A stretch of 64,000 bases of DNA, from NCBI GenBank assembly GCA_903865435.1, contig CAIPJS010000086.1:1-64000 (forward strand), written 5' to 3'. The notes beneath the pieces were generated by a model that did not search any database, had not been told where the DNA came from, and saw only the letters and a program-made list of their open reading frames with translations. The position numbers and the translations under genes were made by a program. The stretch is from an uncultured Bacteroidota bacterium. GTDB lineage: Bacteria; Bacteroidota; Bacteroidia; Chitinophagales; Chitinophagaceae. This document shows, piece after piece, positions 1 to 64,000 of this stretch; positions within the stretch are counted from its first letter, which is position 1, and every line of letters starts with the position of its first letter.

Positions 1-152
1 GCACTATATACTACCAATATAGATATTAATGATAAAATAATAACCAACCCCCATATATATTTATCACCTCTGGTTCTTTGATCCAAATGTTCCTTCATGC
101 CTCCAATACTCGGCATTTGCGAAAATAATTTGTCAGTGGTTTCGTTAAACAT
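1..152 (-). CDS. ftsW: FtsW cell-division protein, N-terminal fragment (runs off the window)
   Basis: Reverse frame from ATG at 152 reads MFNETTDKLFSQMPSIGGMKEHLDQRTRGDKYIWG...; immediately downstream of murD in a dcw cluster. Confidence 0.75.
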   Translation of the reverse strand, partial: MFNETTDKLFSQMPSIGGMKEHLDQRTRGDKYIWGLVIILSLISILVVYS

Positions 153-154
153 GA

Positions 155-1495
155 TTACAATTCTTTTACGGACTCTTTAAATTGACGGCCTCTGTCTTCG
201 TAATTTTTGAACAGATCAAAACTTGCACAAGCAGGACTCATCAAAACAAGCTCTCCTTTTTCTGCCAATTTAAAAGAAGCATTTACTGCTTTTTTAGCAC
301 TGTCTGTTTCAATAATGGTAGGTACCATATCTTTAAAAAAATCAATGATTTTTTTATTGTCTGTACCCATACATACAATTGCCTTTACTTTTTCTTTCAC
401 AAGTTCAGCAATCAAAGCATAGTCATTGCCTTTGTCAACACCACCCAATATCAATACCGTTTTCTTTTGCATGCTTTCTAGTGCATACCAAGTACTGTTT
501 ACATTGGTGGCTTTGCTGTCATTGATAAAGTCGACACCTCTTACTGTGGCAACAAATTCCATTCGATGTTCTAAACTATGAAAATTGCTTACAGCTTCAC
601 GAATTTTTTCCTTACGGATGCCCAATGTGGTAGCTGCAATGCTTGCTGCCATGGTGTTGTAAGCATTGTGCTTTCCTTTTAAGGCAAAGTCATAAATACT
701 CATGGTTACGCGTTCTTCTTGGATTTTTAACATCATTTGATCGTTTTTGATGTAGCCTCCTTTTTTTACTTCTTGTTTCATAGAAAATGGTAGTGGGTTA
801 GTATTTGTGGTTAGTAGTTCTAAATGTTTAACAATTACTTCATCATCGATACAATAGATGAAATAATCTTGTGCAGTTTGATTCTCAATGATTCTAAACT
901 TGCTTTTGATGTAAGCTTCAAACTGGTGATTGTACCTATCTAAATGATCTTCGGTAATATTTAATAAAATGGCAATCTCTGGTTTGAAATATTGTATATC
1001 ATCCAATTGAAAAGAGCTTACTTCAATAATGTACAAGGCTTTGGGTGCTATGGCAATTTGTCTTGCAAAAGAAAATCCTATATTGCCTACCATAGCCACA
1101 TCTTCATTCACCAATTTGCAGATATGATACAACAAAGCGGTAGTTGTACTTTTTCCATTGCTTCCTGTAATGGCAGCAATTTTGCTATTGCCTTTGTATC
1201 TATATCCAAATTCAATTTCACTAATCACTGGAATGCCTTTAGCACGAATGGCTTTTACCATTTCATTTTTTTCTGGTATACCTGGGCTTTTCATCACTTC
1301 ATCAGCAGCTAAAATTCGCGCTACACTATGCACCCCTGCCTCAAACTCAATAGCATGCTCTTCTAATTCTTTTTGGAAATTAGCCTTGATAGCGCCTCCA
1401 TCAGATACGAATACTTCATAGCCTTTTTGTTTGGCCAATAAAGCAGCACCAATTCCGCTTTCACCTGCACCTAATATGACTAATTTTTTTGCCAA
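155..1495 (-). CDS. murD: UDP-N-acetylmuramoyl-L-alanine--D-glutamate ligase
   Basis: Mur ligase motif GSNGKSTTTALL, NITEDHLDRY, dcw context. Confidence 0.96.
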   Translation of the reverse strand: MAKKLVILGAGESGIGAALLAKQKGYEVFVSDGGAIKANFQKELEEHAIEFEAGVHSVARILAADEVMKSPGIPEKNEMVKAIRAKGIPVISEIEFGYRYKGNSKIAAITGSNGKSTTTALLYHICKLVNEDVAMVGNIGFSFARQIAIAPKALYIIEVSSFQLDDIQYFKPEIAILLNITEDHLDRYNHQFEAYIKSKFRIIENQTAQDYFIYCIDDEVIVKHLELLTTNTNPLPFSMKQEVKKGGYIKNDQMMLKIQEERVTMSIYDFALKGKHNAYNTMAASIAATTLGIRKEKIREAVSNFHSLEHRMEFVATVRGVDFINDSKATNVNSTWYALESMQKKTVLILGGVDKGNDYALIAELVKEKVKAIVCMGTDNKKIIDFFKDMVPTIIETDSAKKAVNASFKLAEKGELVLMSPACASFDLFKNYEDRGRQFKESVKEL

Positions 1496-1498
1496 TGT

Positions 1499-2812
1499 TT
1501 ATCTTGTCTTTAAGGTTAATATAGAAACAACTACCAATAAGATGGTGATGATCCAAAAACGAACTGCAATCTTACTTTCGTGGAATCCTTTCTTTTGATA
1601 ATGATGATGCAATGGGCTCATTAAAAACACCCTTCTTCCTTCTCCAAATTTTTTCTTCGTGTATTTAAAATAACTCACTTGAATAATTACACTCAGGTTC
1701 TCGATTAAAAACACACCACAAAAAATTGGAATCAATAATTCTTTTCTTACAATGATGGCTAGTGATGCAATGATGCCTCCCAATGCTAAACTTCCAGTAT
1801 CTCCCATGAAAACCTGCGCTGGATAAGCATTGTACCATAAAAATCCAATACATGCACCTACAAATGCACCTACAAAAATAGACAACTCCCCTAAATTAGG
1901 AATGTACATTACATTTAAGTAATCGGCAAATACATAGTTACCACTTACATAAATAAAGATGCCTAATGCTGCACCAATAATGGCACTTACCCCTGCAGCC
2001 AACCCATCCAATCCATCGGTTAAATTTGCCCCATTGGAAACAGCCGTAATAATAAAAGTGACTATAAGAATATATACAATCCAAGTGTATTTTTCGGCAC
2101 CTGGCCCTATCCAACTAATTATTTTACTATAATTAAATTCATGATTCTTTACAAAAGGAATGGTAGTAATAGGCGTTTTAACTTTTACAAAACGTCTTTC
2201 TACCCCATTAATTTTTCTTACTACAATATCCGCCCCTTTGGCAATTTTTTCGCCTTTTTGCAAACTAGCGCTAACCGAAGAGGCAATGATTTCTCTTTCT
2301 ACCGTTACGGCATTGCTAAAGTATAGGGTCACACCAATAATAATGCCCAACCCTATTTGACCAATAATTTTTGAAACTCCCGCCAAGCCATCACTGTTTT
2401 GTTTTTTATAAGCGGCCCCCTGTGCTTGCGCTTGCTTACGGGCTTTAATTTTAAAATAATCATCTAAGAACCCAATTAAGCCCAACCAAACCGTACACAA
2501 AATCATTAAACGGATATAAACTTTATCTAGGTTGGCAAATAATAATGTTGGTATTAATATGCTTAATAAGATGATGATACCGCCCATTGTTGGAGTACCT
2601 TTCTTTTGTTGCTCCCCTGCCAATCCCAAGTCTCTCACCGACTCACCAATTTGTTTTTTCTGCAAAAACAAAATTATTTTCTTTCCATAAACAGTTGCTA
2701 TAAATAAAGACAACAAAATAGCCATTGCAATTCTTGAAGTCAAGAACTGAAATACCCCTAATCCAGGAATATGAAACTGTTTGTCCACCCAAGAAAATAA
2801 TTGATACAACAT
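1499..2812 (-). CDS. mraY: Phospho-N-acetylmuramoyl-pentapeptide transferase
   Basis: [32 protein letters not shown] motifs. Confidence 0.97.
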
Positions 2813-2819
2813 AAGTAGA

Positions 2820-4283
2820 TTATTTAGCTAATTCTTTAAATAGGTTTTGTAAAATTTGCTTGTCATCAAAATCATGCTTCACCCCTTTCACTTCTTGATA
2901 CTTCTCATGGCCTTTGCCAGCTATTAAAATAATATCTCCTGCTTTTGCAAAACTGATTGCTGCTTTAATGGCTTCTTTTCGATCCACTATATTGATGTAC
3001 TTTCTTTTTGCGGCACTGCTCAAACCCAATTCCATATCTTTTATAATTTCATTGGGATCTTCGGAACGAGGATTGTCACTGGTAAAAAATACTTTATTAC
3101 TTAAATCACATGCCACTTGTGCCATGACTGGTCTTTTTGTTTTATCTCTGTCGCCACCACAACCCACTACTGTAATGACTGTTTCATTGCCCTTTCTTAA
3201 TTTAGCAATGGTGGTTAATACATTCTCTAAAGCATCTGGTGTATGCGCATAATCCACTATGCCAATAATATTTTCTGCACTCACGATATAATCAAATCTA
3301 CCCTCCGCTCCAGTCAACGCACTTAATACCACCAATACCTCTTGTGGCTTTTCACCCAATTCAATGGCAATACCATACACAGCCAATAAATTATAGGCAT
3401 TGAATGTGCCTATCAATCGACAATGCACCTCTATATCATTAATATTCATCACCAAACCACTTAAAAGATTTTCTAAAATCTTGCCTTTGTAATTAGCGGG
3501 CGCATGCAAAGCATAGCTTAATTTTTTTGCCTTGGTTTGCAATAACATTTTAGCCCCATTTTTATCATCCAAATTGGTTAATGCAAATGCAGTAGTTGGC
3601 AATTGATCAAAGAAAGTTTTTTTAACCTCTAAATAAGCTTCAAAATTTTGGTGGTAATCTAAATGATCGTGTGTGATATTGGTAAAAGCGCCACCTACAA
3701 ATTGCAAGCCTGTTATACGATGCTGATGAATGGCATGACTGCTCACTTCCATAAATACATGTGTACATCCTGCCTCAACCATTTGATGCAATAATGCATT
3801 CAGCTGAATAGGATCGGGCGTTGTATGAGTAGAGGGAACAATGTTTTTACCAATATGATTTTCGATGGTGCTGATTAAACCACAGGAATAGCCCAGTTGA
3901 TTGAATAATTTAAACAACAAAGTTGCAACTGTTGTTTTTCCATTGGTACCCGTTACACCGACTAATTTTAATTTTGAAGAAGGCTCCTCATAAAATTGAT
4001 GCGCCATAATAGCAACTGCTTCTTGTGCATTTTCTACAATAATATAAGTAATGGAATTATTTATTATAGTTGGCTTTTGCTCACATACTATAACCGTAGC
4101 GCCTTTTTCAATGGCCATATTAATAAAATCATGCCCATCCGACTTTGCTCCTTTAATGGCAACAAATACTGCATGCTTGATTATTTTTCTAGAATCAATT
4201 TGAATGGCGGCAATTTCTTGCTGGGTAACGCCAATCACTTCTCTTAACTTAACACCAAATAATATATTTTGTAGTGCTTTCAT
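2820..4283 (-). CDS. murE: UDP-N-acetylmuramoyl-tripeptide synthetase (MurE)
   Basis: [23 protein letters not shown] (meso-DAP-type motif), dcw context. Confidence 0.96.
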
Positions 4284-6397
4284 TAATTTAATTCAATTTG
4301 AATTTGTTGTCCTTTAGCTATCAGTTCGCCTTTTGCAATACTTTGTTTGATCACTTTTCCCTTACCAACACATTTAACCATCAAACCCTTTTTCTCACAT
4401 ATCCATAAAGCATCTTTCAATTTCATCCCGCTGATATTGGGCATGGTACTATCTGAAATAATATTTTGTGCTGCTTTCATATTTTTACCTTTCCCTTTAA
4501 ATTCTACCCATTCATTGCGTGCTTCGCTTGAATCCTGATAAGCAATGGATAAGTTTTTTGTAATAGTTTGTAAGGATAATTTAGAAAGACTGTAATCAAA
4601 CACTTGACTGTCTTTGACTAAAAATGCAGGAGCTACCCCTCTTTTATTTTGAATGTAAGTGGAATACAAACGATCTGAAATTTCTTTGAATACTGGACCA
4701 GCCACTGATGCTCCAAAATGATTGGCTGCATGTGGATGATTGATGATGATTACAGCAATGGTATATTGTGGATTTTCAGCTGGAAAATAACCCACAAATG
4801 AAGATTGGAATGTTGCATCTGCATAACCTCTGCTTCCGTCAGCTACCAAGGCAGTACCAGTTTTTCCTGCTACTTTATACAAACTATTTACAAATAATTT
4901 TTTAGCAGTTCCATTGGTGCAAACCCCTTCCAATGCGGTATGCAATGCAGTTAATGTTTTTGGTGAACACACCGTCCAGTTGTAAGCCTTTGGGCTTATC
5001 GTTTTCAATACCCTTCCTTCTTCCTTAATTGAATTCACTAAATAAGGGCGCATCATTACGCCATTATTGGCAATACTATTGTAAAATGTCAATGTTTGAA
5101 TAGGTGCAATGGCGATTCCATATCCAAAAGCCATCCATGGCAATGAAGTATTGGACCACATTTTACTTTCTGGTCGATGAATGATGGGGGCTCCTTCGCC
5201 CATCAAATCAATACCAGATAAAGAATCCAATCTTAATTTGGATAAATATTTAAAATAATTACTTGGACGATCATTGAATGAACCCAAAGCCAATTTAGCC
5301 ATACCCACATTGGAGCTTTCTTCAAAGGCTTCTAACACAGTAGCTTCATGCTTACCATGCGCTTCTGCATCTTTTACCACACGGCCTGCATAGTTCCAAA
5401 CACCCCCCTCTAAATTTAATTTAGAATCTAATGTAACTTTCCCATCTTCTAATGCCGATAATAAAGTAACCAATTTAAAAGTAGATCCTGGCTCGGTAAC
5501 TCTTGTCGCATAATTTAAATCTTCGGTATAAACACCATCTCCTATTTTACCTAAATTGGCAATGGCTTTAATTTTACCCGTCTTTACTTCCATCACCATG
5601 GCCACACCCGATTTTGCATCATTGCTAATCATCATTTTTTTCAAGGCATTCTCTGTAACTTCTTGAATAAAGACATCTAAAGTACTTACAATGTCTTTGC
5701 CTGTTTCAGGTTCAATCTCAAATGAACCTTCTTCAACCGGAACCGTGATGCCCCCTGCAATGGCACGTACCAATTGACGGCCATTACGTCCATTCAAAAC
5801 AGTATCATACGATTTTTCAAGACCCACTTTATTTTCATCTCTAGCCAGACCAATGGTTCTGTACGCAATATTCTCGTAAGGATTCAAACGAATGTTGTGC
5901 TCTTGTGCAATTAAACCACTCTTGTATCTACCTAATTTAAATAAAGGAAATTTAGCTAAAGACAAATATTGACGATATGCTATTTTTTTTCTTAACTCAT
6001 AATTGCCTTCATTGGCTTCATAAGCAGTGGTTAAATCATTTTTATATTTTTCTGCTGATTGATCTTTGAACAAATTGGCCAAGCAAATGCTAAGAGAATC
6101 TATATTGCTTCTAAACAATATACCTGCTTTTTCATGCAAGGGCGTTACTCTAAAATCTATAGAAATATCAAATTGAGGAATATTGGTGCTTAACATTTGG
6201 CCATCCTCGCTATAAATAGTGCCTCTATCTGCAGGAATGTCTACAATTTTTTGATGTAAACTATCACTTAGTCCTCTCCAATATTTTCCTTGTACTTGTT
6301 GAATGTAAAATGCCTTACCCAATATGAGCAAGCACACCACTACCATCATGATATAGCTTAAATAAACCCTCCATAATATGTCGCGTTTTACATCCAT
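4283..6397 (-). CDS. ftsI: Penicillin-binding protein (FtsI-type transpeptidase) with C-terminal PASTA-like domain
   Basis: SxxK in EPGSTFKLV, SSN, KTGTA motifs; start/stop overlap TAATG with murE. Confidence 0.93.
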   Translation of the reverse strand: MDVKRDILWRVYLSYIMMVVVCLLILGKAFYIQQVQGKYWRGLSDSLHQKIVDIPADRGTIYSEDGQMLSTNIPQFDISIDFRVTPLHEKAGILFRSNIDSLSICLANLFKDQSAEKYKNDLTTAYEANEGNYELRKKIAYRQYLSLAKFPLFKLGRYKSGLIAQEHNIRLNPYENIAYRTIGLARDENKVGLEKSYDTVLNGRNGRQLVRAIAGGITVPVEEGSFEIEPETGKDIVSTLDVFIQEVTENALKKMMISNDAKSGVAMVMEVKTGKIKAIANLGKIGDGVYTEDLNYATRVTEPGSTFKLVTLLSALEDGKVTLDSKLNLEGGVWNYAGRVVKDAEAHGKHEATVLEAFEESSNVGMAKLALGSFNDRPSNYFKYLSKLRLDSLSGIDLMGEGAPIIHRPESKMWSNTSLPWMAFGYGIAIAPIQTLTFYNSIANNGVMMRPYLVNSIKEEGRVLKTISPKAYNWTVCSPKTLTALHTALEGVCTNGTAKKLFVNSLYKVAGKTGTALVADGSRGYADATFQSSFVGYFPAENPQYTIAVIIINHPHAANHFGASVAGPVFKEISDRLYSTYIQNKRGVAPAFLVKDSQVFDYSLSKLSLQTITKNLSIAYQDSSEARNEWVEFKGKGKNMKAAQNIISDSTMPNISGMKLKDALWICEKKGLMVKCVGKGKVIKQSIAKGELIAKGQQIQIELN

Positions 6398-6744
6398 TAT
6401 TTATTTGGAGTCTGATTTTGAATTTTATTTTCCTTTACCAATCGAATGGGCATTTCTTTTGCTACCATTAAACCATAAGGCGCTACTTTATCTTGAATTT
6501 CTACAGCCCTACTGCGACGCATTAAATCGGACTTTAAAGTTTTGAACTCGAATTCTAGTTCTTTAAGCTCCTTTTGTGTTGTGTTTATTTTTCGAATGGT
6601 TTTGTCCGTAAGATGCCCATTTGCTATATATAAGATGGCGATGAATGCCAAGAACAAAAAGAAACTAATGTTCATGACAATCCACTGATAGTTAAGCATA
6701 CTTTTTAAAGTAGTCTTAGTGGTAGGGTTAATAGGTTCGGTCAT
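6397..6744 (-). CDS. ftsL: FtsL-like small division protein (single TM segment plus coiled coil)
   Basis: 115 aa, one hydrophobic segment, between rsmH and ftsI. Confidence 0.7.
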   Translation of the reverse strand: MTEPINPTTKTTLKSMLNYQWIVMNISFFLFLAFIAILYIANGHLTDKTIRKINTTQKELKELEFEFKTLKSDLMRRSRAVEIQDKVAPYGLMVAKEMPIRLVKENKIQNQTPNK

Positions 6745-6749
6745 ACAAC

Positions 6750-7694
6750 TTATAATCTTTCCGCAGCGCGCAATTTTGCACTCCTGCTTCGATTGTTTTG
6801 ATTCATTTCTTTTTCAGAAGCCATTACAGGTTTTTTTGTAATGATCTTCCAAAAAACTTCTCTTTCTGTTGAAAGAAAAGGATGGGCATCTTTTTCTTTC
6901 TCTTGCGACACACGAAAAGCGTTTTTCACCAAACGATCTTCTATAGAATGGAAAGTGATGATTACCGCCCTGCCTCCTGGTTTAATGACCAAAGGCAACT
7001 GCGCTAAAAATTCTTTTAACACTTCCATTTCTTCATTCACTACTATTCTTATGGCTTGGAAAACTTGCGCCCAATATTTGTTGGGATTTCCTTTAACTAC
7101 AGGGGCTATGAATGTTTTAAAATCCTGAACCGTATTTAATTTTACATGCTTGCGTTGGCTAGCTATGTGTTTGGCCAAAGTTTTAGAATTGGTTACTTCG
7201 CCATATTGTTCAAACATTTTATGCAATTCGGCCTCACTAAAATTTTCAATAACACTGGAAGCGGTTGTGGTACCACGTTGATCCATCCTCATATCAAAAG
7301 GACCATCATACCTGGTTGAAAAACCTCTACTGCCTTCGTCAAACTGATGACTGCTTACCCCTAAATCTGCCAATACACCATCTACTTGCGTGATTTGATG
7401 TAAGCGTAAAAACCGTTGTAGGTATTTAAAATTTTCTGGAATAAATAATAAACGCTTATCGTTGGGTAAATTATTTTTTGCATCCGCATCTTGATCAAAT
7501 GCAATCAAACGACCCGCTGGGCCCAATTGCGCTAAAATGCCTTTACTATGTCCACCTCCACCAAATGTAGCATCTACATAAATGCCATCTGGTTGAATAT
7601 TTAAATATTCCATGGTTTCATGAAATAAGACGGGGATGTGGTAAGAAGAAGCAAATGCTTGAGATGCGGAAGAATCAAGGTGTTGATTTTGCAT
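6750..7694 (-). CDS. rsmH: 16S rRNA (cytosine1402-N4)-methyltransferase
   Basis: YVDATFGGGGHSKGIL, HSIEDRLVK motifs. Confidence 0.97.
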   Translation of the reverse strand: MQNQHLDSSASQAFASSYHIPVLFHETMEYLNIQPDGIYVDATFGGGGHSKGILAQLGPAGRLIAFDQDADAKNNLPNDKRLLFIPENFKYLQRFLRLHQITQVDGVLADLGVSSHQFDEGSRGFSTRYDGPFDMRMDQRGTTTASSVIENFSEAELHKMFEQYGEVTNSKTLAKHIASQRKHVKLNTVQDFKTFIAPVVKGNPNKYWAQVFQAIRIVVNEEMEVLKEFLAQLPLVIKPGGRAVIITFHSIEDRLVKNAFRVSQEKEKDAHPFLSTEREVFWKIITKKPVMASEKEMNQNNRSRSAKLRAAERL

Positions 7695-7703
7695 CTGTTT
7701 TAC

Positions 7704-8162
7704 TTAATCTTGTTTTTTAATTCCTGCCATTACTTCCTGAGCCAAATTGCTAAATTCATCTGCAGAGAAATCCTCAAAGAGCTGTTTGTACTTACTTGCA
7801 TCCCATATTTCGAAACGATCTAAAGCTGCAGCCAAAACAATTTCTTTTCCAGGTAAAGCAAACTCTCTTAAAGTGGGTGGCAATAAAATACGGCCTGCAC
7901 CATCCAATTCTACTTCGGTTGCTCCACCCAAAAATTGTCTTCTAAACTGACGCACTTTTGGATCAAAATCATTTAATTGACTAATACGATCCAATATCCC
8001 TTGCCAGCTTTTCATTGGATATAGTGTCAAACACTTCTCAAACCCTCTACTCACAATAAAGCGGTTCTCCCCTTCTGCTAGCTGCTTTTTAAGACTGCCA
8101 GGTAAGTGAAAACGCCCTTTTGCGTCGATGGTTGATTGATATTCTCCGTGAAAGCCTGTCAT
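7704..8162 (-). CDS. mraZ: MraZ transcriptional regulator
   Basis: GEYQSTIDAKGRFHLP, GAGRILLPPTLREFA; first gene of dcw cluster. Confidence 0.95.
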   Translation of the reverse strand: MTGFHGEYQSTIDAKGRFHLPGSLKKQLAEGENRFIVSRGFEKCLTLYPMKSWQGILDRISQLNDFDPKVRQFRRQFLGGATEVELDGAGRILLPPTLREFALPGKEIVLAAALDRFEIWDASKYKQLFEDFSADEFSNLAQEVMAGIKKQD

Positions 8163-8183
8163 TGTTAATAATTATAGTAGTTT

Positions 8184-8223
8184 TTACCACTTGTTCACAC
8201 AAATTAACACATTTTACCACTTT
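8184..8223 (-). promoter_or_regulatory. Putative MraZ-binding operator: four tandem 10-bp repeats
   Basis: Minus strand reads AAAGTGGTAA-AATGTGTTAA-TTTGTGTGAA-CAAGTGGTAA immediately upstream of mraZ. Confidence 0.7.
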
Positions 8224-8403
8224 CATAGGCTAAAATAGGGGTTCTAGTTTTCCACAAGTAATAAACCAAGTTGAAAATCAATGCAGTAAGGCAATTCAAA
8301 GCAAATTTTCTATTTTAAGCTCGTTCAGGCTGTGCATACCTGTGGACAAGCCTCTTTTTTATGTGAAAAACTGGTGAATTAGCATGAAAATCAAGGCAAA
8401 ATG

Positions 8404-8411
8404 TACCTTTG
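8404..8411 (+). promoter_or_regulatory. Bacteroidota -7 promoter element TACCTTTG for queA
   Basis: TACCTTTG four nt upstream of the queA ATG. Confidence 0.6.
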
Positions 8412-8415
8412 AGGC

Positions 8416-9723
8416 ATGATTGAACGACCAAAGCTCCCTATTGAAGCATTTGACTACCATTTACCAGATGAACGTATTGCCTATACGCCAGCCAAGGATA
8501 GGGCTGAAAGTAAGCTATTGGTATGGGATAAAAAGATCATTGCAGAAAGCACCTATGCACATATTGCTGATTTTATTCCAGAAAAATCAACCCTACTTTT
8601 TAACAATAGTAAAGTAATTGCCGCCAGAATATTTTTTGAAAAAAATAAATCTACCATTTCAACTACTGCCGATAGTAAAGAAAACCCTATTGAAATTTTT
8701 TGTTTAGAACCCAGTGCAGCTTATAGCCCTGTTGCACTTGCCATGCAAGCTACAGAAAAAGTAAGTTGGATTTGTTTGGTAGGCGGTGCAAAAAAATGGA
8801 AAGAAGGATTACTTGAAAAAACTTTTTTTCTTCATGATAAAACATATACTGTATTTGCACAAAAAATAGAAGCTATAGATGGTAAATTTTTAATTGAATT
8901 TTCTTGGGAAGGCGCTATTCATTTTTCTGAAATTATTGAACAGATTGGAAACATTCCACTTCCTCCTTATATACAAAGAGACACCACTGCCGAAGACAAA
9001 GAAAGATACCAGACTACTTATGCCAAAGAAGAAGGCTCTGTAGCAGCACCCACTGCCGGCTTGCATTTTAATGAAAAAATATTTGAGTCACTGGCTACTA
9101 AAAAAATCGAATCTGCTTTTATTACTTTGCATGTTGGCGCAGGCACCTTCTTGCCTGTAAAGACTGAAAATATCAATGACCATCCCATGCATGCTGAATT
9201 TTTTGAAGTGCAAAAATCAATGATTGAATTTTTATTGAAAAAGGAAATAGAAAAAGAAAATTTAGATAGAAATGAAAAAGCATTACCTATTATTTCTGTT
9301 GGAACTACAACCCTTAGAACCATTGAATCATTGTATTGGTTGGGTGTAAAAATTATCCGTTTAAAAAACACATCCACCCTTACAGAACTGCTTGCATTGG
9401 ATTTAAAATTATTGCAATGGGATGCATATGAATTTAATTCATTCAATATTTCCAACACAGCAGCTTTAACTGCCTTGTTGGAATGGATGGAAATGAAAAA
9501 AACATTCACTTTAATTACTACCACGCAATTAATGATTGTACCTGGCTATACATTTAAAATTTGCAATGGGCTCGTTACCAATTTTCACCAGCCTAAGTCT
9601 ACACTATTATTGATCATTGCTGCCATCACAGGAAACAATTGGAAAACCATTTACCAGCATGCCCTCCATCAGCAGTATCGTTTTTTAAGTTACGGAGACG
9701 GTTCTTTATTTTGGATGCACTAA
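8416..9723 (+). CDS. queA: S-adenosylmethionine:tRNA ribosyltransferase-isomerase
   Basis: VAAPTAGLHF, LHVGAGTFLPV, NFHQPKSTLL motifs. Confidence 0.95.
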   Translation: MIERPKLPIEAFDYHLPDERIAYTPAKDRAESKLLVWDKKIIAESTYAHIADFIPEKSTLLFNNSKVIAARIFFEKNKSTISTTADSKENPIEIFCLEPSAAYSPVALAMQATEKVSWICLVGGAKKWKEGLLEKTFFLHDKTYTVFAQKIEAIDGKFLIEFSWEGAIHFSEIIEQIGNIPLPPYIQRDTTAEDKERYQTTYAKEEGSVAAPTAGLHFNEKIFESLATKKIESAFITLHVGAGTFLPVKTENINDHPMHAEFFEVQKSMIEFLLKKEIEKENLDRNEKALPIISVGTTTLRTIESLYWLGVKIIRLKNTSTLTELLALDLKLLQWDAYEFNSFNISNTAALTALLEWMEMKKTFTLITTTQLMIVPGYTFKICNGLVTNFHQPKSTLLLIIAAITGNNWKTIYQHALHQQYRFLSYGDGSLFWMH

Positions 9724-11033
9724 GCAATAGGTAAGATTACTTCTATGGTAGTGCCTTTGTCAACCTCGCTTTTGACTTGAATGCTTCCCTTATGTGCGTC
9801 TACTACCCATTTCACATAACTCATGCCTAAACCATATCCTTTTACATCGTGCACATTACCTGAATTGGCTCTGTAAAATTTTTCAAATATATGCTTGGTC
9901 GTATCCACACTCATTCCGATACCCTTGTCTTCAATCGAGATGGATATTCTATTATTGATGGATTTAGTTTTAATTACTAAATCAATATTTTCTTTGGCAT
10001 ATTTAATGGCATTGTCTATCAAATTTGACAATAGATGCAATAAATGTTCTTCATCCGCTTGAATCAAAGACGGATTGGCTTCCAAAAGGGTTTGTACATT
10101 GGAAGGCTTGCCTTCTAATTGCAATTTGAAGCTTTCCACTACCCCTTGAATTAAATCATGCACATCAACTGCTTGTTTATTCAATTGATTTTCTTTTTTA
10201 TCTATCTGCGCTGCCTGTAATATGGCTTCTACATGCTTGTTCATGCGCAAATTTTCTTCTTTAATAATATTGCTAAAATATTCGACCGATTTTGCATCCG
10301 TATTTACTTTGGAACTTCTTAATGCATCTACCGCTAATGAAATAGTAGCCAAGGGTGTTTTTAATTCATGCGTCATGTTGTTGATGAAGTCTCTTTTTAT
10401 TTCCACCAGCTTTTTTTGCGTCATCAAGGAACGAATGGTTACAAAAAATGCAGCCAATACTACTATGATAAATAAAATTGAACCCGCAATGACCCATACC
10501 AATGAACGTAATAAATAATATCGAACATTGGGCATCACAATAATAATCGACTCAAATGGACCAGAAGGCTCTATTACATCCTGAGGAATCACCGATACCC
10601 TACTTTGCAAAGTGGTCAATTCATCTGAAAATACATCTTCAAACTTTTTGCTTTTGAATTCTATATTTCCTTTTTTATCTGCTACTGCATATTCATACTT
10701 GACATTCACTAGGCCATATCGCTCCATGGCAATTTTTATCTTTTGGCTAATATCATTACTGCTAAATACATCTGCAATAGTGACTTCATCAAAATTATGT
10801 ATATGGTAATCATCATTTAGGCTCATCCCCTTTTTGGGCAAATGAAAGGACAATCCACTGTTCATTTTTTTTGAAATTTCAGTGGATACCATTACACCAG
10901 ACTCATTTAACTTGTCCGACAATTGATTTTTTGATAAAATCAACAAGCCTTGCAACCAAGTAATTTGAATAAATAATATACCCAAAATGGATAGGCCTAT
11001 TAAAGTAAATATAATTGGGAATGTCTTTTTCAT
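9720..11033 (-). CDS. Sensor histidine kinase (two TM, HisKA + HATPase_c), no adjacent response regulator
   Basis: H-box NNMTHELKTPLATI; N-box NLIDNAIKYA; GYGLGMSYV. Confidence 0.93.
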   Translation of the reverse strand: MKKTFPIIFTLIGLSILGILFIQITWLQGLLILSKNQLSDKLNESGVMVSTEISKKMNSGLSFHLPKKGMSLNDDYHIHNFDEVTIADVFSSNDISQKIKIAMERYGLVNVKYEYAVADKKGNIEFKSKKFEDVFSDELTTLQSRVSVIPQDVIEPSGPFESIIIVMPNVRYYLLRSLVWVIAGSILFIIVVLAAFFVTIRSLMTQKKLVEIKRDFINNMTHELKTPLATISLAVDALRSSKVNTDAKSVEYFSNIIKEENLRMNKHVEAILQAAQIDKKENQLNKQAVDVHDLIQGVVESFKLQLEGKPSNVQTLLEANPSLIQADEEHLLHLLSNLIDNAIKYAKENIDLVIKTKSINNRISISIEDKGIGMSVDTTKHIFEKFYRANSGNVHDVKGYGLGMSYVKWVVDAHKGSIQVKSEVDKGTTIEVILPIA

Positions 11034-11071
11034 AATGGCAAGTTACTTGCTCCTTTTTGATGGGTGAATAT

Positions 11072-11104
11072 AAAAAAAATCTCGGCTACCAAAGGCAACC
11101 GAGA
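11072..11104 (-). terminator. Rho-independent terminator after atpC
   Basis: Minus strand TCTCGGTTGCC TTT GGTAGCCGAGA followed by T8. Confidence 0.75.
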
Positions 11105-11147
11105 CAATTATTTGAAATAAAGGATCGTTTTTTAACTTATTGTTTGA

Positions 11148-11393
11148 TTACAAAACCCCTTCTACTAAAACGGTGGCTTTGTTATTGATCACTTCTACAA
11201 ATCCACCTTGAATGGCATACATTTCGGCAGGCATTCCTTTCTTTAAAACTTTTACTTGACCTACACCTAAAGCACTTACCAATGGAGCATGTTTGTCTAA
11301 AACTTCAAACAAACCATCAATGCCTGGCAGTTGAACGCCTTGCACATCGCCACTGAATAGTTTTTTTTCTGGTGTTAATATTTCCAATAACAT
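11148..11393 (-). CDS. atpC: F1-ATPase epsilon subunit (delta/epsilon N-terminal domain)
   Basis: 81 aa, LEILTPEKKLFSGDVQGVQLPGIDGLFEVL; downstream of atpD. Confidence 0.92.
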   Translation of the reverse strand: MLLEILTPEKKLFSGDVQGVQLPGIDGLFEVLDKHAPLVSALGVGQVKVLKKGMPAEMYAIQGGFVEVINNKATVLVEGVL

Positions 11394-11423
11394 GAACGCT
11401 ATTTAATTAATCGAAGTTTATAA

Positions 11424-12929
<1,506 letters not shown>

Positions 12930-12941
12930 CTATTTCGGCTG

Positions 12942-12949
12942 CAAAGGTA
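12942..12949 (-). promoter_or_regulatory. -7 element TACCTTTG for atpD, between glpF and atpD
   Basis: Reverse complement of CAAAGGTA in the 39-bp gap. Confidence 0.5.
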
Positions 12950-12962
12950 AGGCATTGTCACT

Positions 12963-13673
12963 TTATTGCAAAAATTGTACGTAGATAATCGCGGCTAAAA
13001 TTCCTCCCACAATGGGGCCCAAAACTGGCACAGCGGCGTAACCCCAATCGCTGCTTCCTTTTCCCTTGATAGGCAGTACAAAATGCATGATTCTTGGTCC
13101 CAAATCCCTGGCTGGATTGATGGCCCAACCGGTGGGTCCGCCCAACCCAAAGCCAATCCCCCCAACCAATAATGCCACGGGTAAAGCAGACAAAGCCCCT
13201 AAATCAGAACTGGCCGGCTTTAGCAAAAAGATGCCTAATAAAAATACCAAAGTGGCTAAAGTTTCCACCATAAAATTTTGAGTTAAATTTCGGATAGAAG
13301 GACCGGTTGAAAAAACACCCAATTGTGCAGCCTGATCTTTGGATTCATTGAATTGATCTTTATAAATCATCCAAACAATTAACGCCCCTAGCATCGCCCC
13401 TAATAATTGTGCCAATATATAAGAAGGCACCAAAGCCCAACTAAATTTTCCAGCCGCCGCAAATGCAATGGTTACTGCAGGATTTAAATGCCCCCCACTG
13501 ATACTACCTGTTGCATACACCCCAATAAAAACAGCAATCACCCAACCTAATACAATGGTAATTAATCCACCATTATTTCCTTTGGTATTAGGTAATATAT
13601 TATTGGCAACTACACCATCTCCAATGGTAACTACCAATGCGGTGCCAAGTAATTCTGCTACAAAAGGTGTCAT
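12963..13673 (-). CDS. glpF: Aquaporin / glycerol uptake facilitator (MIP family)
   Basis: NPA motifs HLNPAVT and INPARDLGPR. Confidence 0.93.
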   Translation of the reverse strand: MTPFVAELLGTALVVTIGDGVVANNILPNTKGNNGGLITIVLGWVIAVFIGVYATGSISGGHLNPAVTIAFAAAGKFSWALVPSYILAQLLGAMLGALIVWMIYKDQFNESKDQAAQLGVFSTGPSIRNLTQNFMVETLATLVFLLGIFLLKPASSDLGALSALPVALLVGGIGFGLGGPTGWAINPARDLGPRIMHFVLPIKGKGSSDWGYAAVPVLGPIVGGILAAIIYVQFLQ

Positions 13674-13746
13674 ATGATTTTATTTAAAAGTGAATGATAA
13701 ATTAAATTAAAGAAAATTTTGATACTAATTTGAAATTATGTTTTAG

Positions 13747-15231
13747 TTACCAATTATTAGTGGCCTGGATGGCTCTTTCCCAACCTTTGATCCATTCCGA
13801 TCTTTGCGCCTCTTTTATAGCTGGTTCAAAAATTTGATCTATCTGCCATTTAGATCTTAATTCCTCGATGTCTTTCCAAAAACCAACCGCCAAGCCTGCT
13901 AAGTAAGCAGCACCTAATGCTGTTGTTTCGACCATGGTGGGACGAACCACTTTTGTATTCACTATATCTGATTGAAATTGCATGAGTAAATTATTATGTG
14001 TTGCACCCCCATCTACTCTTAATTCGGCAATAGGAATACCCGAATCGGCTTCCATGGCTTTTAGTAAATCATAACTTTGAAAAGCTATACTTTCTAATGC
14101 AGCGCGGGCAATATGCGCCGATGTTGTGCCACGTGTGATGCCCACTATGGTTCCTCTTGCATGTTGATTCCAATGAGGTGCCCCCAATCCTGCAAAGGCG
14201 GGTACTAAATAAACACCATCTGTGCTATTTACTTCTTTAGCCAAGGCTTCCACTTCAGAAGAGTTTCTAATTAAATGTAACCCATCTCTTAACCATTGCA
14301 CCACTGCACCTCCAATAAATACGCTGCCCTCCAATGCATAATACGTATGCCCATTAATTTGCAATGCAATGGTAGTTAATAAATTATTTTTTGAGCGTAC
14401 TGCTTTTTCTCCTGTATGCATTAACATAAAACAGCCGGTACCATATGTATTTTTCACCATGCCAGGTGCGGTACACATTTGGCCAAACAAAGCAGATTGC
14501 TGATCACCTGCAATACCTGCAATAGGTATTTCATGGTGTGCAAACAATTGAGTAGTGTGGCCATACACTTCACTGCTACTTTTTACTTGAGGCAACATAG
14601 AAGCAGGAACATCTAATAATTGCAATAATTCAGCATCCCATTGCAGGGTATGAATATTAAATAACATGGTACGTGATGCATTGGTCACATCGGTCACATG
14701 CACTTTTCCGTTGGTTAATTTCCAAACCAGCCAAGTATCAATAGTGCCAAATAAAAGTTCTCCTTTATTGGCTAAGGCACGAGCACCTTCTACATTGTCT
14801 AAAATCCATTTAATTTTTGATCCAGAAAAATAAGCATCAATAACCAATCCAGTTTTTTCTTGAATCAATTCGGCCTTCTCTTGTTTTTTTAATGCATCAC
14901 AAAAATCGGCAGTACGTCGGTCTTGCCATACAATGGCATTGTATACTGGGTGCCCAGTAATTTTATTCCAAACTACAGTGGTTTCTCTTTGATTGGTAAT
15001 GCCAATGGCAGCAATATCATTACTGTTTAACCCTTTTAAACTAATTGCTTCAGTAGCCACACCCATTTGCGTGCTCCATATTTCTAGCGGATCATGTTCT
15101 ACCCATCCTGGCTTAGGGAAAATTTGTTTAAACTCTTTTTGTGCAGTGGCATGGATTTGACCTTGATGATCAAATAAAATGGCTCGGCTACTGGTGGTAC
15201 CTTGATCAAAGGATAAGATATATTTTGACAT
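13747..15231 (-). CDS. glpK: Glycerol kinase
   Basis: [27 protein letters not shown]; paired with glpF. Confidence 0.97.
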
Positions 15232-15289
15232 GACAATCTGTTATTGGATTGTAATATAAAAAAAGATAAGCAGAAAAAGAAACTTGAAT

Positions 15290-16648
15290 TTATCTTCTAT
15301 TTTTTAGCCAATTTTCAGGATCTAAGAAATTGCCTTTCTCATTGCTAATCATCAACAACAAGGCGCCTTCCCCATCTAAGTTAATCCCCGACTTGCCGAG
15401 TAAAGTGCCGGCTTTTACTTCTTGTCCAACATTTACATTGATGCTGCTTAAGTGCGTATAAGTAGAAAAATATTTTCCGTGCTGAACAAATACAGTTAAA
15501 TCTCCATTGATGTCCCCCGTATATTTTACAATGCCATTGGCCAAACTTTTCACAGAAGTGCCTTTGGGCAAAGCCAATTCAATCCCATCACTTTTTCGAT
15601 TCAGTTTTGTTCCAGGTATATTTTCTACTCCAAAATGTATGTACACATTTCCTTTGTCTACAGGCCAAGGTAAAGTTCCTTTATTGTTTTCAAAAGAAAT
15701 GGAAGCTTCTCTGCCCTCTTCTGTTGTTTCCAATGCTGAATAAGGACGGTTGTCGGTGGTACTGGTTAATCCACCATCAGCATTGATTTCTTTTTTGCTT
15801 TTTGTATTTGAATTGGATTTTGCTGATGCAGGTGCCTCTGTTTTTGCAGTAGCTTTGGCAGCATCAGTCGCTGCTTTTGCTTTGGCCAATCTTTCTTTTT
15901 CTTTTCTTTCTGCTTCCAAAGTTTCTCTTTTAATAATGGTCAATAAAGCAGATTGCATTTTTCTTCTTTGTGCATCTTTTTGACGCACTTGAGCGCTTAT
16001 TTCTTGTTCTTTATTCTTTAACTGATTGACTATTTTATCTTGCTCCTTACGATCGTCCACCAACACTTTTAACTGATCACTTTGAACCGTTAAAGTTTTC
16101 AATCGATCTTTTTTATTTGAACCCAATTGAGTGATCTTAACATTTAAATCTTTTTGAGACAAATCTATGGATTGGGCTTGCGCTTCTCTATTTTGTCTAT
16201 AGCTTTTTAAATAAGTAATTCTTTTTACCGCATCATTAAAACTATTGGCAGAAAATAAAAAATTGAGGTATTCATACCCACTTCTGCTTTTGTAAGCAAA
16301 AACAATACTTTTTTCGTACTTGGTTTTTAAAGTATCTAAATCTTTATTTAATTTTTGAACATCTAGTTGATTGGTATATATAGCATCATCCAATAATTTC
16401 ACTTGTTTGGCAATGCCTTTAATCAAAGCCTCTCTTTTGGCAATCTTGCTTTGTATCACCGCCAATTGCCCTAATGAGTTTTTCTTGTTCTTTTTTGTCT
16501 GTTCTAGCAATAAATTCAATTCATCTAATTCTTTACGAATGGCTTGTGTTTCCTTTTGCAAATCTTCTCTTGACAAATTATCTTGTGCCATGGCAGGCAT
16601 GGACAAGTTTGCCAATAAAAAAATAAATAATGTAAACCTTTTTATCAT
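15290..16648 (-). CDS. EnvC-like murein hydrolase activator, coiled coil plus M23/LytM domain
   Basis: Signal peptide MIKRFTLFIFLLANLSMPAMAQ (start trimmed from ORF end 16684), coiled coil, C-terminal M23-like region. Confidence 0.85.
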   Translation of the reverse strand: MIKRFTLFIFLLANLSMPAMAQDNLSREDLQKETQAIRKELDELNLLLEQTKKNKKNSLGQLAVIQSKIAKREALIKGIAKQVKLLDDAIYTNQLDVQKLNKDLDTLKTKYEKSIVFAYKSRSGYEYLNFLFSANSFNDAVKRITYLKSYRQNREAQAQSIDLSQKDLNVKITQLGSNKKDRLKTLTVQSDQLKVLVDDRKEQDKIVNQLKNKEQEISAQVRQKDAQRRKMQSALLTIIKRETLEAERKEKERLAKAKAATDAAKATAKTEAPASAKSNSNTKSKKEINADGGLTSTTDNRPYSALETTEEGREASISFENNKGTLPWPVDKGNVYIHFGVENIPGTKLNRKSDGIELALPKGTSVKSLANGIVKYTGDINGDLTVFVQHGKYFSTYTHLSSINVNVGQEVKAGTLLGKSGINLDGEGALLLMISNEKGNFLDPENWLKNRR

Positions 16649-16652
16649 AAAC

Positions 16653-17480
16653 TTATTTTCTTTTACCTGGTCTTGGAATCCCAAAGGTATATTTTAAAGG
16701 TTCATTAAAATTAAATTCCTTCACTTCCATACGCACTTCTAAACGAGATTGTGCAGAAATAATCAACTCTCGATTCAATGGAAATTGATATTGATTTACG
16801 GGTACATGATTGCTATAAGAGATAGCACAAGTGCGGTGTTGTGTAATATCTATGTCGTCCAGTTTTAATTGCAAAATTCTTGTATTGTCATCATTCAAAA
16901 CAATTAGATTCTTAAAGATGCTACTTAACATGCCCACTTGCAATTTATTATTATTCACTTTATAGGATACAATTTTGGCATCTTCGATAAATATGGGATT
17001 GCCAATTAATAAATCCTGCAGGGTTGAAAATGTAAATGGAATTTTAATTACTTCTTGTAGATAACCTAAAGATTTACGTTCAATATTTTTATTCTTGCGC
17101 AAAGGATATATTAAAAACGCACTGTCTGCGGTAATGAGGGCTTTTAAGCCAATCACGCCCATGGCGCCTCTAATGGTTATGTAAATGGAAGAATCTTTAA
17201 CTAAACTAATATTAGCAATGTAATTGTCTGCATTGGTAGCAGATTCATAATCTACTTTCAAACGCGCATTCATTGTTTTAAAATTAATTTTAGTTTGCGC
17301 CAATTTTTCAATGATATTTTTTACGATGGCAGAAGAATCCACTTTTGATTTTTCTGAAAGTAATTGAACTTGAATGGTATCCTTCTTAGAGAGGGCTTCT
17401 TTAATTATTTGCACTTTTTTGAAAGTAGTACAAGATGCAATCAAGCCAACGGCAAAAAGAAAGTAGATAATTTTTTTCAT
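16653..17480 (-). CDS. DUF4292-type outer-membrane-associated lipoprotein
   Basis: Lipobox LIASC; position upstream of EnvC-like gene as in other Bacteroidota. Confidence 0.7.
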   Translation of the reverse strand: MKKIIYFLFAVGLIASCTTFKKVQIIKEALSKKDTIQVQLLSEKSKVDSSAIVKNIIEKLAQTKINFKTMNARLKVDYESATNADNYIANISLVKDSSIYITIRGAMGVIGLKALITADSAFLIYPLRKNKNIERKSLGYLQEVIKIPFTFSTLQDLLIGNPIFIEDAKIVSYKVNNNKLQVGMLSSIFKNLIVLNDDNTRILQLKLDDIDITQHRTCAISYSNHVPVNQYQFPLNRELIISAQSRLEVRMEVKEFNFNEPLKYTFGIPRPGKRK

Positions 17481-17486
17481 TGCATT

Positions 17487-17927
17487 TTATTGTTTACCTG
17501 TATGACCAAAGCCTCCTTCGCCTCTTGCTGTTATTTCTAATTCATTTATTTGCACCAACCGAGCCTTTGCTACTTCGCAAAAAACCATTTGCGCAATGCG
17601 GTCTCCATTTTCAATAATTTGAACTTGAGTAGATAAATTAATTAAGATCACTTTTATTTCGCCTCGATAATCTGCGTCAATGGTACCAGGTGTATTCAAG
17701 CACGTGATTCCTTGTTTAATAGCCAACCCACTTCTGGGTCTAATTTGTGCTTCGTAGTTTTCTGGGATGGATATAAACAAACCAGTTGGAATCAAACATC
17801 TTTCCATGGGTTGCAATGGCAACGTATTTTCCAAATTTGCCCTCAAGTCCATACCCGATGCACCCAAAGTGGCATAAGCAGGTAAAGCATGAGTACTTTT
17901 GTTTACAATTTTAACTTCGATGGACAT
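17487..17927 (-). CDS. dut: dUTP diphosphatase
   Basis: GASGMDLRA, RSGLAIK, GTIDADYRGE, RIAQMV, GEGGFGHTGK; start trimmed to MSIEVK. Confidence 0.96.
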   Translation of the reverse strand: MSIEVKIVNKSTHALPAYATLGASGMDLRANLENTLPLQPMERCLIPTGLFISIPENYEAQIRPRSGLAIKQGITCLNTPGTIDADYRGEIKVILINLSTQVQIIENGDRIAQMVFCEVAKARLVQINELEITARGEGGFGHTGKQ

Positions 17928-17995
17928 AGTGAACAAAAATAGGTAAAAAACCAAGCAAAAGTCTCAAATGGATTCTTTGAAAACTGAATTAAGAA

Positions 17996-19129
17996 TTAGA
18001 AGTAGAAAATACTTCCAAAACGAATGGTATTGGATAGTGGATTTTGCAGCAATCCACCACCGGATGGGACCAAATAGGAAATATTAAACTTGGACTGTTG
18101 ATATTTAAAACTTGCGCCCAATGTAAAATATTGCATGTTGCCTAAGTTCTTATTGTTGTCGAGGTAATAACCTGCTCTTAAGTAGAATTGGCTTAAATAA
18201 TTGTATTCTAAACCAGTAGATACTTTAATAGATTCCCCTAAAGGCATGCCTTCTTTGGCATTGAAAGAATTGAACCAACTGGAGACCACTGACTGTGAAT
18301 AATAATGCTCAATTTCGGCTGGATCGCTACCAGGGCTTACAGGTACCAACAATCGATTTACATCTACCCCAAATTCCAATGAATTGTCCGCATCAATTTT
18401 GTTTAAATAGCCAATACCCAATCCCATATTAGCAGGGATAAAATATTTATGGGCATTATCCGTATAACTAATTTTACCTCCTAAATTAGAAAGTAATAAA
18501 GCAGCATGAAATCCTTGTAGGTTCTCATTTTGCTTATAAAACAAATTAATATCTCCTGACAAAGTATTCCCCGCTCTATAATAAGTAGTTTGGATAGGGC
18601 CAGAAACCAATTTTGAATGTATGTATCTTAAGGTAAGTCCCATACTTAGTTTATCTGTAAGTAAAATACTATACCCAAAATCGTATCCAAATTCCGAAGG
18701 TCTTTGAGCTGCATAGGACGCATTGCCATTATCATCCGTAAATTGGATTTCTCCTAAACTAAAAAAACGTAAGGAACTATTAATGGCACTAATACTATTT
18801 AATTTTTTATAATACCCTGCGCTCGCCAAGTATACATCGTTTAAACCCAAGCTTTTTAACCAAGGTGTATAGTTAATTAAAAATCCTTGTTTTTCTTCCA
18901 TAAAAGGAAGCTTGGCTGTATTACCAAAAAGATCATTGGCTTCAGGTGACATGGCCAATGATAAATTTCCCATACCTCCCGCACGAGCATCTGGCGATAT
19001 TAACATGAAAGGAACAGCGGCATTTTGAATTTTTTGACTATACGTTGAAGTGGTTTGCGCTACAACATTTTGCATCATTAAAAATGCAAGGCAAGAAAAA
19101 ATAAAAGCTTTGGTCTTTAAATGAATCAT
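17996..19129 (-). CDS. porV: T9SS outer-membrane protein PorV
   Basis: PFMLISPDARAGGMGNLSLAMSPEANDLFGNTAKLPF signature; adjacent to porU. Confidence 0.88.
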   Translation of the reverse strand: MIHLKTKAFIFSCLAFLMMQNVVAQTTSTYSQKIQNAAVPFMLISPDARAGGMGNLSLAMSPEANDLFGNTAKLPFMEEKQGFLINYTPWLKSLGLNDVYLASAGYYKKLNSISAINSSLRFFSLGEIQFTDDNGNASYAAQRPSEFGYDFGYSILLTDKLSMGLTLRYIHSKLVSGPIQTTYYRAGNTLSGDINLFYKQNENLQGFHAALLLSNLGGKISYTDNAHKYFIPANMGLGIGYLNKIDADNSLEFGVDVNRLLVPVSPGSDPAEIEHYYSQSVVSSWFNSFNAKEGMPLGESIKVSTGLEYNYLSQFYLRAGYYLDNNKNLGNMQYFTLGASFKYQQSKFNISYLVPSGGGLLQNPLSNTIRFGSIFYF

Positions 19130-19183
19130 ATTTTAAATTTCAACTTATTAAAATAAAGGTACAATATTCATTTATAGGGTGCA

Positions 19184-22100
19184 CTAGTATTTAACTAATT
19201 TATTGGCTAAGACTTTCATCTCTTTCCCATTGCCAATGGTGATTTTGTAAAAATATACCCCCGGGTTTAACATATTGCCCTGCTCACTTGTCCCATCCCA
19301 ATAAGCCAGCACTCTATTGCCCTTAAATTGCCCAGACAGGGTTCTTGTAAATAGCACCAACCCATTGTTGTCATAAACGCTTAGAAAAATATCTAGTTTT
19401 GTACCAATTTGATTTTGCTCAAAACTAAATGTGGTTGACTGTATAAATGGATTGGGATAATTGCTCACTTTATTTAATAGCAAGACCGATGTATCAGGCA
19501 CTGTAAATTGAATGGACCTTTTATTAGAATTACCCAATAAGTCCCAGGCCTTGATCGTTAAAGTATGTGGGCCAAGAGAAAAATTGGGCAAAATATAAGA
19601 AACAGTTCCACTTTGATAAGTATTGAAGTCAGCAGTATAATAATTGTTTAAAACAATTTCATTTTTTGTATCCCCGTCTATTAATAAAGTAAGATCCTGC
19701 CCTAATGCATTGCCCGATGTTTGTATACCTGCCTCATCTTTTAAATGCACTAGAAGCGTTGCATTGGATGCAGCCCATCCCCCACTAATAAAGTTAGTAT
19801 CATTTAAGAAAATTTGAATTGAAGGCCCGATGGTATCTGTAAAATTTTGAGCACCTGCCCCTTTTGCATAAATCTGATTGAAAATGCCCATGGCATCTGA
19901 ACTGTCATTAAAAGCATTTAACTGCAGTTTTAACGCACCTTGGTACAAAGTGACTTCTTTAGGTAACATAAAGTCAATGCTAAATTTTCCAGCATTGACT
20001 GATGCAGTTCCATTGAATAAAATATTTTCTTGGACAATTACATTTACAGGAATGCTAGTAGAAACATTCCCTAAAGTTTTTTTTGCACTTGCTGCATCAT
20101 ATAAAATTAATTGTACCGCACCGTTAAATTTGTTTTTTAACTGGCCATTAGATTGCACCATACCATTTATCGTATATTTACTTCCAGCTTGAAGGGTATC
20201 CACACCCATAAATGCTTTTCCATTGATGGAATTGATCACAACTTGATCTGTTGGCTTTACCAATTGCATCGCAGGATCTCCAAACAAGGTAAATTTAAAA
20301 GTATTGATATGATCTTCGCCTTGCGCCCAAGCTGCCATTTTAGCTTTTTGCAAAGCCGTACCAATGGTTAAAAAATTACCAGCGCTGTCTGGGACCAAAA
20401 GTTTTTGAATGAACTGATCATTGATTTGTTTATTACTATACGCATACACCAGCCTACTCGCAGCCACTAAAGCTGCCACACCTTTCGAATTTTTTAAAAG
20501 CGCATCAAATCCAAATGGACTTAATTGTGGTTGATCATAAGGAGCAAAATCACAGGAAGCAGTAATCATTAATGGCAATCTGCCAGCATTGTCCCATTGT
20601 TGAACATCTGTTTGCGTAATCACTGCTTCTTCAGCAAGTCTGGAATAATTTCCGTGGCCTGTGTAATTTAAAATCAAACTACCATTGTTTATGGTTCGAT
20701 TGATTTCGGCATTCACCAATGGATAGGTATTCCCAGCGATGTTGGAGGTGACTGCATATAAATCTAAATATATTTTTTTATTGTTCCAATTGGGTACTTT
20801 CATTTTTAAGTTGCTCGAAATGGCTTCTGCATCTTGTAAATGCAAATTATAATCGCCGTCATCGGCTACCCAAGTCAATTGATTTTTCCATACACCCCCA
20901 TGATTGTTTTTCTGATAATTAATTATTTTTTCAACAACGGTATCGGCCTCTGCTGCGTTTCTAATTGGCAATCTGCCAATGGCCAAGGATAAATTTTTGA
21001 TGTCATTAGGATAATTGATATTGTCATTATTGTCAAGAATACTATAATAATCATCTGCTGGATAGCTATCCAATATACTTGTGGATGCTCCACTTTCAAA
21101 TACAGGAATTTGAAAAGCACTGTTGTAATTTTTGTTGCTAAAATTAGCCATCCCCATCAATAATAAATATTTAGGCGGATTTTGATGTTTGATCTTGGCT
21201 TGATTGAATAAATATTGAATGAAATTTCTAATGCCCGTTGCACTAGATTGACCTCCTGAAAATTCATTAAAAATTTCATTCACATTATATACCATTCCTT
21301 TTAATCCATGAACAGTGGCATGAAAATCGATTAATTTTTTTGCTGCTCCTAAATAAGCACTGGCAGCAATTACCACATAATCAGGAACATCCGTTGCCAT
21401 TACATTTTGATTCGCAACCCCACTTAAATAAATTGGTATTTCGTAGCCCATAGATTTAACTGCAAAAAATTCGCGTAGCGTATCTGCAGTTTGTATAAAA
21501 TTTCCAGTTGTTGTAGTTTGAAAATTAATGTTCATTACCAAAGGATCTTCTGGATGCGTGACATCCCATATTTGCGCAGCGGTATCTATATTTTGAAGCT
21601 GATATTGAATGGCTGTAGCATTTTTTGAAACTGCATAATTTCTAAATCCAAAAGCATTGCTTCCCCAAAATCCAATTTTTCTTTTTGCATTGATTTCAAT
21701 AAAGTCTATCCAACCCGTTGCAGTGGTATTGTCGCTAGAAAAAGCAATGGTAGTTGTGATTGGGTTAGACAAATTCACACTTGGACTAATGTTGTAAATA
21801 AAACTATCGGTCATCAAATTTGCCGTGGCATCATAGATATAACCTGTAACAGGATTCACCGAACTGGTTCTTGCTAAAGTTGAGTTGACCAAAAAATTAA
21901 AATTGGCTTTGCTTTGGTAAGCTGTAGCTGCATATTGACTGACTATGCTTAATGGGCTGGATACTTGCAATCCATCCATATTAAAAACATAATTCAATTG
22001 GGCTTGCTTTCCAACCCCTTGTCCCATGGGCGAACCCAATAATAATTTACCACTATTTAAAAGAGAAACGCTGTCTTTTTCTATCAACCATCTTTCGTCA

Positions 22101-22594
22101 TAATTATCAACCGATTGATTGGCTGCATTTATTTTTGAAGCAAAATTGATTCTTTTTCCATTTTTTCCTAAAGTGATAAAATAATAAATAGAGTCGCTCG
22201 TTGCATTTTTATAATGATAAGGCAACCCTTTTACACTATCATATTTCCATTGAATTGGGCCCTCACTATAAAACAATAAAAAATCTTTTTCATCAAATTG
22301 ATTGTCCCCACCATCAGCTACTACAATAGAATTTTCAATGACGCCTAGCAAAGGATTGAGACTCACTTTTTCTTTCAAATTGGCTAAATTATAATTAAAC
22401 AATTGCACTTGATTAGAGGCAAATGGCAGGACAAAACCCATGGCCTTTAGTTGGGTGCCCGTAATTTGATAAACACCCTGTTTGGTCGTGGCAATTTTTG
22501 CCCATTTCCCGGCCGAAAAGGGGGAAGACTGAGCACTTGAAAGCTTAGGGTAAAACATCAAGATGAATAAATATAGAAAAATGGACCTTACCAT
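19184..22594 (-). CDS. porU: T9SS sortase PorU (C25 peptidase-like)
   Basis: 1136 aa; LNYTGHGN and ITASCDFAPYDQP catalytic regions; C-terminal sorting-domain-like end. Confidence 0.9.
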   Translation of the reverse strand: MVRSIFLYLFILMFYPKLSSAQSSPFSAGKWAKIATTKQGVYQITGTQLKAMGFVLPFASNQVQLFNYNLANLKEKVSLNPLLGVIENSIVVADGGDNQFDEKDFLLFYSEGPIQWKYDSVKGLPYHYKNATSDSIYYFITLGKNGKRINFASKINAANQSVDNYDERWLIEKDSVSLLNSGKLLLGSPMGQGVGKQAQLNYVFNMDGLQVSSPLSIVSQYAATAYQSKANFNFLVNSTLARTSSVNPVTGYIYDATANLMTDSFIYNISPSVNLSNPITTTIAFSSDNTTATGWIDFIEINAKRKIGFWGSNAFGFRNYAVSKNATAIQYQLQNIDTAAQIWDVTHPEDPLVMNINFQTTTTGNFIQTADTLREFFAVKSMGYEIPIYLSGVANQNVMATDVPDYVVIAASAYLGAAKKLIDFHATVHGLKGMVYNVNEIFNEFSGGQSSATGIRNFIQYLFNQAKIKHQNPPKYLLLMGMANFSNKNYNSAFQIPVFESGASTSILDSYPADDYYSILDNNDNINYPNDIKNLSLAIGRLPIRNAAEADTVVEKIINYQKNNHGGVWKNQLTWVADDGDYNLHLQDAEAISSNLKMKVPNWNNKKIYLDLYAVTSNIAGNTYPLVNAEINRTINNGSLILNYTGHGNYSRLAEEAVITQTDVQQWDNAGRLPLMITASCDFAPYDQPQLSPFGFDALLKNSKGVAALVAASRLVYAYSNKQINDQFIQKLLVPDSAGNFLTIGTALQKAKMAAWAQGEDHINTFKFTLFGDPAMQLVKPTDQVVINSINGKAFMGVDTLQAGSKYTINGMVQSNGQLKNKFNGAVQLILYDAASAKKTLGNVSTSIPVNVIVQENILFNGTASVNAGKFSIDFMLPKEVTLYQGALKLQLNAFNDSSDAMGIFNQIYAKGAGAQNFTDTIGPSIQIFLNDTNFISGGWAASNATLLVHLKDEAGIQTSGNALGQDLTLLIDGDTKNEIVLNNYYTADFNTYQSGTVSYILPNFSLGPHTLTIKAWDLLGNSNKRSIQFTVPDTSVLLLNKVSNYPNPFIQSTTFSFEQNQIGTKLDIFLSVYDNNGLVLFTRTLSGQFKGNRVLAYWDGTSEQGNMLNPGVYFYKITIGNGKEMKVLANKLVKY

Positions 22595-22709
22595 GCCATA
22601 AAATTAGGTTTTTACTAACATAAGAATATATTTACAAGTGTATAAAATGAATAAAAAACTAGCTATCTTCGTCCTACAACTTAACCCAATCTTTGTATAA
22701 ATAATTACT

Positions 22710-24068
22710 ATGCATTTTATAAATAGTATTTTAGTTTTTTTCGCGCTCTTGTTATTAGGGCCCGCTTTGCTTTCTTCTAATCAAAAGCAAGTTGAAAATT
22801 TTGTCAAAATTGATTACAAAAATAATGACCCTTATGCCGAAACAGTTCTAGTCCGTGGTGGCACATTTGCCATGGGCATGAATCAAGAAAGTATTATTGG
22901 TGATTGGAACAATAACTTAAGAAGAGTAACAGTAAGTTCTTTTAGAATTGATCAATATGAAGTGAGTAATAAAAAATACCGTACTTACATCCATTGGTTA
23001 GAAAAGATATTTGTACCCATCGGCAGAGATTCAATTGTTCGAGCAGCACTTCCTGATTCGACTGTCTGGAAAACAGATTTATCTTACAATGACCCCATGG
23101 TAGAAGGCTATTTTAGATCCTCTGTATTTAATGATTACCCAGTAGTAGGTGTTACATGGGAACAAGCCAATGATTATTGCAGATGGAAAACAGATCGTTC
23201 CAACGAACAAACTTTATTAAAATACAAATTGATTGATGCTTCAAAACCTTATGTAGGTAAAATGGGCATTGCCAATGAAATAAAAGATACTTCCAGTTCA
23301 AGTATTACAACCAATGCCGCTTCCACTGGATTTAACAGATCTAAAAACGTGGACGATTATGTAATGATCCCAGATTTCAGATTGCCAACAGAAGCTGAAT
23401 GGGAATATGCAGCAAAGGTATCAAGCGGAAAAAATTACATTACTAATTTCAATCTTCCTAAATCGGGTTCTAATGCACCACATCCCAATGCAAATTTAGT
23501 TAGTTCGGACAGTCCTTACCCATGGAGTTCAAATGGAAATGATGCATTAAGAAGTACAGGTACTGGAAAAAAGAGTGTAGCTAAAGGAATGTTTTTAGCC
23601 AACTTCAAAAATGGTAGCGGTGATTATATGGGAATGGTAGGTTATTCTAATGATGGGGCTGGCTTCCCTTCTAAAGTAACTAGTTTTTTACAAAATCAAA
23701 TTGGACTATACAATTTAAGCGGGAATGTAAATGAATGGGTAGCTGATCTTTACCGCCCAATGAATTCTATGGATATGGACGACTTTAATCCATACAGAAG
23801 AAATAACACATTAGATGGCGATGACAACAATACTGCGAATTACGAATCAGGAACCAATACTTTAATTTCAAATAAATCAAGAGTATACAAAGGAGGCAGT
23901 TGGAAAGACCGCCCTTATTGGTTGAATCCTGGTACCAGAAGATTTTTAGATCAAGATAAATCTTCTAGTACCATTGGCTTTAGATGTGCAGTATCTGCAT
24001 TTGGTATGGATGCACCTGGCGTATCCGATTCAAAAGAACATTGGTGGAATAAATTATTTAAAAAATAA
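22710..24068 (+). CDS. gldJ: GldJ-like SUMF1/FGE-sulfatase-family protein
   Basis: VRGGTFAMG, VSNKKYRTY, FRLPTEAEWEYA, GNVNEWVADLY, GGSWKDRPYW, GFRCA; next to porU/porV. Confidence 0.82.
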   Translation: MHFINSILVFFALLLLGPALLSSNQKQVENFVKIDYKNNDPYAETVLVRGGTFAMGMNQESIIGDWNNNLRRVTVSSFRIDQYEVSNKKYRTYIHWLEKIFVPIGRDSIVRAALPDSTVWKTDLSYNDPMVEGYFRSSVFNDYPVVGVTWEQANDYCRWKTDRSNEQTLLKYKLIDASKPYVGKMGIANEIKDTSSSSITTNAASTGFNRSKNVDDYVMIPDFRLPTEAEWEYAAKVSSGKNYITNFNLPKSGSNAPHPNANLVSSDSPYPWSSNGNDALRSTGTGKKSVAKGMFLANFKNGSGDYMGMVGYSNDGAGFPSKVTSFLQNQIGLYNLSGNVNEWVADLYRPMNSMDMDDFNPYRRNNTLDGDDNNTANYESGTNTLISNKSRVYKGGSWKDRPYWLNPGTRRFLDQDKSSSTIGFRCAVSAFGMDAPGVSDSKEHWWNKLFKK

Positions 24069-24072
24069 TTGA

Positions 24073-24558
24073 ATGAAATTACGCATAGGCTCAGGCATTG
24101 ATTTTCATCAATTGGTAATTGGCCGAGACTTATGGATTGGTGGCATTAAAATTCCGCATACCAAAGGTGCTTTAGGACATAGCGATGCTGATGTTTTATT
24201 ACATGCTATTTGCGATGCTTTATTAGGTGCTTTAAGTTTAGGAGACATCGGCACCCATTTTCCAGACACCGACCCTGCTTATAAAAATATTGATAGTAAA
24301 ATTTTATTACAAAAAACATACGACTTAATTACTGAGCAAGGCTACCAAATAGTAAACATCGATGCTACATTGTGTTTAGAAGCGCCAAAAATAAAACCTT
24401 ATGTTCTTGAAATGCAAGCATGTATCGCTGGCATTTTGCGTATTGGAAATAAAGACATTTCTATTAAAGCTACTACCACCGAAACCATGGGTTTTACTGG
24501 AAGACAAGAAGGTTTGGTAGCGATGGCCACTTGTTTGTTAAGTTCGGCGAACAATTAA
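24073..24558 (+). CDS. ispF: 2-C-methyl-D-erythritol 2,4-cyclodiphosphate synthase
   Basis: RIGSGIDFH, GHSDADVLLHAICDALLGA, TTETMGFTGR. Confidence 0.97.
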   Translation: MKLRIGSGIDFHQLVIGRDLWIGGIKIPHTKGALGHSDADVLLHAICDALLGALSLGDIGTHFPDTDPAYKNIDSKILLQKTYDLITEQGYQIVNIDATLCLEAPKIKPYVLEMQACIAGILRIGNKDISIKATTTETMGFTGRQEGLVAMATCLLSSANN

Positions 24559-24571
24559 AATCTGCTACCCC

Positions 24572-25891
24572 ATGAAGCAGCTTGATTCCATTTCTTCTTT
24601 ATACGAAATCTACAAAGCACATCCGCAGGTTCAGACGGATACGCGAAAATTGGCAAAAGGAAATTTATACTTTGCATTAAAGGGACCCAATTTCAATGGC
24701 AATGAATTTGCTATAAAAGCATTGGAAATGGGGGCTGCATTTTCGATTGTTGATGAACCCATTCAAGCAAGCACTGCATTATTAGAAAAAATAATTTTAG
24801 TGGAAAATGTATTAACCACTTTGCAAGTATTGGCAAAATTTCATCGAGAACAATTTTCAATTCCATTTATTGCCATCACGGGGAGCAATGGCAAAACCAC
24901 CACCAAAGAATTGGTAGCAGCCGTTTTAAGCAGTCATTATATTGCTTATAGCACCCAAGGAAATTTAAACAACCATATAGGTGTTCCGCTTACAATATTA
25001 AGTGTAAAAAAAGATGCGCAATTTGCCATCATTGAAATGGGCGCCAATCATTTGTATGAAATTGAAAGTTATTGCAGATATACCTTACCCACACATGGCT
25101 TAATTAATAATTGCGGTAAAGCACATTTAGAAGGGTTTGGTGGTGAAGAAGGAGTGAAGAAAGGGAAAGGCGAATTGTTTGATTATTTAAAACAACATCA
25201 AGGCGTTGCTTTTATCAATAGCGATTTAGATTATTTAGTTACAATGAGTGCAGACATTTCAAAACGCATCAGTTATGGAATATCCAATGGCGACTTACAA
25301 GGTAGGGAAGCGAAAAAAGATGGTGGCTTATTACAATTCATTATAACCAGAACTGCAAATAATTTATTGCTCAACAAAACCATTCAAACACAATTGATAG
25401 GTGCATACAATTTACCCAATGTATTAGCAGCCATTAGTATTGGCTTATATTTTGAAGTGCCCGTTGAAAAAATTATTACATCCATTGAAAATTATACACC
25501 AAGCAATAGCAGATCACAATTAATTACTTGGAATCAAAATCAAGTTATTTTGGATGCCTACAATGCCAATCCAAGTAGCATGAAATTGGCCATTGAAAAT
25601 TTTGGAAGCATTGATAATAAATTTAAAATACTTTGTATTGGGGGCATGAGAGAATTGGGCGCAAATAGCCAAGCAGAACATCAAGCCATTATTGATTTAA
25701 TTCCTACTTATCCTTTTGAAAAAGTAGTATTGGTTGGAAAAGAATTTGAAAATTGCCAACACAACTATACCTATTTTGAAAACAGTGAAGCCGCCAAATA
25801 CTGGATGCAACAACAAAATTTTAAAGACCACTATTTTTTAATCAAGGGTTCTAGGGGCATTCAGATGGAAAAATTGCTTTCATTAGAATAA
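24572..25891 (+). CDS. murF: UDP-N-acetylmuramoyl-tripeptide--D-alanyl-D-alanine ligase
   Basis: AITGSNGKTTTKELV, EMGANHLYEI, DAYNANPSSM. Confidence 0.95.
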   Translation: MKQLDSISSLYEIYKAHPQVQTDTRKLAKGNLYFALKGPNFNGNEFAIKALEMGAAFSIVDEPIQASTALLEKIILVENVLTTLQVLAKFHREQFSIPFIAITGSNGKTTTKELVAAVLSSHYIAYSTQGNLNNHIGVPLTILSVKKDAQFAIIEMGANHLYEIESYCRYTLPTHGLINNCGKAHLEGFGGEEGVKKGKGELFDYLKQHQGVAFINSDLDYLVTMSADISKRISYGISNGDLQGREAKKDGGLLQFIITRTANNLLLNKTIQTQLIGAYNLPNVLAAISIGLYFEVPVEKIITSIENYTPSNSRSQLITWNQNQVILDAYNANPSSMKLAIENFGSIDNKFKILCIGGMRELGANSQAEHQAIIDLIPTYPFEKVVLVGKEFENCQHNYTYFENSEAAKYWMQQQNFKDHYFLIKGSRGIQMEKLLSLE

Positions 25892-25937
25892 ACAATGTAG
25901 GTATTGGCATTATTTCAGAACTTCCTTAATAATTTGA

Positions 25938-25945
25938 TACCTTTG
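25938..25945 (+). promoter_or_regulatory. -7 element TACCTTTG, 4 nt from ATG of the DUF983 gene
   Basis: Sequence match to TAnnTTTG. Confidence 0.55.
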
Positions 25946-25949
25946 CAAC

Positions 25950-26393
25950 ATGCCAAGTAACTATTTGTGGAGTACCATCAACAACCGTTGCCCAAGATGT
26001 AGAGAAGGAAAATTATTTGTATCTAAGAATCCCTACAATTTATCTGCCATTACAAAAATGAATGAAAGATGTCCGGTCTGTGGACAACCCACTGAAATTG
26101 AATTGGGATTTTATTACGGAACAGGCTATGTGAGTTATGCCTTAACAGTAGCCTATTTTGTAAGTACTTTTGTTGCTTGGAAAGTATTATTTGGAATGAC
26201 TTTTGGCCTGGAAGACAATCGAATATTTTATTGGATGGGCACTGCTATTGTATTATTATTATTTATACAGCCTCTTCTTATGCGTTTATCTAGATCCATT
26301 TGGTTGGGCTGGTTTGTTTCCTACAATAAGAATTGGAAAAACGAGCCATTGGAGTACAATGAACGCATGGACCATAATAGAAAAGAGCAGTAA
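25950..26393 (+). CDS. DUF983-family membrane protein with N-terminal CxxC pairs
   Basis: NRCPRCREGKLF...ERCPVCGQPTEIELGFYYGTGYVSYAL. Confidence 0.85.
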   Translation: MPSNYLWSTINNRCPRCREGKLFVSKNPYNLSAITKMNERCPVCGQPTEIELGFYYGTGYVSYALTVAYFVSTFVAWKVLFGMTFGLEDNRIFYWMGTAIVLLLFIQPLLMRLSRSIWLGWFVSYNKNWKNEPLEYNERMDHNRKEQ

Positions 26394-26422
26394 AAAAGCC
26401 TATCACTTTCATGACAGGCTTT
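26392..26422 (-). terminator. Terminator downstream of tRNA-Ser
   Basis: Minus strand AAAGCCTGTCATGAAAGTGATAGGCTTTTTT. Confidence 0.75.
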
Positions 26423-26423
26423 G

Positions 26424-26508
26424 CAGAGAGGAAGGGATTCGAACCCCCGATACGTTGCCGTATACACGCTTTCCAAGCGTGCTCCTTAAACCACTCGGAC
26501 ACCTCTCT
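26424..26508 (-). tRNA. tRNA-Ser (anticodon GGA), CCA not encoded
   Basis: AGAGAGG acceptor pairs with CCTCTCT; anticodon arm CACGCTTGGAAAGCGTG; long variable arm; GGTTCGAATCC T-loop. Confidence 0.95.
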
Positions 26509-26551
26509 ATTAGGACTGCAAATGTAAAATAAATAATTGGTGTTTTAAGGA

Positions 26552-27331
26552 TTACTCAATCCCGAACACCCCCATTGCATTGCTTGTTGTTATCTCTGCC
26601 ACTTCATGCAAAGGAATATTTTTAATCTCTGACAATTTCATGGCCACTTGTATCATATAAGCAGGTTCATTCGTTTTTCCACGATAAGGCACAGGAGATA
26701 AATAAGGTGCGTCTGTTTCTAAGACCAACCACTGCATGGGAATGTCTTTAATGGCTTCAGCCACACCTGCATTTTTATAAGTAAGCACACCGCCTAAACC
26801 TAAATGAAACCCCAGAGAAATTATTTGTTCGGCCGATTCTCTACTCCCACTAAAGCAATGAAAAATACCACGCAATCCTTTTTTAGCAAAAGGCTTGACT
26901 GCTGCAATGGTCTCGCCCATTGCAGCACGCGTATGAATTACAATGGGTAATGTATAATCCAAGGCCCACTGCATTTGCATTGTGAAGGCCTCCATTTGTT
27001 CAGTAGTAAATGTTTTATCCCAATAATAATCTAGACCTATCTCCCCAATGGCTATAAATTTTCTTTTTTGTAATTGCGCTTCTATAATAGCTAACTCATC
27101 ATTCACATTTTCTTTCACTGAACAAGGATGCAAGCCCATCATGGCCATACAATTTTTAGGATAGTTCGCTTCCACTTCTAACATAGCTTCTAAAGTACTG
27201 CTATCAATAGCAGGCATAATAATAGTATCAATACCATTATCTAAAGCATTTTTCATTACCCCCTCTATATTTTCTTTTAGAGGGGTTGAATAAAGGTGGG
27301 CATGTGTATCAATAAATTTCATAGGACTCAA
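26552..27331 (-). CDS. tatD: TatD-family hydrolase/DNase
   Basis: FIDTHAHLY, GEIGLDYYW, HTRAA, GIFHCFSGS, LETDAPYLSP. Confidence 0.94.
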   Translation of the reverse strand: MSPMKFIDTHAHLYSTPLKENIEGVMKNALDNGIDTIIMPAIDSSTLEAMLEVEANYPKNCMAMMGLHPCSVKENVNDELAIIEAQLQKRKFIAIGEIGLDYYWDKTFTTEQMEAFTMQMQWALDYTLPIVIHTRAAMGETIAAVKPFAKKGLRGIFHCFSGSRESAEQIISLGFHLGLGGVLTYKNAGVAEAIKDIPMQWLVLETDAPYLSPVPYRGKTNEPAYMIQVAMKLSEIKNIPLHEVAEITTSNAMGVFGIE

Positions 27332-27508
27332 AAGGGTTACTTCTACTACAAAAAAACACTATTTTTTACTCATTACATAATAAAGCAAAGAATATGTCGT
27401 TTTAGCTATGTAGACAACAATGGTCTTATTAGTACAGACAACAAACTTTGTTTTTTATAGGGTACGGATTATACCGGCTGAGGTTTCTACCTTGGCCTTT
27501 TTTTTGCT

Positions 27509-28141
27509 TTATGATGCAGAAACAATTGCGTTAAATGTATATCCCAAACTGCTAAAATGAGCAAGCATAGCAGGCAGTGCTACTTTCAATCTTTCAAAGG
27601 CCTTAGCGCTATCATGAAAAACAACAATAGATCCTGCAGTCGTATTTTTAATTACATTTTTTGTACAATCTTCGGGCGACAAGGTCAAATCAAAATCCCC
27701 ACTTAAAACATCCCACATGATAATTTGCTGAGGCAGAGATTTATCTGCAGTAATTTTTCTTAATTGAGATCGACTTATTCTTCCATAAGGAGGGCGAAAT
27801 AAATTAGAAGTAATTAAATTACGGGCATTGGCAATATTTTCGATATAGCTACTTGTTTCGGTTTTCCATCCGTTCAAATGATCATAGGTATGATTGCCTA
27901 CTGCATGCCCCTCATTAATAATTTCTTCATAAATATTGGCATAGGAAAGCACATTTTTTCCAATACAAAAAAAGCTTGCTTTGGCATTGTATTTTTTTAA
28001 TTGCTCCAATACAAAAGGCGTCGCTTGCGGATGCGGACCATCATCAAAACTTAAATAAATAACCTTTTTTTCACTAGGCATTCTCCAGGTACAACCAGGA
28101 TACAAAGCCCTCAGCCAGAAAGGTGTTTTTACTAAATACAT
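27509..28141 (-). CDS. Polysaccharide deacetylase (NodB homology domain)
   Basis: LSFDDGPHP, GNHTYDH, FRPPYG; ATG at 28141 preferred over TTG at 28147. Confidence 0.9.
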   Translation of the reverse strand: MYLVKTPFWLRALYPGCTWRMPSEKKVIYLSFDDGPHPQATPFVLEQLKKYNAKASFFCIGKNVLSYANIYEEIINEGHAVGNHTYDHLNGWKTETSSYIENIANARNLITSNLFRPPYGRISRSQLRKITADKSLPQQIIMWDVLSGDFDLTLSPEDCTKNVIKNTTAGSIVVFHDSAKAFERLKVALPAMLAHFSSLGYTFNAIVSAS

Positions 28142-28203
28142 ACCCAAAGATAAATAGTTCTTTTGCCCATTTGAATATTATCTTTGTATAAATAAAAAAG
28201 AGC

Positions 28204-29739
28204 ATGGATTCAAAGGTTAGAGTAAGGTTCGCACCCTCCCCAACTGGTGGCTTACACTTAGGCGGGGTAAGAACTGTATTGTTTAATTACTTATTTGCCA
28301 AACACCATGGCGGTGAGTTTATTTTAAGAATTGAAGACACCGATCAAACTCGCTTTGTAGCAGGTGCAGAGCAATACATTTTAGATACTTTAAACTGGTG
28401 TGGACTTATTCCCGATGAGAGCCCAATACATGGTGGCGCTTATGGCCCCTATAGACAAAGTGAGCGCAAAACCACCTATGCCAAATATGCACAAAACTTA
28501 ATTGAAAAAGGTTTTGCTTATTATGCTTTTGATACCACTGCAGATTTGGAAGAAAAAAGAAAACAGTTACCCAATTTTCAATACAGTCGTATACATAGAA
28601 TGGAAATGAAAAACTCCATTTCACTAAGCGAAAACGAAGTGACTGAATTATTGAAAAAAGGAACACCTCATGTTGTTCGTATCAAAGTACCCGATGAAGA
28701 AGAAGTAGTTTTTACAGATATGATTAGAGGGGAAGTTCGATTTGATGTAAGCACCGTAGATGATAAAGTTTTATTAAAAGCCGATGGCATGCCTACCTAC
28801 CATTTAGCAGTAGTGGTAGATGATTACTTAATGAAAATTACACATGCTTTTAGAGGAGAAGAGTGGCTGCCTAGCGCACCGGTACATATTTTATTATGGA
28901 AATATTTATTTGGATTAAATCAAATGCCCAAGTGGGCGCATTTACCTTTAATATTAAAACCAGAAGGTAGTGGTAAATTAAGCAAACGGGATGGTGAGCG
29001 TTTAGGCTTTCCTGTATTTGCCATGGATTGGAGCGATCCTACTACTAAGGAAACCACTATTGGTTTTAAAGAAAAAGGATTTTTACCTGAGGCCTTTATT
29101 AATTTCTTAGCCCTATTAGGTTGGAATGATGGAACAGATAAAGAAATATTTAGCTTAGAGGAATTAATTGCCAGCTTCGATATTGAAAGAGTACACAAAG
29201 GCGGTGCTAAGTTTGATTATGAAAAAGCAAAATGGTTCAACCAAGAATGGATCAAAAGAACTGATAATAAAGTATTGGCCCAATTGCTTCAACCCTTTTT
29301 AGATACTGCAAAAATTGAAGTACATGAAGCGCCTTATTTAGTAAAAGTTATTGGACTGGTTAAAGACCGTTGTCATTTATTAGCGGACTTTTTACCACAA
29401 AGCCAATTCTTTTTTGCCGCACCCACCAGTATTGATACTGCAGCTATCTTGCCTAAATGGGAAGAAAAGAAGCGCTGCTTCTTTGATGAATTAGTAAAAC
29501 TATATGCTAAACAAATTGCAGAAGGTGTTAAAACAATGCCTGCAGCAAGCCTTGAAGCGAGTTTTAAAGAATTAGCAATAGCCCATGAAATAAAACCAGG
29601 TGACTTATTACTACCACTTAGAATTATGCTAGTAGGTGGTAAATTCGGACCCGGGGTATTTGACATCATTGAATCAATTGAACTTTCTGATACGAACGCA
29701 AGAATTGAATATAGTTTGCGATTGATTTCAGGAAAATAA
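28204..29739 (+). CDS. gltX: Glutamyl-tRNA synthetase
   Basis: RFAPSPTGGLHLGGVRT; KLSKRDG. Confidence 0.97.
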   Translation: MDSKVRVRFAPSPTGGLHLGGVRTVLFNYLFAKHHGGEFILRIEDTDQTRFVAGAEQYILDTLNWCGLIPDESPIHGGAYGPYRQSERKTTYAKYAQNLIEKGFAYYAFDTTADLEEKRKQLPNFQYSRIHRMEMKNSISLSENEVTELLKKGTPHVVRIKVPDEEEVVFTDMIRGEVRFDVSTVDDKVLLKADGMPTYHLAVVVDDYLMKITHAFRGEEWLPSAPVHILLWKYLFGLNQMPKWAHLPLILKPEGSGKLSKRDGERLGFPVFAMDWSDPTTKETTIGFKEKGFLPEAFINFLALLGWNDGTDKEIFSLEELIASFDIERVHKGGAKFDYEKAKWFNQEWIKRTDNKVLAQLLQPFLDTAKIEVHEAPYLVKVIGLVKDRCHLLADFLPQSQFFFAAPTSIDTAAILPKWEEKKRCFFDELVKLYAKQIAEGVKTMPAASLEASFKELAIAHEIKPGDLLLPLRIMLVGGKFGPGVFDIIESIELSDTNARIEYSLRLISGK

Positions 29740-29754
29740 TGTAACTTAATAGTA

Positions 29755-30156
29755 ATGAAACCCATTAGAGTATTAGTAGCTAAAGTTGGATTGGACGGCC
29801 ATGATCGTGGTGCAAAAATTATTGCCACTGCGCTGCGTGATGCGGGTATGGAAGTAATATATACTGGTCTTCGTCAAAGCCCTGAGATGGTAGTACAAGC
29901 TGCCTTACAAGAAGATGTAGACGCCATTGGAATTAGTATTCTTTCTGGTGCACACATGACCGTGTTTCCAAAAGTGTATCAGTTAATGCAAGAAAAAGGA
30001 TTGACCAATGTGCTATTAACTGGTGGTGGCATTATCCCCGAAGAAGACAGTATTACACTCAGAGAAATGGGTATTGGTACTTTGTTTGCGCCAGGTACCA
30101 ACACAGCTGATATTGCGAGCTATATAAAAGATTGGGTGGCCAAACGCCATCAATAA
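29755..30156 (+). CDS. Stand-alone cobalamin-binding subunit of methylmalonyl-CoA mutase-like enzyme
   Basis: [14 protein letters not shown] (DxHxxG) and [11 protein letters not shown] motifs. Confidence 0.9.
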
Positions 30157-30186
30157 ATTGCTTTTTTAACTTCTAAAATTGCTATT

Positions 30187-30969
30187 ATGTCATCATTCCA
30201 AACTTTATTTACAAAAATGGAAGATCATACTTTGATCATTACCATTAATCGTCCCGACAAATTAAACGCATTGAATCAGCAAGTGATGAAAGACTTAGAT
30301 GCAGTCATGGACAGAGTATATAAATTTCCTGAAATTAAAAGTGTAGTGATAACGGGTGCTGGATTAAAAAGTTTTGTAGCAGGTGCAGATGTAAAAGAAT
30401 TTGAATCCTTGTCTAAAGAAGAGGCTACTGCACTTGCCAAAAGAGGACAGGATGTATTTTTTAAAATAGAACATTCCCCTAAACCAGTCATTGCTTGTGT
30501 GAATGGATTTGCACTAGGCGGTGGTTGCGAATTAGCCATGGCTTGTCATTTTATTATCGCTTCTGAAAGTGCTGTATTTGGACAACCTGAAGTGAACCTA
30601 GGTATTATGGTAGGATATGGTGGCTCACAAAGATTGACCCAAAGAGTGGGCAAAGGCAGGGCCATGGAATTGGTGATTACGGGTAAAACCATTAATGCTA
30701 CGCAAGCCATGAATTATGGATTGGTGAATTATGTAGTACCTCAAACTGAATTATTAGATAAAGCCTTTTCTATATTAAGCGTAGTACATGAAAAAGCTCC
30801 CAAGTCTGTGGGCAATTCCATTAAAGCCGTGAATGCAGCTTGGAACGAAGCAGAAAATGGATACGATGTGGAAGCCAAATTATTTGGCGAATGCTTTACC
30901 ACCCATGATGCTAAAGAAGGTATTACTGCATTTATAGAGAAAAGAAAGCCTGAATTCAAAGGGAATTAA
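30187..30969 (+). CDS. Enoyl-CoA hydratase/isomerase family protein
   Basis: RPDKLNALN, AGADVKEF, GFALGGGCELAMACHF. Confidence 0.93.
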   Translation: MSSFQTLFTKMEDHTLIITINRPDKLNALNQQVMKDLDAVMDRVYKFPEIKSVVITGAGLKSFVAGADVKEFESLSKEEATALAKRGQDVFFKIEHSPKPVIACVNGFALGGGCELAMACHFIIASESAVFGQPEVNLGIMVGYGGSQRLTQRVGKGRAMELVITGKTINATQAMNYGLVNYVVPQTELLDKAFSILSVVHEKAPKSVGNSIKAVNAAWNEAENGYDVEAKLFGECFTTHDAKEGITAFIEKRKPEFKGN

Positions 30970-30981
30970 TCCAGCCTTTCT

Positions 30982-30989
30982 TACCTTTG
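30982..30989 (+). promoter_or_regulatory. -7 element TACCTTTG upstream of fumC
   Basis: Match to TAnnTTTG 19 nt upstream of ATG. Confidence 0.5.
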
Positions 30990-31008
30990 CATTACCAAAT
31001 TTTACATT

Positions 31009-32403
31009 ATGGAATACAGAATTGAGAAAGACACGATGGGTGAAGTAAAAGTACCTGCAAATGTTTATTGGGGTGCGCAAACACAAAGAAGTATTGACAA
31101 TTTTAAAATTGCACAGGATATTAATAGAATGCCTAAAGAAATTATTAAAGCATTCGCGTATTTAAAAAAAGCTGCAGCGCTTACCAATTTGGATGCGGGC
31201 ATTTTACCTAAAGAAAAATCGGATTTAATTGGACAGGTTTGTGATGAAATTATTGCAGGTAAATTAGACGATCAATTTCCTTTAGTCGTTTGGCAAACTG
31301 GAAGTGGTACACAGAGCAATATGAATTTGAACGAAGTAATTGCTTACCGTGCGCATGTTATTAAAGGTGGCAGTTTAAGTGATAAAGAAAAATTCCTGCA
31401 TCCAAATGATGATGTAAACAAGTCTCAATCCTCTAATGATACCTTTCCAACGGCGATGCATATTGCAGCCTATCAAATTTTAACAGGTACCACTATTCCT
31501 GGTATCACTGCTTTAAAAAATACATTAGAAGCCAAAAGCAAGGATTTTATGCATATTGTTAAAATAGGTCGTACCCATTTTATGGATGCAACTCCCTTAA
31601 CATTAGGACAAGAGCTAAGCGGATATGTGAGTCAATTAAGTCACGGTTTAAAAGCAATTCATAATACTTTAGCACATTTAAGTGAATTGGCTTTAGGCGG
31701 TACTGCAGTAGGAACAGGTATTAATACGCCTAAAGATTATTCAGTAAATGTAGCCAAGCATATTGCTAAATTAACAGGCCTTCCATTTATCACAGCAGAA
31801 AATAAATTTGAAGCATTGGCTGCTCATGATGCGATTGTAGAAGCACATGGTGCTTTAAAAACTGTAGCTGTAAGCTTAATGAAAATTGCCAACGATGTGC
31901 GCATGTTATCCTCTGGACCACGCAGCGGTATTGGAGAAATTTTTATTCCAGACAATGAACCAGGTTCTTCTATTATGCCTGGTAAAGTAAACCCTACTCA
32001 ATCAGAAGCTTTAACCATGATTGCTGCTCAAGTAATGGGCAATGATGTTGCCATTAATATTGGTGGCTCTATGGGCCATTTTGAATTGAATGTATTCAAA
32101 CCAGTGATGATTTATAATTTCTTACACAGTGCTCGTTTAATAGGTGATGGTTGCGTAAGCTTTAATGAAAAATGTGCTGTAGGATTAGCGCCGATAGAAG
32201 CCAACATTAACAAACATGTAAACAATAGTTTAATGTTAGTCACTGCACTCAATACTAAAATTGGTTATTACAAAGCTGCCGAAATTGCACAGAAAGCACA
32301 TAAAGAAGGGACTACCTTAAAAGAAATGGCGGTGAAATTAGGCTATGTAACCCCTGAAGAATTTGATGCATGGGTGATTCCTAAAGATATGGTCGGTTTG
32401 TAG
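31009..32403 (+). CDS. fumC: Class II fumarate hydratase
   Basis: [27 protein letters not shown]. Confidence 0.97.
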
Positions 32404-32407
32404 TTTT

Positions 32408-32872
32408 GAAGATTCAATGTGATTTAATATTCCACTGCTTCTCAGCTCGCCATGACGCTAAAAAATAGAAAACCAAACTAAAAATTAGAACTCGTGCTTT
32501 GCACTCAAACAGCTAATTTTTTGATCGTTTGATTTTCTATTTTTATTTACGCTATGGCTCAATGTTCAGCACTGGAATATTATTCACTTTTGAATCTTCT
32601 TTATTTAGTTAGGGGGCAAAGAGTATTAATTCTCTTTTTCGCGAAGTTTTGTTATAGAGTTCATCAGTGAATATTGTATTTCACTCCTGAACTTCGAGAC
32701 TAAATTTTAATTTAAAAACTATAATCATATTAAGTTTTAAAATTAAAAAATCTAATAATTTTTGCAAATCAAAGATTTGCTTGGTAAAAAAGTCAGCATG
32801 TCTGAGCACGTAGTGCGAGTTCTGACTTTTAGTTAGAATTTATGATTTTTAGCGTCATGGCGAGCAGAGAAG
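32408..32872. repeat. Composite inverted-repeat (MITE/REP-like) intergenic element
   Basis: Large imperfect palindrome 32408-32599; inverted copies of GCTCGCCATGACGCTAAAAA at about 32445-32464 and 32846-32866; several further hairpins between. Confidence 0.7.
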
Positions 32873-32948
32873 GATGAAATATAATATGCACAGATGAATT
32901 ATTCTCTTGAAAGCGCAGCAATGAAATATGTCATACAATAGTGAACTC

Positions 32949-34574
32949 TTAGAATACTCTTTCTCCGTTTAAATACGTCTTCAATACTTTAACGTGTAAA
33001 ATGCTATCAGTAGGTACTTTCATTAAGTCTTTATCTAGGATAATAAAGTCGGCCTTCTTCCCTATTTCAATACTACCCACTTGTTTTTCCATTCTATTCG
33101 CTTTTGCGGCCCAAATGGTCATACCACGAATGGTTTGTTCACGTGTCAATGCATTTTCCATTTGGAAACCATCTGCAGGGAAACCTTTGCTGTCTTGTCT
33201 TGCTACCGCAGCTAAAAAAGTTTTGAAAGGATTGATTTCTTCAACAGGAAAATCGGTACCTAAGGGCAACCAATTATTTTGCGCCAACAATTGTTTAAAT
33301 GCATATCCGGTTTTTAATCTTTCCTCACCCAATCTTGCGCCTGCCCAATACATATCGCTGGTGGCATGTGTTGGTTGGACAGATGGAACGATGTTATTGT
33401 CTCCGAAATAATGTAAGTCTGCCGGATCCACAATTTGTGCATGCTCTATTCTCCATCTTTTATCATTCTTTCCTTTTAAATATTTCGCATATACTTTTAA
33501 TATGGTTCTGTTGGCACTATCTCCAATGGCATGGGTACACATTTGAAAATCGGTACCAATTAATTTAGCAGCGATGCTGTCAAAATGCGCAGGGCTACTT
33601 AATAAAAAGCCCGACCAGCCTGCTTTATCGGTATAGGGTTGTATCAAACAAGCGCCTCTTGATCCTAAAGCACCATCTCCGTATACTTTAATTCCTTTCA
33701 CGGACAATCTATCCGTTACATAACCACCACCTGTAAAATATTTAGAAGTATATGTACTTGGTTTGTCACTTAACATCACATACAAACGCATTTTTAAATC
33801 ATTCGATTTTTGCAATGCATCCACTTGATCCACTGCATCTGAACTTAGTCCGCAATCTGTTACTGTTGTTAACCCTGTTGCAAAACAGTTTTGTTGTGCC
33901 GCAGTTAACCAATCTTTATAATCTTCATGCGTCGCTTCGGGTATTTTTTTTTCTACTACTTTAACTGCATTGTCCACTAACAAGCCCGTTAATTTTCCAT
34001 TTTGCATAATGAACAAACCACCTTCCATAATTTGTCCGGCTTTAACACCAGCCAATTGTAAAGCATAATCATTTGCAATACAAGCATGGCCATCGACTCT
34101 TTCTAAAATAACAGGTCGATCTGGAAATAAACTATTTAATTCGGCATTCGTAGGAAATTCTTTACCTGGAAAACGATTTTGATCCCATCCCCTTCCCTTA
34201 ATCCATCCTTTCCCAGGATGTTTGGCAGCAAAGGCTTTCACTCTTTCAATGGCTTCGGGCCAACTGGGTACAAACATCAAATCAACCGCAAAAAGAGATT
34301 GTCCATACCCTAAAAAATGCGCATGCGCATCTATAAAACCAGGATATACAATGGCCTCATGTGCATTGACGACACTATCCGATTGGTATTCTTTTAAAAT
34401 TTCATCATTGGTACCTACTGCCACTATTTTACCATCTTGCACCGCCATGGCCTCGGCCATACTAAATTCATTATTCACTGTATAAATTTGCGCATGATGC
34501 ACAATTAAATCTACTCTTTGATGAATGCAAGCACTAAATAATAATATGGTTGCCAATGCAAATAATAAACGCAT
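32949..34574 (-). CDS. Amidohydrolase-family lipoprotein (YtcJ-like)
   Basis: YPGFIDAHAHFLGYG; THAIGDSANR; lipobox LFSAC when started at MRLLFALATILLFSAC (34574). Confidence 0.88.
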   Translation of the reverse strand: MRLLFALATILLFSACIHQRVDLIVHHAQIYTVNNEFSMAEAMAVQDGKIVAVGTNDEILKEYQSDSVVNAHEAIVYPGFIDAHAHFLGYGQSLFAVDLMFVPSWPEAIERVKAFAAKHPGKGWIKGRGWDQNRFPGKEFPTNAELNSLFPDRPVILERVDGHACIANDYALQLAGVKAGQIMEGGLFIMQNGKLTGLLVDNAVKVVEKKIPEATHEDYKDWLTAAQQNCFATGLTTVTDCGLSSDAVDQVDALQKSNDLKMRLYVMLSDKPSTYTSKYFTGGGYVTDRLSVKGIKVYGDGALGSRGACLIQPYTDKAGWSGFLLSSPAHFDSIAAKLIGTDFQMCTHAIGDSANRTILKVYAKYLKGKNDKRWRIEHAQIVDPADLHYFGDNNIVPSVQPTHATSDMYWAGARLGEERLKTGYAFKQLLAQNNWLPLGTDFPVEEINPFKTFLAAVARQDSKGFPADGFQMENALTREQTIRGMTIWAAKANRMEKQVGSIEIGKKADFIILDKDLMKVPTDSILHVKVLKTYLNGERVF

Positions 34575-34670
34575 AATAATAGTTTGAGAAAATAAAAGTA
34601 ATGAAAATATAAGCAAGAATCCTATAAAAAAGGATAAAGAAAAGGTCACCAAACGAAAAGAGTGAAGCCC

Positions 34671-35594
34671 TTAGTTTAACAATTCACAAGGCTTTAGCCC
34701 GGTATGCTTTTTAAAAGCTGCAGAGAAATGAGAGATAGAAGAATAACCTAATAATGCAGAAACATCAGTGACGCTTAATGATTTTTCATACAACAAATAC
34801 TTTGCATGTTCCATTCTTTGTTGTTGGTAAAAATCAAAAATGGTGGTGCCATACACTTCCTTAAACCCTTTTTTTAAGTAGCATTCATTCATGGCTACTT
34901 TTCGGCTCAACTCCTTGATGGTAATGGGATCGCCAATATGTTGTAATAAAAATTCACGCGCTTGATAAATACTTTCTTTACCTCTTTCATCGGCTAAAAA
35001 CTTACAAGTAAAGACTACTTCTTTTTCTTCGATGATGCTTTCTAAGCTGTATACCAACAATTCATGAATCTTTGCATTCACAAAAATATTTTCCAAAGAG
35101 CCGCTGTAACTATGATTTAACAAGGCATCAAGGGTGACTCTTTTTTTTACACTTAATGGAAATGTTTTGGTAAAATTATCAGTATGCTTAAATGCCAAAA
35201 GCGCATCTTTCTTCGAATTGGTTTTTACATTGTGTACAAACTGATGCAAAAAAGTAGCCGTAAAATGAAAGGAGAAAACATCCACCGTTTTCATTGGCCC
35301 CATACATTCTGTTGTGGGCAATTGATTGCATCCACCACAGACCTTGTTATCACAATATCTATTTCCAGAAATACAAAATCTTAATTCTAAATAATTTTCC
35401 TTGGGTTGGCTTGAATTGTAATGGTATACAAACATGCCGGTATCTTCTGCCCCCCAGGGTTCTTGTGCCATATACCTTTTAATCTGATATTGCGTAGACC
35501 CAGGAATGCGCTGCTCTTTGCTATACAACAAGGCCATCCCACTAAATCCTAGGGGTGTATTTGCTTGCTTTAATAGTTCTTGAACCTGTGTCAT
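34671..35594 (-). CDS. AraC-family transcriptional regulator with Cys-rich N-terminal sensor region
   Basis: C-terminal HTH VAMNECYLKKGFKEVYGTTIFDFYQQQRMEHAKYLL...SISHFSAAFKKHTGLKP; CISGNRYCDNKVCGGCNQLPTTEC. Confidence 0.92.
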   Translation of the reverse strand: MTQVQELLKQANTPLGFSGMALLYSKEQRIPGSTQYQIKRYMAQEPWGAEDTGMFVYHYNSSQPKENYLELRFCISGNRYCDNKVCGGCNQLPTTECMGPMKTVDVFSFHFTATFLHQFVHNVKTNSKKDALLAFKHTDNFTKTFPLSVKKRVTLDALLNHSYSGSLENIFVNAKIHELLVYSLESIIEEKEVVFTCKFLADERGKESIYQAREFLLQHIGDPITIKELSRKVAMNECYLKKGFKEVYGTTIFDFYQQQRMEHAKYLLYEKSLSVTDVSALLGYSSISHFSAAFKKHTGLKPCELLN

Positions 35595-35634
35595 AAGTGC
35601 AAATTTAAGACATAAAGCCTAAAGGAACTATTTA

Positions 35635-35651
35635 GGGTCAAAATCTGACCC
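35635..35651. promoter_or_regulatory. Candidate operator, perfect inverted repeat GGGTCA-N5-TGACCC
   Basis: Located about 41 bp upstream of the AraC-family gene start. Confidence 0.5.
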
Positions 35652-35762
35652 AAAAATGACCTAGAAAATACCCAATTTTTAGGCAAAAAAACTATGCACA
35701 AAATGGCAAAATTGGGGATAACTAAATAGGACTCAAAACTGGCTTTAAACCCTTAATTATCT

Positions 35763-35770
35763 TAAGTTTG
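35763..35770 (+). promoter_or_regulatory. -7 element TAAGTTTG upstream of gyrB
   Basis: Match to TAnnTTTG. Confidence 0.45.
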
Positions 35771-35783
35771 TATGCATTCGTAA

Positions 35784-37796
<2,013 letters not shown>

Positions 37797-37913
37797 AACC
37801 TGTATTTTACACGTTTTTTACGCATTTTAACAAAAAATCAAGGCTTTCCGTAAACGAATCACGATAAATGACCTACTTTCAATTAGAAATATTCACTTTA
37901 AAATTTATACAAA

Positions 37914-38120
37914 ATGGACACTTCAAAAATGATTAAAGCGTATTGCTTAAAAACAAAAGAAAAAAACGTACCAATGCATGACGCTGTCATCACAAAAACT
38001 GCTAGAGGCGGTTATATGGCAGGTGGTAATGATGGTAAAGGAAATAAAATGGCTGCCATTTTAAGCGAAACAAATGCCCTTAAGGCTATCGCTGATGGAG
38101 TTGCTAAAAAAGGATTCTAG
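37914..38120 (+). CDS. Small conserved-looking protein, 68 aa, unknown function
   Basis: Clean ORF between gyrB and a terminator; MIKAYCLKTKEKNVPMHDAVITKTARGGYMAGGNDGKGNKM. Confidence 0.75.
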   Translation: MDTSKMIKAYCLKTKEKNVPMHDAVITKTARGGYMAGGNDGKGNKMAAILSETNALKAIADGVAKKGF

Positions 38121-38174
38121 TAAACTTAGTTTACAATAGATTCTTAGAAAAATTTCAATCTAATTTATCTTACT

Positions 38175-38209
38175 AACCCTTCTCTCGAATACTCGGGAGG
38201 AGGGTTTTT
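38175..38209 (+). terminator. Rho-independent terminator after the 68-aa ORF
   Basis: AACCCTTCTCTCGAATACTCGGGAGGAGGGTTTTT. Confidence 0.75.
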
Positions 38210-38268
38210 ACTTTGAGTGAAGGGGCTAGGCCTAGAAAAGTTGGTATGTTTTTAAATAAAATGCGCTC

Positions 38269-41200
38269 TTAAGTCAGCTTTGAAAAAACTCCTTTTTTTA
38301 TCTTTTCTAAAAGTATAAAACACTGCTCCATATTTTTCACATCTTTAATAACCAGCACAAAATTTCGGCCTACTTGTTTAAAATGTGCTCTGTTCATTGC
38401 AGTTTGAGCATACGCCAATAATTGTTTAAAAGTATTGCTTTCAAAATAAGGCGAATCGGGCCTATTGATAAAAAAACATCTTAAGGTATCGTCTTTCAGT
38501 GTCATTTTTTCAAAGCCCAAGGCAATGGCAATACGTCTGCAACGTATGGTAATAAATAAATCATTTACCGAATTGGGAATGGGACCAAAACGATCTGCCA
38601 ACTCGGTTTCCATCAATGCCAGCTCCTCATCATTTTCTGTTTGATCCATTCTGGTATATAAAGAAAGTCTTTCTCCAATACTTTCTACATAACTATCAGG
38701 AATCATAATTTCCAAATCGGTATCAATGGTACAGTCTTGCACAAAATCATCTTGCTTGCTAATTTCTTCTTCAAACAATTCTTTAAAATCGGAACGTTTT
38801 AATTCTCTTACCGCTTCGGCTAATATTTTCTGGTACATTTCAAAACCAATCTCTGCCATAAATCCACTCTGCTCTCCTCCTAATAAATTACCTGCACCAC
38901 GAATGTCTAAATCGCGCATGGCAATCTGAAACCCGCTTCCTAACTCGCTAAACTGCTCTAAGGTTTGTAATCTTTTTCTAGAATCGTCGGGAAGTGTACT
39001 AATGGGTGGTGCCAATAAATAACAAAAAGCTTTTTTATTACTACGACCTACCCTTCCTCTTAACTGATGTAAATCGCTCAAGCCAAATTGATGTGCATTG
39101 TTTACAATAATGGTATTGACATTGGGAATGTCTACCCCACTTTCAACAATATTGGTACATACCAACACATCATATCTTCTTTCTATAAAATCTAATATTT
39201 TTTCTTCTAACTGATGGCCTTCCAATTGACCATGTGCATAGCCAATACTTATGTCCGGGCACAAACGCTGAATGGTTGCACACATTTCGGCCAAGCCTTG
39301 CACTCTATTATGTATAAAAAATACTTGACCTCCTCGCTCCGTTTCAAAATAGATGGCTTCTCTAATCACATCCTCATCAAATACTTGAACTTCTGTATGT
39401 ATGGGTTGTCTATTGGCCGGGGCAGTATTAATGATGCTTAAATCACGTGCTCCCATCAAACTAAAATGCAAAGTTCTTGGAATAGGTGTTGCAGTTAAAG
39501 TTAAGCAATCCACATTCGTGCGCAATGTTTTTAGTTTTTCTTTATGGCCTACCCCAAATTTTTGCTCCTCATCAATCACCATCAATCCCAAATCTTTAAA
39601 ATTTACTTCCTTACCTAAAATTCCATGCGTACCTACCAATATATCTATCTTTCCTTGTTTAACTTTTTCAATGGTTTCTTTTTTCTGTGCCGATGATTTA
39701 AATCGATTTAAAAAATCAATCGTCACTGGAAAATCTTTTAAACGTTCACTAAAAGTTTTAAAATGTTGAAAAGCTAAAATAGTAGTGGGTACTAAAACTG
39801 CAACTTGTTTGCCATCAATTGCTGCCTTGAAAGCTGCGCGAACAGCCACTTCTGTCTTACCAAAGCCCACATCTCCACAAACCAATCTATCCATAGGCGC
39901 GGCGGCTTCCATGTCTTTTTTAACATCCGCAATGGCTTTGGCTTGATCCAAAGTTTCTTCATAAATAAAGGATGCTTCCAACTCATGCAACATATAATTG
40001 TCAGGAGAAAAAGCAAAACCCACTTGCGCTTTTCTTTGAGCATACAATTTTATTAAATCAAATGCGATCGATTTTACTTTGGCTTTTGTTTTGTCTTTTA
40101 ACTTTATCCAAACATCCGATCCCAATTTATTTACTTTGGGTGGCGTGCCTTCCTTGCCCGTATATTTTGAAATTTTATGCAGTGAATTAATATTCACATA
40201 TAAAATGTCACTGTCCTTATAAATGATTCTTACTGCTTCTTGCCAACGACCATTGACTTCGATTTTTTGTAAACCACTGTAGACACCCACCCCATGATCA
40301 ATATGCGTTACATAATCGCCAGGAAGCAAATCTCGCAAGGTTCTTAAAGTTATCGCCTTGCTTTTACTGTAAGCTTGTTTTACTTTATACTTATGATAAC
40401 GTTGAAAAATTTGATGATCGGTGTAACAAATAATTTGATGATCATGATCAATAAAACCTTCGTGAATATTTTTTACAATTGGGGTAAATTGTATTTCAGT
40501 TTTTAAATCGGTGAAAATAGCATGCAAGCGTTCCAACTGTTTGGCCTGCTCGGCAAATATAAATACAGCATACCCCTTCTTTTCAAAAGATTGCAAATTA
40601 TCAATCAGCAACTCAAACCTTCTGTTAAAAGAAGGCTGCACTTGGGTATTGAATACAATATTTTCTTTGGCCAATTGTGCATGAAAACCCCATTCTATGA
40701 TGGATTTTGTAGCCAATTGTTTTTCGGTTGCTTCTACTGTTACAAAATCTTCCACCACACTATGTCTTTTATGCGCATCCTGCTCATCTATTTTATTGGC
40801 ACTGGCATGATGTTCTATAAAATCAACCAAGGCTTCAAATTGATCATTGCCTCTTTGAGTAATCACATTCCAATCTTTCAACCAAACCAAGGCATCATTG
40901 GCCATAAAAGTCAATAAAGGAATTTTTTGTGTGTCTTCGAATTGAGTAGTTACATTAGGAATGATATTGACTTGCAATAATTTTCTCTCACTTAATTGCG
41001 TAGCGGGATCAAACAATCGAATGCTGTCTACTTCTTCTCCAAACAATTCAATACGGTAAGGTTGCTCATTGCCAAAAGAATAAATATCAAAAATTCCACC
41101 TCTTAATGCAAATTGCCCAGGCTCATAAACAAAATCGGTTCGTTCAAAACCATACCCAATAAGGCTTTGCATCAGTTCATTCAAATTGATACTGTCATTG

Positions 41201-41664
41201 GTTTTAATTTGAATCATATTTTGTTGCAAGGTATTGGGCATGATTACCTTTTCAAACAAAGCTTCTGGATAAGTGACAATAATTTTTTTATTGCCCCCCA
41301 TAGAAATTTTAGTCAAGGCTTCGGTGCGCAACATCACATGCGAAGGATTCAACAAACTAAAATTTTGTGGTGTTTTATAGGAAGATGGAAAATAAAATAA
41401 ATCCAATGCTTCTGTTACACTTTCAATAGAATTAAAGAAATAAGCTGCCTCTTCGGCATCATTTAGAACAATTATATGATTGAACTGCTCCGTTTTAGGA
41501 TGCGTAAAAATGGATTGTAAAACAAAAGCCGCAGCAGATCCGTGTAAATTTTGTAAAAAGACTTGATAAGGCTTATTTTCTAATTTGGACATAGCTATCC
41601 TGTCCACCAAATTATTTAGGAGGGGGGAATTGCGAAAACGTTCAAACAAAGATTGCTCATTCAT
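38269..41664 (-). CDS. mfd: Transcription-repair coupling factor
   Basis: LVCGDVGFGKTEVA, LLPGDYVTHIDHGVGVY, QLRGRVGRSNKKAFCYLL. Confidence 0.97.
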   Translation of the reverse strand: MNEQSLFERFRNSPLLNNLVDRIAMSKLENKPYQVFLQNLHGSAAAFVLQSIFTHPKTEQFNHIIVLNDAEEAAYFFNSIESVTEALDLFYFPSSYKTPQNFSLLNPSHVMLRTEALTKISMGGNKKIIVTYPEALFEKVIMPNTLQQNMIQIKTNDSINLNELMQSLIGYGFERTDFVYEPGQFALRGGIFDIYSFGNEQPYRIELFGEEVDSIRLFDPATQLSERKLLQVNIIPNVTTQFEDTQKIPLLTFMANDALVWLKDWNVITQRGNDQFEALVDFIEHHASANKIDEQDAHKRHSVVEDFVTVEATEKQLATKSIIEWGFHAQLAKENIVFNTQVQPSFNRRFELLIDNLQSFEKKGYAVFIFAEQAKQLERLHAIFTDLKTEIQFTPIVKNIHEGFIDHDHQIICYTDHQIFQRYHKYKVKQAYSKSKAITLRTLRDLLPGDYVTHIDHGVGVYSGLQKIEVNGRWQEAVRIIYKDSDILYVNINSLHKISKYTGKEGTPPKVNKLGSDVWIKLKDKTKAKVKSIAFDLIKLYAQRKAQVGFAFSPDNYMLHELEASFIYEETLDQAKAIADVKKDMEAAAPMDRLVCGDVGFGKTEVAVRAAFKAAIDGKQVAVLVPTTILAFQHFKTFSERLKDFPVTIDFLNRFKSSAQKKETIEKVKQGKIDILVGTHGILGKEVNFKDLGLMVIDEEQKFGVGHKEKLKTLRTNVDCLTLTATPIPRTLHFSLMGARDLSIINTAPANRQPIHTEVQVFDEDVIREAIYFETERGGQVFFIHNRVQGLAEMCATIQRLCPDISIGYAHGQLEGHQLEEKILDFIERRYDVLVCTNIVESGVDIPNVNTIIVNNAHQFGLSDLHQLRGRVGRSNKKAFCYLLAPPISTLPDDSRKRLQTLEQFSELGSGFQIAMRDLDIRGAGNLLGGEQSGFMAEIGFEMYQKILAEAVRELKRSDFKELFEEEISKQDDFVQDCTIDTDLEIMIPDSYVESIGERLSLYTRMDQTENDEELALMETELADRFGPIPNSVNDLFITIRCRRIAIALGFEKMTLKDDTLRCFFINRPDSPYFESNTFKQLLAYAQTAMNRAHFKQVGRNFVLVIKDVKNMEQCFILLEKIKKGVFSKLT

Positions 41665-41694
41665 ACATCAACATCACAAAGATACATGCACTAT

Positions 41695-42165
41695 TTAATA
41701 ACTCGCTTTTTGATTTACAATGATATCTAAATTGGTATTTTTTTGCGCTTCGATAACAAAATGTGCCACCCCATTTATGCCCGAAAAATAAGGTATAAAA
41801 TAACCTTGGTCATACCCCACCAGCACAGTGTATTTCCCTGGCTGCAATGGCATGCGATAATGCCCGGCCGAATCTGTCAGCGTAGTAGCCAATGGGGCTA
41901 AGCGTATTTTAGTACAATAGGATCCATTTTGATGCTCCAGCTGATCCAAATTCAAAGGAGGATAAATATAAACTTTGGAAACAAGTGGGCGTCCAAGGGA
42001 TGGAGATTTACCAATCATGGGCATTGCATTGCCTAGTTGCTCCATTACCTGTCCTTCTATTGCCGAGCTTGAATTCGAATTAAGGGTGGGTCGAATAGGT
42101 TCACATGCAACGAGACAAAACCCAATTATAAAAATCAATAATTTTCGAAGTATAAAATGCATCAC
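41695..42165 (-). CDS. Putative lipoprotein with carboxypeptidase-regulatory-like fold
   Basis: Lipobox CLVAC; LTDSAGHYRMPLQPGKYTVLVGYDQGY. Confidence 0.65.
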   Translation of the reverse strand: MMHFILRKLLIFIIGFCLVACEPIRPTLNSNSSSAIEGQVMEQLGNAMPMIGKSPSLGRPLVSKVYIYPPLNLDQLEHQNGSYCTKIRLAPLATTLTDSAGHYRMPLQPGKYTVLVGYDQGYFIPYFSGINGVAHFVIEAQKNTNLDIIVNQKASY

Positions 42166-42307
42166 ACTGAATTTCCTTAAAATTACATTAATTAAACCCT
42201 AATCGCTTTTATCCATATGGTTTTTTACGCTGTATATTAAAAAATATGAGGAATTCATTGTAAATTTACAAGGCCTTATTTTAGGTGGTATAATCTATGT
42301 ACGCTTC

Positions 42308-45300
42308 ATGAAAAAATCAGTCCTATTTTGCTTTTTTTTACTATCAATATTCAACATTTCATTCGGTCAAAATGAAACAAGAAAATTAGTTTTAATGAAT
42401 ACTGCCAAATCATTAGAACTTGAATCACGCGCTACTTATTCAGCAGCAATTATTAGTGCAAAAGAAAAGGGCTGGCCACTTTACTATAAATCAAGAAACA
42501 ATGCAACAGCAAGTTTAATTGGCATTGACGCATTTGGTCAACCAAAATATGTCATTGGCTATGCCGACCCTGTTCAATCTACTACCGTCAATACCAATAG
42601 AATTTGGCCCACTGGCATATCCGGATTAAATTTAAGCGGGAGTAACGATAGTCTAACAAATAAATTAGGAATTTGGGACGAAGCCCAGCCCCGACTTACC
42701 CATAATGAATTGATTGGTAGAGTTCAACAAAAAGACAATGCTTCTAAAATATCAGATCATGCTACACATGCCTTAGGGATCATGATGAGTACTGGAATTA
42801 ACCCCTTAGCCAAGGGCATGGCTTTTAATTTAAAAGGTGCTTATGCCTATGATTGGAACAATGATGCTTCTGAAATGGCTGCAGCAGCAGCCAATGGCAT
42901 GCTTATTTCCAATCATTCCTATGGTATTGTTTCTGGATGGGATTACAATACCGATTCTGCACGTTGGGAATTCGGTGGCAAATATAATGAAAAAGAAGAT
43001 TATAAATTTGGTATGTATGATCAAGATGCGCAAACTTATGATTCCATTGAATACAATGCGCCTTACTATTTAATTGTAAAATCGGCTGGCAATAATCGTT
43101 CTATGAATGGCCCTGCGGTTGGACAAACTTATTGGAGAAGAAACCAAAACGGTAAATGGTACAACGCAGGTGCAAGACCAGATAGCTTAAGTAGCAATAA
43201 TTCTTATGGCATCATCCCCACGGATGTAAATGCAAAAAATCTTTTAACAATTGGTGCAGTAGCAGGAATACCTGCAGGATATTTTAAAAAGGAAGATGTG
43301 GTGATGACTACATTTAGCAACTGGGGCCCAACAGATGATGGTAGAATAAAGCCAGATATCGTAGGCGATGGATTAGCAGTTTTTTCGGCAATCAGTTCTA
43401 CCGATTCAAGTTATGCTAATTTAAGTGGTACTTCTATGTCTTCCCCAAATGTGGCAGGTTCTTTATTGTTACTTCAAGACCTTAGTCAAAAATTGACTAA
43501 GAAGTTTGTTCGTGCAGCTACGGTGAAAGCATTGGCCATTCATACTGCCAATGAAGCAGGACTTTTTCCTGGACCAGATTATAAATTTGGATGGGGATTG
43601 TTAAATATGAGTGATGCAGCAGCTTCATTAAACAATGCATTAAGTTCAAAAAATAGCAGCACCAGTGTAGATCTTGTTTACGAAAAAACTTTACTCAATG
43701 GCCAAACGGATACTTATGCTGTAAAAGCATCTGGGTTAAAACCTATAAAAGCTACCATTGTTTGGACAGATGTGAAGGGACCAATTGAAACTACATTGAA
43801 TGATACCAGCTCCGTATTGGTAAATGATTTGGATTTAAAAATTACCAATTCAAGTACTATTTTTTTACCATGGAAATTAGACCCTACTGTTCCAGACAAT
43901 CCTGCCATTAGAGGTAACAATAGATTGGACAATGTGGAAAAAGTAGAAGTAGATTCTACATTGGTGGGAACAAGTTATACGATAACAGTAAATCATAAAG
44001 GCAGTTTGGATAGAGGCAAACAAGATTATTCGTTAATCATTAGTGGGGCTGGAGGTAGCACCTATTGTCTTTCAACAGCTACTTCTAACGCAGGCACTCG
44101 AATTGATAGCACAAGCATCAATAATATACAATACGCGAACACAACTACAAACCAATACATTGACAATAGTAAATTTATTATTAATGGGGAAGCCAACGGG
44201 AACTTAATCGCCTACTTAAAATTAGGTAGCGCTGATGCCACCAATGCAACCCGCTTTGTGAAAATTTTTATTGACTACAATAATAATGGACTTTTTGAAG
44301 ATGCAGAAACTGTTGCTACCAGCACAGCCTTAATCAATGGTGAATATAAAGTGAGTATTGCTTTACCAGGAACTTTACAAATTGGATCAATCACCAAACT
44401 AAGAATTGTTGTTATGGAAACAGACAACAGTTCTAATGTTAAAGCTTGTGACAACTATTCAATTGGAGAAACACAAGATTATACTTTAAAAATTATCAAC
44501 CCTTCTACCGACTTGTCTATCTCAGATTTAATTAATCCTGCAGGCACTATATGCAATAAAGCCATTCAATACATAACAGTTAAATTGGTGAACAATGGTT
44601 CAACAGCTCAAAGCAATATCCCATTGAGCTTGCTGGTAAAAGATGGAGAAGCAACAATTTTAAATATTAATGAAATATTTAAAGGTAGATTGAATTCCTA
44701 TGAAAGCATGAATTATACCTTTCAAAAACCAATTAACATTACTCCAAATAAAACTTATTCTATTACAGCTAACGTAAACGTTGCAGCCGATCAACAAAAA
44801 GGGAACAATAGCTTAATCACCACTTTCACAAGCAGCACAGGGGGTGCAGCGCCTGTTGGTATAGCTAGCAACTGTAACAGTCAATTAAGCCTAACAGTTA
44901 AAAATGCCAATGCCTCAAGTAACTACGTGTGGTATGATAGTTCCAATCTTCTAAATCCCATTGGCTTAGGATCAAGCCTCTTATTAGGATCTTCTAAAAA
45001 TAAATTTTATTTAACACAAGGTTTTCAAAGTGTAATTGATCCAATAAATAATTCCAGCTTGGGTAGCACAGGCGGATATAATAATTTTGGTGGAAACTTT
45101 GTAAGAATCAATGCAACTGGACCCCTCACAATTGAAACTGCAAAATTATATACAGGGTATCCAGGTAAAATTACATTCACCTTAGGCACCATCGCTACTG
45201 AAAATTCAAATGGGACTTATTCTTATTATCCCGTTCAATCTGTTAATTTAAACGTAGATGCCAGCAGCCCAAACCCTACTTATCCAACATACGATAGCGT

Positions 45301-46132
45301 AAATAAAGTGAATACGTCTACTCCTTTTGTAAGTAGTGATAGTGGTAAAATTTACGCACTCAATTTGAGTATCCCAAGTTCAGGTGATTATATTTTAATC
45401 GTTTCTTGTGACAGTGCTACCATTTTCAGAAACAATCAATTAAGCAGCAATACCTATCCTATTGGTCCTAGCAAATTATTTAGTTTCACAGGCAATAGCG
45501 TTTCAGCTGGATCTGGTAATTTTCAAAACTATTTCTACTTTTTTTACAGCACTCAAATTAGTACCAATGACTGTTTAAGTCCTACAACAATTGTTCCCGT
45601 TCAAACTTCTAGCATTCCAACCTTCACCAAAGCTAGTGCGGACAGTTTGGTGTCGAGTGCAGGGACTTTATATCAGTGGTATTTAAACGACACCGCCATT
45701 CAAGGCGCCAATTCCCAGTCTTACAAAGTGATTAAAAACGGTACGTATAAAGTTGCAGTTACATCGGGCGATTGTCAAGCTTTTTCTCAAAGCTTACTCC
45801 TCCTTGTGAGAGATGCTAGTGGCAACTTAATAACTGATGTTCCAGAAAGCAACCCAAAAGAAATCAATTTAAAAATTTACTCCTCAGATAATATTGAAAA
45901 TTTGATCAAAGGCAATTCGTTCTTTGTTCAATTTAGTGCAATACAAACTCAAGATATTTCATTAGAATTAGTCAATTCTACAGGGAATAAAGTTTTCCAA
46001 GCACAAAATTTAATCAACCAAACAACACCTCAGCGCATTACAATAGGAAATTTAAATACGGGCGTTTATTTTGTAAAGATTTATGCCAATAAAAAAGTAT
46101 ATGTTCAAAGGGTTTTTATAACCAACAATTAA
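42308..46132 (+). CDS. Secreted subtilisin-like (S8) protease with GEVED, CARDB-like and T9SS C-terminal sorting domains
   Basis: Signal peptide; HATHALGIM, LSGTSMSSPNVAGSLLL; FIDYNNNGLFEDAE; C-terminal LNTGVYFVKIYANKKVYVQRVFITNN. Confidence 0.88.
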   Translation: MKKSVLFCFFLLSIFNISFGQNETRKLVLMNTAKSLELESRATYSAAIISAKEKGWPLYYKSRNNATASLIGIDAFGQPKYVIGYADPVQSTTVNTNRIWPTGISGLNLSGSNDSLTNKLGIWDEAQPRLTHNELIGRVQQKDNASKISDHATHALGIMMSTGINPLAKGMAFNLKGAYAYDWNNDASEMAAAAANGMLISNHSYGIVSGWDYNTDSARWEFGGKYNEKEDYKFGMYDQDAQTYDSIEYNAPYYLIVKSAGNNRSMNGPAVGQTYWRRNQNGKWYNAGARPDSLSSNNSYGIIPTDVNAKNLLTIGAVAGIPAGYFKKEDVVMTTFSNWGPTDDGRIKPDIVGDGLAVFSAISSTDSSYANLSGTSMSSPNVAGSLLLLQDLSQKLTKKFVRAATVKALAIHTANEAGLFPGPDYKFGWGLLNMSDAAASLNNALSSKNSSTSVDLVYEKTLLNGQTDTYAVKASGLKPIKATIVWTDVKGPIETTLNDTSSVLVNDLDLKITNSSTIFLPWKLDPTVPDNPAIRGNNRLDNVEKVEVDSTLVGTSYTITVNHKGSLDRGKQDYSLIISGAGGSTYCLSTATSNAGTRIDSTSINNIQYANTTTNQYIDNSKFIINGEANGNLIAYLKLGSADATNATRFVKIFIDYNNNGLFEDAETVATSTALINGEYKVSIALPGTLQIGSITKLRIVVMETDNSSNVKACDNYSIGETQDYTLKIINPSTDLSISDLINPAGTICNKAIQYITVKLVNNGSTAQSNIPLSLLVKDGEATILNINEIFKGRLNSYESMNYTFQKPINITPNKTYSITANVNVAADQQKGNNSLITTFTSSTGGAAPVGIASNCNSQLSLTVKNANASSNYVWYDSSNLLNPIGLGSSLLLGSSKNKFYLTQGFQSVIDPINNSSLGSTGGYNNFGGNFVRINATGPLTIETAKLYTGYPGKITFTLGTIATENSNGTYSYYPVQSVNLNVDASSPNPTYPTYDSVNKVNTSTPFVSSDSGKIYALNLSIPSSGDYILIVSCDSATIFRNNQLSSNTYPIGPSKLFSFTGNSVSAGSGNFQNYFYFFYSTQISTNDCLSPTTIVPVQTSSIPTFTKASADSLVSSAGTLYQWYLNDTAIQGANSQSYKVIKNGTYKVAVTSGDCQAFSQSLLLLVRDASGNLITDVPESNPKEINLKIYSSDNIENLIKGNSFFVQFSAIQTQDISLELVNSTGNKVFQAQNLINQTTPQRITIGNLNTGVYFVKIYANKKVYVQRVFITNN

Positions 46133-46145
46133 AAAATTATCAATT

Positions 46146-46874
46146 ATGGCACTAGAATGGACAGAAGGTGTTTTGACAAAAATTATTGACGAAACCGCTA
46201 ATACAAAAAGATTTTATTTTGAAATTCCAAGTATCGAGCAATTTGATTTTATACCTGGACAATTTGTAACCCTGGATTTACCCATTCACGAACAAAAAAA
46301 TAAAAGATGGAGAAGCTATTCTATTGCTTCCGAGCCCAATGGTACCAATACTTTTGAATTGGTGATTGTTTTACTAGAAGGTGGCTTAGGTACGACTTAT
46401 TTGTTTAACGAAGCAACAGTGGGTACCAAAGTGACTTTACGAGGCCCTCAAGGAGTTTTCGTACTTCCGAAGAATTTCGAAAACGATGTGTACTTTATTT
46501 GTACCGGAACAGGTATTGCTCCTTTTAGATCTATGATTCGTTACATACACGAACATAAGATTGCACACAATAATATTCATCTTATTTTTGGCTGTCGTAA
46601 ATTTGAAGATGGCTTGTACATTGATGAATTAAAAGAATTGGAAAGTAAAGAACCTGGCTTTCATTTTCATCCTTGCTATTCTCGAGAAACCGAAGTGCCT
46701 GCTGGCTCCCACAAAGGATATGTTCACCCAGTATATCAAGAATTATTAAAAGAAAATAAAGAGACAGCGCATGTTTGGCTATGTGGCTGGAAAGCTATGA
46801 TTGATGATGCGCGTAAAAACATGACCGAGCTTGGACTAGACAAAAAGCAAGTCCACTTTGAATCTTTCGGGTAG
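46146..46874 (+). CDS. Ferredoxin-NADP reductase-like FAD/NAD(P)-binding oxidoreductase
   Basis: RWRSYSIAS, GPQGVFVLP, FICTGTGIAPFRSMI, CGWKAMIDD. Confidence 0.9.
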   Translation: MALEWTEGVLTKIIDETANTKRFYFEIPSIEQFDFIPGQFVTLDLPIHEQKNKRWRSYSIASEPNGTNTFELVIVLLEGGLGTTYLFNEATVGTKVTLRGPQGVFVLPKNFENDVYFICTGTGIAPFRSMIRYIHEHKIAHNNIHLIFGCRKFEDGLYIDELKELESKEPGFHFHPCYSRETEVPAGSHKGYVHPVYQELLKENKETAHVWLCGWKAMIDDARKNMTELGLDKKQVHFESFG

Positions 46875-46911
46875 TTGACCTTATTGCTTATGATTTTTGT
46901 AAAGCTGCCTC

Positions 46912-46946
46912 AAAAAAGCCCCGAGCATTCACTCGGGGCTTTTTAA
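46912..46946 (+). terminator. Rho-independent terminator
   Basis: AAAAAAGCCCCGAGCATTCACTCGGGGCTTTTT. Confidence 0.85.
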
Positions 46947-46978
46947 ATTTCTTTTGAAAATTTATTTATTGATGCTTC

Positions 46979-47045
46979 GTCTTTCAAAATACTAATTTTT
47001 AGACTCGCTAAAAAAGCTCGCTAAAAAATTGTATTTCTGAATGAC
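46979..47045. repeat. Intergenic palindrome between convergent genes
   Basis: GTCTTTCAAAATACTAATTTTTAGACTCGC ... GCTCGCTAAAAAATTGTATTTCTGAATGAC. Confidence 0.65.
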
Positions 47046-47078
47046 TCCGCTAAGCACAGAAATTAATTCAAGCTATCT

Positions 47079-48527
47079 TTAATTAATATGTGACAACACC
47101 AACTCCTTAATTTTACTCAAAGCAATACGTTCTTGCAACATACTATCACGGTAGCGAATCGTTACGGTGTTGTCTTCTTTGGTTTGATGGTCGATGGTCA
47201 CACAGAATGGCGTCCCGATAGCATCTTGACGACGGTATCTTTTTCCAATCGCATCTTTTTCTTCATAAAAACAATGGAATGATTTTTTACATTCATCCAT
47301 CAATTCTTTTGCCAATTCTGGTAAGCCATCTTTTTTAGTCAAGGGAAGGATCGCCAATTTATTGGGTGCTAATTTGGCTGGCAAATGCAATACCACTCTT
47401 GAATCGGTCGTGCCATCTTCTTTATTGATTGTCTCTTCTTCATAAGCGTTGGCCAATAACAACAAGAACATTCTATCCAATCCTATAGATGTTTCAATCA
47501 CATAAGGCACATAATGCTGATTGATCTCCGTATCAAAATACTGCATCTTCTTCTTGCTAAATTCTTGATGACGGGTTAAATCAAAGTCAGTTCTTGAATG
47601 AATCCCTTCTACTTCTTTAAATCCAAAGGGAAATTCATATTCTATATCTAATGCAGCATCGGCATAGTGCGCTAATTTAACATGGTCATGAAAACGATAT
47701 TTTTCTGGCGCAATGCCTAAACTTAAATGCCATTGCATGCGTTCGTTCTTCCAATGTTCATACCACTCTTTTTGAGTACCTGGCTTAATGAAGAATTGCA
47801 TTTCCATTTGTTCAAACTCACGCATTCTAAATATAAACTGACGCGCAACTATTTCATTTCTAAAAGCCTTTCCTGTTTGTGCAATGCCAAAAGGAATTTT
47901 CATCCTGGCCGTTTTTTGTACATTTAAAAAGTTAACAAATATACCTTGTGCCGTTTCTGGTCTTAAATAAATGGTGCTGGCTTCTTCGGCCACTGCACCT
48001 ATTTCAGTAGAGAACATTAAATTAAACTGTCTTATTTCAGTCCAATTAGACGTACCACTTACACTACATATAATTTTATTTTCTTCAATTAATTTTTTTA
48101 AGCCTTCAAAATCTTCTTTGGCAAGTAATGCATCCATTTCTGACAATAACTTATCTGCAGCTGCATTATTTCCTTTTGCAATTAATGCCTCTGCATGGCC
48201 TTCAATTAAATGATCTACTCTATATCTTTTTTTACTTTCTTTATTGTCAATTAAGGGATCGCTAAAACTATCTACGTGTCCGCTAGCCTTCCATGTAGTG
48301 GGATGCATAAATATGGCGGCATCAATGCCCACGATATTTTCATGCATTTGGGTCATGCTTTTCCACCAATAATCTCTAATATTTTTTTTCAATTGCGCAC
48401 CATAGGGACCGTAATCATATACTGCGCTTAATCCATCATAGATTTCACTGCTTGGAAATACAAATCCATATTCCTTGGCATGGGAAATGATGGCTTGTAA
48501 TGTATTGTCTGGTTGTACCTTACTCAT
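47079..48527 (-). CDS. glyS: Glycyl-tRNA synthetase (class II, eukaryote/archaea-like single-chain type)
   Basis: FVFPSSEIYDGLSAVYDYGPYGAQLKKNI; FRNEIVARQFIFRMREFEQMEMQFF; start trimmed from TTG 48536 to ATG 48527. Confidence 0.95.
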   Translation of the reverse strand: MSKVQPDNTLQAIISHAKEYGFVFPSSEIYDGLSAVYDYGPYGAQLKKNIRDYWWKSMTQMHENIVGIDAAIFMHPTTWKASGHVDSFSDPLIDNKESKKRYRVDHLIEGHAEALIAKGNNAAADKLLSEMDALLAKEDFEGLKKLIEENKIICSVSGTSNWTEIRQFNLMFSTEIGAVAEEASTIYLRPETAQGIFVNFLNVQKTARMKIPFGIAQTGKAFRNEIVARQFIFRMREFEQMEMQFFIKPGTQKEWYEHWKNERMQWHLSLGIAPEKYRFHDHVKLAHYADAALDIEYEFPFGFKEVEGIHSRTDFDLTRHQEFSKKKMQYFDTEINQHYVPYVIETSIGLDRMFLLLLANAYEEETINKEDGTTDSRVVLHLPAKLAPNKLAILPLTKKDGLPELAKELMDECKKSFHCFYEEKDAIGKRYRRQDAIGTPFCVTIDHQTKEDNTVTIRYRDSMLQERIALSKIKELVLSHIN

Positions 48528-48554
48528 AGGTTGCAAATATACTGCGAGATTGTA

Positions 48555-48896
48555 TTATCGATGTAATTTTTCGTTGTTTTGATGTCTGGAACTGTCTCTG
48601 AGGGTTTTCTTTTGAATATTTTTCTCCAAGGCAGTAGCCAAATCAATGCCAGTTTGATTGGCTAAGCAAATCAATACAAACAATACGTCGGCCATTTCAT
48701 CTGCCAGTAAAATTTCTTCTTCCTTGTTTTTAAAAGATTGATCTCCGAATTTTCTTACCATAATTCGAGACAATTCCCCCACTTCTTCCATTAAAATTCC
48801 CAAATTAGTGAGTTCACTAAAATATTTTACGCCCACTGTTTTTATCCACTGATCTACCTGCTCTTGAGCTTGTTGTATGGTTGTATCATTTGCCAT
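48555..48896 (-). CDS. MazG-like nucleotide pyrophosphohydrolase
   Basis: LMEEVGELSRIMVRKFGDQ...LADEMADVLFVLICLANQTGIDL. Confidence 0.9.
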   Translation of the reverse strand: MANDTTIQQAQEQVDQWIKTVGVKYFSELTNLGILMEEVGELSRIMVRKFGDQSFKNKEEEILLADEMADVLFVLICLANQTGIDLATALEKNIQKKTLRDSSRHQNNEKLHR

Positions 48897-48907
48897 GATA
48901 GGAATTT

Positions 48908-49360
48908 TTATTCTTTGTTTTTTGAATCTATAATAATAGTCACTGGCCCATTGTTGATTAAAGCTACTTGCATGTCGGCGCCAAATTTTCCAGTTTGAAT
49001 GAGCGCGCCCATCTCTGCATTTAGCTGTTGAATCATGGCTTCATACATTGGAATGGCAATTTCATGTTTTGCTGCTGCAATATAAGAAGGTCTGTTTCCT
49101 TTTTTAGTACTCGCATGTAAAGTAAACTGACTTATTAATAATATATTGCCTCCTATTTCTTTCACACTTAAATTCATCACACCAGCCGCATCATCAAAAA
49201 TGCGCATGTTGACAATTTTATTCGATAGCCACATTAAGTCCTCCTGCGTATCGGCCGTTTCTATCCCCAAAAGCACCATTAAGCCCTGTCCAATTGAACC
49301 CGCAACCCTGCCTTCAATGGTAACGCTTGCCTCCTTCACTCTTTGTATAACCGCTTTCAT
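48908..49360 (-). CDS. dtd: D-aminoacyl-tRNA deacylase
   Basis: MKAVIQRVKEASVTIEG; LISQFTLHA; NNGPVTIIIDS. Confidence 0.97.
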   Translation of the reverse strand: MKAVIQRVKEASVTIEGRVAGSIGQGLMVLLGIETADTQEDLMWLSNKIVNMRIFDDAAGVMNLSVKEIGGNILLISQFTLHASTKKGNRPSYIAAAKHEIAIPMYEAMIQQLNAEMGALIQTGKFGADMQVALINNGPVTIIIDSKNKE

Positions 49361-49428
49361 AATATTGTCAATTTCTGCATGAAGATAAACAAAACTATTT
49401 TCACTAATTTAGCTGTAATTTCAATGCC

Positions 49429-50931
49429 TTGAGTAGTATAAAAAAATTAGCCGGTCAAACCTTATGGTACGGACTTAGCTCTATTGCAGCTAGGTTTATT
49501 AGTTATTTGCTGGTACCCTACCTTACTTATAAGTTTACCGAATCAGCTTATGGCGAAATGTCGATTGTTTATTCCTTTATCCCCTTTTTAAATGTGATAG
49601 TGACCCATGGCATGGAGACCGCTTATTTTAAATTTGGCAGCAAGGAAAATGAAGAAAAAATTTACCACACCAGTAGTTTTTCCATGATGATGGTAACGGC
49701 ATTGGTACTGATGGTATTGATTAAATTTAGTGCCCCTATTGCCCAACTTTTACAAATTACAGCACATCCCGAATACATCACCTTAATGGCTTGGGTAGTT
49801 GGATTAGATGCACTCGCTACCATTCCTTTTTCAAGATTAAGATTGGAAAGCAAACCAAAGAAATTTGCGTTTATAAAAATTGGTGGCATTGTACTTAATA
49901 TACTAGCCACTTATTATTTCATAAGCATCTTGCCACATTATATTCAATTGCATCCAACAAACATGCTTGCTTCTTGGTACAAACCAGATTGGGCAGTGGG
50001 CTATGTTTTGATGGCGGGTATCGTGCAAAATGTTTTTGTTTTATTATTATTGAAAAAAGAAATTGGGGCACTTAGATTTTCTTTTGATCTTGATTTATGG
50101 AAACAAATGATGTTGTATTCGCTTCCCTTAATCTTAGTAGGTTTTGGTGGAATGATCAATGAAACTTTTGATAGAATTATGCTGGGCTGGTGGGCGCCTG
50201 GCGGTTCCCCCGATGCCAACAAAGCTATTGTAGGTATTTACAGCGCTTGTTATAAATTGTCTATTTTAATTACGATATCGGTGCAAGCTTTTAGAATGGG
50301 TGCAGAACCTTTTTTCTTTAAACAAGCGCAGTTAGAGAATGCTCCTAAGACCTATGCCAGGGTGATGAAATTTTTTGTAATTACACTTTGTATTATGTTT
50401 TTAATGGTAGTACTTTATTTAGATATTTGGAAAGAATTTATTCGAAATCCCGCCATGTACGTGGGTTTGAGCGTAGTGCCCATTTTATTAATGGCCAATA
50501 TTTTTTTAGGAGTTTATTACAATTTAAGTATTTGGTATAAGCTAAGCAATAAGACCATGGCCGGTGCATGGATTACCATTTTAGGCGCTGTGATTACCCT
50601 AGCCATTAATTTTATTGCCATTCCTTATTTTAGTTATATGGCCAGTGCCTGGGCTACTTTTTTCTGCTACGGCACCATGATGTATGTAAGTTTTAAATGG
50701 GGGCAAAAAGTATACCCAATTCCTTATGCCACTAAAAAATTAATTGCCTATTTTGTCATAACATTGATGCTTTATGGCATTTATTTATTGGTAGCACATT
50801 TTGTCATCAATAAAAATATTAGACTAAGCATTGCAAGTTTTGAACTCATTGCCTTTATTCTTTTTGTTGCAAGAATTGAAAAGAAAGAATTAAAAGCATT
50901 GTTGCAAACCAAAAAGTCTGTTGCTGTTTAA
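49429..50931 (+). CDS. Oligosaccharide flippase / polysaccharide biosynthesis membrane protein (TTG start)
   Basis: Multi-TM, MATE/Wzx-like N terminus LAGQTLWYGLSSIAARFISYLLVPYLT. Confidence 0.88.
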   Translation: MSSIKKLAGQTLWYGLSSIAARFISYLLVPYLTYKFTESAYGEMSIVYSFIPFLNVIVTHGMETAYFKFGSKENEEKIYHTSSFSMMMVTALVLMVLIKFSAPIAQLLQITAHPEYITLMAWVVGLDALATIPFSRLRLESKPKKFAFIKIGGIVLNILATYYFISILPHYIQLHPTNMLASWYKPDWAVGYVLMAGIVQNVFVLLLLKKEIGALRFSFDLDLWKQMMLYSLPLILVGFGGMINETFDRIMLGWWAPGGSPDANKAIVGIYSACYKLSILITISVQAFRMGAEPFFFKQAQLENAPKTYARVMKFFVITLCIMFLMVVLYLDIWKEFIRNPAMYVGLSVVPILLMANIFLGVYYNLSIWYKLSNKTMAGAWITILGAVITLAINFIAIPYFSYMASAWATFFCYGTMMYVSFKWGQKVYPIPYATKKLIAYFVITLMLYGIYLLVAHFVINKNIRLSIASFELIAFILFVARIEKKELKALLQTKKSVAV

Positions 50932-50965
50932 AAAATTATTCATTTAAAAGAACTACTCATATTAT

Positions 50966-51436
50966 ATGGCCGAAGATTTAACCATTACCAAAGGAGATAA
51001 AAAAAACCAATACGAATCATTGCTTCCCCAAATTCAAGGTTTGCTTAGTGGAGAGCCAAATTTAATTGCCAATCTTGCGAATATCGCTGCTGCTTTAAAA
51101 GAACAATTTAATTGGTTTTGGGTGGGGTTTTATTGGATCATAGATGACGAATTGGTATTGGGTCCATTTCAAGGACCCGTGGCTTGTACTAGAATAAAAA
51201 AAGGTCGTGGTGTTTGTGGAACAGCATGGGAAAAAGAGGCTACCATAATCGTGGATGATGTTGAAAAATTTCCTGGACATATTGCCTGCAGTAGTTTATC
51301 TAAATCGGAAATTGTCATTCCCGTTTTTAAAGATGGTAAAATAATGGGCGTATTGGATGTAGACAGCAGCGACTTAGCTCAGTTTGATGCCCTCGATCAA
51401 GATTTTTTAGAAAAAATTGTGGCTTTGATTCCCTAG
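50966..51436 (+). CDS. msrC: GAF-domain free methionine-(R)-sulfoxide reductase
   Basis: NWFWVGFYW, LGPFQGPVACTRIKKGRGVCGTAW, HIACSSLSKSEIVIPV, GVLDVDS. Confidence 0.88.
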   Translation: MAEDLTITKGDKKNQYESLLPQIQGLLSGEPNLIANLANIAAALKEQFNWFWVGFYWIIDDELVLGPFQGPVACTRIKKGRGVCGTAWEKEATIIVDDVEKFPGHIACSSLSKSEIVIPVFKDGKIMGVLDVDSSDLAQFDALDQDFLEKIVALIP

Positions 51437-51492
51437 GCCTTTCAAAAATTGGACATTCATAATAAAAAATAAATTAAGTTTGCACCCCCTAA

Positions 51493-51577
51493 GCGGATGT
51501 GGCGAAATTGGCAGACGCACTAGACTTAGGATCTAGCGCCGTGAGGCGTGTGGGTTCGACCCCCTCCATCCGCACCA
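51493..51577 (+). tRNA. tRNA-Leu (anticodon TAG), CCA encoded
   Basis: GCGGATG/CATCCGC acceptor, CTAGACTTAGGATCTAG anticodon arm, GGTTCGACCCC T-arm, CACCA end. Confidence 0.95.
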
Positions 51578-51588
51578 AGCATTAAAAG

Positions 51589-51615
51589 CCCCCGAGTATT
51601 CGAGGGCTTTTTTTA
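51589..51615 (+). terminator. Terminator after tRNA-Leu
   Basis: AGCCCCCGAGTATTCGAGGGCTTTTTT. Confidence 0.8.
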
Positions 51616-51647
51616 TGATAATTGGCTGTTTTTTAGGTGTAAAAACC

Positions 51648-51655
51648 TACCTTTG
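51648..51655 (+). promoter_or_regulatory. -7 element TACCTTTG upstream of tig
   Basis: Match to TAnnTTTG. Confidence 0.5.
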
Positions 51656-51695
51656 CCCCCCTTAAACCTTAGAATTTACTAGAAAAGAAAACTAT

Positions 51696-53057
51696 ATGGC
51701 AACCATAAAAAGAGACAATATTGGGCTTTTAAATGACAAGCTAACCATTCACCTTAAGAAAGAGGACTATTTCAGTGGCTTTGAAACAAGCTTAAAAAAG
51801 CATGCCAAAACAGCCAATATCCCCGGTTTTAGAAAAGGCATGGTACCTGCAGGGCTGATTAAAAAAATGTACGGACAATCAGTTTTCTCTGACGAAATTT
51901 TGAAAAAAGTAGAAACCGAGTTGAACCAATATTTGAACAACGAAAAGATTGAAATATTTGCACAACCTCTTCCTTTAGATACACAAATTGCAAATTTAGA
52001 TGTGAACACACCTGGTGATTATGAATTTGGTTTTGAAATTGGTTTAAAGCCAGCTTTTAATTTAAACATAAAAGACATTAAAGTAAAACGTTACCAAGTA
52101 AAAGTAACCGATGAAATGATTCAAAACGAAGTGGATAGAATTCAAACCCGCAATGGTAAGATGACCGATCCTGAAACAGTGGAAAGCGAAGAAAATGTGA
52201 TCAATTTAACTTTCACAGAATCGGACAAAGATGGTAATGTTATCGAAGGTGGAATTAGCAAAGACAATTCTTTATTGATCAAATATTTTGCAGAGAAATC
52301 TAGAAAGCAATTTATAGGCAAGAAAAAAGACGATACGCTTGTAATTCAATTAAAGAAAGCCTTTGAAGACAAAGAATTAGACATTATAGTTGGTGATTTA
52401 GGCATTTCAAAAAGCGATGCAGATAAATATTTTACCCTCACAATTACTAAAGTGGGCTTGATTGAAAAAGCTCCTTTAGATGAAACTTTGTTTTTGGCTA
52501 CATACCCTAATCAAGCCATCAAAACAGAAGCTGAATTTAGAGCCGCACTTAAAAAAGACATCGAAGGACATTACGAGCAACAAGCAAAAAATCAAATTCA
52601 TGACCAAATCTATCATCATTTGATTGACCATACTAAAATGGAATTTCCGGTTCCTTTCTTAAAACGTTGGTTGCAAAAAGGCGGAGAGAAACAAAGAACC
52701 GAGGAAGAAACTGAAAAAGAATATCCTGTTTTTCAAGACCAATTAAAGTGGACGCTAATTAGCAATCAATTGACCATCGATTATAAAATTGAAGTGGTAG
52801 CAGAAGATTTGAAAAACTTTGCCAAGCAACAATTGATGAGTTATATGGGCCCTCAAATGGGTGCCTTGGGTGACAATGATCAATGGTTGGAAGATTATGC
52901 TGTAAGAATGATGCAGGATAGAAAATTTGTAGAAGATAGTTACCAAAGAATTGGCACTGAAAAAATGTTTACCGCATTGGAAACAGAAGTTCAAGCCAAG
53001 GATGAAGTCATTGAAGCAGAGAAATTTGCGGATATGCTGAACCAGCACCACCACTAA
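51696..53057 (+). CDS. tig: Trigger factor
   Basis: KKHAKTANIPGFRKGMVPAGLIKKMYGQ; upstream of clpP-clpX. Confidence 0.93.
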   Translation: MATIKRDNIGLLNDKLTIHLKKEDYFSGFETSLKKHAKTANIPGFRKGMVPAGLIKKMYGQSVFSDEILKKVETELNQYLNNEKIEIFAQPLPLDTQIANLDVNTPGDYEFGFEIGLKPAFNLNIKDIKVKRYQVKVTDEMIQNEVDRIQTRNGKMTDPETVESEENVINLTFTESDKDGNVIEGGISKDNSLLIKYFAEKSRKQFIGKKKDDTLVIQLKKAFEDKELDIIVGDLGISKSDADKYFTLTITKVGLIEKAPLDETLFLATYPNQAIKTEAEFRAALKKDIEGHYEQQAKNQIHDQIYHHLIDHTKMEFPVPFLKRWLQKGGEKQRTEEETEKEYPVFQDQLKWTLISNQLTIDYKIEVVAEDLKNFAKQQLMSYMGPQMGALGDNDQWLEDYAVRMMQDRKFVEDSYQRIGTEKMFTALETEVQAKDEVIEAEKFADMLNQHHH

Positions 53058-53177
53058 TTTTCATTGATTATCAATGTATTTTGGCCCTAAAGAGGCCCAA
53101 AGGGAGCAAAGTTTGGCACCCTTTTTGTAGTTCCTTTGGGTACAAGGATTTACCTTTACTTACTGAAAACCGAAATT

Positions 53178-53864
53178 ATGAACCTAGGACAAGAATTTGA
53201 GCAGTATGCCATCAAACATAAAGGCATTAGTAGCAATAGCCTACATCAATACAAAAAAAGCGTTACCAATCTAACGCCCTACATTATAGAAGAGCGTCCG
53301 ATGAATGTGGCCAGTATGGATGTATTTAGTAGATTGATGATGGACCGCATTATATTTTTAGGTGAAGGCATCAACGACTATGTAGCCAATATTGTTACCG
53401 CTCAATTGTTATTCTTAGAAAGCACTGATCGTACCAAAGACATTCAAATGTACATCAATAGCCCAGGTGGAAGCGTTTATGCAGGCTTAGGTATTTATGA
53501 TACGATGCAATTTATTAGCCCAGACGTAGCCACTATTTGTACAGGCATGGCTGCCAGTATGGGTGCCATTTTATTGTGTGCTGGAGTAGAAGGTAAAAGA
53601 ACGGCTTTGAAACACAGTAGAATTATGTTGCACCAACCTAGCGGTGCCATTGGTGGTCAAGCGTCTGATATAGAAATTACTGCAAGAGAAATAAAAAAAT
53701 TGAAATTGGAATTGTATGAAGTAATTGCACACCATACACATAAAGATGTTGAAACCGTTGGAAAGGATTGCGATCGTGATTTTTGGATGACGGCTGCAGA
53801 AGGAAAAGCTTATGGACTGGTAGACGAAGTATTATTGACCAACCCAAGAAAATTAAAAAAATAA
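53178..53864 (+). CDS. clpP: ATP-dependent Clp protease proteolytic subunit, paralog 1
   Basis: [40 protein letters not shown]; start trimmed to MNLGQEF. Confidence 0.95.
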
Positions 53865-53886
53865 AATTACTGTTCAAATATATTTT

Positions 53887-54510
53887 ATGATAATCAACAA
53901 GAGCTATTTAATGGAGGAAGAAGAAGAGCCTAAAGAGGATAAGAAGGAAGAAGCGGCGCCTAGTTTTTTAAACAAGAAAATGGAACATCTTTTTTTCGAA
54001 AAAAGAGCCATTTATTTATGGGGCCCTGTCGACGATAAATCGGCTAAAGACATTGTCAATAAATTGATTTTATTAGAAGCTGATAAGCCAGGCACAGAAA
54101 TTAAATTTTACATCAATAGCCCAGGGGGTGTAGTCACCAGTGGCATGGTGATGTACGATACCATTAAATTAATCAAAAGCCCGGTACATACCATTTGTAT
54201 GGGATTGGCTGCCAGTATGGGTTCTATATTATTGAGTGCAGGCGAAAAAGGCAAACGTACCATTTTCCCGCATGGCGAAGTCATGATTCATCAACCAAGT
54301 ATTGGTGGTTATTTTCAAGCCAATAGTACTGATATTGAAATTCATGCAGAGCAAATTCGTAAAACAAAAGAATTGGGCGCTAAGATTTTAGCAGACAATT
54401 GTAATAAAACTGTAGCTCAAATTATGAGCGACTTTGATAGAGACTATTGGATGGATGCAAAAGAAGCGGTGGCTTATGGCATAGTAGATAAAATTGCCAA
54501 GCAACTTTAA
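53887..54510 (+). CDS. clpP: ATP-dependent Clp protease proteolytic subunit, paralog 2
   Basis: [42 protein letters not shown]; acidic N-terminus. Confidence 0.93.
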
Positions 54511-54520
54511 AAAATAAAAA

Positions 54521-55756
54521 ATGGCTAAAACAGAAACAGTACATTGTTCATTTTGTGGTCGCAACCGTGATGAGGTAAAAATACTTATCGCTGGTACCGA
54601 CGGGCATATTTGTGAAAACTGCATTGAACATGCACATGAAATTATTCAAAAAGAATTTCATCAGAAAAAAGCAGAGGGCAAAGCAGGTACTTTAAAAGTA
54701 CAAAAGCCAATGGCCATTAAAGCCTTTATGGACCAATACATCATTGGACAGGATGAAGCTAAAAAAATATTGTGCGTGGCGGTCTACAATCATTTTAAAA
54801 GAATCAATTTACCAGTGACCACCAAAAACGAAGTGGAGATTGAAAAAAGCAATGTGATTATGATTGGGGAAACAGGTACCGGAAAAACTTTACTTGCCAA
54901 AACCATTGCCAAACTTTTAAATGTGCCCTTTGCTATTGTAGATGCTACGGTGTTTACCGAAGCGGGCTATGTAGGCGAAGATGTAGAAAGCATGCTAACT
55001 CGTTTATTGCAAAACTGTGATTACGATGTAGAAGCAGCACAAAGAGGCATTGTGTATATAGATGAAATAGATAAGATTGCCCGCAAAAGCGATAACGCTT
55101 CCATCACAAGAGATGTAAGTGGCGAAGGGGTTCAACAAAGCTTGCTAAAAATGCTAGAAGGTACAGATGTACTCGTTCCTCCTCAAGGTGGCCGTAAGCA
55201 TCCGGATCAAAAAATGATTAAGGTAGATACTAAGAATATTTTATTTATTTGTGGCGGTGCTTTTGATGGCATCGATAAAATCATTGCGCGTCGTATTAAT
55301 ACCAATGCCATTGGTTTTAGTGTAAACAAAGAAGAACAAGAATTACAAAGAAAAAATTTATTGCGTTTTGTGAATGCGCAAGACATCAAAAGCTTTGGGT
55401 TGATTCCTGAACTCTTAGGCCGCTTGCCCATTATTACCCATTTAGAGCCATTGGATGCTGCTACATTAAGAAGCATATTGACCGAACCAAAGAATGCCCT
55501 AATCAAGCAGTATACACAATTGTTTGCCATTGAAAAAATTAAATTAAGCATAGAGCCTGAAGTTTTTGAATACATTGTTGACAAAGCCATGGAATACAAA
55601 TTAGGTGCAAGGGGTTTAAGAAGTATTTGTGAAACTTTATTTACACAAGCCATGTTTGAAATGCCTGGCACCAATACAACAGAATTTAACGTAACGCTTG
55701 AATACGCTACAGCCATGTTCAATAAAAGTAAATTAAGCAAGCTTAAAGTAGCTTAA
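54521..55756 (+). CDS. clpX: ClpX ATPase
   Basis: Zinc finger [11 protein letters not shown]...[32 protein letters not shown]. Confidence 0.98.
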
Positions 55757-55788
55757 GCTTTTTATAAAAAACATTAAATAAAAACAAA

Positions 55789-55938
55789 ATGCAAGAACTT
55801 ATCGATCGTTTAGTGAAAGAAGCCAATGTAACTCCAGAACAAGCAAAACAGTCTATTGAAACCATTGCTGCATTTGTAAAGGAAAAATTCCCAATGTTAG
55901 GTGGTGCAGTGAACCAAATTTTTAAAGCAGGTAAATAA
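55789..55938 (+). CDS. 49-aa ORF, MQELIDRLVKEANVTPEQAKQSIETIAAFVKEKFPMLGGAVNQIFKAGK (absent from ORF track)
   Basis: ATG to TAA in frame, 32 bp after clpX, followed by a strong terminator. Confidence 0.7.
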   Translation: MQELIDRLVKEANVTPEQAKQSIETIAAFVKEKFPMLGGAVNQIFKAGK

Positions 55939-55962
55939 TTATTGCCTTTTGTTTTAAATAAA

Positions 55963-55998
55963 AAATCCCGTTCAATTCATTTAGAACGGGATTTTTTA
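55963..55998 (+). terminator. Terminator closing tig-clpP-clpP-clpX-orf49
   Basis: AAATCCCGTTC AATTCATTTA GAACGGGATTTTTT. Confidence 0.85.
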
Positions 55999-56123
55999 TA
56001 GCAAGCAATCGTTATTGAGGAAATCAATCCTATACCAATAATAATATTTTTTTTAATATCAACAAGTAAAATAGCAGCTATTTTAATGCACATTCTTGCA
56101 ATTTTTCTTTAAAATAAGTGCAT

Positions 56124-56990
56124 TTAAGGATCCATACTAATTTTAGTAAGCAGCCAATTGGCTTGTTGCTCGGTTAAATCGAAGGTTTCCACCATCCATT
56201 TCCACCCTATCTTCCCGCCATGTTCCTTTTTGAAATTCAATATTTGCTTGACCTCCTTATCTTGAAAAATACCCAGGGATTTCCACTGTTCAAAGTTCAT
56301 AAAATTGGCTCCCCATTTACTAGAAATATTTTTACCTAACACTAAATGTGGCTTCAAGACTTGAAAAGAACTATCTGAAAGCCCATATACTTTAGCTATT
56401 TGGAATATAGAATGGAACCCTCCTAGATATTGTTTGTAATGGAATACACTTTGAACAACCGTTTTGGGTAGGTGGGTCTTCACTAACCACTGTGCTTCAT
56501 CCGCTTCATTGATGTCAATGGTCCATTTGTCCGCTCCCATTTTGATGTATTTTTTTGTGGTATAAGCATCCGCTCTTTTATATGGATACCCGCTGCTCTT
56601 AGAAAAAAAGTGGGTTTTGCTTTGAGTTGGTTGTAAATTTTCAATGACTACAAAGGGCAATAACTTTTCTAATAATTCAGGCTTCAAACCATACCAACGA
56701 CCCAAATCTTCTTTTCGATAAAACACACCTCCTTTAGCTCTAAAATGCATTAAAGTATTTATCTGTTTGGGTGGAATTCCTAGCAACAATGCATGCGCAC
56801 TATCTATTTTATTGGGATCAAAATTGAATAAAATAAAATCTTGCTTTGTTTTGATTCTTTTGGGACTTAGTGTGGATTTTGGAGTCAATAAACTTATTAG
56901 AATGCTCAAGAGCAATATCCAACCCAAAACGATGATTCCTTTTTGTTCTTTGTTGGAAAATAAAAAATAAGGCTTCCAATGGTGTCGCAT
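56124..56990 (-). CDS. Helix-hairpin-helix (ComEA-like) domain protein with one TM segment
   Basis: NFDPNKIDSAHALLLGIPPKQINTLMHFRAKGGVFYRKEDLGRWYGL; IDINEADEAQWL; multiple HhH-like repeats. Confidence 0.82.
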   Translation of the reverse strand: MRHHWKPYFLFSNKEQKGIIVLGWILLLSILISLLTPKSTLSPKRIKTKQDFILFNFDPNKIDSAHALLLGIPPKQINTLMHFRAKGGVFYRKEDLGRWYGLKPELLEKLLPFVVIENLQPTQSKTHFFSKSSGYPYKRADAYTTKKYIKMGADKWTIDINEADEAQWLVKTHLPKTVVQSVFHYKQYLGGFHSIFQIAKVYGLSDSSFQVLKPHLVLGKNISSKWGANFMNFEQWKSLGIFQDKEVKQILNFKKEHGGKIGWKWMVETFDLTEQQANWLLTKISMDP

Positions 56991-57070
56991 GCTAGATTTT
57001 CATGCTAGATATAAATTTTGTATAGGAAAAAATAAAGTAGAAATACTTGAAATATAAATCTAGATTTTAG

Positions 57071-57838
57071 TTAGGCCACTGTCAATTGAAGGCCGTCATA
57101 GGCCAAATGAACGCCCTTGGGCAAATTGGCTTCTACTTGATCGTGTAAGCCTATTTGATGGCTAAAATGCGTTAGAAAAACTTTTGGAATGCCTAAAGGC
57201 TCAATGACGGCCAATGCTTGTTCTAAATTATAATGTGTTGGATGGGCCTCCTTGCGAAGTGCATTTAAAATAAGCAGTTTAGACCCTTTTATTTTTTCAA
57301 GTTCTGTGTCCGGAATAAAATTTGCATCTGTGATATAGGTAAAGTCTCCAATTCTAAACCCCAAGACAGGCATATCTCTGTGCATTACTTGAATGGGCCT
57401 AAATAGCATGTCGCCAATCGTAAAAGATTCCTTTCCAATCGTATGCAAAATCATTTCTGGCAATCCCGCATCCTTGTCTTTTTCAAATGCATAATAAAAA
57501 TCACGCTTAATAGCTTCTTGTGTTATTTCATTGGCATAAATGGGCATCGATTTTTTTGAAAAGAAATTAAAGGGCCTGATATCGTCTAAGCCTGCATAAT
57601 GATCTCGATGAGGATGCGTAAAAACAATGGCATCTATTTTTGTAGTTTGGGTGCGCAACATTTGATACCTAAAATCGGGCGTGGTATCAATGACAACAGT
57701 AGTGGTATTCGTTTGAATTTTTATACTCGTTCTTAGCCTTTTATCTTTAGCATCTACAGACTTGCAAACGGCACAATCACATCCAATTAATGGAACCCCA
57801 GTACTGGTACCTGATCCTAAAATGGTAATGTCAAACAA
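57071..57838 (-). CDS. MBL-fold metallohydrolase (PhnP-like), TTG start
   Basis: GSGTSTGVPLIGCDCAVC; FTHPHRDHYAGLDDIR; LTHFSHQIG. Confidence 0.9.
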   Translation of the reverse strand: MFDITILGSGTSTGVPLIGCDCAVCKSVDAKDKRLRTSIKIQTNTTTVVIDTTPDFRYQMLRTQTTKIDAIVFTHPHRDHYAGLDDIRPFNFFSKKSMPIYANEITQEAIKRDFYYAFEKDKDAGLPEMILHTIGKESFTIGDMLFRPIQVMHRDMPVLGFRIGDFTYITDANFIPDTELEKIKGSKLLILNALRKEAHPTHYNLEQALAVIEPLGIPKVFLTHFSHQIGLHDQVEANLPKGVHLAYDGLQLTVA

Positions 57839-57877
57839 AGTATAAATATTTATAGAAATCTATTATCCAATCACCCA

Positions 57878-58150
57878 CTATGCTTCCGTTAAAGAAAGTC
57901 GCTTTACTTCGGTATATAATTTTTGAGAATCGTGGGTTAGTTTGTCAAATTGGATGTCCAAAATTGGGATTAATTCTAATAAAGTATTGATCCTGGCTTC
58001 TAAATTTAAAAACTTGTTCAATACCACAATTCGTTTGGCTTCCAGCAAGCACCATCCACTTTGAAAATTGCCTCTTTCATAGCGCACTACAAAATCAGAT
58101 TCGCCTAAAATGTCTTCCAATTTGTCTAATGTAGTTTGAGTCAATTTCAT
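57878..58150 (-). CDS. Conserved-looking hypothetical protein, about 90 aa
   Basis: Clean ORF, start probably MKLTQTT at 58150. Confidence 0.65.
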   Translation of the reverse strand: MKLTQTTLDKLEDILGESDFVVRYERGNFQSGWCLLEAKRIVVLNKFLNLEARINTLLELIPILDIQFDKLTHDSQKLYTEVKRLSLTEA

Positions 58151-58247
58151 ATGAAGCATTGATTTTTAGTGTAGTAAGTAGCCCTACAAATATAGTTTTT
58201 TGTTGAAACGCTTATTTAAATATAAGCGCAGAGTTATTCACATTTAG

Positions 58248-58255
58248 TACCTTTG
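58248..58255 (+). promoter_or_regulatory. -7 element TACCTTTG upstream of HD-domain gene
   Basis: Match to TAnnTTTG. Confidence 0.5.
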
Positions 58256-58271
58256 TGGACACAAATTACTT

Positions 58272-59501
58272 ATGGCTTTTACTACAAGGAAAATTATCAA
58301 CGACCCCGTGCATGGTTTCATTACCATCAACGATCCATTGATTTTTGAATTAATCAACCATCCGTTTTATCAACGCTTGAGGAGAATTCAACAAATGGCA
58401 TTGGCGCAATTGGTTTACCCTGGTGCAGTGCATACACGCCTACATCATTCTTTGGGCGCGTATCACTTAATGTGTATTGCAATCAATGAACTTACTGACA
58501 AAGGGATTGACATTACCAAGGAAGAAGCGCAGGCTGCAAAGTTGGCCATTTTATTACACGATATTGGCCACGGACCTTATTCCCATGCATTAGAAAACGT
58601 ACTTTTAAAAGGAGTCAGTCATGAAGATTTGTCTTTGCTGATTATGCACCATTTAAATACGAGTTCCAATGAGCGTTTAAAAGGTCAATTAGGCTTAGCC
58701 ATCCAAATCTTTACCAATCAATATCCAAAGAAATTCTTGCACCAATTAATCAGTGGACAGCTAGATGTGGACAGATTGGACTACTTGTCCAGAGATAGTT
58801 TTTTTACGGGTGTTACGGAAGGCCTAGTAGGCTATGAACGCATTTTAAAAATGCTTACCGTTCACAATAATGAATTGGTGGTAGAAGAAAAAGGCATCAA
58901 TAGTGTGGAGAAATTTTTAATGTCAAGAAGATTAATGTATTGGCAAGTCTACCAACACAAAACGGTAGTCGCTTCTGAAAAAATGTTGGTAAAAATTATC
59001 GAACGCGCTCAAGTTTTATTTCACCAAAAAAATGAACAAGTAAAAACTGGCGGGATATTGGATTACTTTTTAAGCACCGAAAATTGGGAATTAAAAAACA
59101 TAGATCTAAACGCATTTTGTCAATTAGACGATACGGATATCCTGTATGCCATCAAACAATGGCAACACCATAGCGATCCTGTTTTGTCTTTACTCTGTAA
59201 TAGACTGCTCAACAGGCAAGGTTTTAAATGCATCATGCAATCCGATCCCATCAGCTTGGCGCAATGGGATCAAGCCTATCAATTGGTGCAATCAAAATTT
59301 CCAATGGACAAAAAAGACCTTGATTTCTTATGCTTTAAAGGTACAGCCAGCAATACCTTGTATAAAAACGACAATGAAACCATTAAAATTTTGCTAAAAT
59401 CGGGCGAAATAACCTCTATTTCACAAATTCAAAATGCTTTAATCATTGAAAGTCTTTCTGCACCGGTTAAAAAATTTTACATTTGTTTACTTAAGGAATA
59501 A
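58272..59501 (+). CDS. HD-domain phosphohydrolase
   Basis: VHTRLHHSLGAYHL, LLHDIGHGPYSHALE, GQLDVDRLDYLSRDSFFTGV. Confidence 0.93.
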   Translation: MAFTTRKIINDPVHGFITINDPLIFELINHPFYQRLRRIQQMALAQLVYPGAVHTRLHHSLGAYHLMCIAINELTDKGIDITKEEAQAAKLAILLHDIGHGPYSHALENVLLKGVSHEDLSLLIMHHLNTSSNERLKGQLGLAIQIFTNQYPKKFLHQLISGQLDVDRLDYLSRDSFFTGVTEGLVGYERILKMLTVHNNELVVEEKGINSVEKFLMSRRLMYWQVYQHKTVVASEKMLVKIIERAQVLFHQKNEQVKTGGILDYFLSTENWELKNIDLNAFCQLDDTDILYAIKQWQHHSDPVLSLLCNRLLNRQGFKCIMQSDPISLAQWDQAYQLVQSKFPMDKKDLDFLCFKGTASNTLYKNDNETIKILLKSGEITSISQIQNALIIESLSAPVKKFYICLLKE

Positions 59502-59523
59502 CCGCTAATTCAAATAATTACAC

Positions 59524-60579
59524 ATGCCATCATTTAGTGCCCAACAGATTGCTTTGATGATTCAAGGAAAAATAGAAGGTGACGCAAGTATTTCCGTAAA
59601 TCAATTTGGTAAAATAGAATCGGCACAAGCAGGTGAAATTTCTTTTCTAGCCAATCCTAAATACGAAGATTTTTTATACCAAACCAAGGCTTCTATTATC
59701 ATCATCAATGAAAGCTTAGTTTTAAAACACAGTATTGCTGCTACATTAATAAGAGTGCCCGATGCTTATGCTGCATTTGCCACATTACTTTCCAAATATC
59801 AAGCACTTAAAACACAAAGTTTAACGGGCATACAAGCGCCCTCTTTCATTGCAGCCTCTGCAAAACTTGGAAATAACCATTTTGTAGCTGCCTTTGCTTA
59901 TATAAGCGAAGGTGTAAAAATGGGTGTTGATGTAAAAATATTTTCAAATGTAGTCATTGGCGAGAATGTGGTAATTGGAAACAATGTAGTCTTGCATCCG
60001 GGTGTTGTTATTTATGCTGACTGTATTTTAGGAAGCAATATTGTCATTCATTCAGGCGCCGTAATTGGAAGTGATGGATTTGGATTTGCACCCACTGCAG
60101 ATGGCACTTATCAAAAAGTACCACAAATGGGCAATGTAATTATCGAAGATGATGTTGAAATTGGTGCCAATACAACTATTGATAGAGCCACCATTGGTTC
60201 AACCATTATTAAAAAAGGCGTTAAACTCGATAACCTAGTTCAAATTGCACACAATGTAGAAGTGGGTCAAGATACCGTGATTGCTGCACAAGTTGGTTTA
60301 AGCGGAAGCACTAAAGTTGGTAAAGGTGTCATGATGGGCGGACAAGCTGGTACTGCAGGTCACTTAAGCATTGCAGATGGAGTCAAAATAGCAGCTCGAA
60401 GTGGCATTACCAAAACCATCGATAAGGCTAATTCTACCGTAACCGGCTTCCCTGCTGCAGAGCATTCTACTGCTTTAAGAGCCCAAATACACCTCAAAAA
60501 CCTTCCAAACCTTGAAAAAAGGGTTAAAGAATTGGAAATATTAGTCAAACAACTGTCCGAAAAGGGTAAATCAGCCTAA
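59524..60579 (+). CDS. lpxD: UDP-3-O-(3-hydroxyacyl)glucosamine N-acyltransferase
   Basis: Hexapeptide repeats; [33 protein letters not shown]. Confidence 0.96.
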
Positions 60580-60631
60580 TTTTGCTGATAATCATCGCTT
60601 TAAGCAAGCGAAGCATATAAACCAATCAAGC

Positions 60632-62041
60632 ATGGACCAAAATTTTAATCCGGACAAACAACATACCATCAATAAAAGTATCAGCATTAGTGGTACAGGT
60701 TTGCATACCGGCGTTTTAGTGGACATGACCTTACTTCCAGCGAACCCTGGTTTTGGTTATCAATTCCAAAGAACAGACTTACCCAATCAACCCATCATCA
60801 AAGCAGATTGCGACTTGGTAACAGATACCAGTCGTGGAACTACCCTTCAAGTAGGCGATGCCAAAGTAAGTACAGTGGAACATATTTTAGCTGCACTCGT
60901 TGGATTGGGGATAGATAATGTATTGATACAAGTGAATGGTCCAGAAATTCCTATCATCGATGGTAGCTCATCTCCATTTATTGTAGAAATTGAAAAAGTA
61001 GGTGTGCTAGAACAAGATGCGGCCAAAGCATGGTACAGCATTGATGAAAATATTTTTCATTATGATGACGAAAAAAGAGTGGAGATGGTGGCATTGCCCG
61101 CACTCGATTATCAAATTACAACTTTAATTGATTTTAATAGCCCAGTATTGGGCACACAACACGCGGCATTAAAAACCATTAAAGATTTTAAAACTGAAAT
61201 TGCCCCATGTAGAACTTTTTGTTTTTTACATGAGCTAGAAGCTTTACTAAAAAATGATTTAATCAAAGGTGGTGATATCAATAACGCCATTGTAGTAGTG
61301 GATAAGCCCGTCTCTAATGAAGAGATGGCAAGATTGGCAAAAGTATTTAAGCGTGAAAAAATTGAAGTAAAAAGTGAAGGTTATTTAAACAATCTTGAAT
61401 TAAGATTTCCAAATGAACCTGCTAGACATAAATTATTAGATGTAGTGGGTGATTTAGCGTTGACAGGGTACCCTATTAAAGCACGCATCATTGCCAACAG
61501 ACCAGGCCATAGCAGCAATGTTGAGTTTGCAAAAAAAATTAAACAGTACATTAAAAAAAATAAGCACGTTAAAGATGTGCCTTTGTATGACCCCACTTTG
61601 CCTGCGGTATTTAATTTAAAGCAGATTGAAAAAACATTACCGCATCGTCATCCATTTTTATTCGTTGATAAAATAATTGAATTAACGGACACGGTAATTG
61701 TAGGTGTAAAAAATGTAACATTCAATGAATGGTTTTTTCCTGGGCATTTTCCAGGCAATCCAGTCATGCCGGGTGTATTACAAATTGAAGCTTTAGCACA
61801 AACTGGTGGAATTTTATGTATCAATGCGATGCCTAAAGGTGAATACGATACTTATTTTTTAAAGATTGATAATTGTAAATTCAAACAAATGGTAAGGCCA
61901 GGTGATACCATGTTATTAAAGATGGAATTAACCAGCCCTATCCGAAGAGGTATTTGTGAAATGCGCGGTACTGTATACGTTGGTGGTAAAGTAACCACTG
62001 AAGCTGACTTAGTTGCCCAAGTGGTTAAAAGAGCAGATTAA
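60632..62041 (+). CDS. lpxC: Bifunctional LpxC deacetylase / FabZ dehydratase fusion
   Basis: TVEHILAALVGLGIDNVLI, IDGSSSPF, CRTFCFLHE (LpxC); LPHRHPFLFVDKI, FPGHFPGNPVMPGVLQIEALAQ (FabZ). Confidence 0.96.
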   Translation: MDQNFNPDKQHTINKSISISGTGLHTGVLVDMTLLPANPGFGYQFQRTDLPNQPIIKADCDLVTDTSRGTTLQVGDAKVSTVEHILAALVGLGIDNVLIQVNGPEIPIIDGSSSPFIVEIEKVGVLEQDAAKAWYSIDENIFHYDDEKRVEMVALPALDYQITTLIDFNSPVLGTQHAALKTIKDFKTEIAPCRTFCFLHELEALLKNDLIKGGDINNAIVVVDKPVSNEEMARLAKVFKREKIEVKSEGYLNNLELRFPNEPARHKLLDVVGDLALTGYPIKARIIANRPGHSSNVEFAKKIKQYIKKNKHVKDVPLYDPTLPAVFNLKQIEKTLPHRHPFLFVDKIIELTDTVIVGVKNVTFNEWFFPGHFPGNPVMPGVLQIEALAQTGGILCINAMPKGEYDTYFLKIDNCKFKQMVRPGDTMLLKMELTSPIRRGICEMRGTVYVGGKVTTEADLVAQVVKRAD

Positions 62042-62064
62042 AAATTATACAAAAAGAAAAAATT

Positions 62065-62862
62065 ATGACCCATCCTTTTACTTATATCGATCCCAATGCA
62101 AAAATTGCTCCCAATGTGAAAATTGATCCCTTTACGGTGATTCATGGTGAAGTAACCATTGGAGAAGGCACATGGATTGGCAGTAGTGTCACCATTATGA
62201 ATGGGACCAAAATTGGAAAAAATTGTCGCATATTTCCAGGTGCAGTGATTGGTGCTGATCCACAAGATTTAAAATTCAACGGAGAAAAAACTACTGTTGA
62301 AATTGGGGATGGTACCACCATTAGAGAATTTGTAACCATCAACCGTGGAACTTCAGATAGATGGATTACCAAAGTGGGCAACAATTGTTTGATCATGGCC
62401 TACAGTCACATTGCACACGATTGTATCATTGGAAATCATTGCATTTTGAGCAATAGTGTACAAATAGCAGGGCACGTTACCTTAGGCGACTACGCTTGGA
62501 TTGCAGGGGTGAGTGCGGTGCATCAATTTGTAAACATTGGTCAACACGCTTATATTGCAGGAGGTAGTTTAGTAAGTAAAGATGTGCCCCCTTATATTAA
62601 AGCAGTCCGCAATCCATTAAGTTATGGTGGCGTCAATAGCGTTGGATTAAAAAGAAGAGGGTTTGATTTAGAAAAAATTAATCACATATTGGATATCTAC
62701 AGATATATTTTTAGCAAAGGCATGAACACTACACAAGCACTTGAATTTATTGAAGAAGAAATTCCAGCTACCGATGAGCGCGACGAAATTGTAACTTTTG
62801 TAAGAGAAAGTGGACGTGGCGTAATTAAAAGATTTGGGAAAGGTGTGGTGGAAGAAGATTAG
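62065..62862 (+). CDS. lpxA: UDP-N-acetylglucosamine acyltransferase
   Basis: IDPNAKIAPNVKIDPFTVI; MAYSHIAHDCIIGNHCILSN; VGLKRRGF. Confidence 0.96.
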   Translation: MTHPFTYIDPNAKIAPNVKIDPFTVIHGEVTIGEGTWIGSSVTIMNGTKIGKNCRIFPGAVIGADPQDLKFNGEKTTVEIGDGTTIREFVTINRGTSDRWITKVGNNCLIMAYSHIAHDCIIGNHCILSNSVQIAGHVTLGDYAWIAGVSAVHQFVNIGQHAYIAGGSLVSKDVPPYIKAVRNPLSYGGVNSVGLKRRGFDLEKINHILDIYRYIFSKGMNTTQALEFIEEEIPATDERDEIVTFVRESGRGVIKRFGKGVVEED

Positions 62863-62864
62863 TC

Positions 62865-63497
62865 ATGACAAAAATTAGCCTAAAAGAAGCAGGTAAGCGT
62901 TTTAATAAAGATTGGATTTTTTCTGATCTACATTTTGATTTCAATCAAGGCCAACATTATGCCATCATTGGCAACAATGGTTCTGGAAAAAGTACTTTAC
63001 TACAAATTATTGCTGGCTATGGCAGTTTAACCAAAGGAAAAATTGATTGGGAAGGTCATGATGCTACCAGCATTTTTCAAGACATTAGTTTTGCTGCACC
63101 GTATTTAGAACTGGTAGAAGAATTTACTACGCTGGAACAAATTCATTTTCACACGCAATTCAAATCATTACAAAAACAATTGACTGTTGAAAGTATTATT
63201 GAATTGATAGGATTAAAAAAAGCAGCCGATAAACAAATCAGGTATTTTAGTAGTGGTATGAAACAAAGACTTAAACTGGCTTTAGCTATTTTTTCGGACA
63301 GCCCTATTTTATTATTGGATGAACCCTGCAGCAATTTAGATAAAGAAGGTTACGAATTATACCATCACTTGATGTCCAAGTACGCCATGCATAAGCTAAT
63401 TATTGTAGGAAGTAATGATACTGCCGAATACCAATTTTGTAGTCAATATTTAAATTTAATGGACTACAAATCAAAATCAATCGAAGCCAAGTACTAG
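62865..63497 (+). CDS. ABC transporter ATP-binding protein
   Basis: IGNNGSGKSTLLQII; YFSSGMKQRLKLALA; LLLDEPCSNLD. Confidence 0.93.
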   Translation: MTKISLKEAGKRFNKDWIFSDLHFDFNQGQHYAIIGNNGSGKSTLLQIIAGYGSLTKGKIDWEGHDATSIFQDISFAAPYLELVEEFTTLEQIHFHTQFKSLQKQLTVESIIELIGLKKAADKQIRYFSSGMKQRLKLALAIFSDSPILLLDEPCSNLDKEGYELYHHLMSKYAMHKLIIVGSNDTAEYQFCSQYLNLMDYKSKSIEAKY

Positions 63498-64000
63498 CTT
63501 CTGCTGGTAATCATCAAATTTAAATCGGTATACTTTAAATCGAATTTTGCGCTGATATAAAAATCGGTTAAGGCGCCTTTGTATAAATAAATTCCTTCTC
63601 TTAAATGTGCTTGCTGCCAAATAATTTCAGACAAGCCCCCCAAATCTCCCACTTGCACTAATAAAGGCATAAGTACATTGCTAATTGCCTGACTTGCTGT
63701 TCGTGCAAATCCACTTGGTATATTGGGCACACCGTAATGAATCACATCATGCTTAATCATGATGGGGTTTTCATGATTGGTCAATTCACTGGTTTCAAAA
63801 CAACCGCCACGATCAATGGCTACATCAATAATGATGCTGCCTGGACGCATAGCAGCGACCATCTCTTCACTCACCACAATAGGAGCTCGGCCAAAATCAT
63901 TCCTCAAAGCACCCACAGCAACTTCACAGGTTTTTAACTGCTTCGCCAATATTTTTGGTTCTAATACAGAGGTCCAAACTCTTTGTCCTAAATTATTTTG
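63494..64000 (-). CDS. ald: Alanine dehydrogenase, C-terminal part (continues beyond window)
   Basis: QNNLGQRVWTSVLEPKILAKQLKTCEVAVGALR...IDVAIDRGGCFETSELTNHENPIMIKHDVIHYGVPNIPS; frame open to 64000. Confidence 0.9.
   Translation of the reverse strand, partial: QNNLGQRVWTSVLEPKILAKQLKTCEVAVGALRNDFGRAPIVVSEEMVAAMRPGSIIIDVAIDRGGCFETSELTNHENPIMIKHDVIHYGVPNIPSGFARTASQAISNVLMPLLVQVGDLGGLSEIIWQQAHLREGIYLYKGALTDFYISAKFDLKYTDLNLMITSRS

Follow-up and report, generated by a model that had tools for sequence, protein, structure and literature searches.

A family of long palindromes with a conserved hairpin tip between convergent genes of Sediminibacterium-like bacteria

In bacteria, a family of MITEs or palindromic repeats is as a rule restricted to a single lineage, and its copies have the ends in common, not the middle. 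Hairpins similar to those described here are common in the intergenic DNA of Bacteroidetes. ERIC/NEMIS-type repeats are palindromes of about 100 to 200 bp at 3' intergenic positions and are, to our knowledge, restricted to gamma- and betaproteobacteria; compared by description rather than by sequence, they resemble the family reported here (the E family) as long 3' intergenic palindromes. With MITEs, the E family shares short, non-coding, palindromic, multicopy units dispersed in intergenic DNA, and its deltaproteobacterial members have target duplications and inverted ends common to the copies. It differs from MITEs in that the apical hairpin sequence, and not the terminal arms, is conserved across phyla, in that no parent transposon was found (the end-pattern search covered the deltaproteobacterial bin), and in the single or facing double hairpins fixed between convergent genes in the Sediminibacterium clade.

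REP, BIME, and REPIN elements, for which GTAG- and CGTC-tagged repeats served as the comparison (PMC3733652), are likewise 3' intergenic palindromes, often in inverted pairs and vertically inherited, but the E-family unit is much longer (about 190 to 240 bp), carries another conserved motif, and is accompanied by no RAYT in the host genome. Bidirectional intrinsic terminators also lie between convergent genes with a stem and then a T-run on both strands; the E family departs from them in its conserved large loop sequence, its very long stems, and the ordinary terminators that coexist with it. Set against the layout of an intrinsic terminator (G+C-rich stem, short loop, T-run), the T-run is present, the loop is long, and the stem is A/T-rich. 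Integron attC sites, considered from sequence only, differ in that E-family copies lie outside cassette arrays. No structured-RNA family of Rfam 15 scored above threshold, and the open-access literature, searched with the core strings and the topic, gave no relevant match.

Two facing palindromes between fumC and an amidohydrolase gene

The window, by which we mean the whole stretch of 64,000 nucleotides analyzed, comes from a freshwater Sediminibacterium-like member of the Chitinophagaceae with a genome of 2.33 Mb in 95 contigs. The features at the locus are as follows.

31009 to 32403, + strand: fumC, the left convergent neighbor, with its stop at 32403 and an orthologue in 138 of the 147 genus genomes.
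32408 to 32599, + strand: E1, the first long imperfect palindrome, in the orientation A-core-C (fold z of -9.7; self-inverse match over 32408 to 32599).
32478 to 32527, + strand: apical core of E1, CTAAAA-ATTA-GAACTCG-hairpin-CTCAAACA-GC-TAATTTTTTGATCG, identified by sequence and motif family.
32617 to 32644, - strand: remnant of P (AGAGTATTAATTCTCT), a hairpin unrelated to E, with its apex deleted; P is intact at the fumC locus of about 30 relatives.
32660 to 32898, - strand: E2, the second family palindrome, inverted relative to E1, with the outer stem TTCATCAGTGAATATTG / ATATTATATTTCA..
32700 to 32784, no strand assigned: K, an insert of about 85 bp nested in the C arm of E2 and made up of two small hairpins; the same insert is found in host copy C93 and at several loci of relatives, where sister copies are without it.
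32783 to 32832, - strand: apical core of E2, CTAAAA-GTCA-GAACTCG-CACTACGTG-CTCAGACA-TGC-TGACTTTTTT.
32949 to 34652, - strand: amidohydrolase gene, the right convergent neighbor, with its stop at 32949.

Between the two genes (32404 to 32948) there is no ORF of at least 60 amino acids, in agreement with the sequence-only reading, which had described a single 435-bp element bounded by inverted copies with a 20-nt core in common. The inverted repeats are real: the window has exactly two occurrences of GCTCGCCATGACGCTAAAAA, at 32445 to 32464 (+) and 32846 to 32865 (-), and with three mismatches permitted the same two sites are the only ones in the window, where 0.01 would be expected by chance. 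The inverted arms, 32438 to 32511 and 32799 to 32872, extend over 74 nt with 78% complementarity, and their similarity extends inwards as AACTAAAA..AGAACTCG. A single element with two terminal repeats is ruled out, since each arm closes a palindrome of its own and two family members flank the remnant of another hairpin. In each hairpin the 20-nt core forms one of the flanks, so both ends of the 435-bp interval lie within a palindrome, one in E1 and the other in E2; what the family conserves is the hairpin tip, deeper in. E1 starts 4 bp past the fumC stop codon, and 32404 to 32604, folded alone, reaches -64.4 kcal/mol at the z given above; the fold of E2 is less striking (z of -3.2). E1 and E2 face each other across what remains of P.

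P (AATACTATTTCGAACGAACNTTTGAGCGMAGCGATYGAGAGAGAAATAGGTATT) represents a second palindrome family, found at the same locus in relatives, where it is intact in L279, L285, and L286 and doubled in G006. The insertion point of K within E hairpins is identical at several loci, between GAGTC and ATAGCGT (window 32700 to 32784; G000 C93:13428-13520), and in the host genome K is confined to two E copies. With uninserted sister copies existing, K is a mobile module nested inside another.

A dispersed family in the host and its genus

The host genome carries copies at five other places, after rplL, asd, purC, lysC, and an erpA-like gene (names by ORF reading). The host copies align to the common sequence CCATGACGCTAAAAA ... 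CTAAAAnnnnGAACTCG-hairpin-CTCARACATGCnnnnTTTTTTAACG ... TTTACGCTATG, and their outer stems differ from locus to locus yet are complementary inside each copy. Across the genus, the core pattern was found in 48 of 147 genomes, with at most 11 copies each (0 to 1 for a reversed-pattern control), the named relatives being freshwater Sediminibacterium or Chitinophagaceae MAGs. We extracted 112 genus copies and scored the 99 with both neighbors, neighboring genes being assigned through ORF position and similarity rather than curated annotation. Ninety of the 99, in about 15 locus groups, lie between convergent genes, compared with a baseline of 7 of 50 adjacent gene pairs in the window; a baseline pooled with flanking pairs is biased low. 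Whenever two copies lie within 360 bp of each other they face (+ then -; 17 of 17), and 15 of these 17 pairs combine one short-tip and one long-tip hairpin. The E1/E2 pair is of the same facing kind, at a wider spacing.

Identity between orthologous copies is 79% for the long-tip type and 83% for the short-tip type, against about 70% and 66% between paralogues; paralogues from the same genome are hardly closer, at 72% and 67%. Because orthologues are more alike than paralogues, most copies are old and inherited in place, and because same-genome paralogues are no more alike than those from different genomes, activity in Sediminibacterium is mostly long past; concerted evolution within a genome is unsupported. 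The sequence-only reading had held that conservation in place together with a lack of any second copy would point to a locus-specific terminator or RNA; most copies are indeed conserved in place, but the host genome has the further copies described above. In Sediminibacterium, where the outer stems are mostly locus-specific, we could read neither a clean target duplication nor a terminal repeat common to the copies.

At the fumC locus, relatives have the E and P hairpins in either order, inverted blocks, deletions of E or P, and K present or absent, and on the fumC tree these states are scattered among sister species. G130 and G132 carry the E1 type here too; it is missing from G020 and from G153 and G168, and the one outer arm left in the last two fits deletion. 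A fresh insertion of E1 in the host strain is unsupported on both counts. Within G151, the doublets at L045 and L048 match at 93.5% identity along 430 bp and have unrelated flanks; at the L048 locus, four relatives have ordinary terminators only and the close relative G155 has a half-element (half a hairpin). The doublet has therefore been copied as a unit, at least on occasion. As for occupied and empty sites, the L048, L045, and fumC loci show differences in presence and absence, although some of the absent sites hold remnants and are deletions.

Copies at L086 to L097 (in G161 and G085; also in G023) make up a divergent subfamily whose tips (CCCCAACAAGTTGGGG) are long and G+C-rich; it retains only GAACTCG/CTCAAACA, and one of its members sits at the same fumC locus. 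Many of the compared genomes are fragmented, with family copies frequent at contig ends; those at L062, L074, L076, L098, L103, L260, and L262 lie within about 200 bp of one. Long palindromes seem to break assemblies.

The hairpin tip beyond the genus

The distribution is patchy: a sample of Chitinophagaceae gave matches in 3 of 299 genomes, from 2 of 104 genera, with one genus beyond the host's among them, yet the core is present in other phyla. Strict pattern matches were found in a deltaproteobacterial MAG, Finegoldia magna, two Peptoniphilus, Peribacteria, Bacteroidales, a Bdellovibrionales MAG, and others, with up to 39 core copies per genome outside the genus; MAG names are as deposited, and misbinning is possible for some, such as a contig labelled Comamonas. 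The consensus of the apical core is CTRAAA-n4-GAACTC-[hairpin]-TCARACA-(T)GC-n4'-TTTTTTAACG, with stems compensated in distant taxa, and TGC and TTAACG recur across taxa though they lie outside the search pattern. There are 29 different inner stems, and all four pairs are complementary in 144 of 166 copies, versus 26% when partners are swapped between taxa. Conservation across phyla is highest in the unpaired tip (GAACTC, TCARACA, TTAACG), the stems and outer arms vary freely, and the outer ends depend on the taxon.

In the deltaproteobacterial bin, the 39 cores lie within an element with inverted ends GATGAAGTCGTAACAAGTCCCCGC. Of 19 measurable copies, 10 are flanked by consistently placed direct repeats of 6 bp or longer, versus 9% of swapped controls, and the target duplications are 8 to 9 bp long. 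Target-site duplications, which the sequence-only reading had suggested looking for, were thus seen in these members and not cleanly in Sediminibacterium. The same bin has 153 matches to the ends, against 39 cores, so core-less derivatives exist; as these share the terminal repeats, movement may not require the core. The ORFs of five candidate end-match stretches in this bin, inspected by eye for an autonomous parent, contained no recognizable transposase, and no genome yielded a transposase whose ends match, the end pattern having been searched in this bin. What links the deltaproteobacterial MITE to the Sediminibacterium family is the core of about 50 nt alone. A virus-borne origin was rejected on a 25-base pattern, which had no match in 2.9 million viral contigs.

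In distant genomes (L357 to L363, L355 to L356, L381, and L172), a small hairpin CTTTCTTT..AAAGAAAG, followed by GGAAAGAAACTC or AAAAGAACCAAAAAATCAAGGC, lies upstream of the family hairpin, and the two are possibly part of a larger composite element. At L256, in Finegoldia magna DSM 20470, hairpin units form a tandem array with a 274-bp spacing, partly N-masked, near a 5S rRNA gene.

Origin and possible roles of the family

E1 and E2 are, more likely than not, members of a horizontally spread, non-coding, non-autonomous (MITE-like) palindromic family with a conserved hairpin tip. The dispersed MITE-like repeat family proposed from the window alone is borne out by the five other host places, the uniformly facing doublets, the duplicated 430-bp doublet, and the target-site duplications of the deltaproteobacterial members. 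Non-autonomous transposition would account for the anatomy and for these duplications, and survival at the sites of least harm for the placement between convergent genes. We infer that horizontal transfer brought the family into the freshwater Sediminibacterium clade and that a transposase acting in trans moved it, the deltaproteobacterial case corresponding to a putative 8- to 9-bp staggered insertion. Insertions would have survived almost exclusively between convergent genes, where nothing is disrupted, and the copies would then have been stationary for a long time, changing as hairpins were deleted, stretches inverted locally, or inserts nested within them. Termination in both directions, from an A-tract, stem, and T-tract on either strand, is plausible as a by-product and may aid retention.

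The hairpins might instead be primarily bidirectional intrinsic terminators of common origin, with the RNA structure under selection and no recent mobility. Nearly all copies do lie just past the stop codons of convergent genes, the A-tract/stem/T-tract layout reads on either strand, each doublet gives both genes a hairpin in the direction of the longer T-run, and compensated stems and orthologues kept in place suit such a role. However, at L048 and L049 both genes have their own ordinary terminators with the element in between, at host copies C77, C93, and C23 one gene has its own, and element-free relatives simply have ordinary terminators. The stem is A/T-rich in the Sediminibacterium clade, a window scan under a strict definition found no terminator-like site, and termination needs no conserved GAACTCG/CTCARACA tip. 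We regard this account as rather doubtful. Because ordinary terminators coexist at several loci, termination would not be the family's main reason for existence, and a terminator role for the hairpins is possible but secondary.

It is rather unlikely that the tip is a structured single-stranded DNA or RNA site for a specific protein, such as a hairpin-recognizing recombinase, a phage-type integrase, or a chromosome-organizing factor, with the outer arms as passengers. The unpaired tip is what phyla share most, while stems and arms change freely and the ends vary by taxon, as such a site would lead one to expect, but no associated gene lies near any inspected copy and the core-less deltaproteobacterial copies have the same ends. 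REP/BIME/REPIN elements mobilized by a RAYT (Y1 transposase) would account for inverted palindrome pairs in 3' intergenic regions, as in BIMEs; they are very improbable here and largely refuted, for the RAYT that the sequence-only reading had proposed to look for is absent from the host genome, the Y1 genes of the genus belong to 37 genomes, almost all of them larger and without the element, and REP-type units measure 20 to 40 bp. A chance or purely locus-specific palindrome, for all the inversion and deletion history peculiar to the fumC locus, is refuted by the many dispersed copies and the low chance expectation.

For the MITE-like family that we favor, a further and more tentative suggestion is that the tip may be a functional structured module for a conserved RNA- or single-stranded-DNA-recognizing factor, spread across phyla inside MITEs with unrelated ends. 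With a middle common to several phyla and ends that differ, what recognizes the tip becomes testable. The core motif is also searchable, and so gives a handle for annotating the intergenic palindromes of many MAGs, several contig ends at which assemblies break among them.
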